From positions 3,100,001-3,164,000 of the forward strand of contig NZ_CP042912.1 in NCBI RefSeq assembly GCF_008087665.1: a stretch of 64,000 nucleotides of DNA, read 5' to 3'. This DNA comes from Mariniblastus fucicola. Lineage in GTDB: Bacteria > Planctomycetota > Planctomycetia > Pirellulales > Pirellulaceae. The notes below the pieces were generated by a model, which made no database searches, was not told the origin of the DNA, and saw nothing but the letters and a program-made list of their open reading frames with translations. A program made the translations under genes and the position numbers. Of this stretch, positions 1 to 64,000 are shown in pieces; positions within the stretch are counted from its first letter, which is position 1, and each line of letters opens with the position of its first letter.

Positions 1-1182
1 ATCACCCATCGCCGCAACGCTCTGTTGCCAAACCTGTTCGCGATGAAGTTTGTTGAAGCGATAGTTGGTGAATCCGCGGCGGGCTTCGTACCAATCCGCA
101 TGCGGATGGGATGACGTTGCGGGTTTTTCCTGGGTTGGATCGGCCGCTTCAACCGCGGGGCCTTCGATCATTTCAATCAGTTTTTCAGTGGAATGGACTC
201 CCGTCAGTCGCACCATTGTTTGCATTGACTCGCCGTCACGCTCAAACGAAAGCGGAACCCGGTATCCTTTCGGGAACACTCCCAGCACGTTCTTGAACTG
301 GTTGACCGTGCGAATGGAGCGGCCCGCGAATGAGGTGACTTTGTCGTCGTAACGCAACCCGCGTCGCCAGGCGTCTGAAGATTCAAGAATGTTCGAAACT
401 CGAACTTCTCCCTGGTCGTCCGTCGCCACTGTTGCTCCGATTGTCGCATGATCAACGATCCGGCCGCTTTTTAAGTAGTCCAAAAACAGTTTGATTTGAT
501 TGATGGAAATCGCGTATCCGACTCCGACGTTCACACGGCCGCGTTTTTCGAAACTTCCGCGACCGTTGATGCCGATCAAATTACCGTCGCCGTTGAAAAG
601 CGGACCTCCCGAGTTCCCCGGATTGATCGCCGCATCGGTCTGAATGCAATCGGCGTACTCCAGAAGCGTTCCTGACGGATACTGATAACGGTGATTCCCC
701 GAGACGATTCCCCATGTCACGGTGGGCTGGAAATTGGTGGCCAATAGAAAAGGATTGCCGACCGCAAAGCAATCGTCGCCTTGTTCGACAACATCGCTGT
801 CGGACATCGTTGCGTAAGGAAAGTCATCCCGGCCAAGCAGTTTGATGAGAGCAACGTCTCCAACGGGATCGATGCCAACGATCACCGCGTCGTAGAGCAC
901 GCCATCATTCATGCTGCATTTCATGAAAGGTCCGTTGCCTTCCACGACATGATAGTTACTTAGTGCATATCCGTCGGGAGAAATGACTACGCCGCTTCCG
1001 CCGCCTTGGCTTTGCGGACCAAAGACTCCCACCGCGCAGCGGGAACCTTTCGCAATCGCGTCGATGCGAGCCTGTTCCATTTGCTGAACAGATTCAGGGA
1101 CCGTTGGTGGCGTTTCTTGCGCAGAAACTGAACTGGCAAAGATCGCAATCGCGATTAAGAAAGTTGTCGTGGAGCGGAGCAT
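1..1182 (-). CDS. Secreted HtrA/trypsin-like serine protease with PDZ domain (3' end outside window)
   Basis: I read this frame from an ATG at 1182 leftwards through the window edge: 394 codons, no stop, so the C-terminus is missing. It opens with a signal peptide (MLRSTTTFLIAIAIFASSVSA, then QET). The trypsin-fold core carries the catalytic triad seen in Deg/HtrA proteases: His in SNYHVVE (about residue 80), Asp in PVGDVALIKL (about 110) and Ser in NPGNSGGPL (about 197). A PDZ-like segment follows at about 245-325 (VSNILESSDAWRRGLRYDDK). After about residue 345 the chain continues into a region I do not recognise. In the family such proteins degrade or refold misfolded periplasmic proteins. 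It faces the same way as the acyl synthase operon and starts about 90 bp beyond the end of that operon, so it may be read separately. Protease call is firm; exact subfamily is not. Confidence 0.85.
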   Translation of the reverse strand, partial: MLRSTTTFLIAIAIFASSVSAQETPPTVPESVQQMEQARIDAIAKGSRCAVGVFGPQSQGGGSGVVISPDGYALSNYHVVEGNGPFMKCSMNDGVLYDAVIVGIDPVGDVALIKLLGRDDFPYATMSDSDVVEQGDDCFAVGNPFLLATNFQPTVTWGIVSGNHRYQYPSGTLLEYADCIQTDAAINPGNSGGPLFNGDGNLIGINGRGSFEKRGRVNVGVGYAISINQIKLFLDYLKSGRIVDHATIGATVATDDQGEVRVSNILESSDAWRRGLRYDDKVTSFAGRSIRTVNQFKNVLGVFPKGYRVPLSFERDGESMQTMVRLTGVHSTEKLIEMIEGPAVEAADPTQEKPATSSHPHADWYEARRGFTNYRFNKLHREQVWQQSVAAMGD

Positions 1183-1273
1183 GCGTTCATTAGATCAAAA
1201 GTTTCGCCGCCTCGCACGCTGATCCGGTCGACACGGACAACGCTGAGGTTCAGATCCTGTCAGCAATGAGCAA

Positions 1274-2662
1274 TCAGCCGCGAAGACAGTGTACGTTCGC
1301 CATCGAAATGCCGCTCATCATCGCACCGATGATTCCTACATAACCCTGGTCGGTGCCGCACAAAAACAGATTGTCGAGATGCGTGGTTCCGTCCAGTTGT
1401 TTGTCCGGCGCGCCGTAGACAGCGCCGTTGTCGTGCCACGTAAATCGCTGAATGGTCTTGGGCGTAAACACATCCGTGTCGATCACATAAGGACGGAAAT
1501 CAGGAGTGAACCGCACGCTTGACGCAACGCTTTCGTCGTACCAGCGAAGCTTGGCTCGTTGGTACTCTTCATCCGAAAGCGCACTCCAGCGATCAAAGTC
1601 GGCGATTGTCGTAATGCGAATCACTCCATCGTCCAGTTGCCCGTCTTCGTCCGAGTAAACATAATTGTTCGGCGAGCAAACCACACCGGTGCGGATGTCG
1701 CAGAGGTCGTCTTTGGGTGGATGCCAATGGAATGTTTCGCTGTCGTTGTAGAACACGATTGTGTCTTCATTACCAAGTGATTCTGGCTGGCGATCGAGCA
1801 CCGAAATCGACTCAATGAAAGTCAGCTGTCCTGCCGAACGCGGATCAGGCTCGCTGGTGTCGGAGCAGATTCGCATCGTTTCGAGTGAACCGGCTGAGGA
1901 AAGAATGCGTTTGCCCTCGAGAATTTCTCCGCTGTCGAGCTCGACACCAGTCGCGTGTCCGTTGTCGACAAGGATCCGGCTGACGCCGCTGCGAAGTTTC
2001 AGTTCGCCGCCGAGTCCACGAAACCGTTTCACCAGATTTTTCAGAATCAGTCTCACGCCTTTGTAGGGTCTGGCGAAACCTTCCATGAAAATGCTACGGA
2101 ACATGATGCAAAACTGACCCCACGCCATGTCGTGTTCCTTGGCGTTGCCGTACCACATCAGCGGACAGAAAATCATCTCGACCAACATCGGTTCCGTAAT
2201 CGTTTCCGAAACGACTTGTCGGCCTGAAATTTCAAAGCTGGCCTGATCGAGATCGTCGTAGTCAGAAATCTTGCCCAGCAACGATTCAAAGTTGTCGACT
2301 TGGGAAGGGAACGCTTTTTTGATCTCGCTACGAAGCAGTTCAAGGTCGTTGTCGAAGCGAATGTCGACGCCAGGAAATGCGATTCGCGATCCACGTTGCG
2401 GAGCGAGCGCAAAGTCTTCCCATTTGAATCGCAGCTGGCGCAGGATCCGCGCCAACGGGCCTTTTTTGGTGCCCTTTTCTGTGAAATTCGTCACCGCGTG
2501 CAGACCAACGTCGTAGTTCCGTCCGTTGGTGCGATAGAAAGAATTCAGGCCACCAATCGTGTAGTGGCGCTCAAGAATGCAGACTTTCTGGTCGTAATGG
2601 GCCAGTCGAATGCCAGCAGCCAAGCCCGACATGCCGGCGCCGATAATAATGGTGTCGTACAT
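1274..2662 (-). CDS. FAD-dependent oxidoreductase, phytoene desaturase (CrtI)-like
   Basis: A 462-residue protein if started at the ATG at 2662 (MYDTIIIGAG), which I prefer because the 16 residues upstream are not part of the Rossmann fold. The N-terminus holds the dinucleotide motif GAGMSGLAAG and the following acidic strand end (CILERH), then GGLNSF. The C-terminus has the second FAD-contact segment LFLCGTDQGYVGIIGAMMSG. This is the architecture of the CrtI / carotenoid isomerase branch of flavin amine oxidase-like enzymes. It is the third gene of a minus-strand operon behind a beta-ketoacyl synthase and an acyl carrier protein, with 82 bp between ACP stop and this start. That context suggests a substrate bound as an acyl chain rather than a carotenoid, which is inference. 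Real carotenoid genes are absent nearby. Confidence 0.8.
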   Translation of the reverse strand: MYDTIIIGAGMSGLAAGIRLAHYDQKVCILERHYTIGGLNSFYRTNGRNYDVGLHAVTNFTEKGTKKGPLARILRQLRFKWEDFALAPQRGSRIAFPGVDIRFDNDLELLRSEIKKAFPSQVDNFESLLGKISDYDDLDQASFEISGRQVVSETITEPMLVEMIFCPLMWYGNAKEHDMAWGQFCIMFRSIFMEGFARPYKGVRLILKNLVKRFRGLGGELKLRSGVSRILVDNGHATGVELDSGEILEGKRILSSAGSLETMRICSDTSEPDPRSAGQLTFIESISVLDRQPESLGNEDTIVFYNDSETFHWHPPKDDLCDIRTGVVCSPNNYVYSDEDGQLDDGVIRITTIADFDRWSALSDEEYQRAKLRWYDESVASSVRFTPDFRPYVIDTDVFTPKTIQRFTWHDNGAVYGAPDKQLDGTTHLDNLFLCGTDQGYVGIIGAMMSGISMANVHCLRG

Positions 2663-2744
2663 GGCAGGCTCAAATCGTAGTGGCGGCTTCCAGCTGCCGC
2701 ATCGTGTCACTGTGACGACTGAAAGCCATCACTCCATCCCTGGT

Positions 2745-2999
2745 CTAGGCACAGGCAACCATTTTCGGGGTCAGGTAGGTAACCGTCGAGTGCATTGAAT
2801 CGAGGTTCGTGTAATCCTCTTCAGGAACCTGAACTTTGTAACGCTTGCGAAGCTCCATCACGATATCGAGGAAGTCCATCGAATCGAGTTCCATCTGATC
2901 ACGAAACGAAACTTCATCTTTCAAATCGGTCAAATCTTCATCCGGGGCGATGTCAGCGAGGATGTCGATGATTGCCTGTCGGATTTCTGCGGGTGCCAT
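2745..2999 (-). CDS. Acyl carrier protein
   Basis: An 84-residue acidic protein of normal ACP length. Ser40 in MELDSMDFLD is the expected 4'-phosphopantetheine attachment site; Met replaces the Leu of the classic DSL motif. The protein ends in a short extension (YLTPKMVACA) that typical ACPs lack. It lies 33 bp after the beta-ketoacyl synthase and before the CrtI-like oxidoreductase, all on the minus strand, so the three are probably co-transcribed. The DSM variant and the gene context argue for a dedicated carrier for a special acyl product rather than the housekeeping fatty-acid ACP. Confidence 0.9.
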   Translation of the reverse strand: MAPAEIRQAIIDILADIAPDEDLTDLKDEVSFRDQMELDSMDFLDIVMELRKRYKVQVPEEDYTNLDSMHSTVTYLTPKMVACA

Positions 3000-3032
3000 T
3001 TTCTGACTCCGAATTTCTCTGCGAGTGTTGTT

Positions 3033-4292
3033 CTAAAAACGTTTGACGATCAGGGACGAATTGATCCCCAGCATGCCAAACGAGCTGTTCAAAATATAGT
3101 CAACTTTGCCAATTTCGCGAGGCTCGTTCAGCACCAGATTGGTCAGCTCGATATCGGGATCAAGCTGGTCCACATTGATGGTGGGATGAACGACGCCATC
3201 CTCAAAAGAAGGCAAGTTGCCGGCTAATTCTAACGAACCAGCGGCTCCCATCGTATGCCCAATAAAGCTTTTCGTGTTATTTACGTGCGTATTTTTTGAG
3301 CCACCAAAGACACTCTGGACAGCTTTCGCTTCAAGAATGTCGCCCATTCCGGTGCCCGTCGCGTGCGTGCTGACGATGTTGATTTGATCAGCGTTAAGAT
3401 GAGCCCGATCGAGCGCCATTTGCATGCACTGAGCCTGACGTTCGGCGTTGGGCAGCACGAAGTCCGTGGCATCGGTATTCATCCCGTAGCCAACGATCTC
3501 TGCGTAAATTTTGGCGTCGCGTTTCCTGGCGTCCTCCAGGCGTTCGAGCGTATAGAGACAGCCTCCTTCTGAGACCACGATCCCGTTACGCTCTTTGTCG
3601 AACGGCCGCGAGGCTTTTGTCGGATCCTCGTGCGTCGCCAAAGCGTTCTGGCTGTTGAATCCGGCGAAGATTCCAAACGTGTGAATGCTTTCCGACACAC
3701 CGCCAGCGATCGCCAGGTCGCACTCATGCAGCCGCAGCATTTGCACGGCTTGAATCAGTCCCGCGTTGCCCGCGGCGCAGGCGGCGCCGATCGTGTAGTG
3801 CGGGCCGGTGATGTTCATGTGCAACGCCACTTCGCCGGCCGGATTGTTGGCAACCGTTCGAGGGTTGTGGTGGTGCGTCCAGTACTGACAGTCGTAATCG
3901 TACTGGCTGATTTCGTAAATTTCGCTCTCAGTTTCCACGTTGCCATGTTCGGTCACGCCGACGTACACGCCAATGCGACTGCGGTCGATGTTCTCCATGT
4001 CCAAGCCTGCGTCGGCGACCGCTTCATGGCTGCAGTAGACACCGACGCTTCCGGCTCGCGTTCCGCGACGAGCGTCTTTTCGTGACTGGTGCCTTTTGAC
4101 GTCAAAGTCACACTGCCCGGCGACCGTTTTGCCAAAGTAGCGAATTTCGTAATCGCTAATTCCGCTGCGGGCGTTCAGGACTGAGTCACGCATTTCCGCC
4201 AGGCTGTTGCCATTGGGCGCCGTCAGCCCGATGCCGGTCATGACGACGCGCTGCGAATCGGGCAAGTCGGATGGGTTGGGATAGGGGATCAT
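3033..4292 (-). CDS. Beta-ketoacyl-[ACP] synthase, FabF-like
   Basis: 419 residues when started at the ATG at 4292 (MIPYPNPSD). An upstream ATG at 4355 would add 21 residues not typical of the fold. The thiolase-fold triad is complete: Cys172 in TIGAACAAGNAG, His310 in STHATGTGMGD and His346 in KSFIGHTMGAAG, the Cys-His-His of condensing KAS I/II enzymes. The enzyme would elongate an ACP-bound acyl chain with malonyl-ACP, partnered by the ACP gene 33 bp downstream. No other fatty-acid elongation gene is adjacent, so the operon looks like a specialised lipid or polyene module rather than the main fab cluster. Confidence 0.9.
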   Translation of the reverse strand: MIPYPNPSDLPDSQRVVMTGIGLTAPNGNSLAEMRDSVLNARSGISDYEIRYFGKTVAGQCDFDVKRHQSRKDARRGTRAGSVGVYCSHEAVADAGLDMENIDRSRIGVYVGVTEHGNVETESEIYEISQYDYDCQYWTHHHNPRTVANNPAGEVALHMNITGPHYTIGAACAAGNAGLIQAVQMLRLHECDLAIAGGVSESIHTFGIFAGFNSQNALATHEDPTKASRPFDKERNGIVVSEGGCLYTLERLEDARKRDAKIYAEIVGYGMNTDATDFVLPNAERQAQCMQMALDRAHLNADQINIVSTHATGTGMGDILEAKAVQSVFGGSKNTHVNNTKSFIGHTMGAAGSLELAGNLPSFEDGVVHPTINVDQLDPDIELTNLVLNEPREIGKVDYILNSSFGMLGINSSLIVKRF

Positions 4293-4696
4293 GGAAAGGT
4301 CTGCGCAGGGTGGTGCTTTTCGCAAAAAGGTAACGCCAACGACCTGATATGACAATTGGCGACAACTTGCCTCAGGCTAAGAGGTGATTTCTGGCGTCAA
4401 AGCCGCAAAACAAAGTCGACTAATGGTGGAAAACTGCGGGTGCTGCCAGCAAAAGCCGGGAAGTGAGACCGTGAGTCGATTGGGCTGCTCAACGCCTGCG
4501 GTGATATCGCCAACGGTTTCACGTTCCGTTTGATCCTGCACACAAGTCAGTCGTCGATTTCGCTGTTTGTACGTGTCCCAGCCAGAACTGGTTCACGTAC
4601 GCCGTGCCAGATTCAGATTCGAGCGCACACGTTGGCCGTGCACTCAGAGCTTTCTGTGCATTCAAAATCGACTTGAGGTCGACTTGAAGTTCTGGG
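4293..4696. other. Intergenic region without a convincing gene
   Basis: About 400 bp between the synthase start and the end of the small secreted protein, both on the minus strand. It presumably contains the synthase-operon promoter. Overlapping short ORFs here show no protein-like features. A near-direct repeat of a TCGACTTGA core occurs at about 4669-4687. I see no tRNA or strong terminator. Confidence 0.5.
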
Positions 4697-5179
4697 CTAT
4701 TTCGAGAACGTGGTTCGATCCGAACTGAGCCCCGGACCCTGAGCAGTCTTTGATCCGCCGCGTTGGTAGCGTCGGACACCGTTGTCGAATTGGCGATAGA
4801 TTCCAAAATCGTACGGAGGAATCGTTTCTGCGATGCCGGCTTTGTTCGCCTGGATTCGCAGGACTTTCTCAAAATAGATAAATGGAAAGTTTGTATTGGG
4901 GCGTTTTTGCTGAACCCATTTGAAACTGGTTTGGACCAGCTTTGACGGCAGCTTTCCTTCGCGGACTTTGATCACGATCTCATTGACGAATTTTCTTTCC
5001 TCGTCGCGCCGCGTTTTCAAAATCGCGTTCAGCTGCTGTTCGTATTGCAGGAAACGTTTGTCCGTAAAGTTTTCTGGTTCAAAGGTTTGCGCCGAAACCG
5101 TCGAATCGCCAAACGTTGGAATCGCAAAAAGGCAGAACGCAATGATTGTGAAACCGGTTTTCGCGAGCTGGGAAAACAT
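4697..5179 (-). CDS. Small secreted protein of unknown function
   Basis: 160 residues. The first about 31 form a signal peptide with a hydrophobic core (FTIIAFCLFAIPTFG) and a plausible cleavage site after STVSAQ. The rest is rich in Lys, Arg and aromatic residues (ERKFVNEIVIKVREGKL; FKWVQQKRPNTNFPFIYFEKVLRIQA) and probably helical. I recognise no domain. It is divergent from the Gfo/Idh gene, sharing a 227-bp upstream region with it. The periplasmic location is inferred from the signal peptide only. Confidence 0.65.
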   Translation of the reverse strand: MFSQLAKTGFTIIAFCLFAIPTFGDSTVSAQTFEPENFTDKRFLQYEQQLNAILKTRRDEERKFVNEIVIKVREGKLPSKLVQTSFKWVQQKRPNTNFPFIYFEKVLRIQANKAGIAETIPPYDFGIYRQFDNGVRRYQRGGSKTAQGPGLSSDRTTFSK

Positions 5180-5406
5180 TGGGAGCCTGTCGAAATAGAG
5201 ATAAATGGACCAACTTTGGCGGCGTAGATATCAGGTTTTTCAATTGCCACACAGAGAAAAATTTACAATTCCTTGGCTTCGCTATCGCATTACCTCGCAG
5301 AAACGTGGCGGACGTTTACGATATAGCTGGCATTATTGCCGTCCTTTCCCCGTGATCGGGGATCGAATTGGACCACTGACTATTCAAGTGCCAGGAGATA
5401 CTGACT

Positions 5407-6822
5407 GTGGCTGACAAGAAAAAAACTGAATCGAAACCGACTGTCGAAAGTGCATGCGACGAATCCCGACGGGGGTTTTTGAAGACCGGAACGGCTGCCG
5501 GAGCAGCTGCTGCAGTCGGACTGGGCGCTCCTTCGCTTTCGCTGGCTCGATCAGCTAACGCGGCCGGACGTGACACGATCAAGTTGGGACTGATCGGCGG
5601 CGGCGGACGCGGACGAGGTGCATCGATTCAGGCGATGAACACTGCGTCGGGAAACAACGTCGAACTCCACGCGATCGCAGACGTCTTTGAGAAAAACGCC
5701 GACATCGCCATCGACGCCTGTTCGACTGAACATGATGGCAAAGTCAAAGTCACCGACGACACGAAGTTCATCGGACTGGACGCTTACAAACGCGTGCTCG
5801 ATTCCGACGTCGACATGGTGATCCTCGCCACGCCTCCTGGCTTCCGTCCTCTGCATTTCGAAAAAGCAATCGACGCCGGAAAACATGTCTTCATGGAAAA
5901 GCCCGTTGGTGTGGACGCTCCCGGGATTCGCCGCGTGCTGGCCGCCGGTGAAAAGGCTCGTGAGAAAAAGCTGATGGTTCAGGTCGGCTTGCAACGTCGC
6001 CACGAACCAATTTACAAAGACACCATCAAGCAGCTTCAGGACGGCATCATCGGCGACTTGCTCGTCAGCCGAGTCTACTGGAACAACAATGGTGTTTGGA
6101 ATCGTCCGCGGGACCCTCGCGACAACGAACTCGAATATCAATTGCGAAACTGGTACTACTTCAACTGGCTCTGTGGTGACCACATTGTTGAGCAACACAT
6201 TCACAACCTCGACGTGATCAACTGGTTGATGGAAGACTACCCGGTCAAGGCTCAAGGGCAGGGCGGCCGACTGGTGCGAACTGGCCGTAAGAACGGTGAG
6301 ATCTTTGATCACCACGCCGTTGAGTACACGTATGGAAACGGACACAAGATGTTCAGCTTCTGTCGTCACATGCCAAAGTGCTGGAGCGCGGTTACCGAGT
6401 TTGTTCACGGCAGCAACGGTTGGGCTCATCTCTCCGAAGGCAAGATCTACGATAAAGACGACAAACTGATCTTCGAAGCCGAGTACGATCCGAAGAAAAA
6501 GCACGACGGATGGCAGCAGGAGCATCACGACCTGTTCGCCGCGATCGAAGCCGGCCAATACGTCAACGAAGCCGAATACGGTGCCAAGAGTACATTCACT
6601 GCTATCTTCGGCCGACTGGCGACGTACAGCGGAAAGGAAATTTCGTGGGACAAGTGCCTGGCGGAAGGTCCGTCGTTGGCCAACGTCGACGAGTTGACTT
6701 CCTTCGACATGCCGGCTCCTTGCGTGCCTAAACCGGATGGATCGTATGAAGTTCCAGTCCCCGGTGCGGGTGCCAGCACGGTTCTCGGATACGGCAACGC
6801 AAAGAAAAAAGCCAAGGGTTAA
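5407..6822 (+). CDS. Tat-exported Gfo/Idh/MocA family oxidoreductase
   Basis: 471 residues starting at GTG 5407, with AGGAG at 5393-5397 as ribosome binding site. The N-terminus carries a twin-arginine signal (SRRGFLKTG followed by an Ala-rich hydrophobic stretch to about residue 50), which fits export of a folded, cofactor-loaded enzyme. The Rossmann nucleotide motif is IKLGLIGGGGRGRG (about 58-71), and the family's EKP motif is in HVFMEKPVGVD (about 163), with the C-terminal Gfo/Idh domain after it. Family members oxidise or reduce sugars, sugar acids and cyclitols with NAD(P). Planctomycetes have many Tat-exported copies. The substrate cannot be told. A hairpin followed by a T run lies 35 bp after the stop. 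Confidence 0.9.
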   Translation: MADKKKTESKPTVESACDESRRGFLKTGTAAGAAAAVGLGAPSLSLARSANAAGRDTIKLGLIGGGGRGRGASIQAMNTASGNNVELHAIADVFEKNADIAIDACSTEHDGKVKVTDDTKFIGLDAYKRVLDSDVDMVILATPPGFRPLHFEKAIDAGKHVFMEKPVGVDAPGIRRVLAAGEKAREKKLMVQVGLQRRHEPIYKDTIKQLQDGIIGDLLVSRVYWNNNGVWNRPRDPRDNELEYQLRNWYYFNWLCGDHIVEQHIHNLDVINWLMEDYPVKAQGQGGRLVRTGRKNGEIFDHHAVEYTYGNGHKMFSFCRHMPKCWSAVTEFVHGSNGWAHLSEGKIYDKDDKLIFEAEYDPKKKHDGWQQEHHDLFAAIEAGQYVNEAEYGAKSTFTAIFGRLATYSGKEISWDKCLAEGPSLANVDELTSFDMPAPCVPKPDGSYEVPVPGAGASTVLGYGNAKKKAKG

Positions 6823-6857
6823 TTTCATATTGCCGTTTGTGACGGTCAGCAAATTGA

Positions 6858-6897
6858 AAACCTGCGTTTCCGGAGTTCGGGAGCGTGGGTTTTTTTT
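6858..6897 (+). terminator. Probable intrinsic terminator after the Gfo/Idh gene
   Basis: Nine paired bases including two G-T wobbles (AAACCTGCG at 6858-6866 with CGTGGGTTT at 6884-6892), a 17-base loop, then a run of T to 6897. It would separate the oxidoreductase from the TPR gene that starts at 6983. Confidence 0.5.
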
Positions 6898-6982
6898 GTT
6901 GACGCCCCGAAAACGCCGATAAACATTGCGGTCAATGGGAGTTTGGGATCCGGGATGATTCAACGCGAATGTAGGGCGGACA

Positions 6983-9900
6983 ATGAACTTCCTCAGCCAA
7001 AATCCGACTCGAGAGGAGCTGCTGGATCAGATCCAGCGGTTCTACGATGAAGGCCAATATCTTAAAGCCTGGGCGCTCTCCCGGTCGCTTGGCCCGCTGA
7101 AACACTGGCGCGGCGCTCGCGAAATGGTGCTCGCCGGTCGCCTCGCATTTAACCTCGGTTCACGGCGACTTGGCAACGTCTTGCATCGGTTGGCTCTGCG
7201 GATGCATCCGAACGATCCGATGGTCGTGACGTTCGCGATGCTCACGATGTCGGGAAGGCTCGGCCCGTGGGGATCGTTGCAGAGAATGAAACTGCACGGC
7301 GACTTGCCGCATGCCAAAACTGAAAACCGAGCCGACTGGATGGCGCTCAAGGCGCTGAACTATGCTCAACTGAGAGACTTTCAGAAAGCCGAATACTGGC
7401 AAGCGAAAGCATTTGAACTGGCGCCTGAAAGTGCGTGGATGTACGTCAGCCAGACTGCGATTCTTGAGTGCCAGGATCTGAACGACGAAGCCACCCGTGC
7501 GGCTGAGAAGGCTTACGCGATCAAGCCAACGTACCGTCCGGCAATTCAGTCGCTGGCCAATCGATATATCGAATCCAATCGAGATCAGGACGCGGTGGAC
7601 TTGCTGTATCGGGCTGTCAACCAGATCGAAAGTGGATTGGTGCGATGTCAGTTGGCGTCGTTCTATCGAGAGCTGGAGTTCTACGAACACGCTTTGCAGC
7701 TCTACGATGGCATCGAGAAATACTTTCCACTGCTGAGCGAGGACGCGAAGTACGAACAATGGCTCGCCGGCGTTCATTCAGACCTGAACTACCTCAATGG
7801 CAAGCGTAACAAGGCCATCGAGTGGGCTCAGAAAGTCGACGATGACTTTTATCGCGAATTCGTTGGTCGACTGTCAGATCCGTCCTTCACTGGGCGACGC
7901 GTCCAGCTTCCGGTGAAGTACGTGAAGCAGCATCATGTAACGTGCGCACCGGCAACGCTGTCCGCCATCGCCATGTACTGGCAGAAAGGCACCGACCATC
8001 TCGAAGTCGTGGAAAAAATTTGCTACGACGGAACGCCTTCCGACAGCGAACGACGTTGGGCGGCAAAAAACGGATTCAAAACAGTCGAATTTACGCTGAC
8101 TTGGGAAGCCGCCACGGCGCTCATCGATCGCGGATTGCCTTTTACGTTGACGACGATCGAACCGGGCAATGGTCACCTCCAGCCGATCATCGGATACGAC
8201 AGCTTTCGAAAAACGCTAATCACCCGCGATCCTGGAAACCGGCACGCCAGCGAATTCCTGTACGACAAAATGCAGAAGCGTTATGAGTCGACGGGACCGC
8301 GAGCGATGGCTTTGGTCCCCAATGAGTACGCTCAGCAGATCGACGGAATCACCTTTCCCGATGCGAAAGAGTACGACCTTCTGTTCAATGTCGAGCTCTG
8401 TCTGGAGAAACATCAACGCGATAAAGCCAACGATATCGTGTCGCTGATGGAGCAGCATTTTCCTGACCATCGTTTGACGTTGCGAGCCAGAATCAGCGTT
8501 GCTCGTTACGATTCCGATGTACAGACGATGTTGAGTTCCGTCGATCGAATGCTGTCGCAGTTTCCCGACGACGCGAATTTTCAAATGCAGAAACTCTCCT
8601 GTTTACATCAGCTCGGGCGGCGTGAAGATCGACTGAAGTCGTTGCGTGAGATCCGACACTCCGACCGTTGTCACCCGCTGTTTTGGACGCGATTGGCCGA
8701 AGAACTGGTCGACGACGCACGCGAAAAGAATGAAGTTGACTATCTGTTGAAGCGGGCGACTCGTTTTCGATTTCGCGACGGCTACGGATTCTATTTGCTG
8801 GCTCGGACCTGCAACGATCAAGGCCGCTACGAAGAAGCCATCGAGTTGTTTCGAATCGCGGCTTGTCTTGATGGCATGAGCGAGCACCGGGCGCAAGCGT
8901 ACTTTTCGACGGCGCAGAGCATGAACCGGATGGGCGAGGCACTGTTCCTGCTCGAAGACCGCCTTGATCGGTTCGGTTCCAAATCGTCATCGCCCGCCAT
9001 GACGCTGGCATCGGCTTATGAAGACATGGATCAGACAGAACGAGCGTTCGCGATTCTTGACGACGCTGCGAACTATCATTCGGCTGATGGCGAGTTTCTG
9101 CTGTACTATTCTGATTTCTGTAATCGCTACGGAAGGACCGATCAGGCGGCAGAACTGCTTGCCGCAGCGAAGCCTCACAGCAGTAAAACGCAGTGGCTGC
9201 ATCATGCTGCCCAGCACGCATCACGCAAAGGCGAATCGGAAACGGCACTTTCCTGTTTGCTCGAAGTCGTCGAGGACGATCCGCTAAACACCAGAGCACT
9301 TTCGCATACGCTGAGTTTGATTGCAGATCGGGAGGGCCGGAAGGCAGCGATCAGTCGCATTCGAAAGCAAGTCGAAGCGTTTCCGAACTCCTATTCGTTG
9401 CGCAAGCTGCTGATTGAATGGTTGGCGTCAGAAAAAAGCGAAGTTCGGGAACTGGAACTTAACAGATTTCTGCAACTACACCCAAATGATGCGTGGGCCT
9501 TGCGGGAATTGGCGTCGGTCCTCGCTGGCATGAAGCGGTTTGACGATGCCTTGAAAGCCATCAAGCAGGCTTGTGCCGTCGATCCGAACTCTCCCGCGAC
9601 TCATGGATTTCGTGGCGAAGTCTACCAGAAACAGAATCGACTTGACGACGCGATTGAGTCTTACCGCCAGGCTCTGTCCATCACGATCGACTATCAGTAC
9701 GCCATTCACGAACTGATAAACTGCTGCAGCACGCGAGAACAGCGAAAGCAACAACTTCGATTCATTCTCGCGGAACTGAATCGGCAAACCAGCCGGGGAG
9801 ACGGTTTACTGCAATATCGGAAGCACGCGAAACAGGTGCTTGAGCCCGAAGCGTTGCTGCAGTCTTTGCTGGAATTCCTCGGCAAGCGTGAAGATCTGTG

Positions 9901-11986
9901 GCAATCCTGGGTGGCACTTTCCCGCCAGCTTAGCGACATGCAGCGTCACGAAGAAGCCATTTCGATCGCGACGAAGGTGTCTGAAAAGTTCCCCTTGCTG
10001 CCACGGGTCTGGTTAGAGCTTGCGGCAACTTATTCGGCGTGTGGCAAATGGGATCAGCAAATTGAGTCGCTAAAGAAAGCGAATTCGATCAATTGTCGCT
10101 GGGGCGAAGTTATTCGAACTCTTTCCGAAGCCTACGACAAGAAAGGCGAACTTGAACTCGCGAAACTGGAGATCGCGAAAGCCATTAAGCTCGATCCGCG
10201 AAACGCGATTAACTTCGGATACCTTGCGGATCTCACATGGCGTCACGGGGACAAAGAGCAGGCTCTGGAAAAAATCGCACATGCCGTTCGGCTTGATCCG
10301 GACTACGAGTTCGCCTGGTCGTCGCTGCGATCATGGTGTGAACAGTTGGGAAAGCCGGACTTTGACGTGACGCTCGCCAAAGAACTCTGCCGCGATCGGC
10401 CGGAGGAATCGCGTTCGTGGCTAAAGCTGGCGTATTGCCTGGACCAACCGCATCAGGTGGAGGATGCGATCGAAGCACTCGACAAAGCCATCGAGATCGA
10501 TCCTTTACTGGTGGCAGCCTACAGCCAGAAAGCTTCCTTGTACTGCGTTCGCGGGCGATTTGACGAGGCAAGGGGCGTTCTCCAGACCGATGCGTTTGGT
10601 GAAAATTATCCGGTCGAGCTTTCCGTCCGCCGAGCGGTCATCTCGGCTGAAGAAGGCCGACAGACGTCCGCTCTGCACGAAGTTCTGGACGTTGTCGATC
10701 GGGATCCGGATTACTTCAAAGCCTGGCATTGCATCGCAGACTGGGCATCCGATTTGGATGAGTCGGAGCTTTACACGCGGGCCGCCGAGAACATGACGCG
10801 TTTGGAACCTCAGTACTACGTCGCATGGGGCTATCTGGCGGAAGCGTGTTTGCGAAACGGACGACGCGACGATGCGAAAACTCATTTGCAACAAGCGTTG
10901 CAACTGGCACCTGACTACACGTACGCGGCCGGACAGTTGCTGCAGATGCAGATGGAAGATGGTGAGTTTGCTGCTGCGAGGAAAGTCGTGGCAACGGTCA
11001 CGCCGCACGTTTCGGCAGAAGTCAGGTTGTCGAAGTTGATTCAGATTGAATCCCGCTGCGGTGACCAATATGCTGCGTTTCGGTACTTTAAGGAGTTAGC
11101 CGCACTGGAGACCGAAAATATCGAGAGTCTGTCTGAATCCGTGCCTTTCCTGCAGAAGGCGGGCTGGAACAAGGAGGCGATGGACTTGTTGAGCGAAATC
11201 GTTCAGTCGCCGGTTGCGATGCCCGCGGTCGGCGATGCTTTCGCGTTTCATGCTGCGAAAATGGAGCGTTGGATTTCGATCGAAACGACGCTGGATAAAA
11301 TCAGGAGCCAGCGAAAGCTTTGGGATGTCACCGCCTGCCGTTTTCTGCAGGAAGCCCAGGACGCCGGAGAGAGTGATCGTTTCTTCAGTTTCGTCGCATC
11401 CGAACGTGAGTTCATCCGAGCCTCGCTTGACGGTTGGCAGAATCTTGGATGGCTGTATGTTCGCGTCAATCTTTACGAAGAGTGTATTCGTTGGATGTTC
11501 GATTGGGGGATCCGTCCAAGGGCCGAATCGTGGAGCCTGCTGAATCTGGCAACTGCTTTCTTTTGCACGCGCAAGGATCACAAAGCTGCTGAAATCTGTG
11601 AGTTTGCTTTGGAACGCAAAGAGTGCCCTGTTGCGATCGCAGCCAACTTGCAAGTCATGTTGGGTTGCTTCCGCTTGGTCTATGGAGACCTGAATTCAGC
11701 ATTCGAATTGATGTCAACGATTGACCCGGATCGCTTGCCCGGTTTCTATCAAGTTGTGTTCTACCAGACGATGGCCGCGCTTGGCGCAAACCGGACAGAG
11801 AATTCGTATTCCGCGATCAAGAAAGAGATGGAAGCCTTGATTGACGAGCTTGACGCGTCTTTCGAAAGCGACGTGCCGGTTCTGATGCGAAACCATCATT
11901 TGATTCTGTGGAGCGTCGCGCGACGGGAAGGCAAATCAATCCGTGCGGCACTGTTGCAACGAAAAGCTTACGCGGAGATGGTGTAG
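6983..11986 (+). CDS. Giant TPR protein with embedded C39-like cysteine peptidase domain
   Basis: 1667 residues, no signal peptide, so probably cytoplasmic. Nearly the whole chain is tetratricopeptide-like helical repeats, for example RFDDALKAIKQACAVDPNSP. Between about residues 305 and 430 a papain-fold, C39-type domain interrupts the repeats: Cys321 in HHVTCAPATLSA, His398 in GNGHLQPIIGYD and Asp416 in TRDPGNRH form the expected Cys-His-Asp set. C39 domains cleave double-glycine leader peptides or, when degenerate, only bind peptides. The start at ATG 6983 follows a purine-rich AGGGCGGA. A TPR scaffold more than 1200 residues long behind the peptidase suggests that it recruits many partners or one long substrate. 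No ABC transporter or small leader-peptide gene lies next to it. Fold call is fairly firm, activity unknown. Confidence 0.8.
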   Translation: MNFLSQNPTREELLDQIQRFYDEGQYLKAWALSRSLGPLKHWRGAREMVLAGRLAFNLGSRRLGNVLHRLALRMHPNDPMVVTFAMLTMSGRLGPWGSLQRMKLHGDLPHAKTENRADWMALKALNYAQLRDFQKAEYWQAKAFELAPESAWMYVSQTAILECQDLNDEATRAAEKAYAIKPTYRPAIQSLANRYIESNRDQDAVDLLYRAVNQIESGLVRCQLASFYRELEFYEHALQLYDGIEKYFPLLSEDAKYEQWLAGVHSDLNYLNGKRNKAIEWAQKVDDDFYREFVGRLSDPSFTGRRVQLPVKYVKQHHVTCAPATLSAIAMYWQKGTDHLEVVEKICYDGTPSDSERRWAAKNGFKTVEFTLTWEAATALIDRGLPFTLTTIEPGNGHLQPIIGYDSFRKTLITRDPGNRHASEFLYDKMQKRYESTGPRAMALVPNEYAQQIDGITFPDAKEYDLLFNVELCLEKHQRDKANDIVSLMEQHFPDHRLTLRARISVARYDSDVQTMLSSVDRMLSQFPDDANFQMQKLSCLHQLGRREDRLKSLREIRHSDRCHPLFWTRLAEELVDDAREKNEVDYLLKRATRFRFRDGYGFYLLARTCNDQGRYEEAIELFRIAACLDGMSEHRAQAYFSTAQSMNRMGEALFLLEDRLDRFGSKSSSPAMTLASAYEDMDQTERAFAILDDAANYHSADGEFLLYYSDFCNRYGRTDQAAELLAAAKPHSSKTQWLHHAAQHASRKGESETALSCLLEVVEDDPLNTRALSHTLSLIADREGRKAAISRIRKQVEAFPNSYSLRKLLIEWLASEKSEVRELELNRFLQLHPNDAWALRELASVLAGMKRFDDALKAIKQACAVDPNSPATHGFRGEVYQKQNRLDDAIESYRQALSITIDYQYAIHELINCCSTREQRKQQLRFILAELNRQTSRGDGLLQYRKHAKQVLEPEALLQSLLEFLGKREDLWQSWVALSRQLSDMQRHEEAISIATKVSEKFPLLPRVWLELAATYSACGKWDQQIESLKKANSINCRWGEVIRTLSEAYDKKGELELAKLEIAKAIKLDPRNAINFGYLADLTWRHGDKEQALEKIAHAVRLDPDYEFAWSSLRSWCEQLGKPDFDVTLAKELCRDRPEESRSWLKLAYCLDQPHQVEDAIEALDKAIEIDPLLVAAYSQKASLYCVRGRFDEARGVLQTDAFGENYPVELSVRRAVISAEEGRQTSALHEVLDVVDRDPDYFKAWHCIADWASDLDESELYTRAAENMTRLEPQYYVAWGYLAEACLRNGRRDDAKTHLQQALQLAPDYTYAAGQLLQMQMEDGEFAAARKVVATVTPHVSAEVRLSKLIQIESRCGDQYAAFRYFKELAALETENIESLSESVPFLQKAGWNKEAMDLLSEIVQSPVAMPAVGDAFAFHAAKMERWISIETTLDKIRSQRKLWDVTACRFLQEAQDAGESDRFFSFVASEREFIRASLDGWQNLGWLYVRVNLYEECIRWMFDWGIRPRAESWSLLNLATAFFCTRKDHKAAEICEFALERKECPVAIAANLQVMLGCFRLVYGDLNSAFELMSTIDPDRLPGFYQVVFYQTMAALGANRTENSYSAIKKEMEALIDELDASFESDVPVLMRNHHLILWSVARREGKSIRAALLQRKAYAEMV

Positions 11987-12018
11987 ACAAGAGGCAGATC
12001 GCGTTCAATCGGTCCACG

Positions 12019-12052
12019 AAAAAACCCGTTGCTCGAATGAACGAACAACGGG
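12019..12052 (-). terminator. Strong intrinsic terminator (minus strand)
   Basis: CCCGTTG (12025-12031) pairs with CAACGGG (12046-12052); the stem continues after one mismatch with TCG/CGA around an AATGAA loop. On the minus strand the hairpin is followed directly by six T (12019-12024), so it ends leftward transcripts: the mini-ORF RNA just upstream and possibly frr. On the plus strand it is followed only by CTGTTT and may weakly terminate the TPR gene too. Confidence 0.75.
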
Positions 12053-12190
12053 CTGTTTAAGCTGAACTTATCGTCACAAGGGATGATGAGTTCTGCGATG
12101 GGTGGCCGTCGGCTACCCGCCGATAGCGTCAAGCGGTACCACCCACTCGGCTAATACAGAAACTACACACTTAGTCACCTCCTTTTCTCG
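12025..12190 (-). ncRNA. Candidate structured small RNA with a 13-codon ORF
   Basis: On the minus strand the block runs from about 12190 to the terminator at 12025 and looks like a self-contained short transcription unit. It contains a perfect 16S anti-SD complement, a GTG-started 13-codon ORF and a hairpin just after it (GGGTAGCC / GGCCACCC around a GAC loop, one mismatch, about 12101-12119). The GCCGA in the ORF can pair with TCGGC at about 12118-12122, and the in-ORF TGGGTGG can instead pair with CCACCCA. These alternatives resemble attenuator logic, but only a terminator and the convergent TPR gene lie downstream. I did not identify a promoter and cannot say whether the family is already catalogued. 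Confidence 0.45.
12129..12170 (-). CDS. 13-residue mini-ORF with a perfect Shine-Dalgarno
   Basis: GTG at 12170 to TGA at 12129-12131 would encode MCSFCISRVGGTA. The upstream sequence AAAGGAGGTGA is an eleven-base exact complement of the conserved 3' tail of bacterial 16S rRNA, and GGAGG sits 7 bases from the GTG, an ideal distance. So strong a site before so short a frame is hard to explain by chance. The peptide has a CxxC pair and could be a functional micropeptide or a leader peptide whose translation controls the hairpins around it. No homologue is recognised by me. Confidence 0.4.
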   Translation of the reverse strand: MCSFCISRVGGTA

Positions 12191-12438
12191 AAATCATCCC
12201 GCTTGAAACCTATGCCGTAAGATTGGTTTCTCGCAGGTCGTGAGTCCATCGCACTGCGTCGTACGATCCAACATCTGCAGTATGATCAAGCCAATCAAAA
12301 GCTGCAATATGGCTTCGTATACCCGTAATTCGGGTGGCCGACAAAGCACAACAGCCGCAATTTTCCTGATCGCAGACATCTGGAGGAGACGTCGCGTGAA
12401 GAAAGGTTCACTCTCTGTTTCCGATTGATATGGCGATC

Positions 12439-13005
12439 CTATTCGCCGTCATCCATGACTTCTGTCTCGCGAGATTTGGCCATTTCAGTCGCCTGGTCTT
12501 CGTATTTCTTGGTCAAATCCTGAATGTCGCTCTTCACCGAATCGCGATCATCTTCAGTCATCAACTTGTCTTTTTGTTCCTGATCAGCAGCCTTGTTTCC
12601 GTCGCGGCGAACATTGCGGATCGAGATCTTCGCATCTTCCGTCAGTTCCCTGATCCGACCGACCATTTTTTTGCGGACGTCTGTCGAAAGAGCAGGAATG
12701 TTGATGCGGACAACCCGTCCGTCGCTTTGCGGATTGAAGCCGAGATCGCTGCCAACGATTGCTTTTTCAATTTCCTTGATGATCGACGTGTCGTAGGGGC
12801 GGATCACGATCTGGGAAGGCTCTGGAGCACCGACTTGAGCGATCTGTTTGAGTGGTGTTGGAGATCCATAAACATCGACTCGGACCGAATCCACCAATCC
12901 TGGATTGGCGCGGCCGGTACGGATGCCACCAAGATTCTTCTTGAGAATCTCGATTGCTTTTCCCATTCGCTCTTCGGCGTCCGTCAAAATTTCATTGGCT
13001 GGCAT
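12439..13005 (-). CDS. frr: Ribosome recycling factor
   Basis: 188 residues, the usual RRF length. Family hallmarks are the N-terminal helix MGKAIEILKKNLGGIRTGRANPGL-like segment, the hinge region (GSPTPLKQIAQVGAPEP), and the C-terminal helices with NVRRDGNKAADQEQKDK. RRF and EF-G split post-termination ribosomes in the cytoplasm. GAGG lies 8 bases before the ATG at 13005. Usual neighbours (pyrH, tsf) are not present here. The C-terminus (VMDDGE) extends slightly beyond most RRFs. Confidence 0.97.
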   Translation of the reverse strand: MPANEILTDAEERMGKAIEILKKNLGGIRTGRANPGLVDSVRVDVYGSPTPLKQIAQVGAPEPSQIVIRPYDTSIIKEIEKAIVGSDLGFNPQSDGRVVRINIPALSTDVRKKMVGRIRELTEDAKISIRNVRRDGNKAADQEQKDKLMTEDDRDSVKSDIQDLTKKYEDQATEMAKSRETEVMDDGE

Positions 13006-13155
13006 GTTCGTATCCTCGTATCGAAGTCGGTGGCGACGTGTTGGTAATCTGAACCATCAGTGTAGCGGATTTGCCGGGTCTTGTGAAAAGGGGTTCCGCA
13101 AGCCCGACGCAGCATCGGTTGCCCTCAAAATCGCAACCAGTTTCGGCTGTCGGAG

Positions 13156-13950
13156 CTATAGAAAGAAGAATTTTCCAAGGTCATTCACGACGAACCAGAT
13201 CGTCGTCCCCGCGGCAAACAGGATATGCAATCCGATCGCCGTCGCGAACCACGGATATCCGTCGTCGAGTTTCGGAGGCTTGCCCGAGTTGATCGTGTTC
13301 CGCCAGATCGTCTCCAGCCCGTGAGTCGCGATCGAGGCCGTGATCAAATTCAAGCCCAGGATTCCGACCCACTGAAACAGAAAGAATGATCGGGTGACTT
13401 CTTTGACAGCCAGTGACAGGAAAAAGTTGGAAACAGCCGCGAACACCGTTGCGGATACGAGGGCAAACACGAAGAATTGGAACCATGTGGTGAAAAAGTA
13501 GGGCCGCTTTTCCACGATCCACAGCGGCACCATGATTTTGAAGATCTCCTGAATGATCGGGCCGGCGATGCAGGCCAGAATCACATCGGTGACGAAGAAC
13601 TGGTTTCCGGAAAACAGAGAGATCACCGCCGCTATGGCAGCCAGAGGCACGGAAAGCAGAACGACGCCCAGGGTTACCGTCCACGCTTGCCATTGAGTCC
13701 AGCTTTCTCGTCGCTGGCTCAGCCAGTTCGCGTAAGTCAACGCGGAATCGGGCACTGATGCGGAAACCGCAGGAGTCAGCGACGGTTCGTCCCAAACACT
13801 GTGGTCAATGTCCTCTTCCGAGGATGGCGAAAATTGAATCGCTGCTGAGTTAAAACCAAGCGGCGTGTCGATCGCAGGGTCAAGATTCGGATCCACGTTG
13901 CCCGGACGCAAATGAGGCTCATTTCTGATGTCCGGGTCATTGGGTGGCAT
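13156..13950 (-). CDS. PrsW-like membrane protein lacking key protease residues
   Basis: 264 residues from the ATG at 13950, which lies 13 bp past the stop of the upstream acetyltransferase gene, so the two probably form an operon. An acidic, Pro-rich cytoplasmic N-terminus of about 80 residues precedes 6-7 membrane segments. The segment AGPIIQEIFKIMVP aligns by eye with the EExxK motif of PrsW glutamic/metallo intramembrane proteases, VFAAVSNFFLSL with the FAxxEN motif, and ASIATHGLETIW with the conserved His motif. The first Glu of motif one is Gln and the Glu of motif two is Ser, so proteolysis looks unlikely. Alternative: an unrelated polytopic protein; the PrsW link is my inference. Confidence 0.5.
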   Translation of the reverse strand: MPPNDPDIRNEPHLRPGNVDPNLDPAIDTPLGFNSAAIQFSPSSEEDIDHSVWDEPSLTPAVSASVPDSALTYANWLSQRRESWTQWQAWTVTLGVVLLSVPLAAIAAVISLFSGNQFFVTDVILACIAGPIIQEIFKIMVPLWIVEKRPYFFTTWFQFFVFALVSATVFAAVSNFFLSLAVKEVTRSFFLFQWVGILGLNLITASIATHGLETIWRNTINSGKPPKLDDGYPWFATAIGLHILFAAGTTIWFVVNDLGKFFFL

Positions 13951-13963
13951 CGTGATCAACCTG

Positions 13964-15112
13964 CTACGCGATCGGTTTTTCGTAGATTCGAAACGTCTTG
14001 AACTTTTCAACTTTCGCGGACCTGGCGATCGCTCGCATGGAACGCAGGTTATCTTCTTCGACCCAAGAGAACTCCCACTCGTCGTACTCCAGTCGTTTGT
14101 CGACCAGGCGTTTGATCAAACTGGTGGATACGCCGCGGTTGCGATATTCTTTTTTCACGCCCAGCAAAAATACTCTCGTGCGAGGCGTTCGCTTCAGCCA
14201 AAACAGCAATTGTGGAAGTCGAATCCAATCCCATTTGCCGATCGTTTTTCGCAGAGCCCAGTTCACGTCGGGAATGTTTACGATATAGCCCACCAGTTGA
14301 TCGTCCCAATAGGCGACGTGAATCATGTCGAATCGCACGACAGGACGCAGGCTTTTGACCATGAATTTCAACTCGGAGTCCGTGAACGGAACGTAACCCC
14401 AATCGTCCTTACGGACTTCGTTGGCCAACTCGTTGATCTCGCGGAACGTTTGCTCAAAATTGTTCTTGTCCACCGTCCGCATCTTCAGTTGCGGAAAACG
14501 CTTTGAGATCTTTTCACGCGACGACGCCAGTTTTGCCCACTCGTCTTCTGAGCGATAATGGTGCTCAGTTTTCGTGCTGTGAAAAGCGTAAAACGATTTG
14601 GCGACCTCGAATCCACCGCCGGTCAGTAATGAATCGTAGCGGGCAGGTGTGTGAGCCAGCATGATCGATGGCGGGATATGGTTGCCTTCGACCACAACGC
14701 CAAACTCGGACTTCATCGACGGGTTCACCGGGCCGCGAATACTGTCACACCCTCGTTGCTTCAGCCACGCCTCGGCAGTGGCCATTAGCGAATTGTGAAT
14801 CACAGCAGCTTCTGGATGGTCGGCGACTTCATAGAATCCAAAGAAGCCAAGCTTGTCGTTGTTGAAGTCATTGTGAAGATCGTCCTTGATCGCCACGATG
14901 CGGCCGACGGCATGATTCCTGGAATCGTAGCAAACAAAGCATTCCCGCGATGCCGTTTCGAAAAACGGATGTGCCTCGGTATCAAGCATCTGCCGCTCCA
15001 TGATCTTGAGCGGGTGCACGACTGCCGGGTCGTTTCGATAGATCTTCCGCCTAAGCCCGTAAAAGTCGCGCCAGTGTTTGCGGGTTGTTGCGGCAATCGT
15101 ACGCATTGTCAT
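13964..15112 (-). CDS. GNAT-fold N-acetyltransferase-like protein
   Basis: 382 residues from the ATG at 15112; a start at 15178 would add a basic hydrophobic stretch that is not clearly coding. The C-terminal half contains a GNAT core: VAYWDDQLVGYIVNIPD, then FLLGVKKEYRNRGVSTSLIKR, which matches the acetyl-CoA pyrophosphate-binding R/QxxGxG/A loop in the form YRNRGV. The N-terminal half has a second, degenerate GNAT-like part (AVGRIVAIKDDLHNDF; SIRGPVNPSMKSEFG). Full-length proteins of this type are common in planctomycetes and other bacteria as conserved hypotheticals. Substrate unknown. Followed 13 bp later by the PrsW-like gene. Confidence 0.7.
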   Translation of the reverse strand: MTMRTIAATTRKHWRDFYGLRRKIYRNDPAVVHPLKIMERQMLDTEAHPFFETASRECFVCYDSRNHAVGRIVAIKDDLHNDFNNDKLGFFGFYEVADHPEAAVIHNSLMATAEAWLKQRGCDSIRGPVNPSMKSEFGVVVEGNHIPPSIMLAHTPARYDSLLTGGGFEVAKSFYAFHSTKTEHHYRSEDEWAKLASSREKISKRFPQLKMRTVDKNNFEQTFREINELANEVRKDDWGYVPFTDSELKFMVKSLRPVVRFDMIHVAYWDDQLVGYIVNIPDVNWALRKTIGKWDWIRLPQLLFWLKRTPRTRVFLLGVKKEYRNRGVSTSLIKRLVDKRLEYDEWEFSWVEEDNLRSMRAIARSAKVEKFKTFRIYEKPIA

Positions 15113-15343
15113 TAACAGACCGCGGCGAGAAGGAATTCGTGAAACGAGAAATATAAACCGTTTCGGCTGAAAAAACACGCCCCGACCAGGCAGGGATGGT
15201 TTTTATGGAACCGTCCTTCGTTTCATCGGCACGATCGCACACCCGGTTAAATCTGATTCCCGCGGCGGCGTGCGAGGCAGCACCGAAGGGGATACAATTG
15301 GATTCCAGTTTTCCGGCATCGAACCTCAACTCCCGACAATCCC

Positions 15344-16486
15344 ATGAAGTCAGTAATCCTCTCGGTTCTGATCGTTGCTGCGACCAGTTCTGTCCTGTTG
15401 GCTCAGTCAATACCGGACGACGATGCAGTTGAATCCGCATTGGAGACCGTAAATAGAGTCGGCCTGCATGGTGTCGGCCACGCAGATGCCGTTGAATCGA
15501 TGAAAATACTGAATTCGATTTCCGCCAGTCAGATTCCTGTTTTGTTGAAAGGCATGGACGGGAGCAACCAGATCTCGGCCAACTGGATTCGCGGCGCCAT
15601 TCAAAAAGCAGCCTCTCGTTACGCCAACGATCTTCCGGCGGATTCGATTACCACCTATTTCGAGGACCAGTCCAATGATCCGCAGGGACGTTGGTTGGCC
15701 TGGAATCTGCTTTGCAGGACCCAGCCCGAATTTCGAGTCAGAACGACGGATATGTTGGCAACGGATCCGAGCATGCCGCTTCGAGAAATTGGCGTCGCCA
15801 AATTGATTGCCGACGCCGAATCCATCGGCGACAACGCGGAAGATCTGGATGACGCGGCGAAGGACGAAAAGCTTGCACTGTTGCGAAAAGCTTTGGAGAA
15901 CGCCCGAGATGTGACTCAAATCCAAACGATCGCCAAACAGATGGCTCCTTTGGGGCAGGAAGTCAATCTGCGAAAACAGCTCGGTTTTCTCGAAACGTGG
16001 CACGTTGTGGCCGGCTTTGACAACAAGGACGAGGCAGGCTTTGACGTCGTGTACGGACCAGAGTCCAAACTCGGCGAGTTTGACTTTGCGAAAACCTATG
16101 TTGTCGGCGACGAAACGGCAGTCTGGATGGAAACGACGACTTCTCACAAACTGGGAGTTGTCGACCTGAATTCTGTTGTCGGTAAAACGAAGGGAGTGAT
16201 CGCCTATGCTGCCTCCAATCTGGAAATGTCCGAGGGATGCGAGGCCGAAGTTCGGATCGGAACGCCGAATGCGCACAAAATTTGGGTCAACGGTACGCTT
16301 GTGATGTCGAACGAGATCTATCACAACAGCAACTCGATCGATAAATTTTCAGCGCCGGTGAAACTGAAGACCGGCTCGAATCGAGTGCTGGTAAAGCTGT
16401 GCCAAAATGAGCAAACAGATTCGTGGGCGCAGGACTGGAGCTTTCAAGTCCGGTTCTGTGATTCGACGGGTAAGCCAGTCCGTTGA
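15344..16486 (+). CDS. Secreted protein with HEAT-like and C-terminal beta-sandwich regions
   Basis: 380 residues with a clear signal peptide (MKSVILSVLIVAATSSVLLA, then QS). Residues about 30-230 are helical and repeat-like (IPVLLKGMDG, IRGAIQKAASRYA, PLREIGVAKLIADAES), as in HEAT or PBS-lyase repeats. Residues about 235-380 look like a beta-sandwich of the galactose-binding type (KIWVNGTLVMSNEIYH; LKTGSNRVLVKLCQNEQTD; WSFQVRFCD), seen in many planctomycete carbohydrate-related exported proteins. It stands alone between divergent genes. Location outside the cytoplasm is well supported; function is not. Confidence 0.7.
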   Translation: MKSVILSVLIVAATSSVLLAQSIPDDDAVESALETVNRVGLHGVGHADAVESMKILNSISASQIPVLLKGMDGSNQISANWIRGAIQKAASRYANDLPADSITTYFEDQSNDPQGRWLAWNLLCRTQPEFRVRTTDMLATDPSMPLREIGVAKLIADAESIGDNAEDLDDAAKDEKLALLRKALENARDVTQIQTIAKQMAPLGQEVNLRKQLGFLETWHVVAGFDNKDEAGFDVVYGPESKLGEFDFAKTYVVGDETAVWMETTTSHKLGVVDLNSVVGKTKGVIAYAASNLEMSEGCEAEVRIGTPNAHKIWVNGTLVMSNEIYHNSNSIDKFSAPVKLKTGSNRVLVKLCQNEQTDSWAQDWSFQVRFCDSTGKPVR

Positions 16487-16645
16487 CGGGTGGCTCCGTT
16501 TGCGCGGATTTTTCGGGTTCAATATTGGCCTGATTGGGAATTGTGAGGGTTAAGGTGAAAACCTGAGCTAGGTTTCAGGGCGGGATCTCGAATATCGAAT
16601 TCGAATTTCTGTAATCCAAAATCCCTCCAAATATTTTCCCTGCCA

Positions 16646-17959
16646 ATGAGACTTGAATTACAAATTCTTGTTCTGCTCCTCCTGTCCGTCGCGATGTTGG
16701 TGTTTCATCACCTGGTTCCGCGCACGATGGTCGTTGGATTTTCCGGTGACTACTGGGAGTTTTCGTCCTCGCATGATGAAGCTGGTTCAGAGTCATGTCC
16801 TCAGGTGACCGACCGTGGTGCTGAACTCAAAATGGATGTTGTCAACAGCTCCAAGGATCCCTATGCGGCCGCTTTGTTTCGACGTATCGGTGACAACACG
16901 GCGATGAACCTCGATTGGTTCACCAAAATCAGCTTGACGGCCTACATCGAAGGCAGAGAGGAGGAGTACTTTCGCATTCAATTCCGCAATCGTATTCCTG
17001 GCATCTACAACGACGATGATCCGGTCAGTCGACAGTACAACGAGGCGCTATTCGAGTTAAGTGAAAGCCCGCAGACGTTGGAGTTCTCCAAAGAGCATTT
17101 CCATGTTCCGGGCTGGTGGGCGGAAGAGTATGGTCAAGGATTCGATGACTCGATTGCTTCGTTTAATCAGGTGGACGCGTTTGAGATCATCACCGGTAGT
17201 TCCGTTTCGGAAACGGAGGTGACGCTGGTTGTCGAAGAAATCAAACTGGTCGGACACTGGATTCCACCAATTGTTCTGTATCGAACGCTGCTTTCGTCGT
17301 GGATGATTCTTGCCTTGGGCGTCGTACTGCAAAAATCACTGGATCTTCGTCAAGCTTTGCGGCAATCGGCAGAACGTGAGAATCGATTGCGTTCACTGAA
17401 CGTATCGCTGAAATCACAAGCGACGACGCTGTCACAGCTCGCCCAAGAGGATGCCCTTACCGGATTGCTGAACCGGCGTGGAATTACGCAGCGAATCCAC
17501 GAAGCGATGTTGCGGGAAGAGTGCTCGACTCAAATAAGTCTGGCTCTGCTGGATATTGATAATTTCAAGATTGTAAACGACAAACACGGTCACAATTTTG
17601 GCGACGATGTACTCACCGATCTTAGCAAGTTGTTTTCCTTTCGGGAAAATGGATGCGAATTGTTTGCACGTTGGGGTGGCGAAGAATTTCTGATTGTTTT
17701 CTTTGCCAGAAGCGGCGCCGAAGCGCGTGAGTATTGCGAAGACCTGCGAACGCAGATTCAAAATGTAATTGGAATCACGTGCAGCTTTGGGGTCTGCGAA
17801 GCAATGCCCGAAGAGCCCTTTCACGACGCACTTGAGCGAGCCGACCGTGCAATGTACGAAGCCAAATCGCGCGGCAGAAATAAAGTCGTCGCCTACAGCG
17901 AGATTACGCCCAGAACCAACATGGGAGCAAGCGAACCGGCCAGCCAGTTTACCGGCTAG
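16646..17959 (+). CDS. Membrane-bound diguanylate cyclase (GGDEF)
   Basis: 437 residues. A membrane helix at about 5-25 and a second at about 215-233 frame an external domain of roughly 185 residues with a beta-sandwich look. A short coiled coil (LRQALRQSAERENRLRSLNVSLKSQ is its core) leads to the GGDEF domain at about 270-425. The catalytic loop is ARWGGEEFLIV and the Mg/substrate strand LALLDIDNFKIVNDKHGH is intact, so c-di-GMP synthesis is expected. The inhibitory RxxD site upstream of the loop is replaced by NGCE, so product inhibition is probably lost. The outer domain may sense a sugar-like ligand, which is inference. No phosphodiesterase lies nearby. Confidence 0.9.
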   Translation: MRLELQILVLLLLSVAMLVFHHLVPRTMVVGFSGDYWEFSSSHDEAGSESCPQVTDRGAELKMDVVNSSKDPYAAALFRRIGDNTAMNLDWFTKISLTAYIEGREEEYFRIQFRNRIPGIYNDDDPVSRQYNEALFELSESPQTLEFSKEHFHVPGWWAEEYGQGFDDSIASFNQVDAFEIITGSSVSETEVTLVVEEIKLVGHWIPPIVLYRTLLSSWMILALGVVLQKSLDLRQALRQSAERENRLRSLNVSLKSQATTLSQLAQEDALTGLLNRRGITQRIHEAMLREECSTQISLALLDIDNFKIVNDKHGHNFGDDVLTDLSKLFSFRENGCELFARWGGEEFLIVFFARSGAEAREYCEDLRTQIQNVIGITCSFGVCEAMPEEPFHDALERADRAMYEAKSRGRNKVVAYSEITPRTNMGASEPASQFTG

Positions 17960-18090
17960 TCAGGTTTCCAGTTCGCGTCGTGCTGCTTGCCTGTGACACA
18001 GGTCGCGATGAAAGCCGATCGCCCTCAGATTCATAAAACGTTGAGATTCTAATAGCGCCCAGATCTTGATCCCGCCCACAGACCGCTACG

Positions 18091-18597
18091 CTACCTTGGC
18101 TTGCCCTGTGCCGTCACCTTCGTCGCCTGATGCAGCTCAATTTCGTTACGCTTGAGAATCGGCTGAACGCCCTGCACGAAATCGTTGATGTTTTTGAACT
18201 GGCGATAAACGCTGGCAAATCGAATGTAAGCCACGTCGTCGAGTTCGATCAGCTGATCCATGATCATCGAGCCAATCTCCTGGCTCTCGATTTCGCCGTT
18301 GCCGCATTGCTGAACGTTTTCGATGACTTCAGCAATAACACGAGCCACTTCTGCCGTTGGGATCGGACGCTTCCAACACGCTCGCTCGATGCCACTGCGG
18401 ATTTTCTCCGGTTGGAAAATTTCGCGAGAATCATCTTTCTTCACTACACGTATGTCGAGTTCTGCAACGCGTTCATAGGTCGTGAATCGCTTGTCGCACG
18501 AAAGGCAGTGACGCCGACGACGGATCGCAAAGCCCGATTCGCCGCTTCGCGAGTCGATGACTTTGTCGTTGTCAGTTTGGCAGTATGGGCACTTCAT
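18091..18597 (-). CDS. nrdR: Transcriptional repressor NrdR
   Basis: 168 residues. The N-terminal zinc ribbon is MKCPYCQTDNDKVIDSR ... RRRRHCLSCDKRFTTYER with its four Cys, followed by the ATP-cone (VVKKDDSREIFQPEKIRSGI) and the conserved C-terminal part (IRFASVYRQFKNINDF). NrdR senses the ATP/dATP state and represses ribonucleotide reductase genes by binding NrdR boxes. The C-terminus is about 15 residues longer than usual. No nrd gene is in the window. Confidence 0.96.
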   Translation of the reverse strand: MKCPYCQTDNDKVIDSRSGESGFAIRRRRHCLSCDKRFTTYERVAELDIRVVKKDDSREIFQPEKIRSGIERACWKRPIPTAEVARVIAEVIENVQQCGNGEIESQEIGSMIMDQLIELDDVAYIRFASVYRQFKNINDFVQGVQPILKRNEIELHQATKVTAQGKPR

Positions 18598-18708
18598 GAA
18601 TTCTTCGAAAAAAGGATCCTTCCGGGGAATTCGAGTGTAGCAGCTTTTACGATCCTGTGAAGGAAATTTAATCTACGCGTCGGCTTTCACCGCCCGTCCG
18701 AACTTACG

Positions 18709-20823
18709 CTATCGGAGCAGTTTCTCCAGTTCAGCAGTGTCGATAATCGGAATCTCCAGTTTGTTGGCCTTCGCACTCTTCGACCCTGAACCGGAGCCGG
18801 CGACCAGGTAGTTTGTTTTTTTCGAAACGCTACTGGTGCACTTGCCTCCATGACTCTCAACCAGACTTTCCCAATGCTTTTTGCCTTCCGGGAATCCGCC
18901 GCTGAAACAAAAGTTGACTCCGTCGAGCGTTCCGCCGGATTTCGGACCCACCGGAGTGACGAAATCTAACAGGTCGTCAATCTGCTTCGAGTTCTCATCC
19001 AGCCAGGCAACAATCGCCTCGGCCGTGATGGTGCCGATGTCGTCTACTTTCTCGAGGTCTTCTACCGAAGCCGTCCGAATCTTTTCCAACGATCCGAAGT
19101 GGCTGGCCAGAGCTTTGCCAGCCGATTTTCCTGCCGCCCCGATTCCAAACGCGGCAAACAATTGCCACAGCGGAACTTCGATCTTCGTTTGCATCGAGGC
19201 TTCGATGGCTTTGTCGAGTGCATCTTCATCCATCTTGTCCGGATCAGGAATCATCTGGACCGCGGCGACGGCCAGCGTTGATTGCCGATGCGTCAAACCG
19301 GTCGCCATGGCGGATTCGACATCCAGCCGATAGAAGTCCGCGAAGTCATTGACGGCTCCGCCTTCCACCAGTTGGCTGACTCGACTTTCGCCCAACCCCA
19401 ATACGCCCAGCGTCGAAAGGTAATGGCACAGACCGCTAACGTTTTGGGCGCTGCAGGAGTCCCCCGTGCAAACCAGTTCCAGCATCTCAGCCGAACCGCC
19501 TTCCTGAAGTTTCGTCTCCGCGCCGCAAGCAGGGCACTCGGCGGGGAAGTCCGGCTTCGACTGCCCACTGATGACGCCAGTAACTTTCGGAATAATCTTT
19601 CCAGCCTTGCGGACGGAAATCATGCTACCGATCGAAATCTGATTTCGCTCCATAAAGCCAGCGTTGTGCAATGTCGCCCGCGAGACGTTGGTGCCCGCCA
19701 GGCGTACCGGATCAAAGATCGCGACTGCCACGATTTTTCCGGTGCGTCCCGTTTGCCATTCGATTTCGCGAATCGTTGGCGTGGCTTCTTCCTCACGAAA
19801 CTTCCAGGCAATTTTGCCTTTCGGATTCCCGGTCAACGGATCGCCACGACGCCCAAGTTGCTCGTTGTCTTCGAGGTTGTTGACGCCGATGATCACGCCG
19901 TCGACTTCGAAGTCCAGATCGGCAATGCTGTTCTCGTAAGTCTGCAAATCTTCAAAGCGAAATGGCTTCGTCTCGATGTACGGCACGCCAAGTTCATCAT
20001 TGCAGAACCTGGCCCGTTCGATTTCAGTTTTGTATGGCGGGTTCGCAAGCCCTTCGATCGTGTAGCCGATGAAGCTGAGTCGCATCAGCTTGGTTTTCTC
20101 GGGCGTCTTGAACTGGCGGATTCCACCAGCAGTGTGGTTTCGCGGGTTGGCTCGCAGTTTCTCGCCCGCTTCTTCGAGCGATTTCTGAACAATCTCAAAG
20201 TCTGAAAGCTTGCAGATCAACTCGCCGCGAATCGAACAGGTGACTTTCTTTTTAAGCTTCGCCGGAACGCCAGAAACATATTGAACCTGCTCCGTGACGG
20301 CTTCCCCGTTGACTCCATCTCGCGGTCGCAAACCGGCGCGGTCAAGTTTCCCGTCGACGTAGTAAAGAGCGACAGCAACTCCATCAAGTTTCCAGGCTTC
20401 ATAGAACGTGTTTGCCGGATACGAAACGGGTTCGCCCTTGTACTCTTTACCTTTCGCTTTCAAAACCTTGCCGGACTGCTCGCCAAGGTTGTCCAGGGAA
20501 TCGTGAATCCATTTGAAAAGCTGTTCTTCCTGCAATTCAATGTTTTCGTGGCTGGCTTTGTCGATCGAAGTCAGCGGCGGGTCGTGTACGATTTTTCTGG
20601 CGGCACTTACCAACTCAGATGCCGTCGCGGTCGCAAACAGATCCGATTCGGGTTGCAGAGCCGCCAGTTCGCGCCGCATCGCATCGTACTCGCCATCGCT
20701 AACGATGATTCGCGTATCGGGATGAAGGCAGTCGTCGCCGCGTTCGTAGGCAGTGTCCAGGTGAGAGATGACGCGCTCCAGTTCAGCAGCACGTTTTTTG
20801 TCTTTTGCAGTCAGTTTGGCCAA
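18709..20823 (-). CDS. Divergent NAD-dependent DNA ligase
   Basis: 704 residues if begun at TTG 20823, which has GGAG seven bases upstream. The longer frame from ATG 20952 would run into the divergent lipoprotein start and has no ligase-like residues. Order: domain Ia-like helices (VSDGEYDAMRRELAAL), adenylation domain with the active lysine in EAWKLDGVAVALYY (about 144), OB fold (GNPKGKIAWKFREEEATPTIREIEWQTGRTGKI), Cys4 zinc finger (CPAC...CTGDSC, about 427-460), helix-hairpin-helix, and a C-terminal BRCT (about 628-704). Compared with housekeeping LigA the motif around the NAD site is altered (PLTSIDKASHENIEL) and an insert precedes the active lysine. It may be a second, specialised ligase; the gene symbol is left open for that reason. 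Confidence 0.88.
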   Translation of the reverse strand: MAKLTAKDKKRAAELERVISHLDTAYERGDDCLHPDTRIIVSDGEYDAMRRELAALQPESDLFATATASELVSAARKIVHDPPLTSIDKASHENIELQEEQLFKWIHDSLDNLGEQSGKVLKAKGKEYKGEPVSYPANTFYEAWKLDGVAVALYYVDGKLDRAGLRPRDGVNGEAVTEQVQYVSGVPAKLKKKVTCSIRGELICKLSDFEIVQKSLEEAGEKLRANPRNHTAGGIRQFKTPEKTKLMRLSFIGYTIEGLANPPYKTEIERARFCNDELGVPYIETKPFRFEDLQTYENSIADLDFEVDGVIIGVNNLEDNEQLGRRGDPLTGNPKGKIAWKFREEEATPTIREIEWQTGRTGKIVAVAIFDPVRLAGTNVSRATLHNAGFMERNQISIGSMISVRKAGKIIPKVTGVISGQSKPDFPAECPACGAETKLQEGGSAEMLELVCTGDSCSAQNVSGLCHYLSTLGVLGLGESRVSQLVEGGAVNDFADFYRLDVESAMATGLTHRQSTLAVAAVQMIPDPDKMDEDALDKAIEASMQTKIEVPLWQLFAAFGIGAAGKSAGKALASHFGSLEKIRTASVEDLEKVDDIGTITAEAIVAWLDENSKQIDDLLDFVTPVGPKSGGTLDGVNFCFSGGFPEGKKHWESLVESHGGKCTSSVSKKTNYLVAGSGSGSKSAKANKLEIPIIDTAELEKLLR

Positions 20824-20945
20824 CGTTTGACTCCGGCAACCATGAAAAAATTTCAAAAAGCATTGTAGCGAAAATCGATCTATACGCGGCCCCCGATGTT
20901 TTGGTAAAGCACGGCTCCAAATAAGTTTTCGAGAGGACCTTTCTG

Positions 20946-21599
20946 ATGCCATCCCACCGATTTTTAAACGCTGCCTCCCTGCTGGCCGTTGCTATTCTGT
21001 TCACCGGTTGCACAACGACGCGAACGACTGATACCGCACGAACCGGTATGGAGCAGTTGCTGATTTCAAACGCCGTCGACCAGACTCTGGACAAGGTCGC
21101 GTTGCCAGCCGTCGCTGGACGCAAAGTTTTTGTCGACGACAAATATCTGGAAGCCGTCGACAAGGGCTACATCATGGGTTCGCTGCGACAACGCCTGATG
21201 ACGGCCGGTGCTCTCGTTGTCGATGCGAAAGACGGATCTGACATGACGTTGGAGATTTTCTCTGGCGGAGTTGGAACGGACAATGTTGAAAGCTATCTCG
21301 GAGTCCCGGGTCTGACGGTTCCAGGAATGCCGGTTGAGATCCCGGAAGTGCGAGTTTACGAGAAAAAGAGTCAGTTCGGGACGGCGAAGCTGGGGCTGGT
21401 TGCCTACGCGACAACGACCGGAGAGATGCTCTACGACAGCGGACGCACGCTGGCTCGGGCAGACGACAGTCGCTGGAGCGTGATGGGCGTTGGGCCGTTT
21501 CAAGAAGGCTCGGTTCGCGAGGAAGTCAACCGAAGCACGGGATCGACCGACTTTACAGCACGCGTTGCGAACTCGGTTGATGATTTGAAAATTCGCTAG
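20946..21599 (+). CDS. Lipoprotein of unknown function
   Basis: 217 residues with a lipoprotein signal peptide: hydrophobic core and lipobox LFTGC, giving lipidated Cys at about residue 22. The mature part contains RTGMEQLLISNAVDQTLDKV and a beta-rich centre, with YATTTGEMLYDSG near residue 160. I believe this matches a planctomycete-typical domain of unknown function, but I cannot verify that. It is divergent from the ligase gene, with about 120 bp between start codons, and ends before a REP-like repeat. Confidence 0.65.
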   Translation: MPSHRFLNAASLLAVAILFTGCTTTRTTDTARTGMEQLLISNAVDQTLDKVALPAVAGRKVFVDDKYLEAVDKGYIMGSLRQRLMTAGALVVDAKDGSDMTLEIFSGGVGTDNVESYLGVPGLTVPGMPVEIPEVRVYEKKSQFGTAKLGLVAYATTTGEMLYDSGRTLARADDSRWSVMGVGPFQEGSVREEVNRSTGSTDFTARVANSVDDLKIR

Positions 21600-21652
21600 G
21601 CAGCGAAATCATTCAGCGCCCAGTCATTCGGCCTTAAGTGGGCATTAAAGCA

Positions 21653-21697
21653 GGCACTGTTTGGTAAATGTGAGCGGCTAACGCCTCGCCGCTTATG
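21653..21697. repeat. REP-like dispersed repeat, copy 1
   Basis: Contains CTGTTTGGTAAATGTGAGCG followed by GCTAACGCCTCGCCGC, an imperfect palindrome (GCGGC ... GCCGC). A 26-base part matches, at all but one position, the reverse complement of 56670-56695, 35 kb away. It sits between two convergent genes, a common REP location, and may also act as a hairpin terminator. Confidence 0.7.
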
Positions 21698-21741
21698 CTT
21701 GGCCGCGTTGACGACATGAAAATCAATTTGTCAAACATTGC

Positions 21742-23334
21742 CTAATCTGAATCGGTCATCTCGAAGCAAAAGGGGTGGCCGATCGGCGTTTGGTTCAGCC
21801 TTGAAATGGCCATTGGGTTCAGATATCCCACGCGAGGGTATCCGCCTGTCGTTTGGCCGTCCTGTAGCACGACGATGCATTGACCGCTGGGAGTCAGTTG
21901 AATCATGCCCGGCAAAAGAGGAACGCTGTCTGGCAATTGTGGCTGGCGTGCGTTCAGTTTAGGGCCGTTTAGTCTTGCTCCCATCCGATCGCTGTTCACA
22001 TCGATCGAGAATTCGCCGGACAGCAGTCTTTGTTTCGATGCTTCGTCCAACCACCCGAATTCTGGTCCGGGTTGCAACGGGATTGAGTCGTCGGATTCGG
22101 AAGACAAAACGTCGACTCGAATCGGAAACGTCGCATTGGTCGGCCTGGTCCATTGCAACACATCACCGACTGAGAACGGTCGGCCCTCGTTTCCTCCAAA
22201 TTTACCAGGTAAATAGCAGGAGCTGGATCCAAACGACTGGCTGGTCTCGATCGTGCCATGAATCGCAATGTATCCGCGACAACCGCTGATTGCTTTCGAG
22301 CCGCTCAATGTGCTGCCGGCTGAAATCTGGATCGTTTGGTTCCGCCGCACTGCCTGGCCATCAACCCGCCATTGCATGTCAGCGCCGGCTAAACAGATTG
22401 TTGCATCGGAATCAAAGTGAATCGTTGGCGCCACGAAATGGCATTCGATCACAGCGGAGTCTTCCGAGTTGCCCACAATTGCGTTCGCGACGTCCGCGGA
22501 CTTCGCATCGAACGCTCCGCCTCGCGGAATTGCGTAGTAGGCGAACCCGAAACGCCCTCGGTCCTGAATCAGCGTTAACATTCCGGGTTTTTCGAATCGC
22601 AGCGTTCCACGGTCCCCGCGAGGGCTATCGCATGCAAGTTGCTGCGAACCTGTTTTGTTTTCGCGACACTGGCTTTCAAATTCGGACAGATCACATCGAA
22701 TCAGCCTGACTGAATCGCCTTGCCCAAGCAAAAGCGGAGGGACTCGGTCTGGATCCAAAATCTGTTTTGCGATTTGCCCGATACAGTTCCAGCCTGCCGC
22801 ACTTGGCAGCGAGTACACTCCGGCATACTTGCCCCCGACCGCAAACGTATTCGGCAGTGTTCGATTTGCCGGGTTCTCTTTGCGTGGAACCTGTAGTTCC
22901 TTCGGCAAACCACTGAGGTAAACGAATCCGGGCAAGAAGCCTGCCATCGCGACTTGAAAATCACATTGCAACAGTCGCTCGATGTACGTATTTCGTTCCA
23001 AATCCGTATGCGATCTGATTCGATCCCAGTCCGGAAAATCATCGGCGAAATGGATCGGTAATTCGTGCGTAACAGTTTCCGCGGTTTCGGCTGAGGAAAA
23101 ATCGAGGAGCTCAAGTTCGCGAAGTCTTTCACGGCTGAAGGATTCGTTGACCGCCAGGCAGATTTCGACTTCCGTGACGATGACTTCGTCGACAAAGTCC
23201 AGTTTTGATTCAAAGATAACGCGACCAATCGTGGATATTGAACTCGCCATACCGTCGGCTAAACGCAACAGCAGAAAGTCGCCGAAGTCTTGGGCCTGGA
23301 TCGCTGGCCCGGTGGCGGGATTCAGTTCAAGCAT
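21742..23334 (-). CDS. 5-oxoprolinase subunits B and C, fused
   Basis: 530 residues from the ATG at 23334, which overlaps the pxpA stop by 8 bp and so looks translationally coupled. The first about 220 residues are the PxpB/KipI half (MAGFLPGFVYLSGLPKEL; VPRKENPANRTLPNTFAVGG; GWNCIGQIAKQILDP). The remainder is the PxpC/KipA biotin-dependent-carboxylase-like half (MLTLIQDRGRFGFAYYAIPRGGAFD; YIAIHGTIE; FGWLDEASKQRLLSGEFSIDVNSDRMGARLNG). With PxpA it would hydrolyse 5-oxoproline to glutamate using ATP, clearing a damage product of glutamine and glutamate. In most bacteria B and C are separate genes. The alternative of urea amidolyase-type chemistry is unlikely next to pxpA. Confidence 0.88.
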   Translation of the reverse strand: MLELNPATGPAIQAQDFGDFLLLRLADGMASSISTIGRVIFESKLDFVDEVIVTEVEICLAVNESFSRERLRELELLDFSSAETAETVTHELPIHFADDFPDWDRIRSHTDLERNTYIERLLQCDFQVAMAGFLPGFVYLSGLPKELQVPRKENPANRTLPNTFAVGGKYAGVYSLPSAAGWNCIGQIAKQILDPDRVPPLLLGQGDSVRLIRCDLSEFESQCRENKTGSQQLACDSPRGDRGTLRFEKPGMLTLIQDRGRFGFAYYAIPRGGAFDAKSADVANAIVGNSEDSAVIECHFVAPTIHFDSDATICLAGADMQWRVDGQAVRRNQTIQISAGSTLSGSKAISGCRGYIAIHGTIETSQSFGSSSCYLPGKFGGNEGRPFSVGDVLQWTRPTNATFPIRVDVLSSESDDSIPLQPGPEFGWLDEASKQRLLSGEFSIDVNSDRMGARLNGPKLNARQPQLPDSVPLLPGMIQLTPSGQCIVVLQDGQTTGGYPRVGYLNPMAISRLNQTPIGHPFCFEMTDSD

Positions 23335-24058
23335 TCTGTTTGCCGATGATTTCACGAGCCAATCGGGCGAAAGCGATCGCGTTTGGCGTGTCGCTGTGAA
23401 GGCAAATTGTTTCCACGGGAATCTGGGAGAGGCGTCCGTGCACATCAAGAACCTGACCGTTGATCAGACGTTGAAAGTGTTCGCGAAAATCAGTGTCGCT
23501 TTCGATCAGGGCGTCGCTGTGATTCCGGGATCGAAGCTTGGTCGCCGATTCGTAGCGACGGTCTCCAAAAGCTTCGTGGACAAACCGCAAACCGTGTTTG
23601 GCGCATTGGTTTGCAAACGTTGAGCCTGCTTGGCCATACACCGCAAGGTTGGAGTCAAATCCTAGAACGACTTCGATGAACAGTTCTCCAAGCTCTTCGC
23701 GATGCAACACGTCATGGTAAAGCGCACCATGAGGTTTGACGTGCTTGAGCGTTCCACCGCAGGATTCAACGTGCTCTTTTACCATCTCGATCTGCTGCGA
23801 CAGGCTGCTGCGCAATTCATCTGTCGAAATCTCCAGCGAGACGCGTCCGAAGTTGTCCCGGTCGGGCCACGATGGGTGGGCGCCGATGTTGACGCCCAGT
23901 CGAATGGCCTCGCGAATGGTTCCCTGAATCAACTCAATGTCGCCAGCGTGTGCCCCGCAGCAAACGTTGCACGCGGTCACCAGTGGCAAAATGGCATCGT
24001 CAATTGCTCGACTTAGCTCACCGACATCGCAGTTTATTTCGATAGCTGAATGGTTCAT
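23327..24058 (-). CDS. pxpA: 5-oxoprolinase subunit A (LamB/YcsF family)
   Basis: 243 residues, the usual length. Family motifs are all present: INCDVGE, NVCCGAHAGD, GAHPSWPDRDNFGR, HVKPHGALYH and EAFGDRRY. It is the first gene of a two-gene operon with the fused pxpBC gene. The last 8 bp overlap the next start. The set converts pyroglutamate to glutamate in the cytoplasm. Confidence 0.93.
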   Translation of the reverse strand: MNHSAIEINCDVGELSRAIDDAILPLVTACNVCCGAHAGDIELIQGTIREAIRLGVNIGAHPSWPDRDNFGRVSLEISTDELRSSLSQQIEMVKEHVESCGGTLKHVKPHGALYHDVLHREELGELFIEVVLGFDSNLAVYGQAGSTFANQCAKHGLRFVHEAFGDRRYESATKLRSRNHSDALIESDTDFREHFQRLINGQVLDVHGRLSQIPVETICLHSDTPNAIAFARLAREIIGKQNA

Positions 24059-24109
24059 CGCAGATCATGATAAACTGTGGCTGTCCGCCCATAAACCAGA
24101 AACGAGCCA

Positions 24110-24907
24110 ATGGCTGAAACTTTGAAACCAGTCGACGCATCGAAGGCAGTCGGAAGATTTGGCATCCAGGAGATGTTTATCTTCGTGGCCGTTGTCGCCC
24201 TTTCACTCGCATGCTCTTTTCCCGATTCGACGATTCCAGGACAGCCGAATCCCCAAAGCTTTACGTGGAAGCTTGTATTCGGGCTGTCAGAAATGACGTC
24301 GGGGATTCTTGGACTCGGTGGCGCAGCGCTGGTCATTCGAAGCTGGATCCGTGAAGGTAAATTTCCGGCTGATCCGGGCTGTTTGCTGTTCCTGATATGT
24401 GCCGCGAGTTTTCTGCTTGGCAACGCGGTGGCGACAATTTTTGGGATGTTCCTCGATGCCGCAAACAGCAGCACCCAAGAAGTCGAAATGGGATACGTGA
24501 TCGGGTTGAGCTATGTGCGCTTGATGACACCCGCTGTCCTGTTTCTTGTCTGCCTGCGAGGTCTGGTGCGAGACCGTTGGTGGTGGAGGCTCTCCTTCGC
24601 ATCCCTGGCGATATCCCAAATCTTTTCGATGACGCCAGTGATTTGTACGCTCACCTACGCAATGCAATCCAGCCCGGTCAATGCAACGTATTTGCGAAAC
24701 GTCACGATCATGGCAGCGTTGATTTCTTTCCTGAGCGTGGTCTTCGTCGTGATCGCAGGCGTGATTGATCTGGTTTGTCGAGTTTCACGAAGCTGGACTC
24801 ACTGGAGCGGCGTCATCTGCTTCCTGATATTTTCCACGCTGCCGTCGATCGTCATGATCGTCGCCACTCGTGTGCTGCCCCTCAAGGAGCTGTACGGGTT
24901 GCCATGA
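24110..24907 (+). CDS. Multi-pass membrane protein of unknown function
   Basis: 265 residues with about seven hydrophobic helices: near 20-36, 55-75, 88-110, 125-145, 153-175, 190-220 and 235-255. A short cytoplasmic N-terminus (MAETLKPVDASKAVGRFGIQ) precedes the first. I see no catalytic motif. It is divergent from pxpA with 51 bp between start codons. No function can be assigned. Confidence 0.6.
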   Translation: MAETLKPVDASKAVGRFGIQEMFIFVAVVALSLACSFPDSTIPGQPNPQSFTWKLVFGLSEMTSGILGLGGAALVIRSWIREGKFPADPGCLLFLICAASFLLGNAVATIFGMFLDAANSSTQEVEMGYVIGLSYVRLMTPAVLFLVCLRGLVRDRWWWRLSFASLAISQIFSMTPVICTLTYAMQSSPVNATYLRNVTIMAALISFLSVVFVVIAGVIDLVCRVSRSWTHWSGVICFLIFSTLPSIVMIVATRVLPLKELYGLP

Positions 24908-24950
24908 GTTGGTTCTCTTGCAATGCCGTTGGTCGCACGTGCAGATCGTC

Positions 24951-26105
24951 CTATTGAGAATCGATTTCGACCAGGCTTTTGCGTTTCGACTCTTTTTCCG
25001 AAGCCGATTTAAGCTGGCCACAGGCAGCCATGATGTCTTGTCCGCGCGGAGTCCGAACGGGCGACACGTATCCGTGCTTGTTCAGATAGCTCGCAAACCG
25101 GTCAATCTTTTTTCGGCTGGAGCATTTGTACTCTGAGCCCGGCCAGGGATTGAATGGAATCAGATTGATCTTTGACGGAATTTCGCGGAGCATCTCGACC
25201 AGTCCGCGGGCGTCGGCGAGCGAATCATTGACGCCGTCGAGCATCACATACTCGAACGTGATCCGCCGCGTATTCGAAACGCCTGGGTAAACTTCGCATG
25301 CCTTGAGCAATTGAGCGATCGGATACTTGCGATTGATCGGAACCAGAACGTCTCGCAATTCGTCGTTCACCGCGTGCAGAGAAATCGCCAGCCCAACTCC
25401 AATCTCTTCGCCGGTCCGGTAGATCGCAGGAACGACACCCGAAGTCGAAAGCGTGATGCGGCGACGGGAGAACGCCAGACCATCGTCGTCAAGTGCGATC
25501 AGCAAAGCCTGTTTTACGTTCTCAAAATTCAGCAGCGGTTCGCCCATTCCCATCATCACAATGTTGGAAACTTTTTTGCCTTCACGCGGAGCAATCGTTG
25601 CCGGATCAGCAACTTGACCGGGAAAGTCAGCCAGACAATCCCGAGCCACCAGGACTTGGGCCAAAATCTCGCCCGAAGTCAGATTGCGAACCATCTTTTG
25701 CGTCCCGGTGTGACAGAACGTGCAAGTCAAACTGCATCCGACCTGACTGCTAACGCAAAGAGTGCCTCGATCTGATTCCGGAATGTAAACTGTTTCTACT
25801 TCGACACTTTGCCCGCCGGGCGAATCCGGAGCAAATCGCAACAGCCACTTTCGAGTTCCGTCTCGCGAAATTTGCTCGGTCACGATCTCGGGCCGATCGA
25901 CGCTGCAGTGTTTAGAAAGCGTGGCTCGCAAGTCCTTGCTCAGGTTGAGCATGTTGGCAAAGTCGCTTTCGCCGCGAACGTACATCCAGTTCCAAAGCTG
26001 GGAGCGGCGCATTGAAATCTGCTTGTCCGGAATTCCGATTTCGCGTAGGACGTCGCCAAGGCCGGCCAGATCGAGTCCGATGAGTTGTGTTTTCGATGTC
26101 GACAT
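24951..26105 (-). CDS. rlmN: Dual-specificity RNA methyltransferase RlmN
   Basis: 384 residues from ATG 26105 ([12 protein letters not shown]); an earlier ATG at 26150 is less likely. The radical-SAM cluster motif is CSLTCTFC at about 123-130, preceded by CVSSQVGC. Other family marks are [51 protein letters not shown] and the C-terminal catalytic Cys in DIMAACGQL. RlmN methylates C2 of A2503 in 23S rRNA and A37 of some tRNAs. The C-terminal tail is basic. Confidence high. Confidence 0.95.
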
Positions 26106-26277
26106 GCGGCAATTATGGCCCTCAAATCCCGGTTGGGAACCGGAAAACACTTCTCCGGCTCAACGAATCGAGGTTTACCTGTTTTGCCGGTTTTAGTTTA
26201 ATTGTGGGAATCGCCAACCTCCCTCCGTCGCAATGATGCGGCGATATCACACACCAATCCACTTGCAGGATGCACAG

Positions 26278-28980
26278 ATGGGTCGTCGAAGCAGCGCTTC
26301 CAACTCGACACGATTGTTCCAAGGCCTCTTCGCGCTGGTCTGGATCGGGTTCCTGATCTACATGATCACCGGCTATTTGAAAAAGTCCGATGACGACCCA
26401 GCGATTGCCGGCGGCGACAAGCCCGATGTTGTCACGCCCGGAACTGACGGCGATTCGAGTGCAGGCAAGTCAACGTTCGGCGATTCGAAACTGGCTACCG
26501 ACTCGAAATTGGTGCTGCCGACGCCTGGCGAAAAAACGGTCGCGGATGCAAAGACGCCGCCGCCGCCAGCCGGACCCACGGCAAGGGAAATTTTGAACGA
26601 TACGCTTGCCGTTTATCAAAACGCAGCGGCCTATTCTGACCGCGGAGTCCTGACGGCGGCCCATCAAATTGATGGTCGGCGAATCAAGGAAGACTATCCC
26701 TGGCGGACCGCGTGGGCGAGGGGTGGCAAGCTGCAGCTGGATATTTTTGACGCTGAAGTACGTAGCGACGGCAATCTGCTTTCCTGCTTCGTCAGTGAAA
26801 TTCGCACCGAAAACGTCAAAAATCAACAGCTGTTCCTGAAAGGCAGCCAACTCGTTCCGCAGTTATACAACGACCGAATCGCAGCGTACTATCTCAACGG
26901 TGGAGAGCGAATTCCGGTTAACGAAACGATCGTCCCGAACAGCACACTGCTCGTTCCGCCCGCCGTTTCATTGCTCTCGTTGGGAACCAATTCACCTTGG
27001 CTCACGTCGACCGCGATTCCGAAGCGGCTCGCCGACAGCCCGATCTACGAACCGAACAACGGCCCGGACTGCTACGTGATTCAGTGCTCTTCGCGGTTTG
27101 GAAATCTGGTGGTGTGGATCGACAAGAAAACGTCGCTCATTCAGCAGATCAAGTTTCCCAATTCGATCCTTGATCCCATGCTTGCGGCCAATCCGGAAGT
27201 TCGCGAGCTCAGTCTGTTTGCCCAGTTTCCCGGTGCCAGCCTCGATGCTTCATCGGTCGCATTCGAACCGGTCAAGCCTCGAAGCGGAGTCTGGCCGGTG
27301 CGCGAATTCGTGGCTCCTACCGATCCGCTGCCGACGAATCTTTTGGGCGAGATGGTTCCTGAATTTGTCTTGCTGGATTCGAAGCGAGCCAAGGTCACCG
27401 ATCGGCAGATCCGAGGCAAACCAATGGCGATGCTGTTTCTCGATGGTGGCGATTCCGATGCCCTGTTGATCGAAAAATTCGAAGCGGTTCGTCAGAGTAT
27501 GGGCAACGCAGGCATCAACTTCGCGGTTGTCGCTGGCCCCGGCGCAATCCAGCAGCAGCCGGGCGGATCGTGGCGGCCATCGCAAGCGATCCAGCCTGCG
27601 GTGAACCGTTCCAAAGTCCCGGTTATTGCCGATCTGAACGGGGGAACGGCAAAAGCTTTCGAGCTGGCTTCCTTGCCGGCTGTCGTTTCAATCGATTCCA
27701 AATTGCAGATTCAGTATGCCGATCTGCTGGCAAAGCCAGCGGGCTACAACGGGAAACTTGCAATCAGTGAAAAATGGGACCAACGGCTTGCGTCAGCGAT
27801 GACGGCGACTCAAAAAGGCGTCAACGTCGCCAATGATATGAAGGCGAAATACAGAACGTATCTGGACAAGTACTTCGCAGATCGCGATCAACGCCTGGTC
27901 GCCAGCTACTTTCCCGGCTATCAGCTTCCCGGCCAACAGAAAATCGCTGCCGTTCCCGCGAAAGTCCGCCGCGAGCAAACAGCCGAGCGATCAAAACTGA
28001 AACTGAATCCGAAGCTGGTTTGGGAATCTGATCTTCTTAACAGTCCAGGCAATATCGCCATGGTCCCGGATGCAAACCGGCGTCCGAAAGGCCTGTTGAT
28101 TCTCGATGGTTGGCAGACGGTCAACCTGTTCAGCCTGGATGGAAAACCGGTCAGTCGTAAGCGACTTGAGCTGCCGGATGGCGTGGCAGTGACCTCGATT
28201 CGGTCGATCGTGTCGGCCAACGGCGAGCAACGATTCGTGATGTTTTCCGTTGGTGGCAAGCAGGTGTTTGTCTTCGATGGCTCGATGCAGCTAATCGAAT
28301 CGTATCCGAAGGCTCAGGACATTCGGCATCCCGTCCTCGCATGTGAATTGCTTCCAGGCAACAGTGGGGCGAGCGACAAATTGTTGGTGTGTTTTGGCGG
28401 CACTGGCGGTGCAAATATTTTCGATTCGTTTGCCGGCACCGTCAGGTCAATCGGCGACACGGCGGTTCGTGCGTTGGCGTTGTCAGGCCAGTCGGTGATT
28501 GCGGCGAGCGAGAGAACAGGTTTATTGTTGTCGATGGACAATGGTCGCGTTATTGATGACCAACGCGAGTATACCCACATCGTCAGTGGAGCGAATGGAG
28601 TATCCGTGTTCGCGGCGACAGCGATGAATACCAGTGGTGAGTGGTCGTTGCTGTTGCTGGATCGTGACTTGAAAGCCAAGCGTCCGTTTCCGATTTCGTC
28701 GGCTGTTTTTGACAACGGCCTCGAGCCCGTGGCGGGCGTTTCGACGGGCGTTGGACGAGGCACTTGGGCAGTCGCAGATTCGACGAACCGAATTTATTTG
28801 GTATCCGATGACGGGATGTGGCTAGGCGACATGGCCGCGGACGGAAAGGTTAGCGGTCTGACGTTGATGCAAGTCGATGGTCGCACCCGTTTGATTGTGT
28901 CGACGGATCGCAAGGTCGAATGCTGGGAGTTGAATTTTGCTCCTGAGCGAGTTGGTGCGGTGAGCGGCCGCGTTGAGTAG
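26278..28980 (+). CDS. Membrane-anchored multidomain protein: LolA-like, thioredoxin-like, beta-propeller-like
   Basis: 900 residues from ATG 26278 (MGRRSS); an upstream ATG at 26233 is also in frame. One membrane helix (FQGLFALVWIGFLIYMITGY) anchors it, then a Pro/Asp-rich linker with APPPPAG-type sequence. A LolA/DUF2092-like beta domain follows at about 105-330 (AREILNDTLAVYQNAAAYSD; VIQCSSRFGNLVVWID). Next a thioredoxin-like or redoxin fold at about 360-520 (FVLLDSKRAKVTDRQIRGKP) that lacks a CxxC pair, so it is not a standard disulfide reductase. The last 320 residues are beta strands with repeated blade-like patterns. Proteins with this domain order occur in planctomycetes. Function unknown; it may monitor or bind exported substrates. 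Confidence 0.65.
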   Translation: MGRRSSASNSTRLFQGLFALVWIGFLIYMITGYLKKSDDDPAIAGGDKPDVVTPGTDGDSSAGKSTFGDSKLATDSKLVLPTPGEKTVADAKTPPPPAGPTAREILNDTLAVYQNAAAYSDRGVLTAAHQIDGRRIKEDYPWRTAWARGGKLQLDIFDAEVRSDGNLLSCFVSEIRTENVKNQQLFLKGSQLVPQLYNDRIAAYYLNGGERIPVNETIVPNSTLLVPPAVSLLSLGTNSPWLTSTAIPKRLADSPIYEPNNGPDCYVIQCSSRFGNLVVWIDKKTSLIQQIKFPNSILDPMLAANPEVRELSLFAQFPGASLDASSVAFEPVKPRSGVWPVREFVAPTDPLPTNLLGEMVPEFVLLDSKRAKVTDRQIRGKPMAMLFLDGGDSDALLIEKFEAVRQSMGNAGINFAVVAGPGAIQQQPGGSWRPSQAIQPAVNRSKVPVIADLNGGTAKAFELASLPAVVSIDSKLQIQYADLLAKPAGYNGKLAISEKWDQRLASAMTATQKGVNVANDMKAKYRTYLDKYFADRDQRLVASYFPGYQLPGQQKIAAVPAKVRREQTAERSKLKLNPKLVWESDLLNSPGNIAMVPDANRRPKGLLILDGWQTVNLFSLDGKPVSRKRLELPDGVAVTSIRSIVSANGEQRFVMFSVGGKQVFVFDGSMQLIESYPKAQDIRHPVLACELLPGNSGASDKLLVCFGGTGGANIFDSFAGTVRSIGDTAVRALALSGQSVIAASERTGLLLSMDNGRVIDDQREYTHIVSGANGVSVFAATAMNTSGEWSLLLLDRDLKAKRPFPISSAVFDNGLEPVAGVSTGVGRGTWAVADSTNRIYLVSDDGMWLGDMAADGKVSGLTLMQVDGRTRLIVSTDRKVECWELNFAPERVGAVSGRVE

Positions 28981-29017
28981 TTGTTGTTGCGCTAGTCAAT
29001 TAGTAGATCATTCAATT

Positions 29018-29142
29018 AGTAGGTCAGTTTGTCCCAGACTGATAAAATTCGCTTTGTAAGTCTGGGACAGACTTACCTACTTAAAAAAATCGGCTACAGA
29101 CTTATCTGCTCAAACGAGTCTGGGACAGACTCGCCTACTCGG
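29018..29142. repeat. Cluster of three 23-27 bp repeats with a TCTGGGACAGACT core
   Basis: One copy in inverted orientation (29018-29040, AGTAGGTCAGTTTGTCCCAG then ACT) and two direct copies (29058-29082 and 29116-29142), with a degenerate fourth at about 29094-29110. The last copy overlaps the stop codon of the YTV gene. Inverted copies can form a long hairpin and may terminate both convergent genes. Confidence 0.75.
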
Positions 29143-31945
29143 TTCGAGCCCACCAGAACAGCCTCGCGGCCTGATCTCCGCTGTACTCCATCCAAGCATT
29201 GGTGGCGTCTGCAACGCCAGGCAGATGCCAAGTGCAATGGACGCAGCATTCCTCGACGGGAATCGTGATTGTGTGAGCAACCATTGTGCATACGCGTCGC
29301 GGAATACGGACTTCTACCTGATACGGGACGCGAACAGGAACGCGTCGAAGGGCAGGGCGTTTGATCTTTCGCTTAACAGTCTTGAAGATCGTCTTCTTGA
29401 GCACCTTCGGGACCTTGACCCAATAGATTTCGGCTCGATTGACGGGCACGTTGCGAAATTTCTTTTTGTAAACAGTTCGTGTAAATGTCTCCTTGACGGT
29501 TTCGAAGTAAATTTCTGGCTTCAGTTCCGTCACGGTTCGAACGTCGGTTTTGTAAATCGTACGAGTCCGCTTTTCAGGCACCATGACACTGACGGTTTTA
29601 GTCTCGATGTAAGGAACCCGCTTCTCGACGTCAACATATTCGATCTTGGTTCGAATCTCCGGGACCTTCTCGATGAAAGTCTCATAGCGTGGCTTGGGGC
29701 TTTGAACCTTGACGATTTCATCCACTGTGCGGAACTCGGTCAGTTCGATTTCCTCTTCGTAAGGCACCATCACTTTGACTGGTTTCCGAACGACAAGGTT
29801 GACTTCCTTTTCACGCCATTCGATATCGCCCTCGACAACCCGGTGAACGATTTCCTGGCCAGCAATGTCGGGTCCACGTTCGGTAAACGTTTCTGGCAAC
29901 AAGACCTCTTTCACCTGTGGGACTCGATAATCAGCCTGGAGTTCCTTCTGGCTGACATTGTTCGCGTACTCGGACACCTCAACCATTCGCTCACGCTTTT
30001 CCTCGCGGAACTTCTGGATTGCGATTTCGCGTCGACGCGGTTCCTGGCGAAACTTGCGAACCTTTACGGTTTTTGTCTCGATCGCCGGTTTTACATCGAG
30101 GACTTGCAGTGAGACCTCTCTTTGTTCGGTACGGTAGCGTGTTACAGGCTCCATCCTGTCGCGAACTTCAATCCTGTGCTCAAGGACCGGGTACTCATAA
30201 GTCACTTCCTGCTTGACGGTTTCATGGACCGTGTAGGGGATTCTTGAATTCACGATTTTTGGCTGCCAGACAGTTTTTCGGACCGTCCGCGTCTTCGGGC
30301 AGCATGTCGAACACCCGCAGCGATCAGCTTCGACTTCGTAAGTTGGGATCGTCTCAACCGTCGTGACCCACTTACCCATGTCCCGCTTGACGTTCTGGTA
30401 TTTGGTCCGTGGGATCTGTTTGGGGATCGTCCGCTTGCCCTTTTTCATTACCTGAACAGGAACTTTGACTTTGTACTGTCGAGGAATGTTTTCGATGTAA
30501 GGAATTTTAACCGTGTACTGACGCGTCACCTGTCTTGGCGTTTGTCGGCGAGTCGTCCACGAAATCGCGACTTCCTCTTCATAGGGAATGCTCTCGGTGT
30601 AATTTTCGTACGCTTTCACGACATAAGGTACCGCGACGGTATACTCTTCCGGAACCCTTTTGGTGCTTTCGACCTGTTCGATCTTTGGTTCGCTGTAAGG
30701 CTCGACCTTAGTGTCGTAGTCAAGCACGTCGTTGAGTTCTTTTCGAGTCCCGGCAATGACGGTCGCTTTCGCTTGTCGGGACGTCTTTTCCGAATCCGTA
30801 TAAACAACGTAAGGCTCTCTCACGATCCGTGTCTCAGTCACGTTCTCGTATTGCCATTCAACTCGCTCTCGCGGGATCTTTTTTGTGACCTTGAAAGGTT
30901 TTCGCTTCTTCAACTTCAACTCATCATCAACGTAATCCACTACCAGTCGCTTGCGTTCGCGTTCCACCTCGACGGTGTACTTCTTTTGTCGAATCTCCTT
31001 GTCGACGATCGTCTTGTATTTGGTTTCGGTGACTATTTTGTCCTGCGGAACCATCACCGTATACTCCTGCTCAACCGGATAGCGATACGTTTCTTCGCGT
31101 TCTACCGGAACCATCCGCTGGCGAGGTTTGCGAACCATCACCGTGTACGGTTCTTCGACAGGAACCTGATACTCTTCCTCGCGAAAGTCCTGGAACGTGC
31201 GAATGCGAGGTTCCGGCACCATTACGGTTTCCTGAATGATGCGAGGAACCTGATGGTCGACAACTTGCTCCCGAGTGTAGGCTTCCTCTTTGATCTCCGT
31301 TCGGTAGCGGGTTTCGAAAATCGAGCTCCAGACCGTGTGGTATTGCGGAACGAGAATCGTTTTCGTAAGGCATTTGGGTTGGCAGCAGATCGTGCAAGAC
31401 TCGACTCCGCAAACGGAGCAACCGCCAGACGGAGCGACGTCCAGTGCTGCGACGGGAGTCAGGCTTCCAGGCAAAGGGCCAGCAACTGGATTCGCAAGCC
31501 CCATCGGCATCATCGGTGAGGCGACAGGAACCTTGCTGGACGGCGGCGTCAATTCCAGTGCACCAGGTTCAGAAGAAGTCCGGCTTGGGAGAATCCCTTC
31601 CGGCTGCGGCGGCGTTCGAGTCGGAAGCAATTCATAGCTCTGGCGTCGCACGGTTTGAGGACCCTCAACTTCATCAGATCCGTCGACTGCGTCAGATGAT
31701 GCTGATGGTTCAGTGACGCCGGCTGTTTCGGGTAGCTGTCCAAACGGAGTTTGGTTGCCGTAGAGGATTGGTGGCAACGACGCGTCGTCACGATCCGGGA
31801 GCTGTCCGGCACCTTCTGCTGTAACATCGGTTGGGCGAGCTACCTTTTCCTGACCATGCATCTTTCCGAGATGCGCCGAAGCGAGTACCGTGAGCGCGCA
31901 CACCGCCAGCGTGATGACTAAAACTCGATTTGAGAATGTTTTCAT
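29135..31945 (-). CDS. Secreted YTV-repeat envelope protein
   Basis: 936 residues from ATG 31945, where a signal peptide starts (MKTFSNRVLVITLAVCALTV). The open frame extends 168 codons further upstream, but that part looks non-coding and overlaps the divergent sigma gene. After a Pro/Ser-rich stretch to about residue 165 the chain is almost entirely tandem units of about 25-35 residues of the pattern VPVxREExYxxPVEExYTVMVP; this YTV motif is known from planctomycete surface proteins. Three Cys clusters stand out: CSVCGVESCTICCQPKC (about 175-192), CGCSTCCP (about 543) and ECCVHC (about 898). These could form interchain disulfides in a protein layer. Extreme Arg/Lys/Glu/Tyr/Val composition supports a structural role. 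Divergent from the sigma/kinase pair. Confidence 0.85.
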   Translation of the reverse strand: MKTFSNRVLVITLAVCALTVLASAHLGKMHGQEKVARPTDVTAEGAGQLPDRDDASLPPILYGNQTPFGQLPETAGVTEPSASSDAVDGSDEVEGPQTVRRQSYELLPTRTPPQPEGILPSRTSSEPGALELTPPSSKVPVASPMMPMGLANPVAGPLPGSLTPVAALDVAPSGGCSVCGVESCTICCQPKCLTKTILVPQYHTVWSSIFETRYRTEIKEEAYTREQVVDHQVPRIIQETVMVPEPRIRTFQDFREEEYQVPVEEPYTVMVRKPRQRMVPVEREETYRYPVEQEYTVMVPQDKIVTETKYKTIVDKEIRQKKYTVEVERERKRLVVDYVDDELKLKKRKPFKVTKKIPRERVEWQYENVTETRIVREPYVVYTDSEKTSRQAKATVIAGTRKELNDVLDYDTKVEPYSEPKIEQVESTKRVPEEYTVAVPYVVKAYENYTESIPYEEEVAISWTTRRQTPRQVTRQYTVKIPYIENIPRQYKVKVPVQVMKKGKRTIPKQIPRTKYQNVKRDMGKWVTTVETIPTYEVEADRCGCSTCCPKTRTVRKTVWQPKIVNSRIPYTVHETVKQEVTYEYPVLEHRIEVRDRMEPVTRYRTEQREVSLQVLDVKPAIETKTVKVRKFRQEPRRREIAIQKFREEKRERMVEVSEYANNVSQKELQADYRVPQVKEVLLPETFTERGPDIAGQEIVHRVVEGDIEWREKEVNLVVRKPVKVMVPYEEEIELTEFRTVDEIVKVQSPKPRYETFIEKVPEIRTKIEYVDVEKRVPYIETKTVSVMVPEKRTRTIYKTDVRTVTELKPEIYFETVKETFTRTVYKKKFRNVPVNRAEIYWVKVPKVLKKTIFKTVKRKIKRPALRRVPVRVPYQVEVRIPRRVCTMVAHTITIPVEECCVHCTWHLPGVADATNAWMEYSGDQAARLFWWARTE

Positions 31946-32149
31946 CGAATCCGCTGGATACAAACAAAGTCGCCAAACAATTGTGGCAGGTACGTATTTC
32001 GCCCGCAAAATAACAACCTTCCAAGCTAATCGCCCGAAACGATTAGAGCAACAAATTTGCGGCAAATTGAGCCTCGAAACACCCCTTTTCCAGTTGTAAG
32101 GTCTGTTCGGTATACTCAGGCATCGAAATCCTCCCCCACAGGCAAATTT

Positions 32150-32881
32150 GTGACCGATCCTCCTCCGGGTTCCAGCTTCAACACGACATGTTGGCACGTC
32201 GTAACGTCGTCCCAAGACCAGGATTCCGCGATCCGTCGTCAGTCGCTGAGCGAACTTTACCAAGCCTATTGGTATCCGCTGTTCGCTTACTTGCGTCGCA
32301 AAGGCCACTCGCAAGAGGTGGCATCGGACTACGTTCAGGGCTTCTTTCTTGAGCTGATCGACAAAGACTTTCTCGCCGCCGTCAGCCCGGAGAAGGGACG
32401 GTTTCGCTGGTTCATGATGAGCGCAATCGGACGATATGTGGGCAAGCAAAACGAGAAACAGAACGCTCAGAAGCGTGGTGGCGGCAAGGCGACGTTCTCG
32501 TTAGACGTCGAAAAAGCCGAGCAGCGATACCAGCAGGAACCGATCGAAGATTGGACTCCGGAGAAACTTTTTGAGCGTCGCTGGGCGTTGGAAGTGCTCT
32601 CCAAAGCATTGGAAATGTTGAGATCCGATCATGAAAGCCGCGGCAAACTGGAGCTTTATCGCGAACTCCAGGCAACGCTGGCCGGTGAAACGTTGACTGG
32701 TGAAGCCTGCGACGAAATCGGAGCCCGGCTCGAAATGTCACCGGTCGCGGTCAAAGTTTCTGCTCACCGGCTGAAGGAAAAGTACCGTAAAGCGTTGGTA
32801 GATGTCGTTTCGCAAACTTTGACCAGTCACGAAAGCGTCGATGACGAACTGGACAAGCTGTTCGATGCGTTGGCGGGCTGA
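32150..32881 (+). CDS. ECF-type RNA polymerase sigma factor (planctomycete STPK-linked type)
   Basis: 243 residues from GTG 32150 (VTDPPPGS); the frame is open back to ATG 32057. Region 2 is visible in LYQAYWYPLFAYLRRKGHSQEVASDYVQGFFLELID, where DYVQGFF corresponds to the core-binding and -10 element helix. Region 4 is at the C-terminus (LTGEACDEIGARLEMSPVAVKVSAHRLKEKYRKAL), a helix-turn-helix that would read the -35 element. A charged linker of about 75 residues joins them. No anti-sigma gene is adjacent; instead a serine/threonine kinase follows 205 bp downstream on the same strand. Sigma factor/kinase pairs are known in planctomycetes, and the kinase is thought to take the place of an anti-sigma factor. 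Confidence 0.87.
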   Translation: MTDPPPGSSFNTTCWHVVTSSQDQDSAIRRQSLSELYQAYWYPLFAYLRRKGHSQEVASDYVQGFFLELIDKDFLAAVSPEKGRFRWFMMSAIGRYVGKQNEKQNAQKRGGGKATFSLDVEKAEQRYQQEPIEDWTPEKLFERRWALEVLSKALEMLRSDHESRGKLELYRELQATLAGETLTGEACDEIGARLEMSPVAVKVSAHRLKEKYRKALVDVVSQTLTSHESVDDELDKLFDALAG

Positions 32882-33086
32882 GAAATGCGTTGATGTGGCA
32901 AGATCTGTTTAGCCACAAAGCAAAGTCGCTCCGAGGCTGCAGCGTTGCGATTGAGGCGGCAATAGTACTTCCTTGCGAAAACACGATCAAAAAAAATTGC
33001 AGAATTCGCTCCAACGATGTAACTGACGGAGAAATTTCCGTATTTCCACGGTAGAACGAACATTCTGCCAACTATCGGAACTGAAC

Positions 33087-35006
33087 ATGCCTCGAATTTG
33101 CTCTCAATGTAGCTCGCCCGTAACGGAAGAACTTCCCGGCGGATTGTGCCCTTCCTGTTTGCTCAAAATCGCCCGAAAGCCACGAAGCGAAGCCGCAACG
33201 ATGGCCAGCGCGGCTCAAATTCCGGGGATGCAAACTGCTCCAGGTGTCGAAGAGCTTTCGCGTCAGTTTCCGGAACTGGAGATTATCGAGCTGGTCGGAC
33301 AAGGAGGAATGGGCGCGGTTTACAAAGCGAAACAGCGGAATCTCGATCGCCTCGTCGCGTTGAAGATTTTTCTCTATCGAGCCAACGATCCCGAATTCGC
33401 GGAACGTTTCAAACGCGAAGCCCGAGCCTTGGGAAGGCTCAGCCATCCGAACATCGTCGCCGTGCACAACTTCGGCATCCGCGAATCAATGCACTTTCTG
33501 GTGATGGAGTTCGTCGATGGATTGAACCTGCGGCAGATCACCGAAGAAGCGAGGCTTGATCCGCTGCATGCGATGCAGCTGGTTCCCGAACTTTGTGACG
33601 CATTGCAGTATGCTCATTCCGAAGGCGTGATCCATCGCGACATCAAACCGGAGAATATTTTGCTCGATACTCGCGGTCGCATCAAAATCGCTGACTTTGG
33701 TTTGGCGAAAATTGCGGGGCCCGGTGACGCAGGGTTGACACATACTCAACAGGTGATGGGCACGTGGAATTACATGGCTCCAGAGCAAAAAGAGCGTCCG
33801 ACGGAAGTCGATCATCGCGCTGACATTTACTCGTTGGGTGTCGTGATCTACGAGATGCTAACCGGTGAATTGCCGTTGGGCAGGTTCCAGGTTCCATCCG
33901 CGAAAGCGTCGATCGACACAAGGTTGGACGAAGTCGTGATGCGTGCCCTGGAAAAGGAACCTGAGCGTCGCTATCAGCACGCCAGCGAATTCAAGTATGG
34001 TTTCGCTTCGTATGCAGATGCGGCCCCAATCCCCTTTGCTTCAGCGGCACCAGTTTCTGCTGCACAACCAGAAGGGGCGATGGCTGCGGTTGCTGCAATA
34101 CCAGCTCCGCCGGTCAAAGCCACGGAACATCACGTCCCTAGCGATCACATCGCCGACGGCATGCGGCTGCATGTCTGTGTGATGAGCGGTAGAGAGAAAA
34201 AAGGTCGTTGGAAAGTTGGCGATCCGAACATCGCGTTGACGCTGATGGGAGGTTCGTGCCTCGATCTTACCGAAGTTTTGGCTCGAGAGGTCAGCATCGT
34301 TTCTTTTGTGGTCATGGGCGGAATCGATATCGTCGTGCCTCACGGGGCAATCGTTGACGTTGACGGCTTGATCCTGATGGGAGCCACCACGGACAAAGTC
34401 AAATACTCGACTGAACCGGTCGCCAATCCGATGCGAGTTCGAGTCCGGTCGTTCGGATTGATGGGTGGCTGTGAGGTGCGGACGACCCGGAAGAGGCCAC
34501 CAAGTGCTGCCATTGCTTCGCCTCCACGAAAGCAGGGTCCACGTCCGTTCCGCGCTGTCGCACATGGAGCAGTTTTTCTCGCTCAAGCGATCGCCATGCT
34601 CGTCACCCTGGCCGTTCCTATCATGTTCATGTTGGGTGCATTTAACATCATCTCGGACGATGAAGAAGCAAACATGATCGGCGTCGTTACCGCGATTGCC
34701 TGCGGCATGTTCTGGGCGCTGGCAGCTCAGGTGCGAGCCATGGTTCAGCTGCCGAAACCGGATGCGTCCCCGGACGATATCGCCGAAATGGAAAGGCGTA
34801 CGGTGATCGGTTCGGCAATCCGAATGCTTGCCGTTGTGACGATTTTCGCCTGCCCGATCCTGTTCGTGATCAACAGGTATGAACACCACGACGACGAGCT
34901 AAAATTTGCGGCCATCGTTTGTGCCATACTGGGCGTCGCACTGTTCATGATTGCGAGCAAGGCGGACGAGTTCTTCAATGAACACTTCAACCGGCAGCAG
35001 CATTGA
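33087..35006 (+). CDS. Serine/threonine protein kinase with zinc ribbon, LiaF-like domain and membrane helices
   Basis: 639 residues. Order: a small zinc ribbon (CSQCSSPV ... CPSC, residues 5-25); a complete Hanks kinase domain at about 65-325 with GQGGMGAVYKA, VALKIF, HRDIKPENIL, DFGLA and APEQ; an Ala/Pro linker; then at about 355-465 a beta-strand domain with repeated VMSGREKKGRWKVG, LMGGSCLDLTE, VVMGGIDIVVPHG and ILMGATTD. That pattern is the one seen in the C-terminal domain of LiaF-type cell-envelope stress regulators. Three or four membrane helices close the chain (about 490-615). All kinase residues are present, so activity is expected. The domains that normally sense the outside in PASTA-type kinases are missing. 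Its neighbour is the ECF sigma factor gene. Confidence 0.88.
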   Translation: MPRICSQCSSPVTEELPGGLCPSCLLKIARKPRSEAATMASAAQIPGMQTAPGVEELSRQFPELEIIELVGQGGMGAVYKAKQRNLDRLVALKIFLYRANDPEFAERFKREARALGRLSHPNIVAVHNFGIRESMHFLVMEFVDGLNLRQITEEARLDPLHAMQLVPELCDALQYAHSEGVIHRDIKPENILLDTRGRIKIADFGLAKIAGPGDAGLTHTQQVMGTWNYMAPEQKERPTEVDHRADIYSLGVVIYEMLTGELPLGRFQVPSAKASIDTRLDEVVMRALEKEPERRYQHASEFKYGFASYADAAPIPFASAAPVSAAQPEGAMAAVAAIPAPPVKATEHHVPSDHIADGMRLHVCVMSGREKKGRWKVGDPNIALTLMGGSCLDLTEVLAREVSIVSFVVMGGIDIVVPHGAIVDVDGLILMGATTDKVKYSTEPVANPMRVRVRSFGLMGGCEVRTTRKRPPSAAIASPPRKQGPRPFRAVAHGAVFLAQAIAMLVTLAVPIMFMLGAFNIISDDEEANMIGVVTAIACGMFWALAAQVRAMVQLPKPDASPDDIAEMERRTVIGSAIRMLAVVTIFACPILFVINRYEHHDDELKFAAIVCAILGVALFMIASKADEFFNEHFNRQQH

Positions 35007-35045
35007 GCTGCCACCGGAATTCTTGACGACGATCGATTGCGATGC

Positions 35046-36266
35046 CTATCGATCGTAGCGGCTGTCGAGGCAATCGCGATTCAGCGTAATCGCCAGCGTG
35101 TGCAGTCGAACGTAAGCCTCGGACATGTAGAGGTAACCCTTGTGCGGGCCAATCTTTCCCCACGAGTTCTTGATCACGTAGTACTTGTTGCCCATCTGAT
35201 CGGTGGCTCGTCCAACCAGATGCATCAAGTGATCATCTGTCGTAGAGTAGGAAAGCAGACGCTCCTGGCGGAGTTCCTGGGTGACATTCATTTGCTCTAC
35301 CGGACCGTTGAGCCCTTTGCCTGCTCCATCGGCAGGAAGCACCGCCACGCCGCGGTTTGCGGAGAAGCCTTTTTCGCTGACGTCGCCATCCCACATCACG
35401 CTGTAGCCGGCATCGATCGCGGTGTCGATGATCTCGACCATGTCGTCAACAGGGACGTTCATGAACGATCCATTGGAAAAGTTGTCCGGGATTTCAAGAA
35501 CAAACGGCTCGTAGAACGGATGGTGCGAATACGATGTGAACGCAACGTAATCTTTGGCGTTGAATTCGATCGAATCCGCGAAATCCTGCGGCGTCCAGGA
35601 TGCGTTCCGGTACTGGAAGACTTCTGGAGAGTCACCAAGGTAGACGCTGAGGACTTTGTCAAAAGCGGTGCTCCATCGCGGGCTGAGCTTCTTCTGCTTG
35701 ACAACCGCTTCGAGCATCGATTTGAGGATCGATTCCATTTCGTCGTGATTGTGAGCTGTCTCGCCGACAGTCTTTCCGGTGAAAGTTTCTTCCGGAACAA
35801 TGCCGTACTTTTCAATCGCATTGATGTAATCGTGCGCCAACGCGCCCTGGCTGAAGTTGGCTTTGCCATGTCGCAAAACGTAATTCAATGCCTTGTCGCG
35901 GTAGATGTTTTTCACCACGAACATCTCGGAAAGGTCATGCGTTCCTTCGCTGCGTCGCATCAGCTCGGACTCCAGAAACGAAGTGCCCGCGTAACACCAG
36001 CAAGTTCCCGTCCGATCCTGGCTGCGAACTGGAGAGCACGAAACTTCGTTTTCAATCGTGAACTCATAGCCACCGCTTTTGACCGTTCTGTCGCTGGGGC
36101 TCTGCTGGGATTTGGCCTCCCGGTCCTTCGTGTCGGCGTTCTCAAACGTTTCGTTGTTCGCGTCGGTGACTTGAGCCAGCGCGGTTTGTGACACCATTCC
36201 CAACAGGGTGACGGCGAAAAGAGAAGCAACGATTGATCGACAGAATATTTTCATGACTGTTTCCAT
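35046..36266 (-). CDS. Secreted C1 papain-family peptidase (bleomycin-hydrolase-like)
   Basis: 406 residues from ATG 36266, which has GGGAGG 11 bases upstream; the longer frame to 36746 is rejected because the signal peptide (MKIFCRSIVASLFAVTLLGM) begins just here. The catalytic set is Cys in RTGTCWCYAGTSFLESEL, His in DDHLMHLVGRATD and Asn in YYVIKNSWG. The Gln before the Cys (VRSQDRTGTCW) supports the oxyanion site. Long insertions and the ordering match peptidase family C1B (aminopeptidase C) rather than plant-type papains, but the signal peptide puts it outside the cytoplasm. Convergent with the kinase gene, 39 bp apart. Confidence 0.87.
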   Translation of the reverse strand: METVMKIFCRSIVASLFAVTLLGMVSQTALAQVTDANNETFENADTKDREAKSQQSPSDRTVKSGGYEFTIENEVSCSPVRSQDRTGTCWCYAGTSFLESELMRRSEGTHDLSEMFVVKNIYRDKALNYVLRHGKANFSQGALAHDYINAIEKYGIVPEETFTGKTVGETAHNHDEMESILKSMLEAVVKQKKLSPRWSTAFDKVLSVYLGDSPEVFQYRNASWTPQDFADSIEFNAKDYVAFTSYSHHPFYEPFVLEIPDNFSNGSFMNVPVDDMVEIIDTAIDAGYSVMWDGDVSEKGFSANRGVAVLPADGAGKGLNGPVEQMNVTQELRQERLLSYSTTDDHLMHLVGRATDQMGNKYYVIKNSWGKIGPHKGYLYMSEAYVRLHTLAITLNRDCLDSRYDR

Positions 36267-36344
36267 TGATAATGAGACCTCCCCAATATAGCTCAGGAAT
36301 AGGCCGCCATCATGCCAGATTTTCCGCCACGAATTGACGCAGCC

Positions 36345-36383
36345 ACGAAAAAAGCCGCGTTCCCTGGTCCGGAACGCGGCTTT
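36345..36383 (-). terminator. Strong intrinsic terminator of the beta-barrel gene
   Basis: A perfect 13-bp stem (AAAGCCGCGTTCC at 36351-36363 with GGAACGCGGCTTT at 36371-36383) around a 7-base loop. On the minus strand the 3' arm runs directly into a tract of seven T in a row. It lies 58 bp after the end of the 36442-37416 gene. Confidence 0.85.
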
Positions 36384-36441
36384 GACGTACGGGAGATCGA
36401 AATCGACCCGAATGCGGAATCCTCTTCTTTTGACGCAGCTG

Positions 36442-37416
36442 TTACCAGCCGAATCGCATACCGAAAGTAATGGCATGCATGAATAGCGTGTTGGCAGTTT
36501 CGACTTCGCCAGTTTCGGCAGACAGGAATGAAGGCGGTGCCAAAGCAACTCCGTCAATCCATGTCGCTTCGTAACCTGCGAACAGAGAGCAGCTAGGAGC
36601 GAAATCCAGATAGACCTTCCCGCCGACTTCCGCCAGTAACGATCCTGTGGACTTGGTTGATTCTGTGCGGAACAGTTCCGTAGGAGGAACTCCAACGACA
36701 CCCGCCTGATTCGACGTGCGAACTTTGGTCGGGTTGAAGTATCCACCAGCCCGGATAAATCCGGCGGCCCGGAAGTATTGAGTGAGCTGTTTGTCGTGAC
36801 GAAGTCCAGCCTGGAGTCCGATCAGATTGTTGATTGCTTCGATCGACTGACGGCGTTCTGTGTCGAACGGATTGGCAGTCCCGATCAGATCAGCGTCTGC
36901 TCCAGCGACATACGAAATCTTGTCGTTGAAAGAAACGTACCTGGGGCCACCGAAGAGGGTCGTGCCCTGAGCCAGTGGTCGTTTGGCATTAAGTTCGAAG
37001 CTGAAAATGCGGGCGTCGTAGTTGTACTCGACAAAGTCCGCGATCTCACCAGGGAACAAAGGTGACTCGATGTTGCCCTGGTCAATGTTGGACTTGGCGT
37101 CCCACGTACCGGTGAACATTCGAAATTCCATTGCGCGTCCATACTTCGTCGCGAAGTTGTAGGACACCTCAACACCAGCGGCTGAAGAAGCCGACGTGGC
37201 ATCGTTCGCCGAGAACAGCGTTTCCGCAGTCGTGGCGTCTTGAAGAATCGACAATTGAAGATCGGTACCGGGTCGATTGTATGCTCGACCTCCGATCTCG
37301 ATGTAGTTCTTCTCGCCGATCTGGGTATACTCGGGCCATTGAGCGTTCGCATCGGAAACGATGCACATCACCAAAGTAATGGCAGCCAAGGTTGTGTGTT
37401 TTAGAAGCTTCTGCAC
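36442..37416 (-). CDS. Outer-membrane beta-barrel protein candidate (BBP7-like)
   Basis: 324 residues from GTG 37416, with GGAGG seven bases upstream; the frame beyond is open to 37950 but shows no protein character. The signal peptide is VQKLLKHTTLAAITLVMCIV followed by SDANAQ. The mature chain is a series of alternating strands rich in Gly, Tyr and Phe (VEVSYNFATKYGRAMEFRMF; FSFELNAKRPLAQGTTLFGG) and ends in Trp (ITFGMRFGW), the C-terminal aromatic residue typical of BamA-inserted barrels. It may be a porin. Resemblance to the planctomycete BBP7 family is from memory. Confidence 0.7.
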   Translation of the reverse strand: MQKLLKHTTLAAITLVMCIVSDANAQWPEYTQIGEKNYIEIGGRAYNRPGTDLQLSILQDATTAETLFSANDATSASSAAGVEVSYNFATKYGRAMEFRMFTGTWDAKSNIDQGNIESPLFPGEIADFVEYNYDARIFSFELNAKRPLAQGTTLFGGPRYVSFNDKISYVAGADADLIGTANPFDTERRQSIEAINNLIGLQAGLRHDKQLTQYFRAAGFIRAGGYFNPTKVRTSNQAGVVGVPPTELFRTESTKSTGSLLAEVGGKVYLDFAPSCSLFAGYEATWIDGVALAPPSFLSAETGEVETANTLFMHAITFGMRFGW

Positions 37417-37608
37417 AGGAGTTCCTCCAGACCTTTCGCAGGCGCATGATATGTCTGCCTGTAGCATCGACCCGTACCAGCGGAGCAATAAGCACAATAC
37501 GTAATGGCGGCAGACTTTCGCACATCTTTGTTGTCTGTGTAGGTTCGCCAGTTTGTTGTTGCTGCCCAGCTTGCTGTTGCCGCTATCTGTTTTCAGAGGA
37601 TTCAGGCT

Positions 37609-38307
37609 ATGGAAGAAAAACTCGACGTCATCGTGATCGCACCCCATCCTGACGACGCGGAACTGGGCATGGGGGGCGCGATATTGAAAATGCTTGGCCG
37701 TGGTTTGAAAGTCGGGATCCTCGATCTGACTTCCGGAGAGCCGACTCCGTTTGGTTCGCCAGAGATTCGCAAAGCCGAAACTGAAGCTGCCAGCAAAGTT
37801 CTGGGCGTGACGTGGCGTAGAAACCTTGGTTTGCCCAACCGCAGTCTTGAAGCGACTTTGGAGGCGAGAAAGAAGCTTGCTATCGTGTTTCGGGAAACGC
37901 ATCCCGATTGGATTTTTGCTCCCTACTGGGTGGACGCTCATCCCGATCACGTTGCGGCAACGCAGTTGGTCGAGCAGGCCCGGTTCTGGTCCAAGCTTTC
38001 AAAAACAGATATGCCTGGCGAGCGGTTTCATCCAAAGCGTATTTTCAACTACTACTGCGTTCACTTGAAGATGCACGCCCAACCGGCTTTTGTGCTCGAC
38101 ATCAGCGATCAGTGGGAAGCCAAACGGCAATCGATCGAGTGCTATCACAGCCAGTTTGTTCAAGGACGCGAGGACTTGGATCCACCGTTCATTAAACAGC
38201 TTGAATACGAAGCCGCATATTGGGGCAAATCGATCGGCGTGAAATATGGCGAGCCGTTCACAAGCCGTGAACCCATCGGATTGTCAGGTCTTGGCGGGCT
38301 GGTTTGA
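37609..38307 (+). CDS. PIG-L deacetylase, bacillithiol BshB1-type
   Basis: 232 residues, typical for BshB1. The zinc-binding motifs are PHPDDAELGMGG (residues about 13-24) and DAHPDHVAA (about 110), with SIECYHSQF near the C-terminus. In the family the enzyme removes the acetyl group from N-acetylglucosaminyl-malate in bacillithiol synthesis. No bshA or bshC gene is in the window, so related GlcNAc-deacetylase roles remain possible. Divergent from the beta-barrel gene with 192 bp between. Confidence 0.85.
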   Translation: MEEKLDVIVIAPHPDDAELGMGGAILKMLGRGLKVGILDLTSGEPTPFGSPEIRKAETEAASKVLGVTWRRNLGLPNRSLEATLEARKKLAIVFRETHPDWIFAPYWVDAHPDHVAATQLVEQARFWSKLSKTDMPGERFHPKRIFNYYCVHLKMHAQPAFVLDISDQWEAKRQSIECYHSQFVQGREDLDPPFIKQLEYEAAYWGKSIGVKYGEPFTSREPIGLSGLGGLV

Positions 38308-38366
38308 CGCGTTGCTGAAGCTCGTTCAAAGCGGCGGCGCAAGCATTCAAATACAGGCTCGAACCC

Positions 38367-38405
38367 TTCCGCCGCATGGAAAATTCGCCGCATGGAAAAT
38401 TCGCT
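38367..38405. repeat. Short tandem duplication
   Basis: The unit CGCCGCATGGAAAATT occurs twice in a row between the deacetylase gene and the convergent FabZ-like gene. It probably arose by replication slippage. Confidence 0.6.
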
Positions 38406-38434
38406 CGTGTGGCAAACTCGCGGGACGCATTTGC

Positions 38435-38917
38435 TTAGCTAGGCTCGTTCAAAACCACGCCTTTGATCACGCCGTCGATTACCAGCATGTCTTTGACGAA
38501 GCCCTGAAATTCGGCCGTGAACATTACGTTTTGCCGCACGCGACCGCGTTTTAACATCAGAATCAGACGATCGCCAGGCACGACGGGCCCGCGGAATTTG
38601 ATGCTATCAAGCCCACCAAGTCCAACGGTTCCGGTTTCGGCAAGTTTGGCTTTTTTGGCGTAATAGGCGCTTAGCTGAGCCGCGGCTTCACACATCAGCA
38701 CTCCGGGCATCAGCGGGCGACCGGGAAAGTGGCCTCGCACCCAGAAGTCTTCTTCGGTGATATCGGCAAAGCCTACGGCGTACTCATCAGTGAGCATGCA
38801 GATTCCATCGAGCAACATCATTTCGTGGCGATGCGGATTGACCTCCATGATGCCTTCGCGGTCGATGATTACTTTATCGAGGTCAAATTTGGAGGGGTCA
38901 ACAAGTGAAGATTTCAA
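38435..38917 (-). CDS. 3-hydroxyacyl-ACP dehydratase, FabZ-like
   Basis: 160 residues starting at TTG 38917, which has AAAGGTGA upstream; the next in-frame Met lies after essential strands. The hot-dog fold signature RGHFPGRPLMPGVLMCEAAAQL contains the catalytic His and the Glu on the central helix. The enzyme would dehydrate 3-hydroxyacyl-ACP in fatty acid or specialised acyl synthesis. It is not linked to the acyl synthase operon at 1-4 kb, so whether it serves that pathway is unknown. Confidence 0.88.
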   Translation of the reverse strand: MKSSLVDPSKFDLDKVIIDREGIMEVNPHRHEMMLLDGICMLTDEYAVGFADITEEDFWVRGHFPGRPLMPGVLMCEAAAQLSAYYAKKAKLAETGTVGLGGLDSIKFRGPVVPGDRLILMLKRGRVRQNVMFTAEFQGFVKDMLVIDGVIKGVVLNEPS

Positions 38918-39171
38918 GGCTGGTCACCTTTAAGAGTCATAAAATCGAACATGAACTTTAACGAGATCGTCGCCAATTTTCAATCGCCGCAAATCAGGCA
39001 GCTCAGGGGCTTTGTGCAGACTTGGGTGTTTCTGGTGGCACGGCCGCATTTGGGCGATAAGAAAACTGGGAGACAGTTAACTCAATGATCGGCTGAGAGG
39101 CCAATTGAGGTTATCGCAAGATTTGAATTCATCTAGTATCCGCCGCCTGAATTTATGAGCAAGAGAGCAAA

Positions 39172-39804
39172 ATGAGCCGCAAATCGCCAAGTGTAATTTT
39201 CTCGTTCGCAACGATCACAGCTTTGCTGGTGAGCGGGACATTTGTTGGGTGTGCCAAAGACGCGGCTCAAAGTCCGTTCAGCCCGCCTGATCGATCGCCT
39301 TACAAAGACGCGTTTTCGGACACCTCTGAATCGTCCGTTCGACAGGCTACTTTCGAGTCCAACGTCGCAGATCCAAAATGGCATCAATCGTTAACTGCGG
39401 CGATCGCGGAAGCCCAACAGAGCGACAAATTGATCCTTGCCGACTTCACAGGCAGCGACTGGTGTCACTGGTGCGTGAAACTGAAGCAGGATGTGTTTGA
39501 GACTTCTGCGTTCAAATCATGGGCCAGCGACAACGTCGTGTTGTTGGAACTGGACTATCCCAAAGGTTCGCAACTGCCGCCCGAAATTCATCAGCAGAAT
39601 CAGATGCTAAAGTCACGCTACGGAATTTCCAGCTATCCAACCGTCCTGTTGCTGGACGTTGAGGGTAACGTGCGGGCAAAGATGGGATATGAAAAAGGCA
39701 AGTCGGCCTCGCAATGGGTTCAGATCGCCGAGTCGAAGCTACAGGACGGAGCGATGAAAACGCGTGCGATCGCAACAAGTCCGGACGCGCCGACGTTTCG
39801 GTAG
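39172..39804 (+). CDS. Thioredoxin-fold lipoprotein
   Basis: 210 residues. The N-terminus is a lipoprotein-like signal with a possible lipobox FVGC. At about residues 65-190 lies a thioredoxin domain of the thioredoxin_7 type: LILADFTGSDWCHWCVKLKQ with the redox CHWC pair, and the cis-Pro motif SSYPTVLLLDVEGN. It would act as a disulfide reductase or isomerase outside the cytoplasm. It is followed by a decayed gene on the opposite strand. Confidence 0.82.
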   Translation: MSRKSPSVIFSFATITALLVSGTFVGCAKDAAQSPFSPPDRSPYKDAFSDTSESSVRQATFESNVADPKWHQSLTAAIAEAQQSDKLILADFTGSDWCHWCVKLKQDVFETSAFKSWASDNVVLLELDYPKGSQLPPEIHQQNQMLKSRYGISSYPTVLLLDVEGNVRAKMGYEKGKSASQWVQIAESKLQDGAMKTRAIATSPDAPTFR

Positions 39805-39934
39805 CGAAGTGAAATGTCACATCGACAGGTACAAGCACGAGTCGCCAGCGAGTGAGTCCAAACGCAAGAGCTTACTTTCTGTCGCTGCCTACGATTTCCG
39901 GTTACTTCGCGGTAGACCAGCACTTCCCGTGACA

Positions 39935-41292
39935 TCTTAAGCCGGCGCCACCAACGGACCGAAGGCATCGCTCCCGCGTTTCCGATCAACAGGTTGTCGA
40001 ACCGGTTGCCGAAGATTGAGCCATCTAAATCGCCGCCGACAGCGTTTTCAATTTCGGCGTCAAACGTGATGACGAACGTTTGCCTCTGATCGCCGTCTCC
40101 ACTCCCGGTGAAGTTGGACTTCGACGGGTCGAGATTAATCGTGCGCTCAACTGCGACTGACTCGCACTGATCCAGTCATTTCCACCGACGTCAGAAATAG
40201 CTTCAAACGTTTCCTGCTCTTGCCGGTGGAAATGTCGATCGTCTGCTGAATTGCCGGCTTTGATTTCGAATCTTCTGTCGGCTGGCGGGTAGCTGTTGAT
40301 CGTCGTGTCAAACACGCGTCGCTGATCAGATCCGCGGGAAGCGGAGTGCTTGGAAACGGAAGATCTTCCCATTTGCCTCCTGTCCGCAAGCCCATCACCG
40401 ATTCGGTGCGAGGCGTGTCGTCGAGGTCTTTCATCTCGATCAGTTTGCCGACGCCTCGGACCATTTCGAAATAGCCCTGGTTGCCCGGTGACAAGTCAGT
40501 GAAAAGATCCGAGCCATTGTCCATCACAAAGTCGACCAGCTTTTGCGAAGGATCGCGCGTCGGCCAATTGTTTGGCAACACCATCACGGCATCTGCCTCC
40601 TTTTTCATACATCCTTAAAATTGGATTGGCCAGAGTTCCTGCACTTGAATCGGCGCCGTGAAGCGTAAGCGTCTGCGTTAATCCGGAAGCGAACTGAAAG
40701 CGCATGAGGTCGATGTCACCCGGAGTTTCGATGTTGCCACCGATTAAGGAGCACCGATCGACGTAGGGAACCGGAGATTCAGAGCGGCTGAAGAGCTGGT
40801 GTCGTCGTCCACAGGAGTCAAGACGCTGATTTCATATTCAGTCACCGAAAACGCAGCAGCTTCGACAAAAACATGGCCCTGTTCTGAGGCGACGAATCTT
40901 CTTGAACTCGCAAACAAATTCTACAGCAAGTCGCCTTGCTGATCGTAGATGCCAGTTGCAAATCGATAGTCCGCGGTTTGAATTTGATAGACCTGATACG
41001 GTTCGACATCAAAACGAAACCAGTCCTTGTCATCTGCGGTCTCGAAATTCGCTGAAAGTGGGTCTCCATTGACGGTGATCAAACAACTCGTCGAGATGTC
41101 GTTCGGGAAGTCGTCGTTCATGATGGGGCATCGAAGCTGGAGAAGTTTGGCAAAGCGTGCTGTTACAATTTCGCCATCGCATAGCGTTAAACTTTTGCGA
41201 TTGTAACAAGCCGTCTGGAAGAGTTTTGCACGAACAGTTGCCTGACTTTCCCAACCTTCCGCTCCACTGGAAGTTCGAACTGCAAGGTGCAA
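39935..41292 (-). pseudogene. Decayed M10 (serralysin-like) metallopeptidase with pre-peptidase-like repeats
   Basis: No single frame survives, but pieces in three minus-strand frames line up in the order of one exported protease. 40921-41200: N-terminal segment (SANFETADDKDWFRFDVEPYQVYQI) like bacterial pre-peptidase domains. 40580-40740: a second such segment (FASGLTQTLTLHGADSSAGT). 40380-40608: the peptidase core, where the expected HExxHxxGxxH reads VRGVGKLIEMKD, so the zinc ligands are gone. 40150-40372: ISDVGGNDWISASQSQL. 39950-40143: INLDPSKSNFTGSGDGD and IENAVGGDLDGSIFGNRFDN, the Ca-binding C-terminal domain. At least three frame changes plus the active-site loss indicate a dead gene. 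Confidence 0.7.
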
Positions 41293-41454
41293 GCATGACC
41301 CTGGCAGAACAAGCAGGAAAGCAATAACGTGTCGCGAGGCCGAGTTTTCGAAGTGCTGCTAATTGCTTTTGACAGATCGTAGGACTAGGATTTGAACGGC
41401 TTGGCCACTTCCACCCCACGCTTAATCCCTCCTGTTCGCAACGAAGGAAGTGCT

Positions 41455-43818
41455 ATGAGTTTTCTCAACGAACTCCAGTCTGGATTTTTGCGCAAAGCAA
41501 TCTGTTTGCTGGCCTTGCAACTCTCGCTGTACGGAACGTTTGGCCCCGACTACGCAGTCGCGCAAAACGCAACAACTGCCGGAACGGCGACGGCCCCATT
41601 TCCGACGATCGAGAACCTGTCGATCGATTGGCCGATTGCCGGCGACGATAACAACAACGGATCGGTCGCGGTGCGGTATCGACAAAGCGGACAGACCGAC
41701 TGGACTGACAGTGCTCCACTTCGGCGAGTTCCGGCGGGTTCCAACGCAGGCTTCAGTTGGGCGAATAAACACTCGGGCAGTATCACCAGGGTTGCCGCGG
41801 GAACCAGTTATGAAATTGAACTTGCATTGACTGATCCGGATGGCGGAAGTGCGACGCAAACCATTTCAGCATCGACACGAACGTGGCCTGGCAGTTCCGA
41901 TCAAGCCACTGAAGTCGTCACGCCGGCAACAATTGCAGCAGCACTCGCGAACGTTTCCCCGGGTGATGTTCTGGTTTTGGCCGACGGCAACTATTCGGGG
42001 ATCAATGTCTTCGCCAATGGTACGTTGGCCGAACCTATCGTGGTCCGCGCTCAAAACTTTGGCGGCGCAGTCGTAAACGGTGACATTCGATTTGACGGTT
42101 TTGGATTTATTCACATCGTTGGGCTGACTGTCGAAGGGCAAATCAAGTTCAACGGATCCAACGATATTGTGATTCGCGACTGTTTGATCATCACCGACCG
42201 CGATGGGATCGTCTCGTTTGGCGCGGGCGTTAGCGATTCGCTGATCAAGGACAATACGGTCATTGGGCCAACGCAATGGAACGAACCTGCACTCGGAAAT
42301 AGCGGCAACAACCTCGGGGAAGGCATCGTGCTGACGGGACCAGGGAACGTGATCGCGTTCAATCGGGTTGAAGGATTCCGCGACGGCATTTCTCTGTTGG
42401 AAGACAGTGACGCTGTGAATCAGCAATCGATCGATATCTACGGCAATGACATCTACCGGTGTGGCGATGACGGGATTGAAGCCGACTTTGGGATGGGGAA
42501 CGTTCGCGTGCACCACAATCGTGTCACCGATTGCTTTATCGCGCTTAGTTCTCAACCGTCGCTTGGCGGACCGACGTATTTCTATCGCAACGTGGTCTAC
42601 AACGCAGTCTATCAGGCTTTCAAACCCCAGCGATCTAGCGACGGTAACCTTTGGTATCACAACACGATTGTAAAACCGGGCGATGCTTTCAATGTGATCA
42701 CCAGCAATGGTTTTTCGAGGTCTGTTTCTCGCAACAACATTTTCATCGGTGGGCCCGCAGGAACTTTCAACGGATTCAGCAACGGAGCCGGGCGCGTGCT
42801 GTACCTTCCGTCTGCCGATGCGACGTGTGACTTTAACTACGACGGTTTTGGGTCCAGCGGAACCGGATCGTTCGTGGGAAGAATCGGAGCAACCAACTTC
42901 GACGGGCTGGCACAAATGCAGGCGTTGACAACCGAAACAGACGCGGTCGAGTTGGACTTGAGCGTCTTCGAAGACTCGGTGTCGGTTCCGGCAATTCCTG
43001 TGGAAGAACATAGTCCGCCAAGTTTCGAGCTCGCTGCACAAAGTTCAGCCATCGATGTCGGCGTCGCGCTAACCGGCTTTAACGATCGGTTTACCGGAAC
43101 CGCGCCTGACTTGGGCGCCTACGAGTTCGGCAAGCCGATTCCGGTTTACGGCCCTGGGGGAAATCTGGGTGTTGAGGATGAAGTCGTGAACCGTTTTGTG
43201 TTTTACAACGAAAGCAGGTTTGACGGCGACGATGCCAGCGCCAACGCGGCAGACTTCGATGCCGCCGCGTCAGACAAGCAGGCTTTGCTGCCCGGCCAAA
43301 CCGCGACGTTTGCGAACTACACTTCGTATGTCAAAGGAATCAACGGTGTCATCTTTGAGATTCCGGCAACGTCAGATGTCTCCAGGAGTGATTTTGAATT
43401 TCGCATTGGAAACGACAACAATGTCGCCAAATGGGAATCAGCTCCGGAGCCGACCAGCGTGACGTTTACGGCTAGAATGGGCGGCGCGCCGAACCGCGTG
43501 ACTGTGGTGTGGCCAAATGGAGCGATCGTCAACACGTGGCTGGAAATCAAAATTCTTGCCAACGCAAACACCGGCCTCTCGGTTGAGGACGTGAGCTACT
43601 TTGGCAACTTGATCGGCGAAACCGGAGACTCGCCTACGGCAGCGCGGACTAACGCGACCGACATCGGGCGACTGCGGAACAACCTGAGCGGATTCTTCAC
43701 CGTCGGAGTCGAAAACGCATTCGATATCGATCGGAGTGGCCGCGTGAACGCAAACGATATTGGAATCGCTCGTAACAATCTTTCTGGTTTCAGTTCGCTG
43801 TCTTTGATCACGCCGTAA
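41455..43818 (+). CDS. Secreted right-handed beta-helix protein with dockerin-like C-terminus
   Basis: 787 residues from ATG 41455 (GGAAG upstream). Signal peptide to about residue 36 (ICLLALQLSLYGTFG). A fibronectin-like region (SIDWPIAGDDNNNGSVAVRY) precedes a parallel beta-helix at about 165-460, with repeated short strands (IVVRAQNFGGAVVNGDIRF; HIVGLTVEGQIKF; IVIRDCLIITD), as in pectate-lyase-like proteins and chondroitinase-B-like lyases. The last 70 residues hold two calcium-loop repeats, NATDIGRLRNNLSGF and DRSGRVNANDIGIARNNLSG, of the dockerin type I pattern. Such tails are common on planctomycete exported proteins. It probably binds or cleaves a polysaccharide. Stands divergent from the pseudogene. 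Confidence 0.82.
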   Translation: MSFLNELQSGFLRKAICLLALQLSLYGTFGPDYAVAQNATTAGTATAPFPTIENLSIDWPIAGDDNNNGSVAVRYRQSGQTDWTDSAPLRRVPAGSNAGFSWANKHSGSITRVAAGTSYEIELALTDPDGGSATQTISASTRTWPGSSDQATEVVTPATIAAALANVSPGDVLVLADGNYSGINVFANGTLAEPIVVRAQNFGGAVVNGDIRFDGFGFIHIVGLTVEGQIKFNGSNDIVIRDCLIITDRDGIVSFGAGVSDSLIKDNTVIGPTQWNEPALGNSGNNLGEGIVLTGPGNVIAFNRVEGFRDGISLLEDSDAVNQQSIDIYGNDIYRCGDDGIEADFGMGNVRVHHNRVTDCFIALSSQPSLGGPTYFYRNVVYNAVYQAFKPQRSSDGNLWYHNTIVKPGDAFNVITSNGFSRSVSRNNIFIGGPAGTFNGFSNGAGRVLYLPSADATCDFNYDGFGSSGTGSFVGRIGATNFDGLAQMQALTTETDAVELDLSVFEDSVSVPAIPVEEHSPPSFELAAQSSAIDVGVALTGFNDRFTGTAPDLGAYEFGKPIPVYGPGGNLGVEDEVVNRFVFYNESRFDGDDASANAADFDAAASDKQALLPGQTATFANYTSYVKGINGVIFEIPATSDVSRSDFEFRIGNDNNVAKWESAPEPTSVTFTARMGGAPNRVTVVWPNGAIVNTWLEIKILANANTGLSVEDVSYFGNLIGETGDSPTAARTNATDIGRLRNNLSGFFTVGVENAFDIDRSGRVNANDIGIARNNLSGFSSLSLITP

Positions 43819-43843
43819 GCAGAGCGATTTGGCGAGCCGACAA

Positions 43844-44680
43844 CTATGGCTTCTGGTTTTTCTTGTAGAACTTGCTCAGATCGATTCCCTGGTTACGCTG
43901 CTCGTCCTCAAGAAACTTGACGCGCACTTCCAATCGCTCAACCATCCTCTTTAGTTTCGGGATCAATTCGTCCGCCGGGTCGACTTTCTGAGGCAACGGC
44001 ACCGGCGGATAGCCAAGCTGACGTTGCAGCGCCAAAAACAGATAGTGTGTTTCCTTGGTGCGGTTGGCCAGCGCGATGCGGCCTTCTTTTTCGCCAAACA
44101 GAATTGGGTCAGGCGTTTCGTCGTCTTCCCGTTTGCGTTGCAAATAATACTCGCTGTGGATGTAGACAAGATCGGCCATGTCGACCATGCCAAGCTTGTG
44201 CCGTACGCCCAGAATCCAGCGCTGCCACGTGTCGTCGTAGATCGGATCGACCGCGATCGCCTGCAGCCCGTAGTCGTAATCCAGGCTGTGGCGGCAGAGC
44301 GATTCAAATTGATGGAAGAACATCGTTGGTCGATCGGCATGTTCGCTGCGAAGTTTTGCATCGTGATATAACAGATGCAACGCCGACCTCATTTGAAGCT
44401 GGGCGTGATCGTCTTCCGCGGTCCCGATCAGAAACGATTGGTAGGGCGTGAAGTAGTGAGCAATCCGCTTCATCGCGGTCGCCATCGTGCCCAATTGCTT
44501 GACTTCCGCCAACAAAAAATCGATCGCCATCGGTAGCTTGGTCGTTGCCAGGATTTCTTCTCGAAGATAGCCCAGCAATTCCTGGATGGGCTCGTCGGCC
44601 GACATCCGCTCCATCAACGCTTTAAACAGATACGCCTGCTCGACGTACTCTTCGGGTGAAAGAACTTTGCTGATTGACAT
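43844..44680 (-). CDS. Conserved protein of unknown function with C-terminal coiled coil
   Basis: 278 residues, no signal peptide or membrane helix. The body is largely helical (YLFKALMERMSADEPIQELL; AEVKQLGTMATAMKRIAHYF) with repeated Tyr/His/Asp-rich positions (HSLDYDYGLQAIAVDPIYDDTWQRWI). The last 50 residues are a coiled coil (LIPKLKRMVERLEVRVKFLEDEQRN). I do not recognise a family. It is divergent from the ROK kinase gene. Confidence 0.6.
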   Translation of the reverse strand: MSISKVLSPEEYVEQAYLFKALMERMSADEPIQELLGYLREEILATTKLPMAIDFLLAEVKQLGTMATAMKRIAHYFTPYQSFLIGTAEDDHAQLQMRSALHLLYHDAKLRSEHADRPTMFFHQFESLCRHSLDYDYGLQAIAVDPIYDDTWQRWILGVRHKLGMVDMADLVYIHSEYYLQRKREDDETPDPILFGEKEGRIALANRTKETHYLFLALQRQLGYPPVPLPQKVDPADELIPKLKRMVERLEVRVKFLEDEQRNQGIDLSKFYKKNQKP

Positions 44681-44829
44681 TGGCGAAGAAAGTTGGGGCA
44701 GGGGACGTCGAATGATAACACAAATTTTGATCGATTCGTTCCGACGGAGTTCTTGATCGCCTTCTTTCCAACGACGACGTTATGAACGATAATGTTTGAC
44801 CCAAAGTACTTTTTCGCAACGGATATTTA

Positions 44830-45816
44830 ATGAGTGACCAAACAGACGACTGCTGGATCGGATTTGACCTTGGTGGCACAAAGATGCTCGCAGTCGTCTA
44901 CGATGCCGACTTCAAACCGTTGGGTAAGGCCCGGAAGAAAACCAAAGGCCACGACGGGAAAGCCGCTGGGCTGAAGCGTATCAACTCCGTGATCAAGGAA
45001 GCCATGGAGGACGCGGGCGTTGACAATTCAAAGATCAAGGGACTCGGAATCGGTTGTCCCGGGCCTTTGGATCTTGAAAAGAAAATGATTCGCATTGCTC
45101 CCAATTTGGGGTGGGAAAATGCTGCCGTTGGTGAGTCGATTGAGAAAGAATTTGGCTTTCCGGTCGCCGTGGCCAATGATGTCGACGCAGGTGTTTTTGG
45201 TGAGTACATGTTCGGTGCCGGCAAAGGCAAGCGTTGTGTTGCGGGAATCTTTCCGGGAACCGGAATTGGCGGCGGTTGCGTGTACGAGGGCAAGTTGATT
45301 CGCGGTGCGAATTGTACCTGTATGGAGATCGGACATATTCCCGTCATGCCTGGTGGGCCCCGCGACGGTGCCGGAAACCCGGGTTCGCTGGAAGCTGTCG
45401 CTTCGCGACTGTCGATCGCTGGAGCAGCCGCCCTTGCGGCCTATCGCGGCGACGCGCCGCATTTGCGCGAGGACGCTGGAACGGATATCTCTGACATTCG
45501 CAGCGGGGCTTTAAAGAACAGCGTTGAAAAAGGTGACGAAGCCGTCATTCAGATCGTGCACGACGCCTGTGATCATCTGGCACTTTCCGTCGTCACGATG
45601 GTTCACCTGATGGCGCCGGATGTAATCGTGTTCGGTGGCGGGCTGATCGAAGCGATGGGCAAAATCATGCTGCCACGAATCGAAAAAGCAGCTCGTCGCC
45701 GCATCCTCGGATCGCTCAAGGACGTTTTTGAAATCAAGGAAGCCGAACTGGGCGACGACGCGGGAGTGATGGGGGCAGCGGCATTAGGAAAACAGGCGGT
45801 GACTTCGAACTCATGA
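44830..45816 (+). CDS. ROK family sugar kinase (glucokinase-like)
   Basis: 328 residues. ATP-binding DLGGTKMLAVVYD (about 15-27), the phosphate/sugar segment GIGCPGPLDLEKK, the catalytic Asp in VANDVDAGVFGEY, and PGTGIGGGCVYEG are in place. The usual zinc cluster CxCGxxGCxE after EIGHIPV is replaced by GGPRDGAGNPGSLE, so no zinc is bound there. Substrate is likely glucose or a related hexose. The ROK family includes polyphosphate-using glucokinases, and the two next genes are polyphosphate enzymes. The stop overlaps the ppx start by 4 bp (ATGA). Confidence 0.87.
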   Translation: MSDQTDDCWIGFDLGGTKMLAVVYDADFKPLGKARKKTKGHDGKAAGLKRINSVIKEAMEDAGVDNSKIKGLGIGCPGPLDLEKKMIRIAPNLGWENAAVGESIEKEFGFPVAVANDVDAGVFGEYMFGAGKGKRCVAGIFPGTGIGGGCVYEGKLIRGANCTCMEIGHIPVMPGGPRDGAGNPGSLEAVASRLSIAGAAALAAYRGDAPHLREDAGTDISDIRSGALKNSVEKGDEAVIQIVHDACDHLALSVVTMVHLMAPDVIVFGGGLIEAMGKIMLPRIEKAARRRILGSLKDVFEIKEAELGDDAGVMGAAALGKQAVTSNS

Positions 45817-47390
45817 ATCGGGATCTTCAGTATTCAAATGTAGAACGCAACGCGGAACCGAAAATGGTAGCCGTGATCGACGTCGGTGCGTCTTCGCTGC
45901 GGATGCAGATCGCAGAGATTCGCTATGACGGATCGATACGCAAGCTTGAATCGTTCTCGCAAGCCCTCAGTCTGGGGAAGGACTCTTTCAGCACCGGAGT
46001 CATCGCCCGCGATACGATCGAAAATTGCGTTCACGTGCTGTCGATCTATCGTGCGAAACTGGATGAGTACGAAATCACTGATCCAGACAATATTCGCGTC
46101 ATCGCAACCAGCGGCGTTAACGAAGCCTCCAATCGTCTGGCCTTTCTGGACCGGATTTACGTCGCGACGGGTTTTGAAATCAATTCTTTCGACGAAGCAG
46201 AGCTTCACCGGATCACGTATCGCGGAATTCAGCCCTACATTAAATCTGCTCCAAAGTATTTCAAAGGCGAAACGTTGGCGGTTGAGGTCGGCGGTGGCAC
46301 AACGGAAGCGCTTTGGCTGTCCAATGGAAACGTGGCGTTTGCTCGCGCGTACCGGCTTGGGGCGCTGCGCATGCGTCAACGGCTGGAACTTTATGATGCT
46401 CCGCTAGCGAAGGCGCGTGAATTGATGGAGCGTCAGATTCGCGACACAATCGTGCTGTTGAAAGATTCCGTGCCAGACACGATGGACAGCCTGATCGCGA
46501 TGGGCGGCGACATCCGTTTCGCGGCGTCGGAAATCAAGCAGTCGACGATTGGGAACGAACTTGTAGATATCAAGCTCAAGGCACTTGAGAGATTCGTCAA
46601 TGAGGTGCTCGAGAGCAGTCCGGAGCATATCGTCATGAGACACCACATGAGCCTGCCAGACGCTCAATTGTTGGGCCCCGGTTTGTTGACTGTCGCCACG
46701 TTCGCACGAGCATGGGGAATCGACAAAATCACGGTGGCCAATGTGAATCTTCGCGACGGAATGATTTCGGAGATGGCCAAGGGGCGGATGTGGAACCCGT
46801 CAATTGGCGAGCAGATTCTCCGCGGAGCGACGCAGCTCGGGCGAAAGTATCACTTCAACGAGGCGCATTCGATTCACGTGGCCAAGCTCACCAGCATGCT
46901 GTTCGATCAACTTCAGCCGTTGCACGGAATGTCCGGCCGTTTCCGCGGCCTGTTGCAGGTGGCGGCGATTCTGCACCAGGTCGGTTCGTTCATCAGCAAC
47001 AAGGGCAGCCACAAACATTCGATGTATATCATCGAAAACTCAGAGTTCTTTGGCATTGGTAGTGAAGACAAACGGATCGTGGCCCTGGTTGCGAGGTATC
47101 ATCGCCGCGCGATGCCCAGTTCGCGGCATATCGGATATTCCTCGCTCAGCCGTGACCTCCGAGTCGCGGTGTCGAAAATGTCTTCGATCCTTCGATTGGC
47201 AATCGCGCTCAACGCTTCGAACACGCAAAGGATCGATTCGATCAAATGCAAAATGCTGCCTCACGAAATTCAGCTGGTGACCGAAGACATGAGTGACCTG
47301 TCGTTGGAGAGGATGGAGCTGCGACAGGCCGGCAGGCTGTTTGAGAGTATCTTTGGCAAACCGGTAGTCCTGACCAGCACTTCGATTTGA
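45813..47390 (+). CDS. Ppx/GppA phosphatase with C-terminal HD-like domain
   Basis: 525 residues. The actin-like fold of exopolyphosphatase/guanosine pentaphosphatase is shown by AVIDVGASSLRMQIAEI, VIATSGVNEASNR, and VEVGGGTTEALWLSNG. The C-terminal 200 residues match the HD domain found in Ppx2/GppA (HSIHVAKLTSMLFDQL; LQVAAILHQVGSFIS), but the canonical HD pair reads HQ, so the metal site may be impaired. It probably hydrolyses polyphosphate or pppGpp. The 4-bp overlap with the ROK gene and the 19-bp gap to ppk indicate one operon. Confidence 0.88.
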   Translation: MNRDLQYSNVERNAEPKMVAVIDVGASSLRMQIAEIRYDGSIRKLESFSQALSLGKDSFSTGVIARDTIENCVHVLSIYRAKLDEYEITDPDNIRVIATSGVNEASNRLAFLDRIYVATGFEINSFDEAELHRITYRGIQPYIKSAPKYFKGETLAVEVGGGTTEALWLSNGNVAFARAYRLGALRMRQRLELYDAPLAKARELMERQIRDTIVLLKDSVPDTMDSLIAMGGDIRFAASEIKQSTIGNELVDIKLKALERFVNEVLESSPEHIVMRHHMSLPDAQLLGPGLLTVATFARAWGIDKITVANVNLRDGMISEMAKGRMWNPSIGEQILRGATQLGRKYHFNEAHSIHVAKLTSMLFDQLQPLHGMSGRFRGLLQVAAILHQVGSFISNKGSHKHSMYIIENSEFFGIGSEDKRIVALVARYHRRAMPSSRHIGYSSLSRDLRVAVSKMSSILRLAIALNASNTQRIDSIKCKMLPHEIQLVTEDMSDLSLERMELRQAGRLFESIFGKPVVLTSTSI

Positions 47391-47409
47391 TGGATTTGAC
47401 GAGCAAGCG

Positions 47410-49584
47410 ATGAAAAAGAAAAAGAACCTGTATCTCCCTCGCGAAGCCAGTTGGATCGAGTTCAACAAGCGGGTGCTTGATCGAGCTTTTATGGAATCCG
47501 TGCCGCTGCTTGAACGAGTCAAGTTTCTCGCTATCACGGCATCGAATCTTGACGAGTTCATGATGGTCCGGTTTGGCGGGCTGAAGATGGTGAAGCGTTC
47601 GTCTTCCGGGATTACCGACATTTCAGGGCTCGACGCCAACGAGCAAATCAAAATGATTCGCGAGCGAGTTCGGGATATGCAGAACCGGCAAATCGATTGC
47701 CTTGGTGAGTTGTTGCCCAAGCTGGCCGAGTGCGGCATCCGAAAACTGGGGCGGACAGAGCTCTCCGATATCCAACGTGATTTTCTGCGCAGCCACTTCG
47801 AAAGCGAGATTGTCACCAGCATGGCGCCAATCGGTGTAGACGAATCGCATCCGCCAGCGTTTATTCGCGGGCTTCGTCTGCATGTGTGTGTTCGCATCAA
47901 GGACAGCAAAGAATCTCGCCTGATTCCGAAGGATGCGGCCACAAGTGAGGATTCGAGTTTATACGCCGAAGCTGACGCGGCAAAAACAGATTCGGCACAT
48001 CGATTTGTTATCATTCCGTTGCCTCGAAATCTTGCTCGTGTATGGGCTGTTCCCACGAGCGATCAGTACAGCTTTATGTTTCTCGAAGACATCATCGGCC
48101 TGTTCGTTGAGGATCTGTTTCCAGGACAGGAAGTTCTGGATTGGACCACGTTCCGTGTTACGCGTAACGGCGACGTCGTGCTCGCTGATGACGATGGTCG
48201 AGCTGACTTGCTCCGCGGGATGGAAGAAGTTATCGAAGCTCGCAAGATGACCGATTGCATTCGCCTCGAGATATCTTCAAAGGCCAGCAAAGCCACCGGT
48301 CGGTTTCTGCAGAAACTGCTCAACGTCGAAGAACCCGACACCTATCGTTTGGCCGGTCCGCTTGCGTTGGTCGATCTGTTCGCGATTGGTGGGCTGCCAG
48401 GTTTTCAGCATCTCAAGAACGAACCATGGCCGCCGCATGGTGTTCCCGAGTTCGATCGCGACGATGATATTTTCGCGACCATCGCGCAAAAGGATCGGCT
48501 CATCCATCATCCGTATCAGAGCTACGATGCGGTCGTCAACTTCATTCGCGCTGCGGCAACTGACGACCGTGTGATTGCGATCAAGCAGACGCTGTATCGA
48601 ACGGCGCGGGACAGCGAGATCGCGGCGGCCCTCGAAACCGCGGTTGCCAATGGAAAAAATGTGACGTGTATCGTGGAGCTGAAGGCTCGTTTTGACGAAG
48701 CCCGGAATATCGAATGGGCGAAACGCCTCGAAGCCGCCGGCGTCGACGTGATCTACGGCGTCAGAGGGCTCAAAACGCATGCGAAAATGTGCGTCGTGAT
48801 TCGCAAGGAAGCCACAGGGATTCAGCGCTACATGCATCTCGCAACCGGGAACTACAACGAGTCGACGGCTCGCGTCTACAGCGACGTCAGCTTTTTCACT
48901 TGCGACGAACAGCTTGGTCGCGACGCGGTTCATCTGTTCAATGCAATCACGGGACTTTCTGTTCCCCAATCAATGGGCAAGATTGCTGCGGCGCCGATAA
49001 ATTTGCGCGAAACGACTTTGGAATATATTCAGTTCGAAACTGAAAGTGCACGACAGGGCAACGCGGCTGCGATCCGGGTGAAGGTCAACTCGCTGGTCGA
49101 CCGTGAAATCATTGATGCGCTCTACGAAGCCTCTCAGGCTGGCGTCGAGGTTCGGCTGAACGTTCGCGGGCTGTGCTGTTTGATGCCTGGCAAGAAAGGG
49201 ATGAGCGAAAACATTCGCGTGATCAGCGTCGTGGATCGCTTTCTGGAACACTCTCGGATTTTCTACTTCTATCACGGCGGCGACGAAAAGATGTTCATTT
49301 CCAGCGCCGACTGGATGGGCCGAAATCTTGATCGTCGCGTTGAGTTGTTGGTTCCGATTGAAGACCGCGATTGCAAGAATCGGCTGTTGAAAATCCTCAA
49401 CAGCTACTTCAACGACAGCGAGTCGGCGACCGAGTTAATGTCGGACGGATCCTACGTTCCCGTGGAACCGAAAAAGAAACGTCAGATTCGCTCGCAGCAA
49501 TGGCTCTATGAAGAAGCCGGTCAGCTGTTGAAGGCGTCGACGAATCCTCGTACGACTGTCTTTCAACCACATCGCCCTGGCTAG
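47410..49584 (+). CDS. ppk1: Polyphosphate kinase 1
   Basis: 724 residues, family length. N-terminal domain LYLPREASWIEFNKRVLDRA; the phospho-histidine region LKTHAKMCVVIRKE; the second catalytic segment YHGGDEKMFISSADWMGRNLDRRVELLVPI; and NESTARVYSDVSFF. The enzyme reversibly polymerises ATP phosphate into polyphosphate at the membrane. Preceded by the Ppx/GppA gene, and followed 8 bp later by a membrane-protein gene. Confidence 0.95.
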   Translation: MKKKKNLYLPREASWIEFNKRVLDRAFMESVPLLERVKFLAITASNLDEFMMVRFGGLKMVKRSSSGITDISGLDANEQIKMIRERVRDMQNRQIDCLGELLPKLAECGIRKLGRTELSDIQRDFLRSHFESEIVTSMAPIGVDESHPPAFIRGLRLHVCVRIKDSKESRLIPKDAATSEDSSLYAEADAAKTDSAHRFVIIPLPRNLARVWAVPTSDQYSFMFLEDIIGLFVEDLFPGQEVLDWTTFRVTRNGDVVLADDDGRADLLRGMEEVIEARKMTDCIRLEISSKASKATGRFLQKLLNVEEPDTYRLAGPLALVDLFAIGGLPGFQHLKNEPWPPHGVPEFDRDDDIFATIAQKDRLIHHPYQSYDAVVNFIRAAATDDRVIAIKQTLYRTARDSEIAAALETAVANGKNVTCIVELKARFDEARNIEWAKRLEAAGVDVIYGVRGLKTHAKMCVVIRKEATGIQRYMHLATGNYNESTARVYSDVSFFTCDEQLGRDAVHLFNAITGLSVPQSMGKIAAAPINLRETTLEYIQFETESARQGNAAAIRVKVNSLVDREIIDALYEASQAGVEVRLNVRGLCCLMPGKKGMSENIRVISVVDRFLEHSRIFYFYHGGDEKMFISSADWMGRNLDRRVELLVPIEDRDCKNRLLKILNSYFNDSESATELMSDGSYVPVEPKKKRQIRSQQWLYEEAGQLLKASTNPRTTVFQPHRPG

Positions 49585-49592
49585 GATCTGGC

Positions 49593-51416
49593 ATGGAAGA
49601 ATCAGGTATCGAGATCACGCCCCTTGGGGACGGAGTCGAGATTTGCCTTCCTTGCCGACTACTCGGCGGGGTTGCCCGTGCCGGTTGGTTTGTGATCGCG
49701 TTCGGTGCCATGGCCACGCTGTTTATGATCTCGTGGATCTCGGTGCCGGTCGGATGGGGAATCAATGTCGTCTGGCAGGGCAACATTTTTGGACTGCTGT
49801 TGGTCGGGTTTGGGTGCTTCGGGCTCGTTGGGCTTTACGGAACAGCAAAACTGTTGGCGTTGGGGATGGCGATTGTTCACAACCGGACGCGATGCGTCGT
49901 AACGGTTGGTCCAAAGCGGATTGTCAGTTGCGAACGCTTTGGCTGGTTCAGCTTTAAAACGAAGATCAATCGCGGCGACGTGAAGCAGTTGTTCGTGCTG
50001 CCTTTAGCTGCCGTGAAATCGGGAGAGCGGGATTCTGATGACGAACAGAAAGCGCTCGGCTTGCTGGGAACGTTTTTCGGCGGCGACGCATCTGACTTTT
50101 TCTCCATCTCGACGCGGAAGCTGAAAGGAAAACTGATCGCTCCGGCTTATCCAGCGGACGTGCTGCAACCTGTTGCAGCGGCGGTCGCGCAGGAGCTGAA
50201 TCGTAACCGCAGCGATGCTGTGTTGATTGTTCGGGATTCGTCGAAACAGCAACAGCCATCGCCCAAAGTTGGCGTCACCGTTGAGCAACTTTCAAAAGAT
50301 GAAATCGAATCGGCGGACTTTGAACTTCCTGAAGACAGCGAACTGGAAGCAATCGAAGAGGGCGATTCTGTCGTCTATCGGATTCCGAAACGGACGTTAT
50401 CCAAAGGCTCCAACGGCCTGTTCATGTTTTCCGTTTTTTGGAACGGGTTCCTGCTGTTGGTCACGTTGGCGATGATCAAGGCAAACGCGTTTGACTGGCC
50501 GCCAATTGCGATCATCACTGGATTCTGGCTGGTCGGAATCGGACTTCTGGTCACAGCCATCTATCTGGCTCGCCAGAGCGCCATGATTGGCGTGAAAGAC
50601 AGGATGCTATTCATTGAACGCACGACGATCTTTGGGACGCGTTGGACTGAGTTTCAGTCTGCAGCAGTCGAATCGCTGGAGGTCGCGGACGCGAACATGG
50701 AAGTCAACGGCGTGCCCGTAATGAACTTGCGAATTCAGCCACACGAAGGAAAAGCCGTCAAGATGTTTTCGCACCTTGACCCACAAGAACTCCGGTGGCT
50801 GGCCCAACAACTCCGGCGTGAACTGGGTGTGGAGGAAAAGCGGCTTCAACTCAACGCAGAAACATTCGACTATTCGTCAGCGGAGTCGGAGCCTCATCAG
50901 ACTGACATCGAAGTACACCGCGATGCCGACAGCACCGCGATCCGTGTTCCTCCATTGGACTTCGAAGGCTCAGCAACGTTTCAGATCATTGGCCTGACCA
51001 TGTGCCTGCTTCCATTTCCGGGCGTGTTGGCAGCGATCTGGTTTGCTGGCTTCGATTTCATGTTCGTCATGTTCGGCATTGTGGCGACCGCGATCGGTGC
51101 GACGATGGTGGCGATTCACCGCGTCATCTCGACTCGACAGTTTCAAATTGACGTTTCGCGAAATCAGTTGGACGTGCGAGTCGACGGGTTTATGACCAAC
51201 CGCCACCACGTTTTGAGCTATCCGCAAATTCGCTCTGTCGAAGTCGTGGACTCGGGCGTGAAAGTAAACAATCGATCGATGTACTGTTTGAAAGTGAAGG
51301 CAAAACAGGGTGCCGGCGTTTCGATCATGACGGGACGTAGGCAGGACGAACTGGTCTACGTCGCCAGTCTGATCCGTGAGAAGCTCAACCTGGACCCTGC
51401 CAGCAAATCAGACTGA
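49593..51416 (+). CDS. Membrane protein with three repeated TM-pair/PH-like modules
   Basis: 607 residues. The same plan occurs three times: a strand entry (GDGVEICLPCRLLG; GDSVVYRIPKRTLSK; ADSTAIRVPPLDFEG), two membrane helices, and a beta domain resembling bacterial PH domains (TRCVVTVGPKRIVSCERFGW; MLFIERTTIFGTRWTEFQ; LDVRVDGFMTNRHHVLSYPQIRSVEV is split over its strands). Modules start at about residues 11, 365-linked 268 and 455. Acidic linkers join them. Function unknown; bacterial PH membrane proteins often bind partners in envelope stress complexes. It is 8 bp behind ppk1 and may be co-transcribed. Confidence 0.65.
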   Translation: MEESGIEITPLGDGVEICLPCRLLGGVARAGWFVIAFGAMATLFMISWISVPVGWGINVVWQGNIFGLLLVGFGCFGLVGLYGTAKLLALGMAIVHNRTRCVVTVGPKRIVSCERFGWFSFKTKINRGDVKQLFVLPLAAVKSGERDSDDEQKALGLLGTFFGGDASDFFSISTRKLKGKLIAPAYPADVLQPVAAAVAQELNRNRSDAVLIVRDSSKQQQPSPKVGVTVEQLSKDEIESADFELPEDSELEAIEEGDSVVYRIPKRTLSKGSNGLFMFSVFWNGFLLLVTLAMIKANAFDWPPIAIITGFWLVGIGLLVTAIYLARQSAMIGVKDRMLFIERTTIFGTRWTEFQSAAVESLEVADANMEVNGVPVMNLRIQPHEGKAVKMFSHLDPQELRWLAQQLRRELGVEEKRLQLNAETFDYSSAESEPHQTDIEVHRDADSTAIRVPPLDFEGSATFQIIGLTMCLLPFPGVLAAIWFAGFDFMFVMFGIVATAIGATMVAIHRVISTRQFQIDVSRNQLDVRVDGFMTNRHHVLSYPQIRSVEVVDSGVKVNNRSMYCLKVKAKQGAGVSIMTGRRQDELVYVASLIREKLNLDPASKSD

Positions 51417-51603
51417 TCGCTTTAAGTTCGCAAGGAAATAGCACGACCGAAAAGTGTCACTTGGGACGTTTCAGACGCAGCGTGACGGCTTGGTGACTGG
51501 TTTTCAACAACCGCTGCTACAAAATGAAATCGCTCATTGCCAACGCTTGCCGAACCGCATAAAAACGTAGCCGACACGCAATCGGATCACGTACGAGACC
51601 AAC

Positions 51604-53034
51604 ATGACGGATCAGCCACCTTTCGACAAGAAAAGAAGCAAAAAGAAGAAGAAAGCCACCGCGATCGATCGGCAGCCTCCTTTCAATCTGGACGCTGAAG
51701 CCGGTGTTCTGGGCAGCCTGATGCTGACGCCCGACGCATGTGACGACATCGTCGCGATCCTTCGCCCGGAGGACTTTTACGACGAAGCTCACGCGATCAT
51801 CTTTCGCCACATGATGGAGCTGCACAGCAAGGGCGAGAAAATTGACTTGCTGTTGCTACGTGAACGCCTCGCAGCCTCCGGCGATGACGATATCGTTGGC
51901 GGTGCAGCCCGGTTGGCAGAGATTTTCACCTCCGTTCCTCACGCGGCTCACGTCCAATACTATGCCCAGATCGTTCGCAACAAGTCGACAGCCCGAAACC
52001 TGATTTCGACCTGTTCTGAACTGTTGAACGATGCGTTTATGCCGGAAGTTGATCCCAACGAGTTGCTTAACGAGGCGGAACAGAAAGTGTTTTCGATTCG
52101 CGAAAGTCGCCAGTCGAACAACCTTAGCTCCATCGACGAAGTTCTCGAGCTTGCGATGGATCGCCTCGAAGCCAAAGTCCGTGGTGAAGCCATGGAAGGG
52201 ACGGTCGAGACTCACTTCAAAGACCTGGACAAAATGATGGGTGGTCTGCACGCGTCAGAGCTTTTGATTCTGGCGGCACGTCCATCGATGGGGAAGACTG
52301 CGTTTGCCATGAACATCGCAGAAAACGTCGTGATCAAATCTCGCAAGCCAGTGCTGTTCATCAGCCTCGAAATGGCGGCGATCGAGTTGATCGAGCGGAT
52401 GCTCTGTTCAGTCGCTCGCGTCAACGGGCACCGATTGAGAAACGGAACCCTGGCGACTGACGATCGCAAGCGACTTGTAAAGGTCGCCGGTGAACTTTCG
52501 ACGGTTCCGCTGTTCATTGACGATTCACCGACGCGAAACGTTTCCGAAATCGCCGGTGCGGCCAGACGGATTGTGCGACGTGAAGGCAGTCTGTCGCTGA
52601 TCGTTATTGACTATCTGCAGTTGATTCAGCCCGACAGTTCGTCGGATCCGCGTCAGGAACAGGTTGCCAAGATGGCGCGGCGTTTGAAGGCTCTGGCTCG
52701 TGAGTTGAAAGTTCCCATCCTCTGTTTGTCACAGTTGAATCGTCAAACCGAAAGCTCGGGCGACCACCGTCCGAAACTCAGTCACCTTCGCGAGTCGGGT
52801 GCGATTGAGCAGGATGCCGATGTCGTGATGTTCGTGCACCGCGAGAGCTACTACAAAAAGGGAACTCCTGAAGAAGAGGAGACCATGAAGGACGCGGTAA
52901 TCATTATCGAGAAACAGCGTAACGGTCCCACCGGCGATGTCGAATTGCTCTGGGAGCGGGACTTCACCCGTTTCTCGGATCGAGCCCCCGAGCGGTATTC
53001 CGAGTTCGACAATATGCCGCAAGCTCAGTTTTAG
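51604..53034 (+). CDS. dnaB: Replicative DNA helicase DnaB
   Basis: 476 residues. The N-terminal domain follows a Lys-rich start (FDKKRSKKKKKATA) and contains LDAEAGVLGSLML. The RecA-like motor has Walker A in ARPSMGKTAFAMNIA, Walker B in LIVIDYLQLI, and the C-terminal LSHLRESGAIEQDADVVMFVHRE. DnaB unwinds DNA at the replication fork as a hexamer. The run of five Lys at the N-terminus is longer than usual. It follows the membrane-protein gene after 187 bp and faces glgB. Confidence 0.96.
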   Translation: MTDQPPFDKKRSKKKKKATAIDRQPPFNLDAEAGVLGSLMLTPDACDDIVAILRPEDFYDEAHAIIFRHMMELHSKGEKIDLLLLRERLAASGDDDIVGGAARLAEIFTSVPHAAHVQYYAQIVRNKSTARNLISTCSELLNDAFMPEVDPNELLNEAEQKVFSIRESRQSNNLSSIDEVLELAMDRLEAKVRGEAMEGTVETHFKDLDKMMGGLHASELLILAARPSMGKTAFAMNIAENVVIKSRKPVLFISLEMAAIELIERMLCSVARVNGHRLRNGTLATDDRKRLVKVAGELSTVPLFIDDSPTRNVSEIAGAARRIVRREGSLSLIVIDYLQLIQPDSSSDPRQEQVAKMARRLKALARELKVPILCLSQLNRQTESSGDHRPKLSHLRESGAIEQDADVVMFVHRESYYKKGTPEEEETMKDAVIIIEKQRNGPTGDVELLWERDFTRFSDRAPERYSEFDNMPQAQF

Positions 53035-53059
53035 ATCCGTGTCAAAAATTGCATGCAAT

Positions 53060-53261
53060 GTGGCATAGGCTTCCAGCCTGTGATCGCATTCGCGTAGATA
53101 CGCGGAAGGATAGAGGCCCCCTTTCGCCGTACAGAATTACTTTGCATTCGCGCTTGAGCGTGCACGTGTACGAATTTCGTCCGCACCAATTTTATGGTGC
53201 AAAGGCAATCAATCAGCAGCCAGCACCGCCCATGCAGTCACAGGCTGGAAGCCTATGCCAC
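53060..53261. repeat. Inverted repeat pair flanking a 154-bp spacer (MITE-like or long hairpin)
   Basis: A 24-bp sequence at 53060-53083 (starts GTGGCATAGGCTTCC) returns as an exact reverse complement at 53238-53261. The interior contains two ATGCATTCGCG-like segments and a small hairpin, GCACCA/TGGTGC at 53183-53200. No ORF of interest lies inside. It sits between the convergent dnaB and glgB. Confidence 0.7.
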
Positions 53262-53302
53262 GCACCAAACCGCTGCAGAAACCACGCGACTAAAACACCA
53301 AC

Positions 53303-55543
53303 CTAATCGCGTTTGTACATCACCGTTGCCAAAGGCGGGAAATCAATCGCGATCGACCACGATTTGCCTTGCGCCTCAACTTCTTCCGCAACGACTTCCC
53401 CGACGCCAACATTGGTCCCCGAGTAAAACTTGCTGTCGCTGTTGAAGATTGACTTGTAGATTCCAGGTCCCGGAACGCCAACGCGATAATTACTGTGCAC
53501 GTACGGCGTGAAGTTTCCGCAGACGATCACGAAATCATTCGGGTCCTTCGCCTTTCGCATCCACGCCAGCACACTCGCGTCGCGATTCATGCAATCAATC
53601 CACTCGAAACCATTGCCGTCGAAATCAAGTTCGTACAGCGCCGGCTGTTCACGGTACAAACGGTTCAGGTCTCCGACCATCCGCTGTACCCCTTCGTGAC
53701 TTTCCCATTGCAACAGATCCCATTGCAAACCGGAATCGCAACTCCACTCATTCCACTGGCCCCACTCGCATCCCATGAACATCAGCTTCTTGCCAGGGTG
53801 AGCCCACATGTAGGAATACAGCAAGCGCAAGTTGGCGAACTTTTGCCAAATGTCGCCGGGCATCTGATCCAGCAACGCACCTTTGCCGTGCACGACTTCA
53901 TCGTGAGAAAACGGCAGCATGAAGTTTTCAGAGAACGCGTAGATCAAACTGAAAGTCAGTTCGTCGTGATGGTACTTCCGATGGATCGGCTCCTTTTGGA
54001 AATACCGCAGCGAATCATTCATCCAGCCCATGTTCCACTTGATGCTGAAACCCAAACCGCCATCTTTGACCGGTCGCGAGACGCCACCAAAGGCCGTTGA
54101 TTCTTCTGCGATCGTCAGCACGCCAGGAAAATCTTCATGGACATGCGTGTTGAGCCGTTTCAGGAAATCGATGGCTCCAAGATTTTCACGGCCACCGTAC
54201 TCGTTCGGAACCCACTCGCCGTCTTTGCGGCTGTAATCCAGATACAACATCGACGCCACCGCATCGACACGCAATCCGTCAATGTGATACTTCTCCAGCC
54301 AGAACATCGCATTCGCGATCAGGAAGTTCGAAACTTCCGTTCGCTTGTAATTGAAAATCAGCGTGTCCCAATCCGGATGTTCGCCCTGCCGCGGATCCGC
54401 GTGCTCGAACAATGCCGTCCCATCGAACTTCGCAAGTCCATGTCCGTCTTTGGGAAAGTGAGCCGGAACCCAGTCGACGATCACGCCCAGACCATTCTGG
54501 TGGAGATAGTCCACGAAGTACATAAAGTCGTCGGTGTCGCCGTAACGGCTCGTTGGTGCGAAATAGCCGACCGTTTGATAGCCCCAGCTTCCGGTGTAAG
54601 GATGCTCTGTGATCGGCATCAATTCAACGTGCGTGAACCCAAGCTCCAAACAGTATTCGACCAGGTCGTGAGCCAGATCGCGATAGTTCATCCAACCGTT
54701 TGGCTGTCCGTTCTTTGTCTTCCAACTACCGGGATGAATCTCGTAAACCGAAATTGGTTTCTCAAGCTGATTGGATTCTGCCCGCTGCTTCATCCAGTCA
54801 TCGTCGTTCCACTGATAGCCGGAAAGATCTTTGACGATCGAAGCAGTCTTCGGAGGAACCTCGGCAAAGTAACCGAACGGGTCCGACTTTTCGACCTGAG
54901 TCCCATGGCAATCGGTGACGCGAAATTTGTAGACTTCGTCGACGCCAAGTTCTGGGACAAAGATCTCCCAAATGCCGCTGGGGATCTGCTTCCGCATTGC
55001 GTGTCGGCGACCGTCCCATTCATTGAAATCGCCAATGACGCTGACGCCCTGCGCGTTCGGCGCCCAGACGGCAAAGTTGATGCCATGGATGCCGTCGATC
55101 TCTCGAGGGTGCGCGCCAAGACGTTCGTAGATTTTGAAGTGCGTGCCTTCGTTAAAAAGGTGCAGGTCGAGATCCGAAAGGAGGGGCTCGAAGGCGTAGG
55201 GATCGTGGATGCTCATCTTTTGTTTGCCATCGGAAAACTGAATTTTGTAGCGCCCTGAGTCTACCTGAAACAGGTCTGTCTCACAGGAGACTTCGAAAAG
55301 ACCGCATTGGCTTATCGGTTGCATCTGCTGCGTCACGGTGCCTGATTCGGTGCTAATCCACGCCTTGTCGGCGTCAGGCAGAAAGGCCCGTATCGTCGTG
55401 GTGTGATGCGGATTTTCGCGAATTTTCTCGCGTGTCCTTGGCCCGTCCAGGCGGATCGGACCAAGAATCGCATTCGGGTTCGTGTGCTTGCCGTCAATTA
55501 TATTTTTGAATGCGCCAATATCCAAAGCTGGCATCGTTTTCAT
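53303..55543 (-). CDS. glgB: 1,4-alpha-glucan branching enzyme
   Basis: 746 residues from ATG 55543 (MKTMPALD). A TTG start at 55588, next to the upstream stop, would add 15 residues and cannot be excluded. N-terminal carbohydrate-binding domain ([35 protein letters not shown]), then the GH13 barrel: nucleophile Asp in [15 protein letters not shown], acid Glu in VLTIAEEST and Asp in [11 protein letters not shown]. It forms alpha-1,6 branches in glycogen. Together with the upstream RNase H-like gene it forms a minus-strand pair. Confidence 0.95.
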
Positions 55544-55584
55544 CCGTGAAAGTTCAAAATTTGGCAGTTCGCAATCCCTGATTT

Positions 55585-56310
55585 TCAATGCGCTGTTTCA
55601 CCAAACGCTTGCGGGAACTGAAGGGGTTGATTCGTGTCAGGGTCAATTTCGGTCACGCGAGTCCAGCCCGTTTTCGTGGCCACAAAGCGGGGCTCGTGAT
55701 AAGTCCCGTGGCTTGCGGTGGCCAGTTCAGGCTGTCGTACCGTGTTGCGATTATTCTCAAACTCAACCGGTCCGAAGGGTCGACGTGGCGTCGAGTGGTT
55801 GTCGTCGATACGTGTCCAGCTATTCATTTCGGCGTTTTGCGGCTCAACCGTGCGGCGCTGCGTTCCGAACTGCCATAACCGGCACTCGATTTTGTGGATC
55901 AATGTCGCGGCATGGATCCGCTTCCAGAGGTCAGCATCTTTAATTGGCTTTAACGCGCCGAAGCGTTCCCATCGCCACTCGTTTTCGATCCAGCGGTCGA
56001 AACCTTTGCGGATTCTTTTGCCGACGTAAGCACTGCTGGTGATCAGAGTCAGGCGGGATGGTTGTTCGAGTGCTTCAACCCCTCTCACGACGGCCAATAG
56101 TTGTAACCGCTCCCCCTTGATGTCGGATTCGCGTTCCGACACTTCGATGCGATCGTCATCGCTTGTCATGGATTCGAGCACGAAACGCCAGCGTCCGCCG
56201 TGGTTGTCAGCAGAACGATCGTCGGTCTCGGTAAGTAACAAATAGTGGGGAGCGGTTGTTGGCATTGCGACGACCTGAGAAAAGTCAGGCTCATGGGGTG
56301 CACCATCCAT
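55585..56310 (-). CDS. RNase H-like protein lacking catalytic residues
   Basis: 241 residues. The centre ([41 protein letters not shown], given here in parts) follows the RNase HI fold from its second catalytic position: the Glu of ERLQLL is kept, but the Asp expected in the TDS motif is Ser (TSS) and the N-terminal Asp of the first strand is missing (YLLLTETDD). [19 protein letters not shown] continues the family pattern. The C-terminal about 85 residues are unrelated, Pro/Arg-rich and probably disordered. The enzyme is likely inactive as a nuclease and may only bind RNA/DNA hybrids. Followed by glgB. Confidence 0.7.
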
Positions 56311-56712
56311 GTCGCGAGTAAGTTTGCAAGAGCCTCAATGCTTTGCGTTGATGCTCCCGACATCGTCAGAGTTCAACTGACTTCTTAAGCTTCTTCAGAA
56401 GTATTTCTTTTTCTGACCGGAAAGGTCAAACCGCAATTCGCCCAACCGTTTTGAGTCGCTTAACCGGACCGCGTCGCATTGGTTACATACGTAGCACAGT
56501 GGTCACCACTGTGTGCCTGTCCTTGGTGAGCGACAAGGCGCTAGCCGTCGTTTTGTTGCAGCGCGAATAACGGCGGCTAGCGCCTTGCCGCTCACTACAG
56601 GTTCGTTGCTCGCCGGCTTATACCGAGTTATACCGGCTTGTACCGACTTATGCCGGCGGCTAGCGCCTTGCCGCTCACATTTACCAAACAGCGCCTGGTT
56701 CTGAAACGAAAT
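56311..56712. repeat. Repeat-rich intergenic region (REP-like copies, palindrome, tandem 20-mers)
   Basis: No gene seen. It holds a 19-bp palindrome, CACAGTGGTCACCACTGTG (56495-56513); a REP-like unit of about 25 bp (GGCTAGCGCCTTGCCGCTCA core) directly repeated at 56571-56595 and 56654-56678 and inverted at 56526-56547; and two tandem 20-bp units (56614-56633, 56634-56653). The stretch 56670-56695 matches the repeat at 21653-21678 in reverse complement. Confidence 0.8.
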
Positions 56713-56925
56713 CTAAATCCAGTAACCCGACAGCACGACGACCAGAAAGATCAACGCCATAAAACCCAGCACCCAAATGCAAGTTCGAATGGCGTGGATC
56801 GCGATCTCGCGCAAATGCTCATGCCGAGTCGCACCGTAACACAGACTCACGACCGCAATCAAAGGCAGCGAATACCAGATCTTCGCAATCGTGGAAAACA
56901 AAATCATGGTGGCAACCGGAATCAT
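56713..56925 (-). CDS. Small membrane protein
   Basis: 70 residues from ATG 56925, which overlaps the stop of the upstream gene by 4 bp (ATGA), so it is translationally coupled. Two hydrophobic helices (MILFSTIAKIWYSLPLIAVV and CIWVLGFMALIFLVVVLSGY) surround a short basic loop. Likely partner of the upstream membrane protein; no function known. Confidence 0.65.
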   Translation of the reverse strand: MIPVATMILFSTIAKIWYSLPLIAVVSLCYGATRHEHLREIAIHAIRTCIWVLGFMALIFLVVVLSGYWI

Positions 56926-57599
56926 AGCGAACCCTTCTTCTTGTTCTTGCGTCTGTCCATCTCTTCCCGCTGCGCCGCGGTCACGATCGCCGGACCACAA
57001 AACGCATCGTAGATCGCCAGAATATTCAGCAACCCCGCCACGAAGGTATACAGCACTCCCATCTCAAACATGTGCTTGTAGTCGAAATGCCACATCGCGA
57101 GCGTGTCCGGAACGTTTTCGTTAATCGGGCCGGCAGGCGGCGCCATCAATCCGTCCTTCAAAGTCCTCGACCGCGGAATGTCCGATTCCCGCTCACCGTC
57201 GCGATCACGATCGATCTTGTGAAAGCGTAAATCCGTCGCCGCATAGTCACCCGGGAAACGCTCGCAAAGCTCAAAGAAAGGATCGCCGCCGTCGGAAGTC
57301 TTGATCGACTGAACCACCGCAGGTAACGCCGGCAACCCGACGCCAAACTGACCGATATAGTAATAGTTCAGTTTCCCTTCCGAGTCCGTCGCATAGACGC
57401 AGCGACCACGCCCCAGTCCCAGGCCGACCAGAAACGTCGACAGAATGCATACCATGAACAGCATGCCTTTCGCATATCGCCCCTGATAAAAGTGACCCGC
57501 TCCGGGCAGCAACCACGCGAGAAACGCAGACCAGTATTGGTCTTTGAGGTTTACGTGGACTGGTTCGCCTTCGGGCGGTGTGTAAACTATTTCAGGCAT
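56922..57599 (-). CDS. Membrane protein with TM2-like hairpin
   Basis: 225 residues from ATG 57599 (MPEIVYTPPEGEP). A pair of helices around WSAFLAWLLPGAGHFYQGRY and GMLFMVCILSTFLVGLGLG resembles the TM2-type motif with the Gly-rich turn. A hydrophilic extracellular-type stretch of about 100 residues follows, then a last helix (MGVLYTFVAGLLNILAIYD) and a basic tail. It resembles a planctomycete conserved domain of unknown function as far as I recall. Operon with the 70-residue membrane protein. Confidence 0.65.
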   Translation of the reverse strand: MPEIVYTPPEGEPVHVNLKDQYWSAFLAWLLPGAGHFYQGRYAKGMLFMVCILSTFLVGLGLGRGRCVYATDSEGKLNYYYIGQFGVGLPALPAVVQSIKTSDGGDPFFELCERFPGDYAATDLRFHKIDRDRDGERESDIPRSRTLKDGLMAPPAGPINENVPDTLAMWHFDYKHMFEMGVLYTFVAGLLNILAIYDAFCGPAIVTAAQREEMDRRKNKKKGSL

Positions 57600-57693
57600 A
57601 TTTGCGTTCGAGTTCAAAGTCGGTGTCGGGGCAATTTTACCCTGATCGAGTAAGCTTTGAACAGATCAATCCCCCGTCCGGCTCTACGATTTC

Positions 57694-58413
57694 ATGGCAG
57701 AACGTTTCTTCTTGAGCCAACCGGTCCGTGAAAACAAAGTCACGCTCGGCGACGATCAGGCCCATCATCTGGTCCGGGTCATGCGAGCCAAGCCCGGAGA
57801 CCAAATCGTTCTGTTCGATGGCTGTGGGAATGAATACCACGCCACCATCGCCGACGTTTCAAAAAAGAGCGTTTCCCTGGCGATCGATTCAACGGAATTC
57901 GTGGCCGATCCCAACGATCCGGAAATCATCGTGGCCTGCGCTCTGCCCAAAGGCGATCGGCAAAAGTTCCTGATCGAGAAGATGGTCGAACTGGGCTGCA
58001 ACCAATTCGTGCCGCTGAAAACCAGCCGCAGCGTCGCCGAAGCCAGCCCGAAAGTCATCGAGCGAATCGAAAAACAGGTCGTCGAGGCCAGCAAACAGTG
58101 TCGCCGCAGCTGGCTGATGAAAGTCGGCGGGCAGGAAACGGTCGAGTCGCTGATCGGGTCCTTCGCGGACTTCGACGGCAGTCGGCTGGTTGCTGATCCG
58201 TACGCGACGCGTCATGATTTATTGCTGCAGCCCGATGCCTGTGTGATCGCAGTCGGTCCCGAAGGCGGATTCACCGATGCGGAAAACCAAAGCCTGCGCG
58301 ACAGCGACTGGACGCCCGTCTGCTTCAGTCCCAACGTGCTGCGAATCGAAACGGCTGCTGCAGCCGCGGTGGCGATCGCCCGCCAGGCAAAGTTTAAAAG
58401 ATCTCTTTCGTAA
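57694..58413 (+). CDS. rsmE: 16S rRNA (uracil-1498-N3)-methyltransferase
   Basis: 239 residues. N-terminal PUA-like domain (AHHLVRVMRAKPGDQIVLFDG) and the SPOUT knot: CALPKGDRQKFLIEKMVELG, IAVGPEGGFTDAENQSLRD and SPNVLRIETAAAAAVAI are the family motifs. It methylates N3 of U1498 in helix 44 of 16S rRNA. It ends 12 bp before the next gene, so the two are probably co-transcribed. Confidence 0.94.
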   Translation: MAERFFLSQPVRENKVTLGDDQAHHLVRVMRAKPGDQIVLFDGCGNEYHATIADVSKKSVSLAIDSTEFVADPNDPEIIVACALPKGDRQKFLIEKMVELGCNQFVPLKTSRSVAEASPKVIERIEKQVVEASKQCRRSWLMKVGGQETVESLIGSFADFDGSRLVADPYATRHDLLLQPDACVIAVGPEGGFTDAENQSLRDSDWTPVCFSPNVLRIETAAAAAVAIARQAKFKRSLS

Positions 58414-58425
58414 CAGGTTGCGCCC

Positions 58426-60033
58426 ATGAGTTGGTCCGAACGAATTGCTGAACTGGAAACGCAAAGCCAACAGATCGAGCTTGGCGGCGGACAGAAATCC
58501 ATCGACCGGCAACACGCCAAAGGTCGCATGACGGCGCGCGAGCGCATCGCCGCGCTGCTGGACGATCCCGATGGCTTCCTGGAAATCGGACGCTGGGCCG
58601 CGTGGGAGATGTACCAGGAATGGGGCGGTTCGATTTCCGCCAGCGTCGTCTGCGGCATCGGCAAAATTGAAAACCGCAGCGTGATGATCATCGCCAACGA
58701 CGCGACCATCAAAGCCGGTGCCTTCTTCCCGATGACTTGCAAGAAAGTCCTGCGTGCCCAGCGGATCGCCATGCGATGCCATCTGCCGCTGTTGTATCTG
58801 GTCGATTCAGCCGGCGTTTTTCTGCCGCTGCAAGACGAGATCTTTCCCGACGAGGACGACTTCGGACGCATCTTCCGCAACAACGCCGTGATCAGTGCCA
58901 TGGGGATCCCGCAGATCGCCGCGATCATGGGCAACTGCGTCGCGGGAGGCGGCTACCTTCCGGTGCTCTGCGACAAACTGGTGATGACCGAAGGCAGCGG
59001 GCTGTATCTGGCCGGCCCGGCGTTGGTGAAATCCGCCATCGGCCAGGAAGTCACCTCCGAAGACCTCGGCGGCGCGGCAATGCATTCCGAAATCTCCGGC
59101 ACCATCGACTTCCGCGAACCCGACGACGATGCCGCGATCGCGCGAGTCAAGCAATTGATGAAGGCCCTGCCGGTCGATACCGAGGCCAAAGAATACGCTC
59201 GCGATTCGGCGGACGCGACGTCGCCGGAAAAACCAACGGCCAACATCTGCGACGACGTCCCGTTTGACCCGCAAGAACGTTTTGACGTCCGCGACATGAT
59301 TCGCTTCATCATCGACGCCGACTCGCTGGTCGAATTCAAAGCCGACTACGGTCAGACGGTGGTCTGTGCTTACGCTCGCATCGGCGGCTATCGCGTCGGC
59401 ATCATTGCCAACCAGCGGAACGTGGTGAAGTCCGCCAAGGAAGGTTTGCAGATGGGCGGCGTGATCTATCACGACAGCGCGGACAAGGAAGCCCGTTTCA
59501 TCATGGACTGCAACCAGACCTGGACGCCGATCATTTTCCTGCAGGACGTGATGGGTTTCATGGTCGGTCGCGACAGCGAGCAAGCCGGGATCATTCGCGC
59601 TGGGGCCAAAGTCGTTAACGCGATCTCCAACAGTCGCGTTCCGAAGATCACGGTCATCACCGGCGGCAGCTACGGGGCAGGGAACTACGCGATGTGCGGC
59701 AAGGCCTTTGATCCTCGTTTCATTTTCGCCTGGCCAAACGCTCGTTACGCGGTGATGGGAGGCAAGACGGCTGCCAAGACGATTTTGGACATCACGATCG
59801 CCGCCATGCGCCGCGCCGGCAACGAGCCCGACGCCGAGGAGATGGAAGCGTTGCGCGAGAAAGTCGAAAGCAGCTACGACGAAACCACCGACATCCGCCA
59901 CGCCGCCAGCCGCCTGTGGGTGGACGGGATTATTAATCCGGAAGATACACGCGACGTCTTGATTTCTGCTTTGGAAGCCGTGACACAACACGCCGATGAC
60001 GAACCGTTCCGAACAGGGGTGCTGCAGGTTTGA
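58426..60033 (+). CDS. Acyl-CoA carboxylase, carboxyltransferase (beta) subunit
   Basis: 535 residues, family length. The N-terminal carboxyltransferase domain has GGGQKSIDRQHAKGRMTARE, the biotin-face segments FFPMTCKKVLRAQRIAMRC and the second domain SYGAGNYAMCGKAFDPRF with VMGGKTAAKTI. It transfers CO2 from biotin to an acyl-CoA; propionyl-CoA or 3-methylcrotonyl-CoA are the likely substrates. No biotin-carboxylase alpha subunit or biotin carrier gene is in the window, so the partner must be encoded elsewhere. Confidence 0.92.
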   Translation: MSWSERIAELETQSQQIELGGGQKSIDRQHAKGRMTARERIAALLDDPDGFLEIGRWAAWEMYQEWGGSISASVVCGIGKIENRSVMIIANDATIKAGAFFPMTCKKVLRAQRIAMRCHLPLLYLVDSAGVFLPLQDEIFPDEDDFGRIFRNNAVISAMGIPQIAAIMGNCVAGGGYLPVLCDKLVMTEGSGLYLAGPALVKSAIGQEVTSEDLGGAAMHSEISGTIDFREPDDDAAIARVKQLMKALPVDTEAKEYARDSADATSPEKPTANICDDVPFDPQERFDVRDMIRFIIDADSLVEFKADYGQTVVCAYARIGGYRVGIIANQRNVVKSAKEGLQMGGVIYHDSADKEARFIMDCNQTWTPIIFLQDVMGFMVGRDSEQAGIIRAGAKVVNAISNSRVPKITVITGGSYGAGNYAMCGKAFDPRFIFAWPNARYAVMGGKTAAKTILDITIAAMRRAGNEPDAEEMEALREKVESSYDETTDIRHAASRLWVDGIINPEDTRDVLISALEAVTQHADDEPFRTGVLQV

Positions 60034-60156
60034 GGATGTCGTAAATTTTTCCGCTCCTTTTCGAAATTTAATGACTAGTTTTGATGCCGATTGGTCCGGC
60101 TTCTCAGGTAGAAGCCGGGTCTGTCGTTCTTTCAAACCCACCAAAAAGGAAACGTC

Positions 60157-60942
60157 ATGAGAATCGTAGCTGGTATTTTCATACTAACTTTCTTCGGCAG
60201 CAACATATACGGTCAAGAGATTCAGGATTCATTCTCGCAACCCCTGAAAATCTCAAACCTTAGGCGTGTGCCGCCCGATGAATCAGGTTGGATTCGCGTA
60301 TCTGGTGTAGGTGAGGATGGGAGGGTACACAACGAATTGGTCCCGATTCCAGGAAGCTTCGCCGAAAGAGAGCTTGAATTAATAGACGAAAAGATTCTGG
60401 TTCACAGAATGCGAACAAGTGGCCTTTCAAAAATTCTTACATCGCTTTCCATTGAAGACATCGAGCTCTTCTGCCAACCTGAGCTGTTGGACAAGCAAAG
60501 GTCGGATTTGCTTGAGATTATTGATAGCTTTCGTTCACAAGTTGCTGATGCTGAACCAAAAGAAGTTCCTGCTATTCGTACCAAATGCTTGTTGCTAGTT
60601 TCCGATACTCTTTTGCCTGATCAGAAGCAGTCCCTTGCTCGCAAATTCAGCGGCACGAGATTGATAACGCCGCTGTTGACCACTGACTACGCGGACAAGA
60701 TGGAGATCACAGCAGATCAGCGGAATAAGATCATTGAGAGATGCAAGCGAGCGAATGAGGCTGTGAAAGCTGCGTTGGCTGAGCAGCAATTAATTCTGGA
60801 ACGCTGTAGAGATGAATTGCGATCAGCATGTGAAGACGTTTTGACGAAAGAGCAATTGCGGAAAATCGACGTTGAGAGACAGTTGAAAAAGATGAGTATT
60901 GATGACTTGGACGCGGATACGGAATTCGAAGTCAACGAATAA
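60157..60942 (+). CDS. Small secreted helical protein, paralogue A
   Basis: 261 residues with a signal peptide (MRIVAGIFILTFFGSNIYG, then QE). AAAGG precedes the ATG by 7 bases. The mature chain is mostly helix. Its second half (LLPDQKQSLARKF; LITPLLTTDYADKMEITADQRNKI) aligns by eye with the paralogue at 61157 (VLLPEQISKL; AKILLSTEIGEELGLSEAQRKAI). Periplasmic LTxxQ-type repeat proteins such as Spy/CpxP have similar spacing, but similarity is weak. Base use is A+T-richer than in the preceding genes, which suggests recent acquisition. Confidence 0.6.
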   Translation: MRIVAGIFILTFFGSNIYGQEIQDSFSQPLKISNLRRVPPDESGWIRVSGVGEDGRVHNELVPIPGSFAERELELIDEKILVHRMRTSGLSKILTSLSIEDIELFCQPELLDKQRSDLLEIIDSFRSQVADAEPKEVPAIRTKCLLLVSDTLLPDQKQSLARKFSGTRLITPLLTTDYADKMEITADQRNKIIERCKRANEAVKAALAEQQLILERCRDELRSACEDVLTKEQLRKIDVERQLKKMSIDDLDADTEFEVNE

Positions 60943-60970
60943 GGTGCCATTCGTGTCACGAGCCTCTGGT
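60936..60970. repeat. Dispersed repeat half-site 1
   Basis: AATAAGGTGCCATTCGTGTC followed by ACGAG. A near copy occurs at about 62016-62041, so the pair flanks the second secreted-protein gene. Overlaps the end of paralogue A. Confidence 0.55.
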
Positions 60971-60986
60971 TGATTTTGCTGTCACA

Positions 60987-61148
60987 ATGGACGTGAAGTT
61001 TTCCGAGCCGACAGAAACTGGTGAAGCTGGCAAAAATCCTTTTACACACCGATCCCCCCCCCACAAATTTACAGTCACGAAAGGCGATTGTAATGGCGAC
61101 GGTGAGATGGATGTTGAGCATCCGATGGTGCCAATAAATAGAAAGTAG
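60987..61148 (+). CDS. Short dockerin-like ORF containing a C9 tract (possible gene remnant)
   Basis: 53 codons, open also upstream of the ATG. The end reads KGDCNGDGEMDVEHP, a calcium-loop of dockerin type. A run of nine C at 61054-61062 encodes Ser-Pro-Pro and could slip. There is no convincing ribosome binding site before ATG 60987. It could be the tail of a decayed exported protein or a phase-variable tip. Stop lies 8 bp before the next gene start. Confidence 0.25.
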   Translation: MDVKFSEPTETGEAGKNPFTHRSPPHKFTVTKGDCNGDGEMDVEHPMVPINRK

Positions 61149-61156
61149 AGGAAAAG

Positions 61157-61978
61157 ATGAAAGACAATCGATTCTCTATTCTGGCGTTGCTGCTGCCATT
61201 TCTTCTTGTAGGTGCGAGCTTCGCACAGCTGCAAGAAGAAGTAACATCTGGTGATGGAACAGTGACGCGGAAAACTGTTGATTCGAATGGCGGAATTGTG
61301 ATCGAACATTTCGCTGAAGGGACAGAGAAGTTTTCGTTACCTTCACCAAGCGACTTTAGACGCGTCGAGCAACAAGAAGCCCAGGAAAAACGTGAAAAAA
61401 CTGGAAGCTCACTGGCAGTGAGAAGGCTCTCAGACACATTTACGATAATCGACTCGATTGTCGATCAGCGGGACTTCCTGCTTAAGCATGGGTTCATCCC
61501 TGAGCAGATTACTGAACTAGAAGAATTGGCTGACAACTACTCATCAAATCTGGAAAACATTCAGGTTAACATTTCAGATCCAGACTCCTTCAAATCAGCG
61601 AAGACTGAGTTGATGGTTGGATTGTTTCGCAACGTGAATGAAGTGTTGCTTCCGGAGCAGATTTCTAAACTTAACCGATGGAACGACGCTAAACGCGGTC
61701 TCGCGAAAATTCTGTTGAGTACAGAGATTGGTGAGGAACTTGGTCTTTCAGAAGCTCAACGCAAGGCTATTCGACAGAAAAGTCAGCAAATTGCTGACGA
61801 AATTGAGGAGTTCATTGCAGCCAAAAAGAAAGATGCCTTCAAGGTGACCGATGGATCTCTCACAGAGACTCAGAAAGACAAACTGGCCGAACTGATTTCT
61901 GTTGAAACTTTTGATCTGTATCGGGATTCGTTACCATTAAATCAATTGCAGCAGCAATTAGATTTCAAGGACCAATAG
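61157..61978 (+). CDS. Small secreted helical protein, paralogue B
   Basis: 273 residues with a signal peptide (RFSILALLLPFLLVGASFA, then QL). GAGG precedes the ATG by 6 bases. A beta-like N-terminal strip (TVTRKTVDSNGGIVIEHFA) is followed by helices (DSIVDQRDFLLKHGFIPEQITELEELAD; LGLSEAQRKAIRQKSQQ; TETQKDKLAELI in parts). It shares the C-terminal pattern with paralogue A, so the two form a tandem family. Function unknown. Confidence 0.6.
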   Translation: MKDNRFSILALLLPFLLVGASFAQLQEEVTSGDGTVTRKTVDSNGGIVIEHFAEGTEKFSLPSPSDFRRVEQQEAQEKREKTGSSLAVRRLSDTFTIIDSIVDQRDFLLKHGFIPEQITELEELADNYSSNLENIQVNISDPDSFKSAKTELMVGLFRNVNEVLLPEQISKLNRWNDAKRGLAKILLSTEIGEELGLSEAQRKAIRQKSQQIADEIEEFIAAKKKDAFKVTDGSLTETQKDKLAELISVETFDLYRDSLPLNQLQQQLDFKDQ

Positions 61979-62239
61979 CATGGCTGTCATGCTCACGCGA
62001 AGCTTGCAGTCAGAGAATAAGGTGTCATTCGTGTCAGGAGATTTTGATTCATTTGCGCTATGCCGTGAAGGGAGGCAAAGAACGAAAACAGGGACAGGTC
62101 CAGATAGCTACTCCGGCCCGACAGGGCCGCTCGAAACGCGCACTTGAAATCGGAGCGACTTTTTGGGGTCCGCGGTACCTTTTCTCTCGTCTAAAAACAG
62201 CTTTGGCGAGTAACGAAGAATATTCACCGAGGCAGTATT
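61979..62239. other. Spacer with a repeat half-site, no supported gene
   Basis: The repeat copy at 62016-62041 is the clearest signal. An 88-codon frame starting at 62044 shows no signal or domain and overlaps the next gene, so I treat it as chance. Confidence 0.4.
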
Positions 62240-62448
62240 TTGAATGCGATAAAAGTTTCAACGTTTCTTGCGATTACTTCTCTAGCCATATGCTCCAGCT
62301 TTGCCAATGAAAACGAACAGGAATTGGCTTCTTGGCCAGCCTTGGGATGCTTCTGCACTGCGAATACTTACACCTGCAATTCAACGGCTGATTTGGAGGC
62401 TGCGGAACTACACGGATTTCTTTCCCCTTTTCTTCTGAGCAAGTTGTT
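62240..62448 (+). pseudogene. Secreted protein gene truncated by an IS21-family insertion
   Basis: The frame opens with a signal peptide (MNAIKVSTFLAITSLAICSS) and runs LASWPALGCFCTANTYTCNST, then ends in IS-derived sequence at about 62449. Three Cys occur close together. The translation continues into the element to a stop at 62537-62539 but that part is not native. The rest of the original gene lies beyond the element, outside the window. Confidence 0.55.
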
Positions 62449-64000
62449 TGTTAACGGCGGTCGAAAAGAGCGGCGCCCGGCGGATTTGAGGGGCGTTCCA
62501 AAATGGCGGCGCGCCGAGACGTATTTCGTTGACTTTTGAGGCTATCGAACTTTAGTTCGATATCTTTACCGTCATCGGAGTGCCAGATTGCACGTAGATA
62601 TGGAGTTTTGGACGGAAGTCCGCCGTCAGGTTCTTGTAGAAGGCCTGAGCAAACGCGGTGCTGTAAAGAAGTACAAGATTGGGTGGCACACCCTCGACAA
62701 GATTCTCTCTCTTGAAGAGCCGCCGGGCTACCAGCAGAAACAGGCTCGTCCCAAGCCGAAGATCGAAGCCTTCCTGCCAATCATCGCCGAGATCCTTACA
62801 GCCGATCAGAAAGCGCCTCGCAAGCAACGCCACTCGGCCAAGCGAATCTTTGAGCGTCTGCGCGACGAGCACGAATTCACTGGCGGCTACACGATCGTTA
62901 AAGACGCGGTTCGCGAGTGGAAGCATTCTCAGAAAGAAGTCTTTCTGCCACTAACTCATCGTCCCGGCGAAGCCCAGATGGATTGGGGCTTTGCGAAAGT
63001 TTCCATTCGTGGCCACACCGAACCAGTTAAAGTCGCGATCTTTGTGCTCACGCTGCCGTACAGCGGAGCGGTCTTCTGCCAAGTCTTTCATCGCGAATGC
63101 ACTGAGTCATTTCAAGAGGGCCACGCCCGTGCGTTTGAATTCTTCGGTGGCGTGCCGTGGCGAATCTCGTACGACAACAGCAAGGTCGCGATCGCCAAGA
63201 TTCTCGGGAGCCGAGATCGCAAGTTGACTCGCGAATTCCTGCGTCTACAAAGCCATTACCTGTTCGCCGAACACTTTTGTCTGGTGCGGCGTCCCAATGA
63301 AAAAGGCCACGTTGAGAGACTTGTTGAGTACGCACGTGGCAACTTTCTGGTTCCTGTTCCAGTCGTCGATTCTCTCGAAGAACTCAATGAGAAGTTACTT
63401 GCTCAGTGCCACGCTGACCTTGAGAAGCAAAGCCGCGGCAAGTCAACCAACAAGCGTTTACTTCTGGAAGAAGAACGCAGTGCGTTTCTCGGTTTGCCGG
63501 CCCGTGCGTTTGAAGCTCGCCGCATCACACAGGCCGCCGTCAGCTCACAGTCGTTGGTTCGCTTCGATCGCAACTCGTATTCGGTTCCTACGAAGTACGC
63601 GCATCGCAAGGTGACCGTCGTGGCCGCGGTCGACGAAGTTCGATTTGTGTTTGGCGACAGGCTCATCGCGAGGCACCGCCGCTGTTGGGAGAAGGAACAG
63701 TTCTTCTACCAACCGATCCATTATCTCCGCCTTTTAGAACGAAAGCCGGGTGGTTTGGACTTCGCCAAGCCCGTTGATCAATGGCAACTGCCGAAGTGCT
63801 TTGGGATTCTGCGCAGGCGACTCGAAGCATCCGACGAGAAGCATGGAACACGATTCTACATCCGAGTCTTGAGACTACTGGAACGTCGCTCGCTTTCTCA
63901 ATTGACCGATGCCGTTGAGTACGCGTTGGATATCGATGTGATCGATCCCAGCAGCATTCGCGTCATCCTTGAGCACCGGCAAGAGAGACCGGCCGAGCTG
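62449..64000 (+). mobile_element. IS21-family insertion sequence (right end outside window)
   Basis: A left end beginning TGTTAACGGCGG at 62449 is inferred from the family's TG-starting terminal repeats; it is followed by short repeated GC-rich motifs to about 62520, then istA. The element starts inside the truncated secreted-protein gene. The istB helper gene and right end are not visible. Confidence 0.7.
62600..64000 (+). CDS. istA: IS21-family transposase IstA (3' end outside window)
   Basis: 467 codons, open to the window edge, with ATG at 62600. The N-terminal helix-turn-helix (SKRAVKKYKIGWHTLDKILS) binds DNA ends. The integrase core carries the DDE set: Asp about 127 in GEAQMDWGF, Asp about 191 in WRISYDNSK and Glu about 238 in NEKGHVERLVEYAR. 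The C-terminal part (SYSVPTKYAHRKVTVVA) is the beta-barrel domain typical of IstA. No stop or frameshift is seen, so it may be functional with an IstB partner. Confidence 0.9.
   Translation, partial: MEFWTEVRRQVLVEGLSKRGAVKKYKIGWHTLDKILSLEEPPGYQQKQARPKPKIEAFLPIIAEILTADQKAPRKQRHSAKRIFERLRDEHEFTGGYTIVKDAVREWKHSQKEVFLPLTHRPGEAQMDWGFAKVSIRGHTEPVKVAIFVLTLPYSGAVFCQVFHRECTESFQEGHARAFEFFGGVPWRISYDNSKVAIAKILGSRDRKLTREFLRLQSHYLFAEHFCLVRRPNEKGHVERLVEYARGNFLVPVPVVDSLEELNEKLLAQCHADLEKQSRGKSTNKRLLLEEERSAFLGLPARAFEARRITQAAVSSQSLVRFDRNSYSVPTKYAHRKVTVVAAVDEVRFVFGDRLIARHRRCWEKEQFFYQPIHYLRLLERKPGGLDFAKPVDQWQLPKCFGILRRRLEASDEKHGTRFYIRVLRLLERRSLSQLTDAVEYALDIDVIDPSSIRVILEHRQERPAEL

Follow-up and report, generated by a model that had tools for sequence, protein, structure and literature searches.

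Here, we describe a small, conserved RNA element of Planctomycetota that we regard, with slightly better than even confidence, as a stand-alone regulatory RNA gated by the ribosome. The element was found in a window of 64,000 nucleotides from Mariniblastus fucicola (contig NZ_CP042912.1, positions 3,100,001 to 3,164,000), where a long complement to the 3′ tail of 16S rRNA precedes a very short reading frame that is itself part of a pseudoknotted fold. The boundaries of the gene (in a statistical sense), its fold, pseudoknot, Shine-Dalgarno (SD) sequence, frame and stop position are derived from comparison of copies, and a ribosome-gated RNA appears to be the simplest joint account of the SD, the start, the stop position, the pairing and the freer residues. 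The features of the locus, in window coordinates, are as follows.

12307-12023, minus strand: the candidate stand-alone gene, from the promoter-like boxes through the terminator (sequence reading and covariance models)
12279..12307, minus strand: promoter-like boxes TTGCAG (12307-12302) and CATACT (12284-12279), separated by 17 nt (read from the sequence)
12089..12269, minus strand: conserved structured RNA core (covariance-model match)
12248..12267, minus strand: hairpin H1 at the predicted 5′ end, stem ATCGTA/TGCGAT, loop ACGC (covariation)
12198..12237, minus strand: hairpin H2 (CCTGC/GCGGG and GAAACC/GGTTTC), loop AATCTTACGGCATA (covariation)
12214..12217, minus strand: pseudoknot strand CGGC in the H2 loop (swapped-partner test)
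12175..12185, minus strand: Shine-Dalgarno sequence AAAGGAGGTGA, 11 bases, exact complement of the 16S rRNA tail (genome pattern search)
12129..12170, minus strand: 13-codon micro-ORF GTG...TGA, MCSFCISRVGGTA, with GTG at 12170 and the stop at 12131-12129 (translation)
12148..12151, minus strand: pseudoknot strand GCCG in the ORF, codons 7-8 (swapped-partner test)
12100..12144, minus strand: hairpin H3 (GGGTGG/CCACCC, CCG/CGG and an apical hairpin, loop TCGGCGGG), the 5′ arm of which is the end of the ORF (covariation)
12023..12054, minus strand: intrinsic terminator-like site, 13-pair stem and T run (terminator scan)
12439-13005, minus strand: upstream gene for ribosome recycling factor (frr), on the same strand as the RNA (Pfam RRF, 2.2e-57)
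6983-11986, plus strand: downstream gene for a TPR/C39-like protein, convergent with the RNA (ORF and domain search)

Part of this locus had been outlined in a preliminary description that placed the element at 12025..12190. The element is larger: it starts at about 12269, directly downstream of the promoter-like TTGCAG-17-CATACT, and includes H1, H2 and the pseudoknot in addition to what was noted there. The 11-base anti-SD complement reported on the minus strand is confirmed as AAAGGAGGTGA at 12185-12175, which is exactly complementary to the genome's own 16S tail, and the GTG-started frame of 13 codons is equally real. The reported spacing of seven bases between the two is right when counted from AGGAGG but not for the 11-base block, which ends 4 bases before the GTG. 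The convergent product, a protein of 1667 residues, contains many TPR repeats as well as an internal Peptidase_C39_2 domain (residues 309-417).

The scheme that we propose is the following. The RNA would be transcribed from its own promoter and would end at its own terminator. H1 and H2 would come first, followed by an SD that would pair with much or all of the single-stranded 16S tail, and the frame of 10-18 codons would then enter the fold, its middle pairing with the H2 loop and its end serving as the 5′ arm of H3. A loaded ribosome would have to open the pseudoknot and H3 and then to terminate inside H3, whereas a ribosome-free RNA could keep the closed fold; the pseudoknot and H3 are built in part from the frame itself, so that translation by a ribosome and the closed fold should be mutually exclusive. 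In this way, the RNA might report that a ribosome has loaded or been released, and its open and closed forms could differ in lifetime or in binding in trans via the conserved loops (the H2 loop and the H3 loop C-GRCG-G). Transcription and translation, like the switch and its output, are what we infer from this arrangement. If the scheme is true, regulation of this RNA would come from its being translated and not from the peptide, in a case that lends itself to direct testing.

The breadth of conservation was assessed at increasing evolutionary distance. A first blastn search, covering 60 relatives, detected the SD and frame in same-genus genomes, with some of the matches attributable to chance (L006 and L010 by sight, and probably most of those with E > 0.02). 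Three models were used for the wider searches, namely R1, built from ten blastn-found sequences, R2, from 73 family copies, and R3, from 48 class and phylum copies. R1 matched 24 of 28 genomes in the genus and 161 of 199 in the family, the latter representing 50 of 68 genera; R2 matched 151 of 246 genomes in the order, 205 of 248 in the class (184 of the 222 good genomes) and 52 of 294 in a phylum sample. With R3, a phylum sample yielded 127 of 392 genomes, 91 of them outside the class, at E up to 0.01, a threshold at which about 4 of the 392 would be expected by chance. The genus, family, order, class and phylum samples overlap, and weak matches are undercounted, since Infernal ran with its stricter filters whenever more than 40 genomes were searched. 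There is nearly always one copy per genome: when 763,659 bases of sequence surrounding the copies were searched with R2 at E up to 0.001, the 92 sources returned exactly 92 matches, and the additional weak matches seen in a few genomes (e.g., G201, G042 and G853) are probably due to chance. Scanning the contigs of named genomes with a DNA pattern returned 59 records, and all titles but three, which read 'bacterium' only, name Planctomycetota or taxa that we place in this phylum. In well-assembled G052 (order) and G090 (family), neither R2 nor R3 found a match, as might result either from loss of the RNA or from divergence past the reach of the models; R1 and R2 found none in well-assembled G073 and G071 (family). 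A chance origin of the element is ruled out by this conservation.

Copies were compared in detail in two sets. Alignment A3, covering the class, holds 92 copies, of which 53 are from the 73 family copies and 39 from outside the family, all 92 of them matched; the 20 family copies left out were near-duplicate or redundant. The frame survey (n=112) adds to the 92 copies of the class (family included) 20 of the 32 R2 matches outside it, and 15 of these 20 also belong to a further alignment, A4, of 48 copies.

The fold is apparent already in the window, where the block 12190-12015 folds better than 200 of 200 shuffles (z -3.36), with MFE and centroid structures that differ. In the 92 copies, all 34 structure pairs show changes on both sides, and 89.4% of the cells are paired. 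The covariation score is 0.557, compared with 0.221 +/- 0.007 in shuffles and at most 0.089 with slid partners, figures that are tilted towards the structure, given that the alignment was fitted to it. All 7 pairs of H1 changed on both sides (97.8% of cells paired, 92 copies), and compensatory changes in 7/7 of them are seen in an unfitted ten-sequence MAFFT alignment as well. In H2, which comprises helices 2 and 3 of the covariation test, all 9 pairs changed on both sides, with 88.8% and 75.8% of cells paired, respectively; H3 corresponds to helices 5-9. In several phylum members (L187, L190, L197 and L200), the H1 loop has the sequence C-GACG-G, which is also that of the H3 apical loop in several of them and in many other copies; the two loops perhaps share a binding partner.

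The pseudoknot joins the H2 loop to the middle of the ORF. An early RNAalifold pairing of GGC with GCC was invariant in 10 sequences and therefore uninformative, and the wider set was used for the pseudoknot test: the best-helix score is 13.52, compared with 12.18 +/- 0.22 when partners are swapped among copies (100 swaps, maximum 12.75; the swaps ignore relatedness). The pairings themselves vary, including CUGGC/GCCAG, CGGC/GCCG and UUGGC/GCCAA, and no pseudoknot helix was found in a few copies, e.g., L077 and L142. A further hairpin after H3 is supported by the same kind of control (16.9 vs 14.7 +/- 0.2), the window's own copy excepted. The preliminary description had spoken of mutually exclusive hairpins; the hairpins are conserved, but a switch between alternative stems is not borne out, the extra stem between the ORF and the tail scoring near its swapped control (10.93 vs 10.59 +/- 0.18). 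A lower H3 stem (CGAG of the ORF with CTCG of the tail), which would be in competition with that further hairpin, was dropped, its pairing having no support beyond conservation.

The 16S rRNA gene of this genome (RF00177 match, 1471 bits) ends GGCTGGATCACCTCCTTTCT, and the SD 11-mer occurs exactly twice in the 6.57-Mb genome, once in the element and once, read on the opposite strand, in the 3′ tail of the 16S rRNA gene; within the window, the 10-base core AAGGAGGTGA has one occurrence. Because about 3 such 11-mers are expected by chance in the genome, counting both strands (a reversed control pattern has 1 occurrence), the significance of the SD lies in its conservation and not in genome uniqueness. 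An SD-like complement is present in 112/112 copies examined; since the SD and frame are among the columns of the models that found all of these copies, any without them would escape. The longest contiguous match to the 16S-tail complement has a median of 12 nt and a range of 7-18 nt across the 112 copies, compared with a mean of 4.1 for random 28-mers. Planctomycetes are named in PMC5397173 among the phyla with species in which SD genes make up a small fraction, yet this one RNA retains a complement to much of the 16S tail or to the whole of it. Behind H3, for instance in L162 and L145, the sequence of the 16S tail itself, GGATCACC, recurs, often as part of a small hairpin GGATC..GATCC; GGATCACC or shorter matches occur in 34 of 92 copies. 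This segment could be the RNA's own anti-SD, pairing with its own SD.

Such an extended complement invites a reading of the element as a ribosome decoy or trap, one of the two main rivals to a ribosome-gated switch: the SD-16S duplex, together with the downstream pseudoknot, would hold a 30S subunit or 70S ribosome at the start codon, titrating or parking ribosomes, and completion of the frame would be incidental. Pseudoknot entrapment is a parallel for such a trap. The complement does exceed what initiation needs, and the spacing from the start codon to the H3 arm downstream is 27 nt in 55 of the 83 copies with a GGTGG arm, a distance at which the fold would begin near the ribosome entry site. 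A trap, however, has no need of a stop codon, and yet a frame of 10-18 codons is kept in every one of the 112 copies. On balance, we consider a trap rather unlikely.

In all 112 copies, a start codon behind the SD (GTG in 78, TTG in 20 and ATG in 14) is followed by a stop after 10-18 codons, in 60 of them after 13 codons, and the count stays at 112/112 without any minimum-length condition on the choice of start. Shuffling of the sequence downstream of the SD yields such a frame in 6.7% of cases, or 18.8% if the start codon is kept, and the +1 and +2 frames of the actual copies end within 10-18 codons in only 10/112 and 7/112, respectively. Frame length differs between copies by whole codons. 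The GGTGG arm of H3 lies inside the frame in 83 of the 112 copies, and in 83/83 of these the stop falls 11-15 nt past the start of the arm; the arm is read in frames 0, 1 and 2 in 71, 11 and 1 of the 83 copies, respectively, the frames differing between clades.

Alternatively, the peptide of 10-18 residues could be the product, with the fold regulating its translation. Retention of the frame with length changes in whole codons fits such a micropeptide gene, as does the fact that a Cys at position 5 and the string Ser-Gln-Arg-Gly-Gly are common among the 13-codon forms. However, the codons for Ser-Gln-Arg-Gly-Gly fall on the pseudoknot and H3 strands, the reading frame of the C-terminal part varies from clade to clade, and phylum members have little peptide sequence in common. 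Codon-level comparison was made on 57 distinct ORFs among the 60 with 13 codons, using 152 close pairs, which are non-independent and in which RNA constraint may mask peptide selection. In codons 2-8, 51 of 273 single changes are synonymous (0.187, against a random expectation of 0.212), which speaks against the peptide. Codons 9-13, which also form the H3 stem, show a synonymous excess (77/171, 0.45 vs 0.341 expected) that counts in its favour; we ascribe the excess to the stem fixing the Gly-Gly letters, although peptide selection is possible. For codons 2-13 together, the figures are 128/444 (0.288) and 0.267. A micropeptide gene thus seems to us unlikely. What appears to be kept, as judged from these alignments, is the act and extent of translation, with amino acids outside the stem not detectably kept. 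The preliminary description had left the choice between a micropeptide gene and a translated regulatory RNA; the comparison supports the latter and disfavours the former, on account of codons 2-8 and of the shifting frame of the arm. Conservation among planctomycetes, which it proposed to check, extends for the SD, frame and hairpins across the class and into the phylum, but the peptide is not clearly conserved.

Several observations point to an autonomous gene. Promoter-like boxes at the right distance (at least 9/12) precede 40% of the 112 copies, compared with 3.8% of letter shuffles; in the window itself, a generic promoter scan reported no promoter at 12279..12307. Terminator-like sites lie behind the element in 86 of 112 copies, compared with 6 of 111 control stretches, which bears out the terminator of the preliminary description; because the scanned region of the window holds 2 such sites where 1.9 are expected, the significance of the one at 12054-12023 comes from conservation. 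This enrichment of promoters and terminators, together with the conserved unpaired loops, would also suit a conventional trans-acting antisense small RNA, in which the loops pair with mRNAs and the frame modulates turnover. We hold this to be very unlikely, for it leaves unexplained both the long 16S-tail complement and a frame that ends inside H3 in 112/112 copies.

The surroundings of the element are not conserved in the 73 loci compared (72 longer than 6 kb, and the window). When frames were picked by length, the largest shared-neighbour cluster covered 4 of the 73 loci; when the comparison took in every frame within 3.5 kb that reached 80 residues, none was common to more than 4 other loci, and frr was common to 0 of the 72 others. 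The earlier remark that nothing downstream needs regulation, the next gene being the convergent TPR gene, is accordingly upheld by the lack of a conserved downstream gene. Hence, the idea that the element acts in cis on a downstream gene, as a leader or attenuator, which is suggested by a leader-like anatomy of SD, short frame, hairpins and terminator, has a negligible chance of being correct and is rejected, given that the gene downstream in the window is convergent and that no neighbouring frame occurs in more than 5 of the 73 loci. The element does resemble transcription attenuator leaders in that translation of a short frame would rearrange hairpins beside a terminator, but differs from them in having no conserved downstream gene.

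Among known RNAs, no match at Rfam (release 15) gathering scores was found anywhere in the window, RF00023 included, and ARAGORN reported no tRNA or tmRNA there. At relaxed thresholds, no family rose above its cut-off in 20 loci. The element is a single-copy RNA, present in 205 of the 248 class genomes sampled, that lies outside the cut-off of every family in that release (the window, and 20 loci at relaxed thresholds). It is reminiscent of tmRNA in being an RNA with an internal short frame, but tmRNA is ruled out: a canonical tmRNA is encoded elsewhere in 8/8 genomes, and RF00023 has no match on the element. Likewise ruled out is 6S RNA, with RF00013 matches in 3 of 8 genomes (2 over the cut-off), none of them at the element. 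The sequence GGGTGGTACCGC, which we take to resemble the T-box core, is not kept in relatives, and a T-box leader can be dismissed, with no Rfam match in the window and a convergent TPR gene next to the RNA.

Dual-function small RNAs, such as Spot 42/SpfP, SgrS/SgrT and rnTrpL, encode a peptide that has its own function. Of these, rnTrpL and Spot 42 are named in PMC10117765. Like them, the element combines a small RNA with a short reading frame that has start signals of its own (here, in 112/112 copies); in contrast to them, any selection on its peptide is unclear, and its frame is part of a pseudoknotted fold. Our search of the literature found no description of such an RNA, with one possible exception in a table row: the candidate Rhodopirellula-1 motif of Proteobacteria and Planctomycetes, for which the row gives no Rfam accession (PMC2864571, Weinberg et al. 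2010). The motif is listed there as probably cis-regulatory and ambiguous as an RNA, and the table row is the basis of the comparison.

The nearest Rfam family is CC2171 (RF01867) of Caulobacter and other Alphaproteobacteria. Its best score on the element is 37.2 bits, in L192 (gathering cut-off 75), with weaker scores in other loci. In genome-wide searches of 14 genomes, none had a match at or above 75 bits; 5 of the 11 hits below the cut-off fall on the element, in 5 of the 14 genomes (G731, G414, G603, G598 and G815), the other 6 lie off it, and hits below the cut-off also occur in 4 unrelated control genomes among the 14. Conversely, R3 scores 13-20.5 bits on 5 CC2171 copies from alphaproteobacterial plasmids (L277-L281, 5 of 6 hits fetched), and the 3 alignments inspected are confident mainly at the SD. 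Indeed, the common part is essentially the SD, and the likeness is one of layout, with an GAAAGGAGGUGAUCCAGUG-type SD complementary to the 16S tail, a short frame running into RNA structure and a terminator; the frames, however, are of 24-26 codons and begin MSHC in 5/5 plasmid copies, compared with 10-18 codons here. We read the two RNAs as built to the same plan. CC2171 is listed in Rfam as an sRNA gene and may be a small mRNA or translated RNA.

More tentatively, and at somewhat less than even confidence, we suggest that the element could represent a new class of RNA across a phylum that otherwise makes little use of the SD, with the translating ribosome as its ligand: a pseudoknotted RNA that would sense loading or termination through the passage of the ribosome along its core, with CC2171 as an independent or very distant version. 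If so, CC2171-like RNAs would be worth re-examining as a second case. In the plasmid copies (positions 1501-1610 of L277-L281), the MSHC frame lies behind a long 16S-tail complement.
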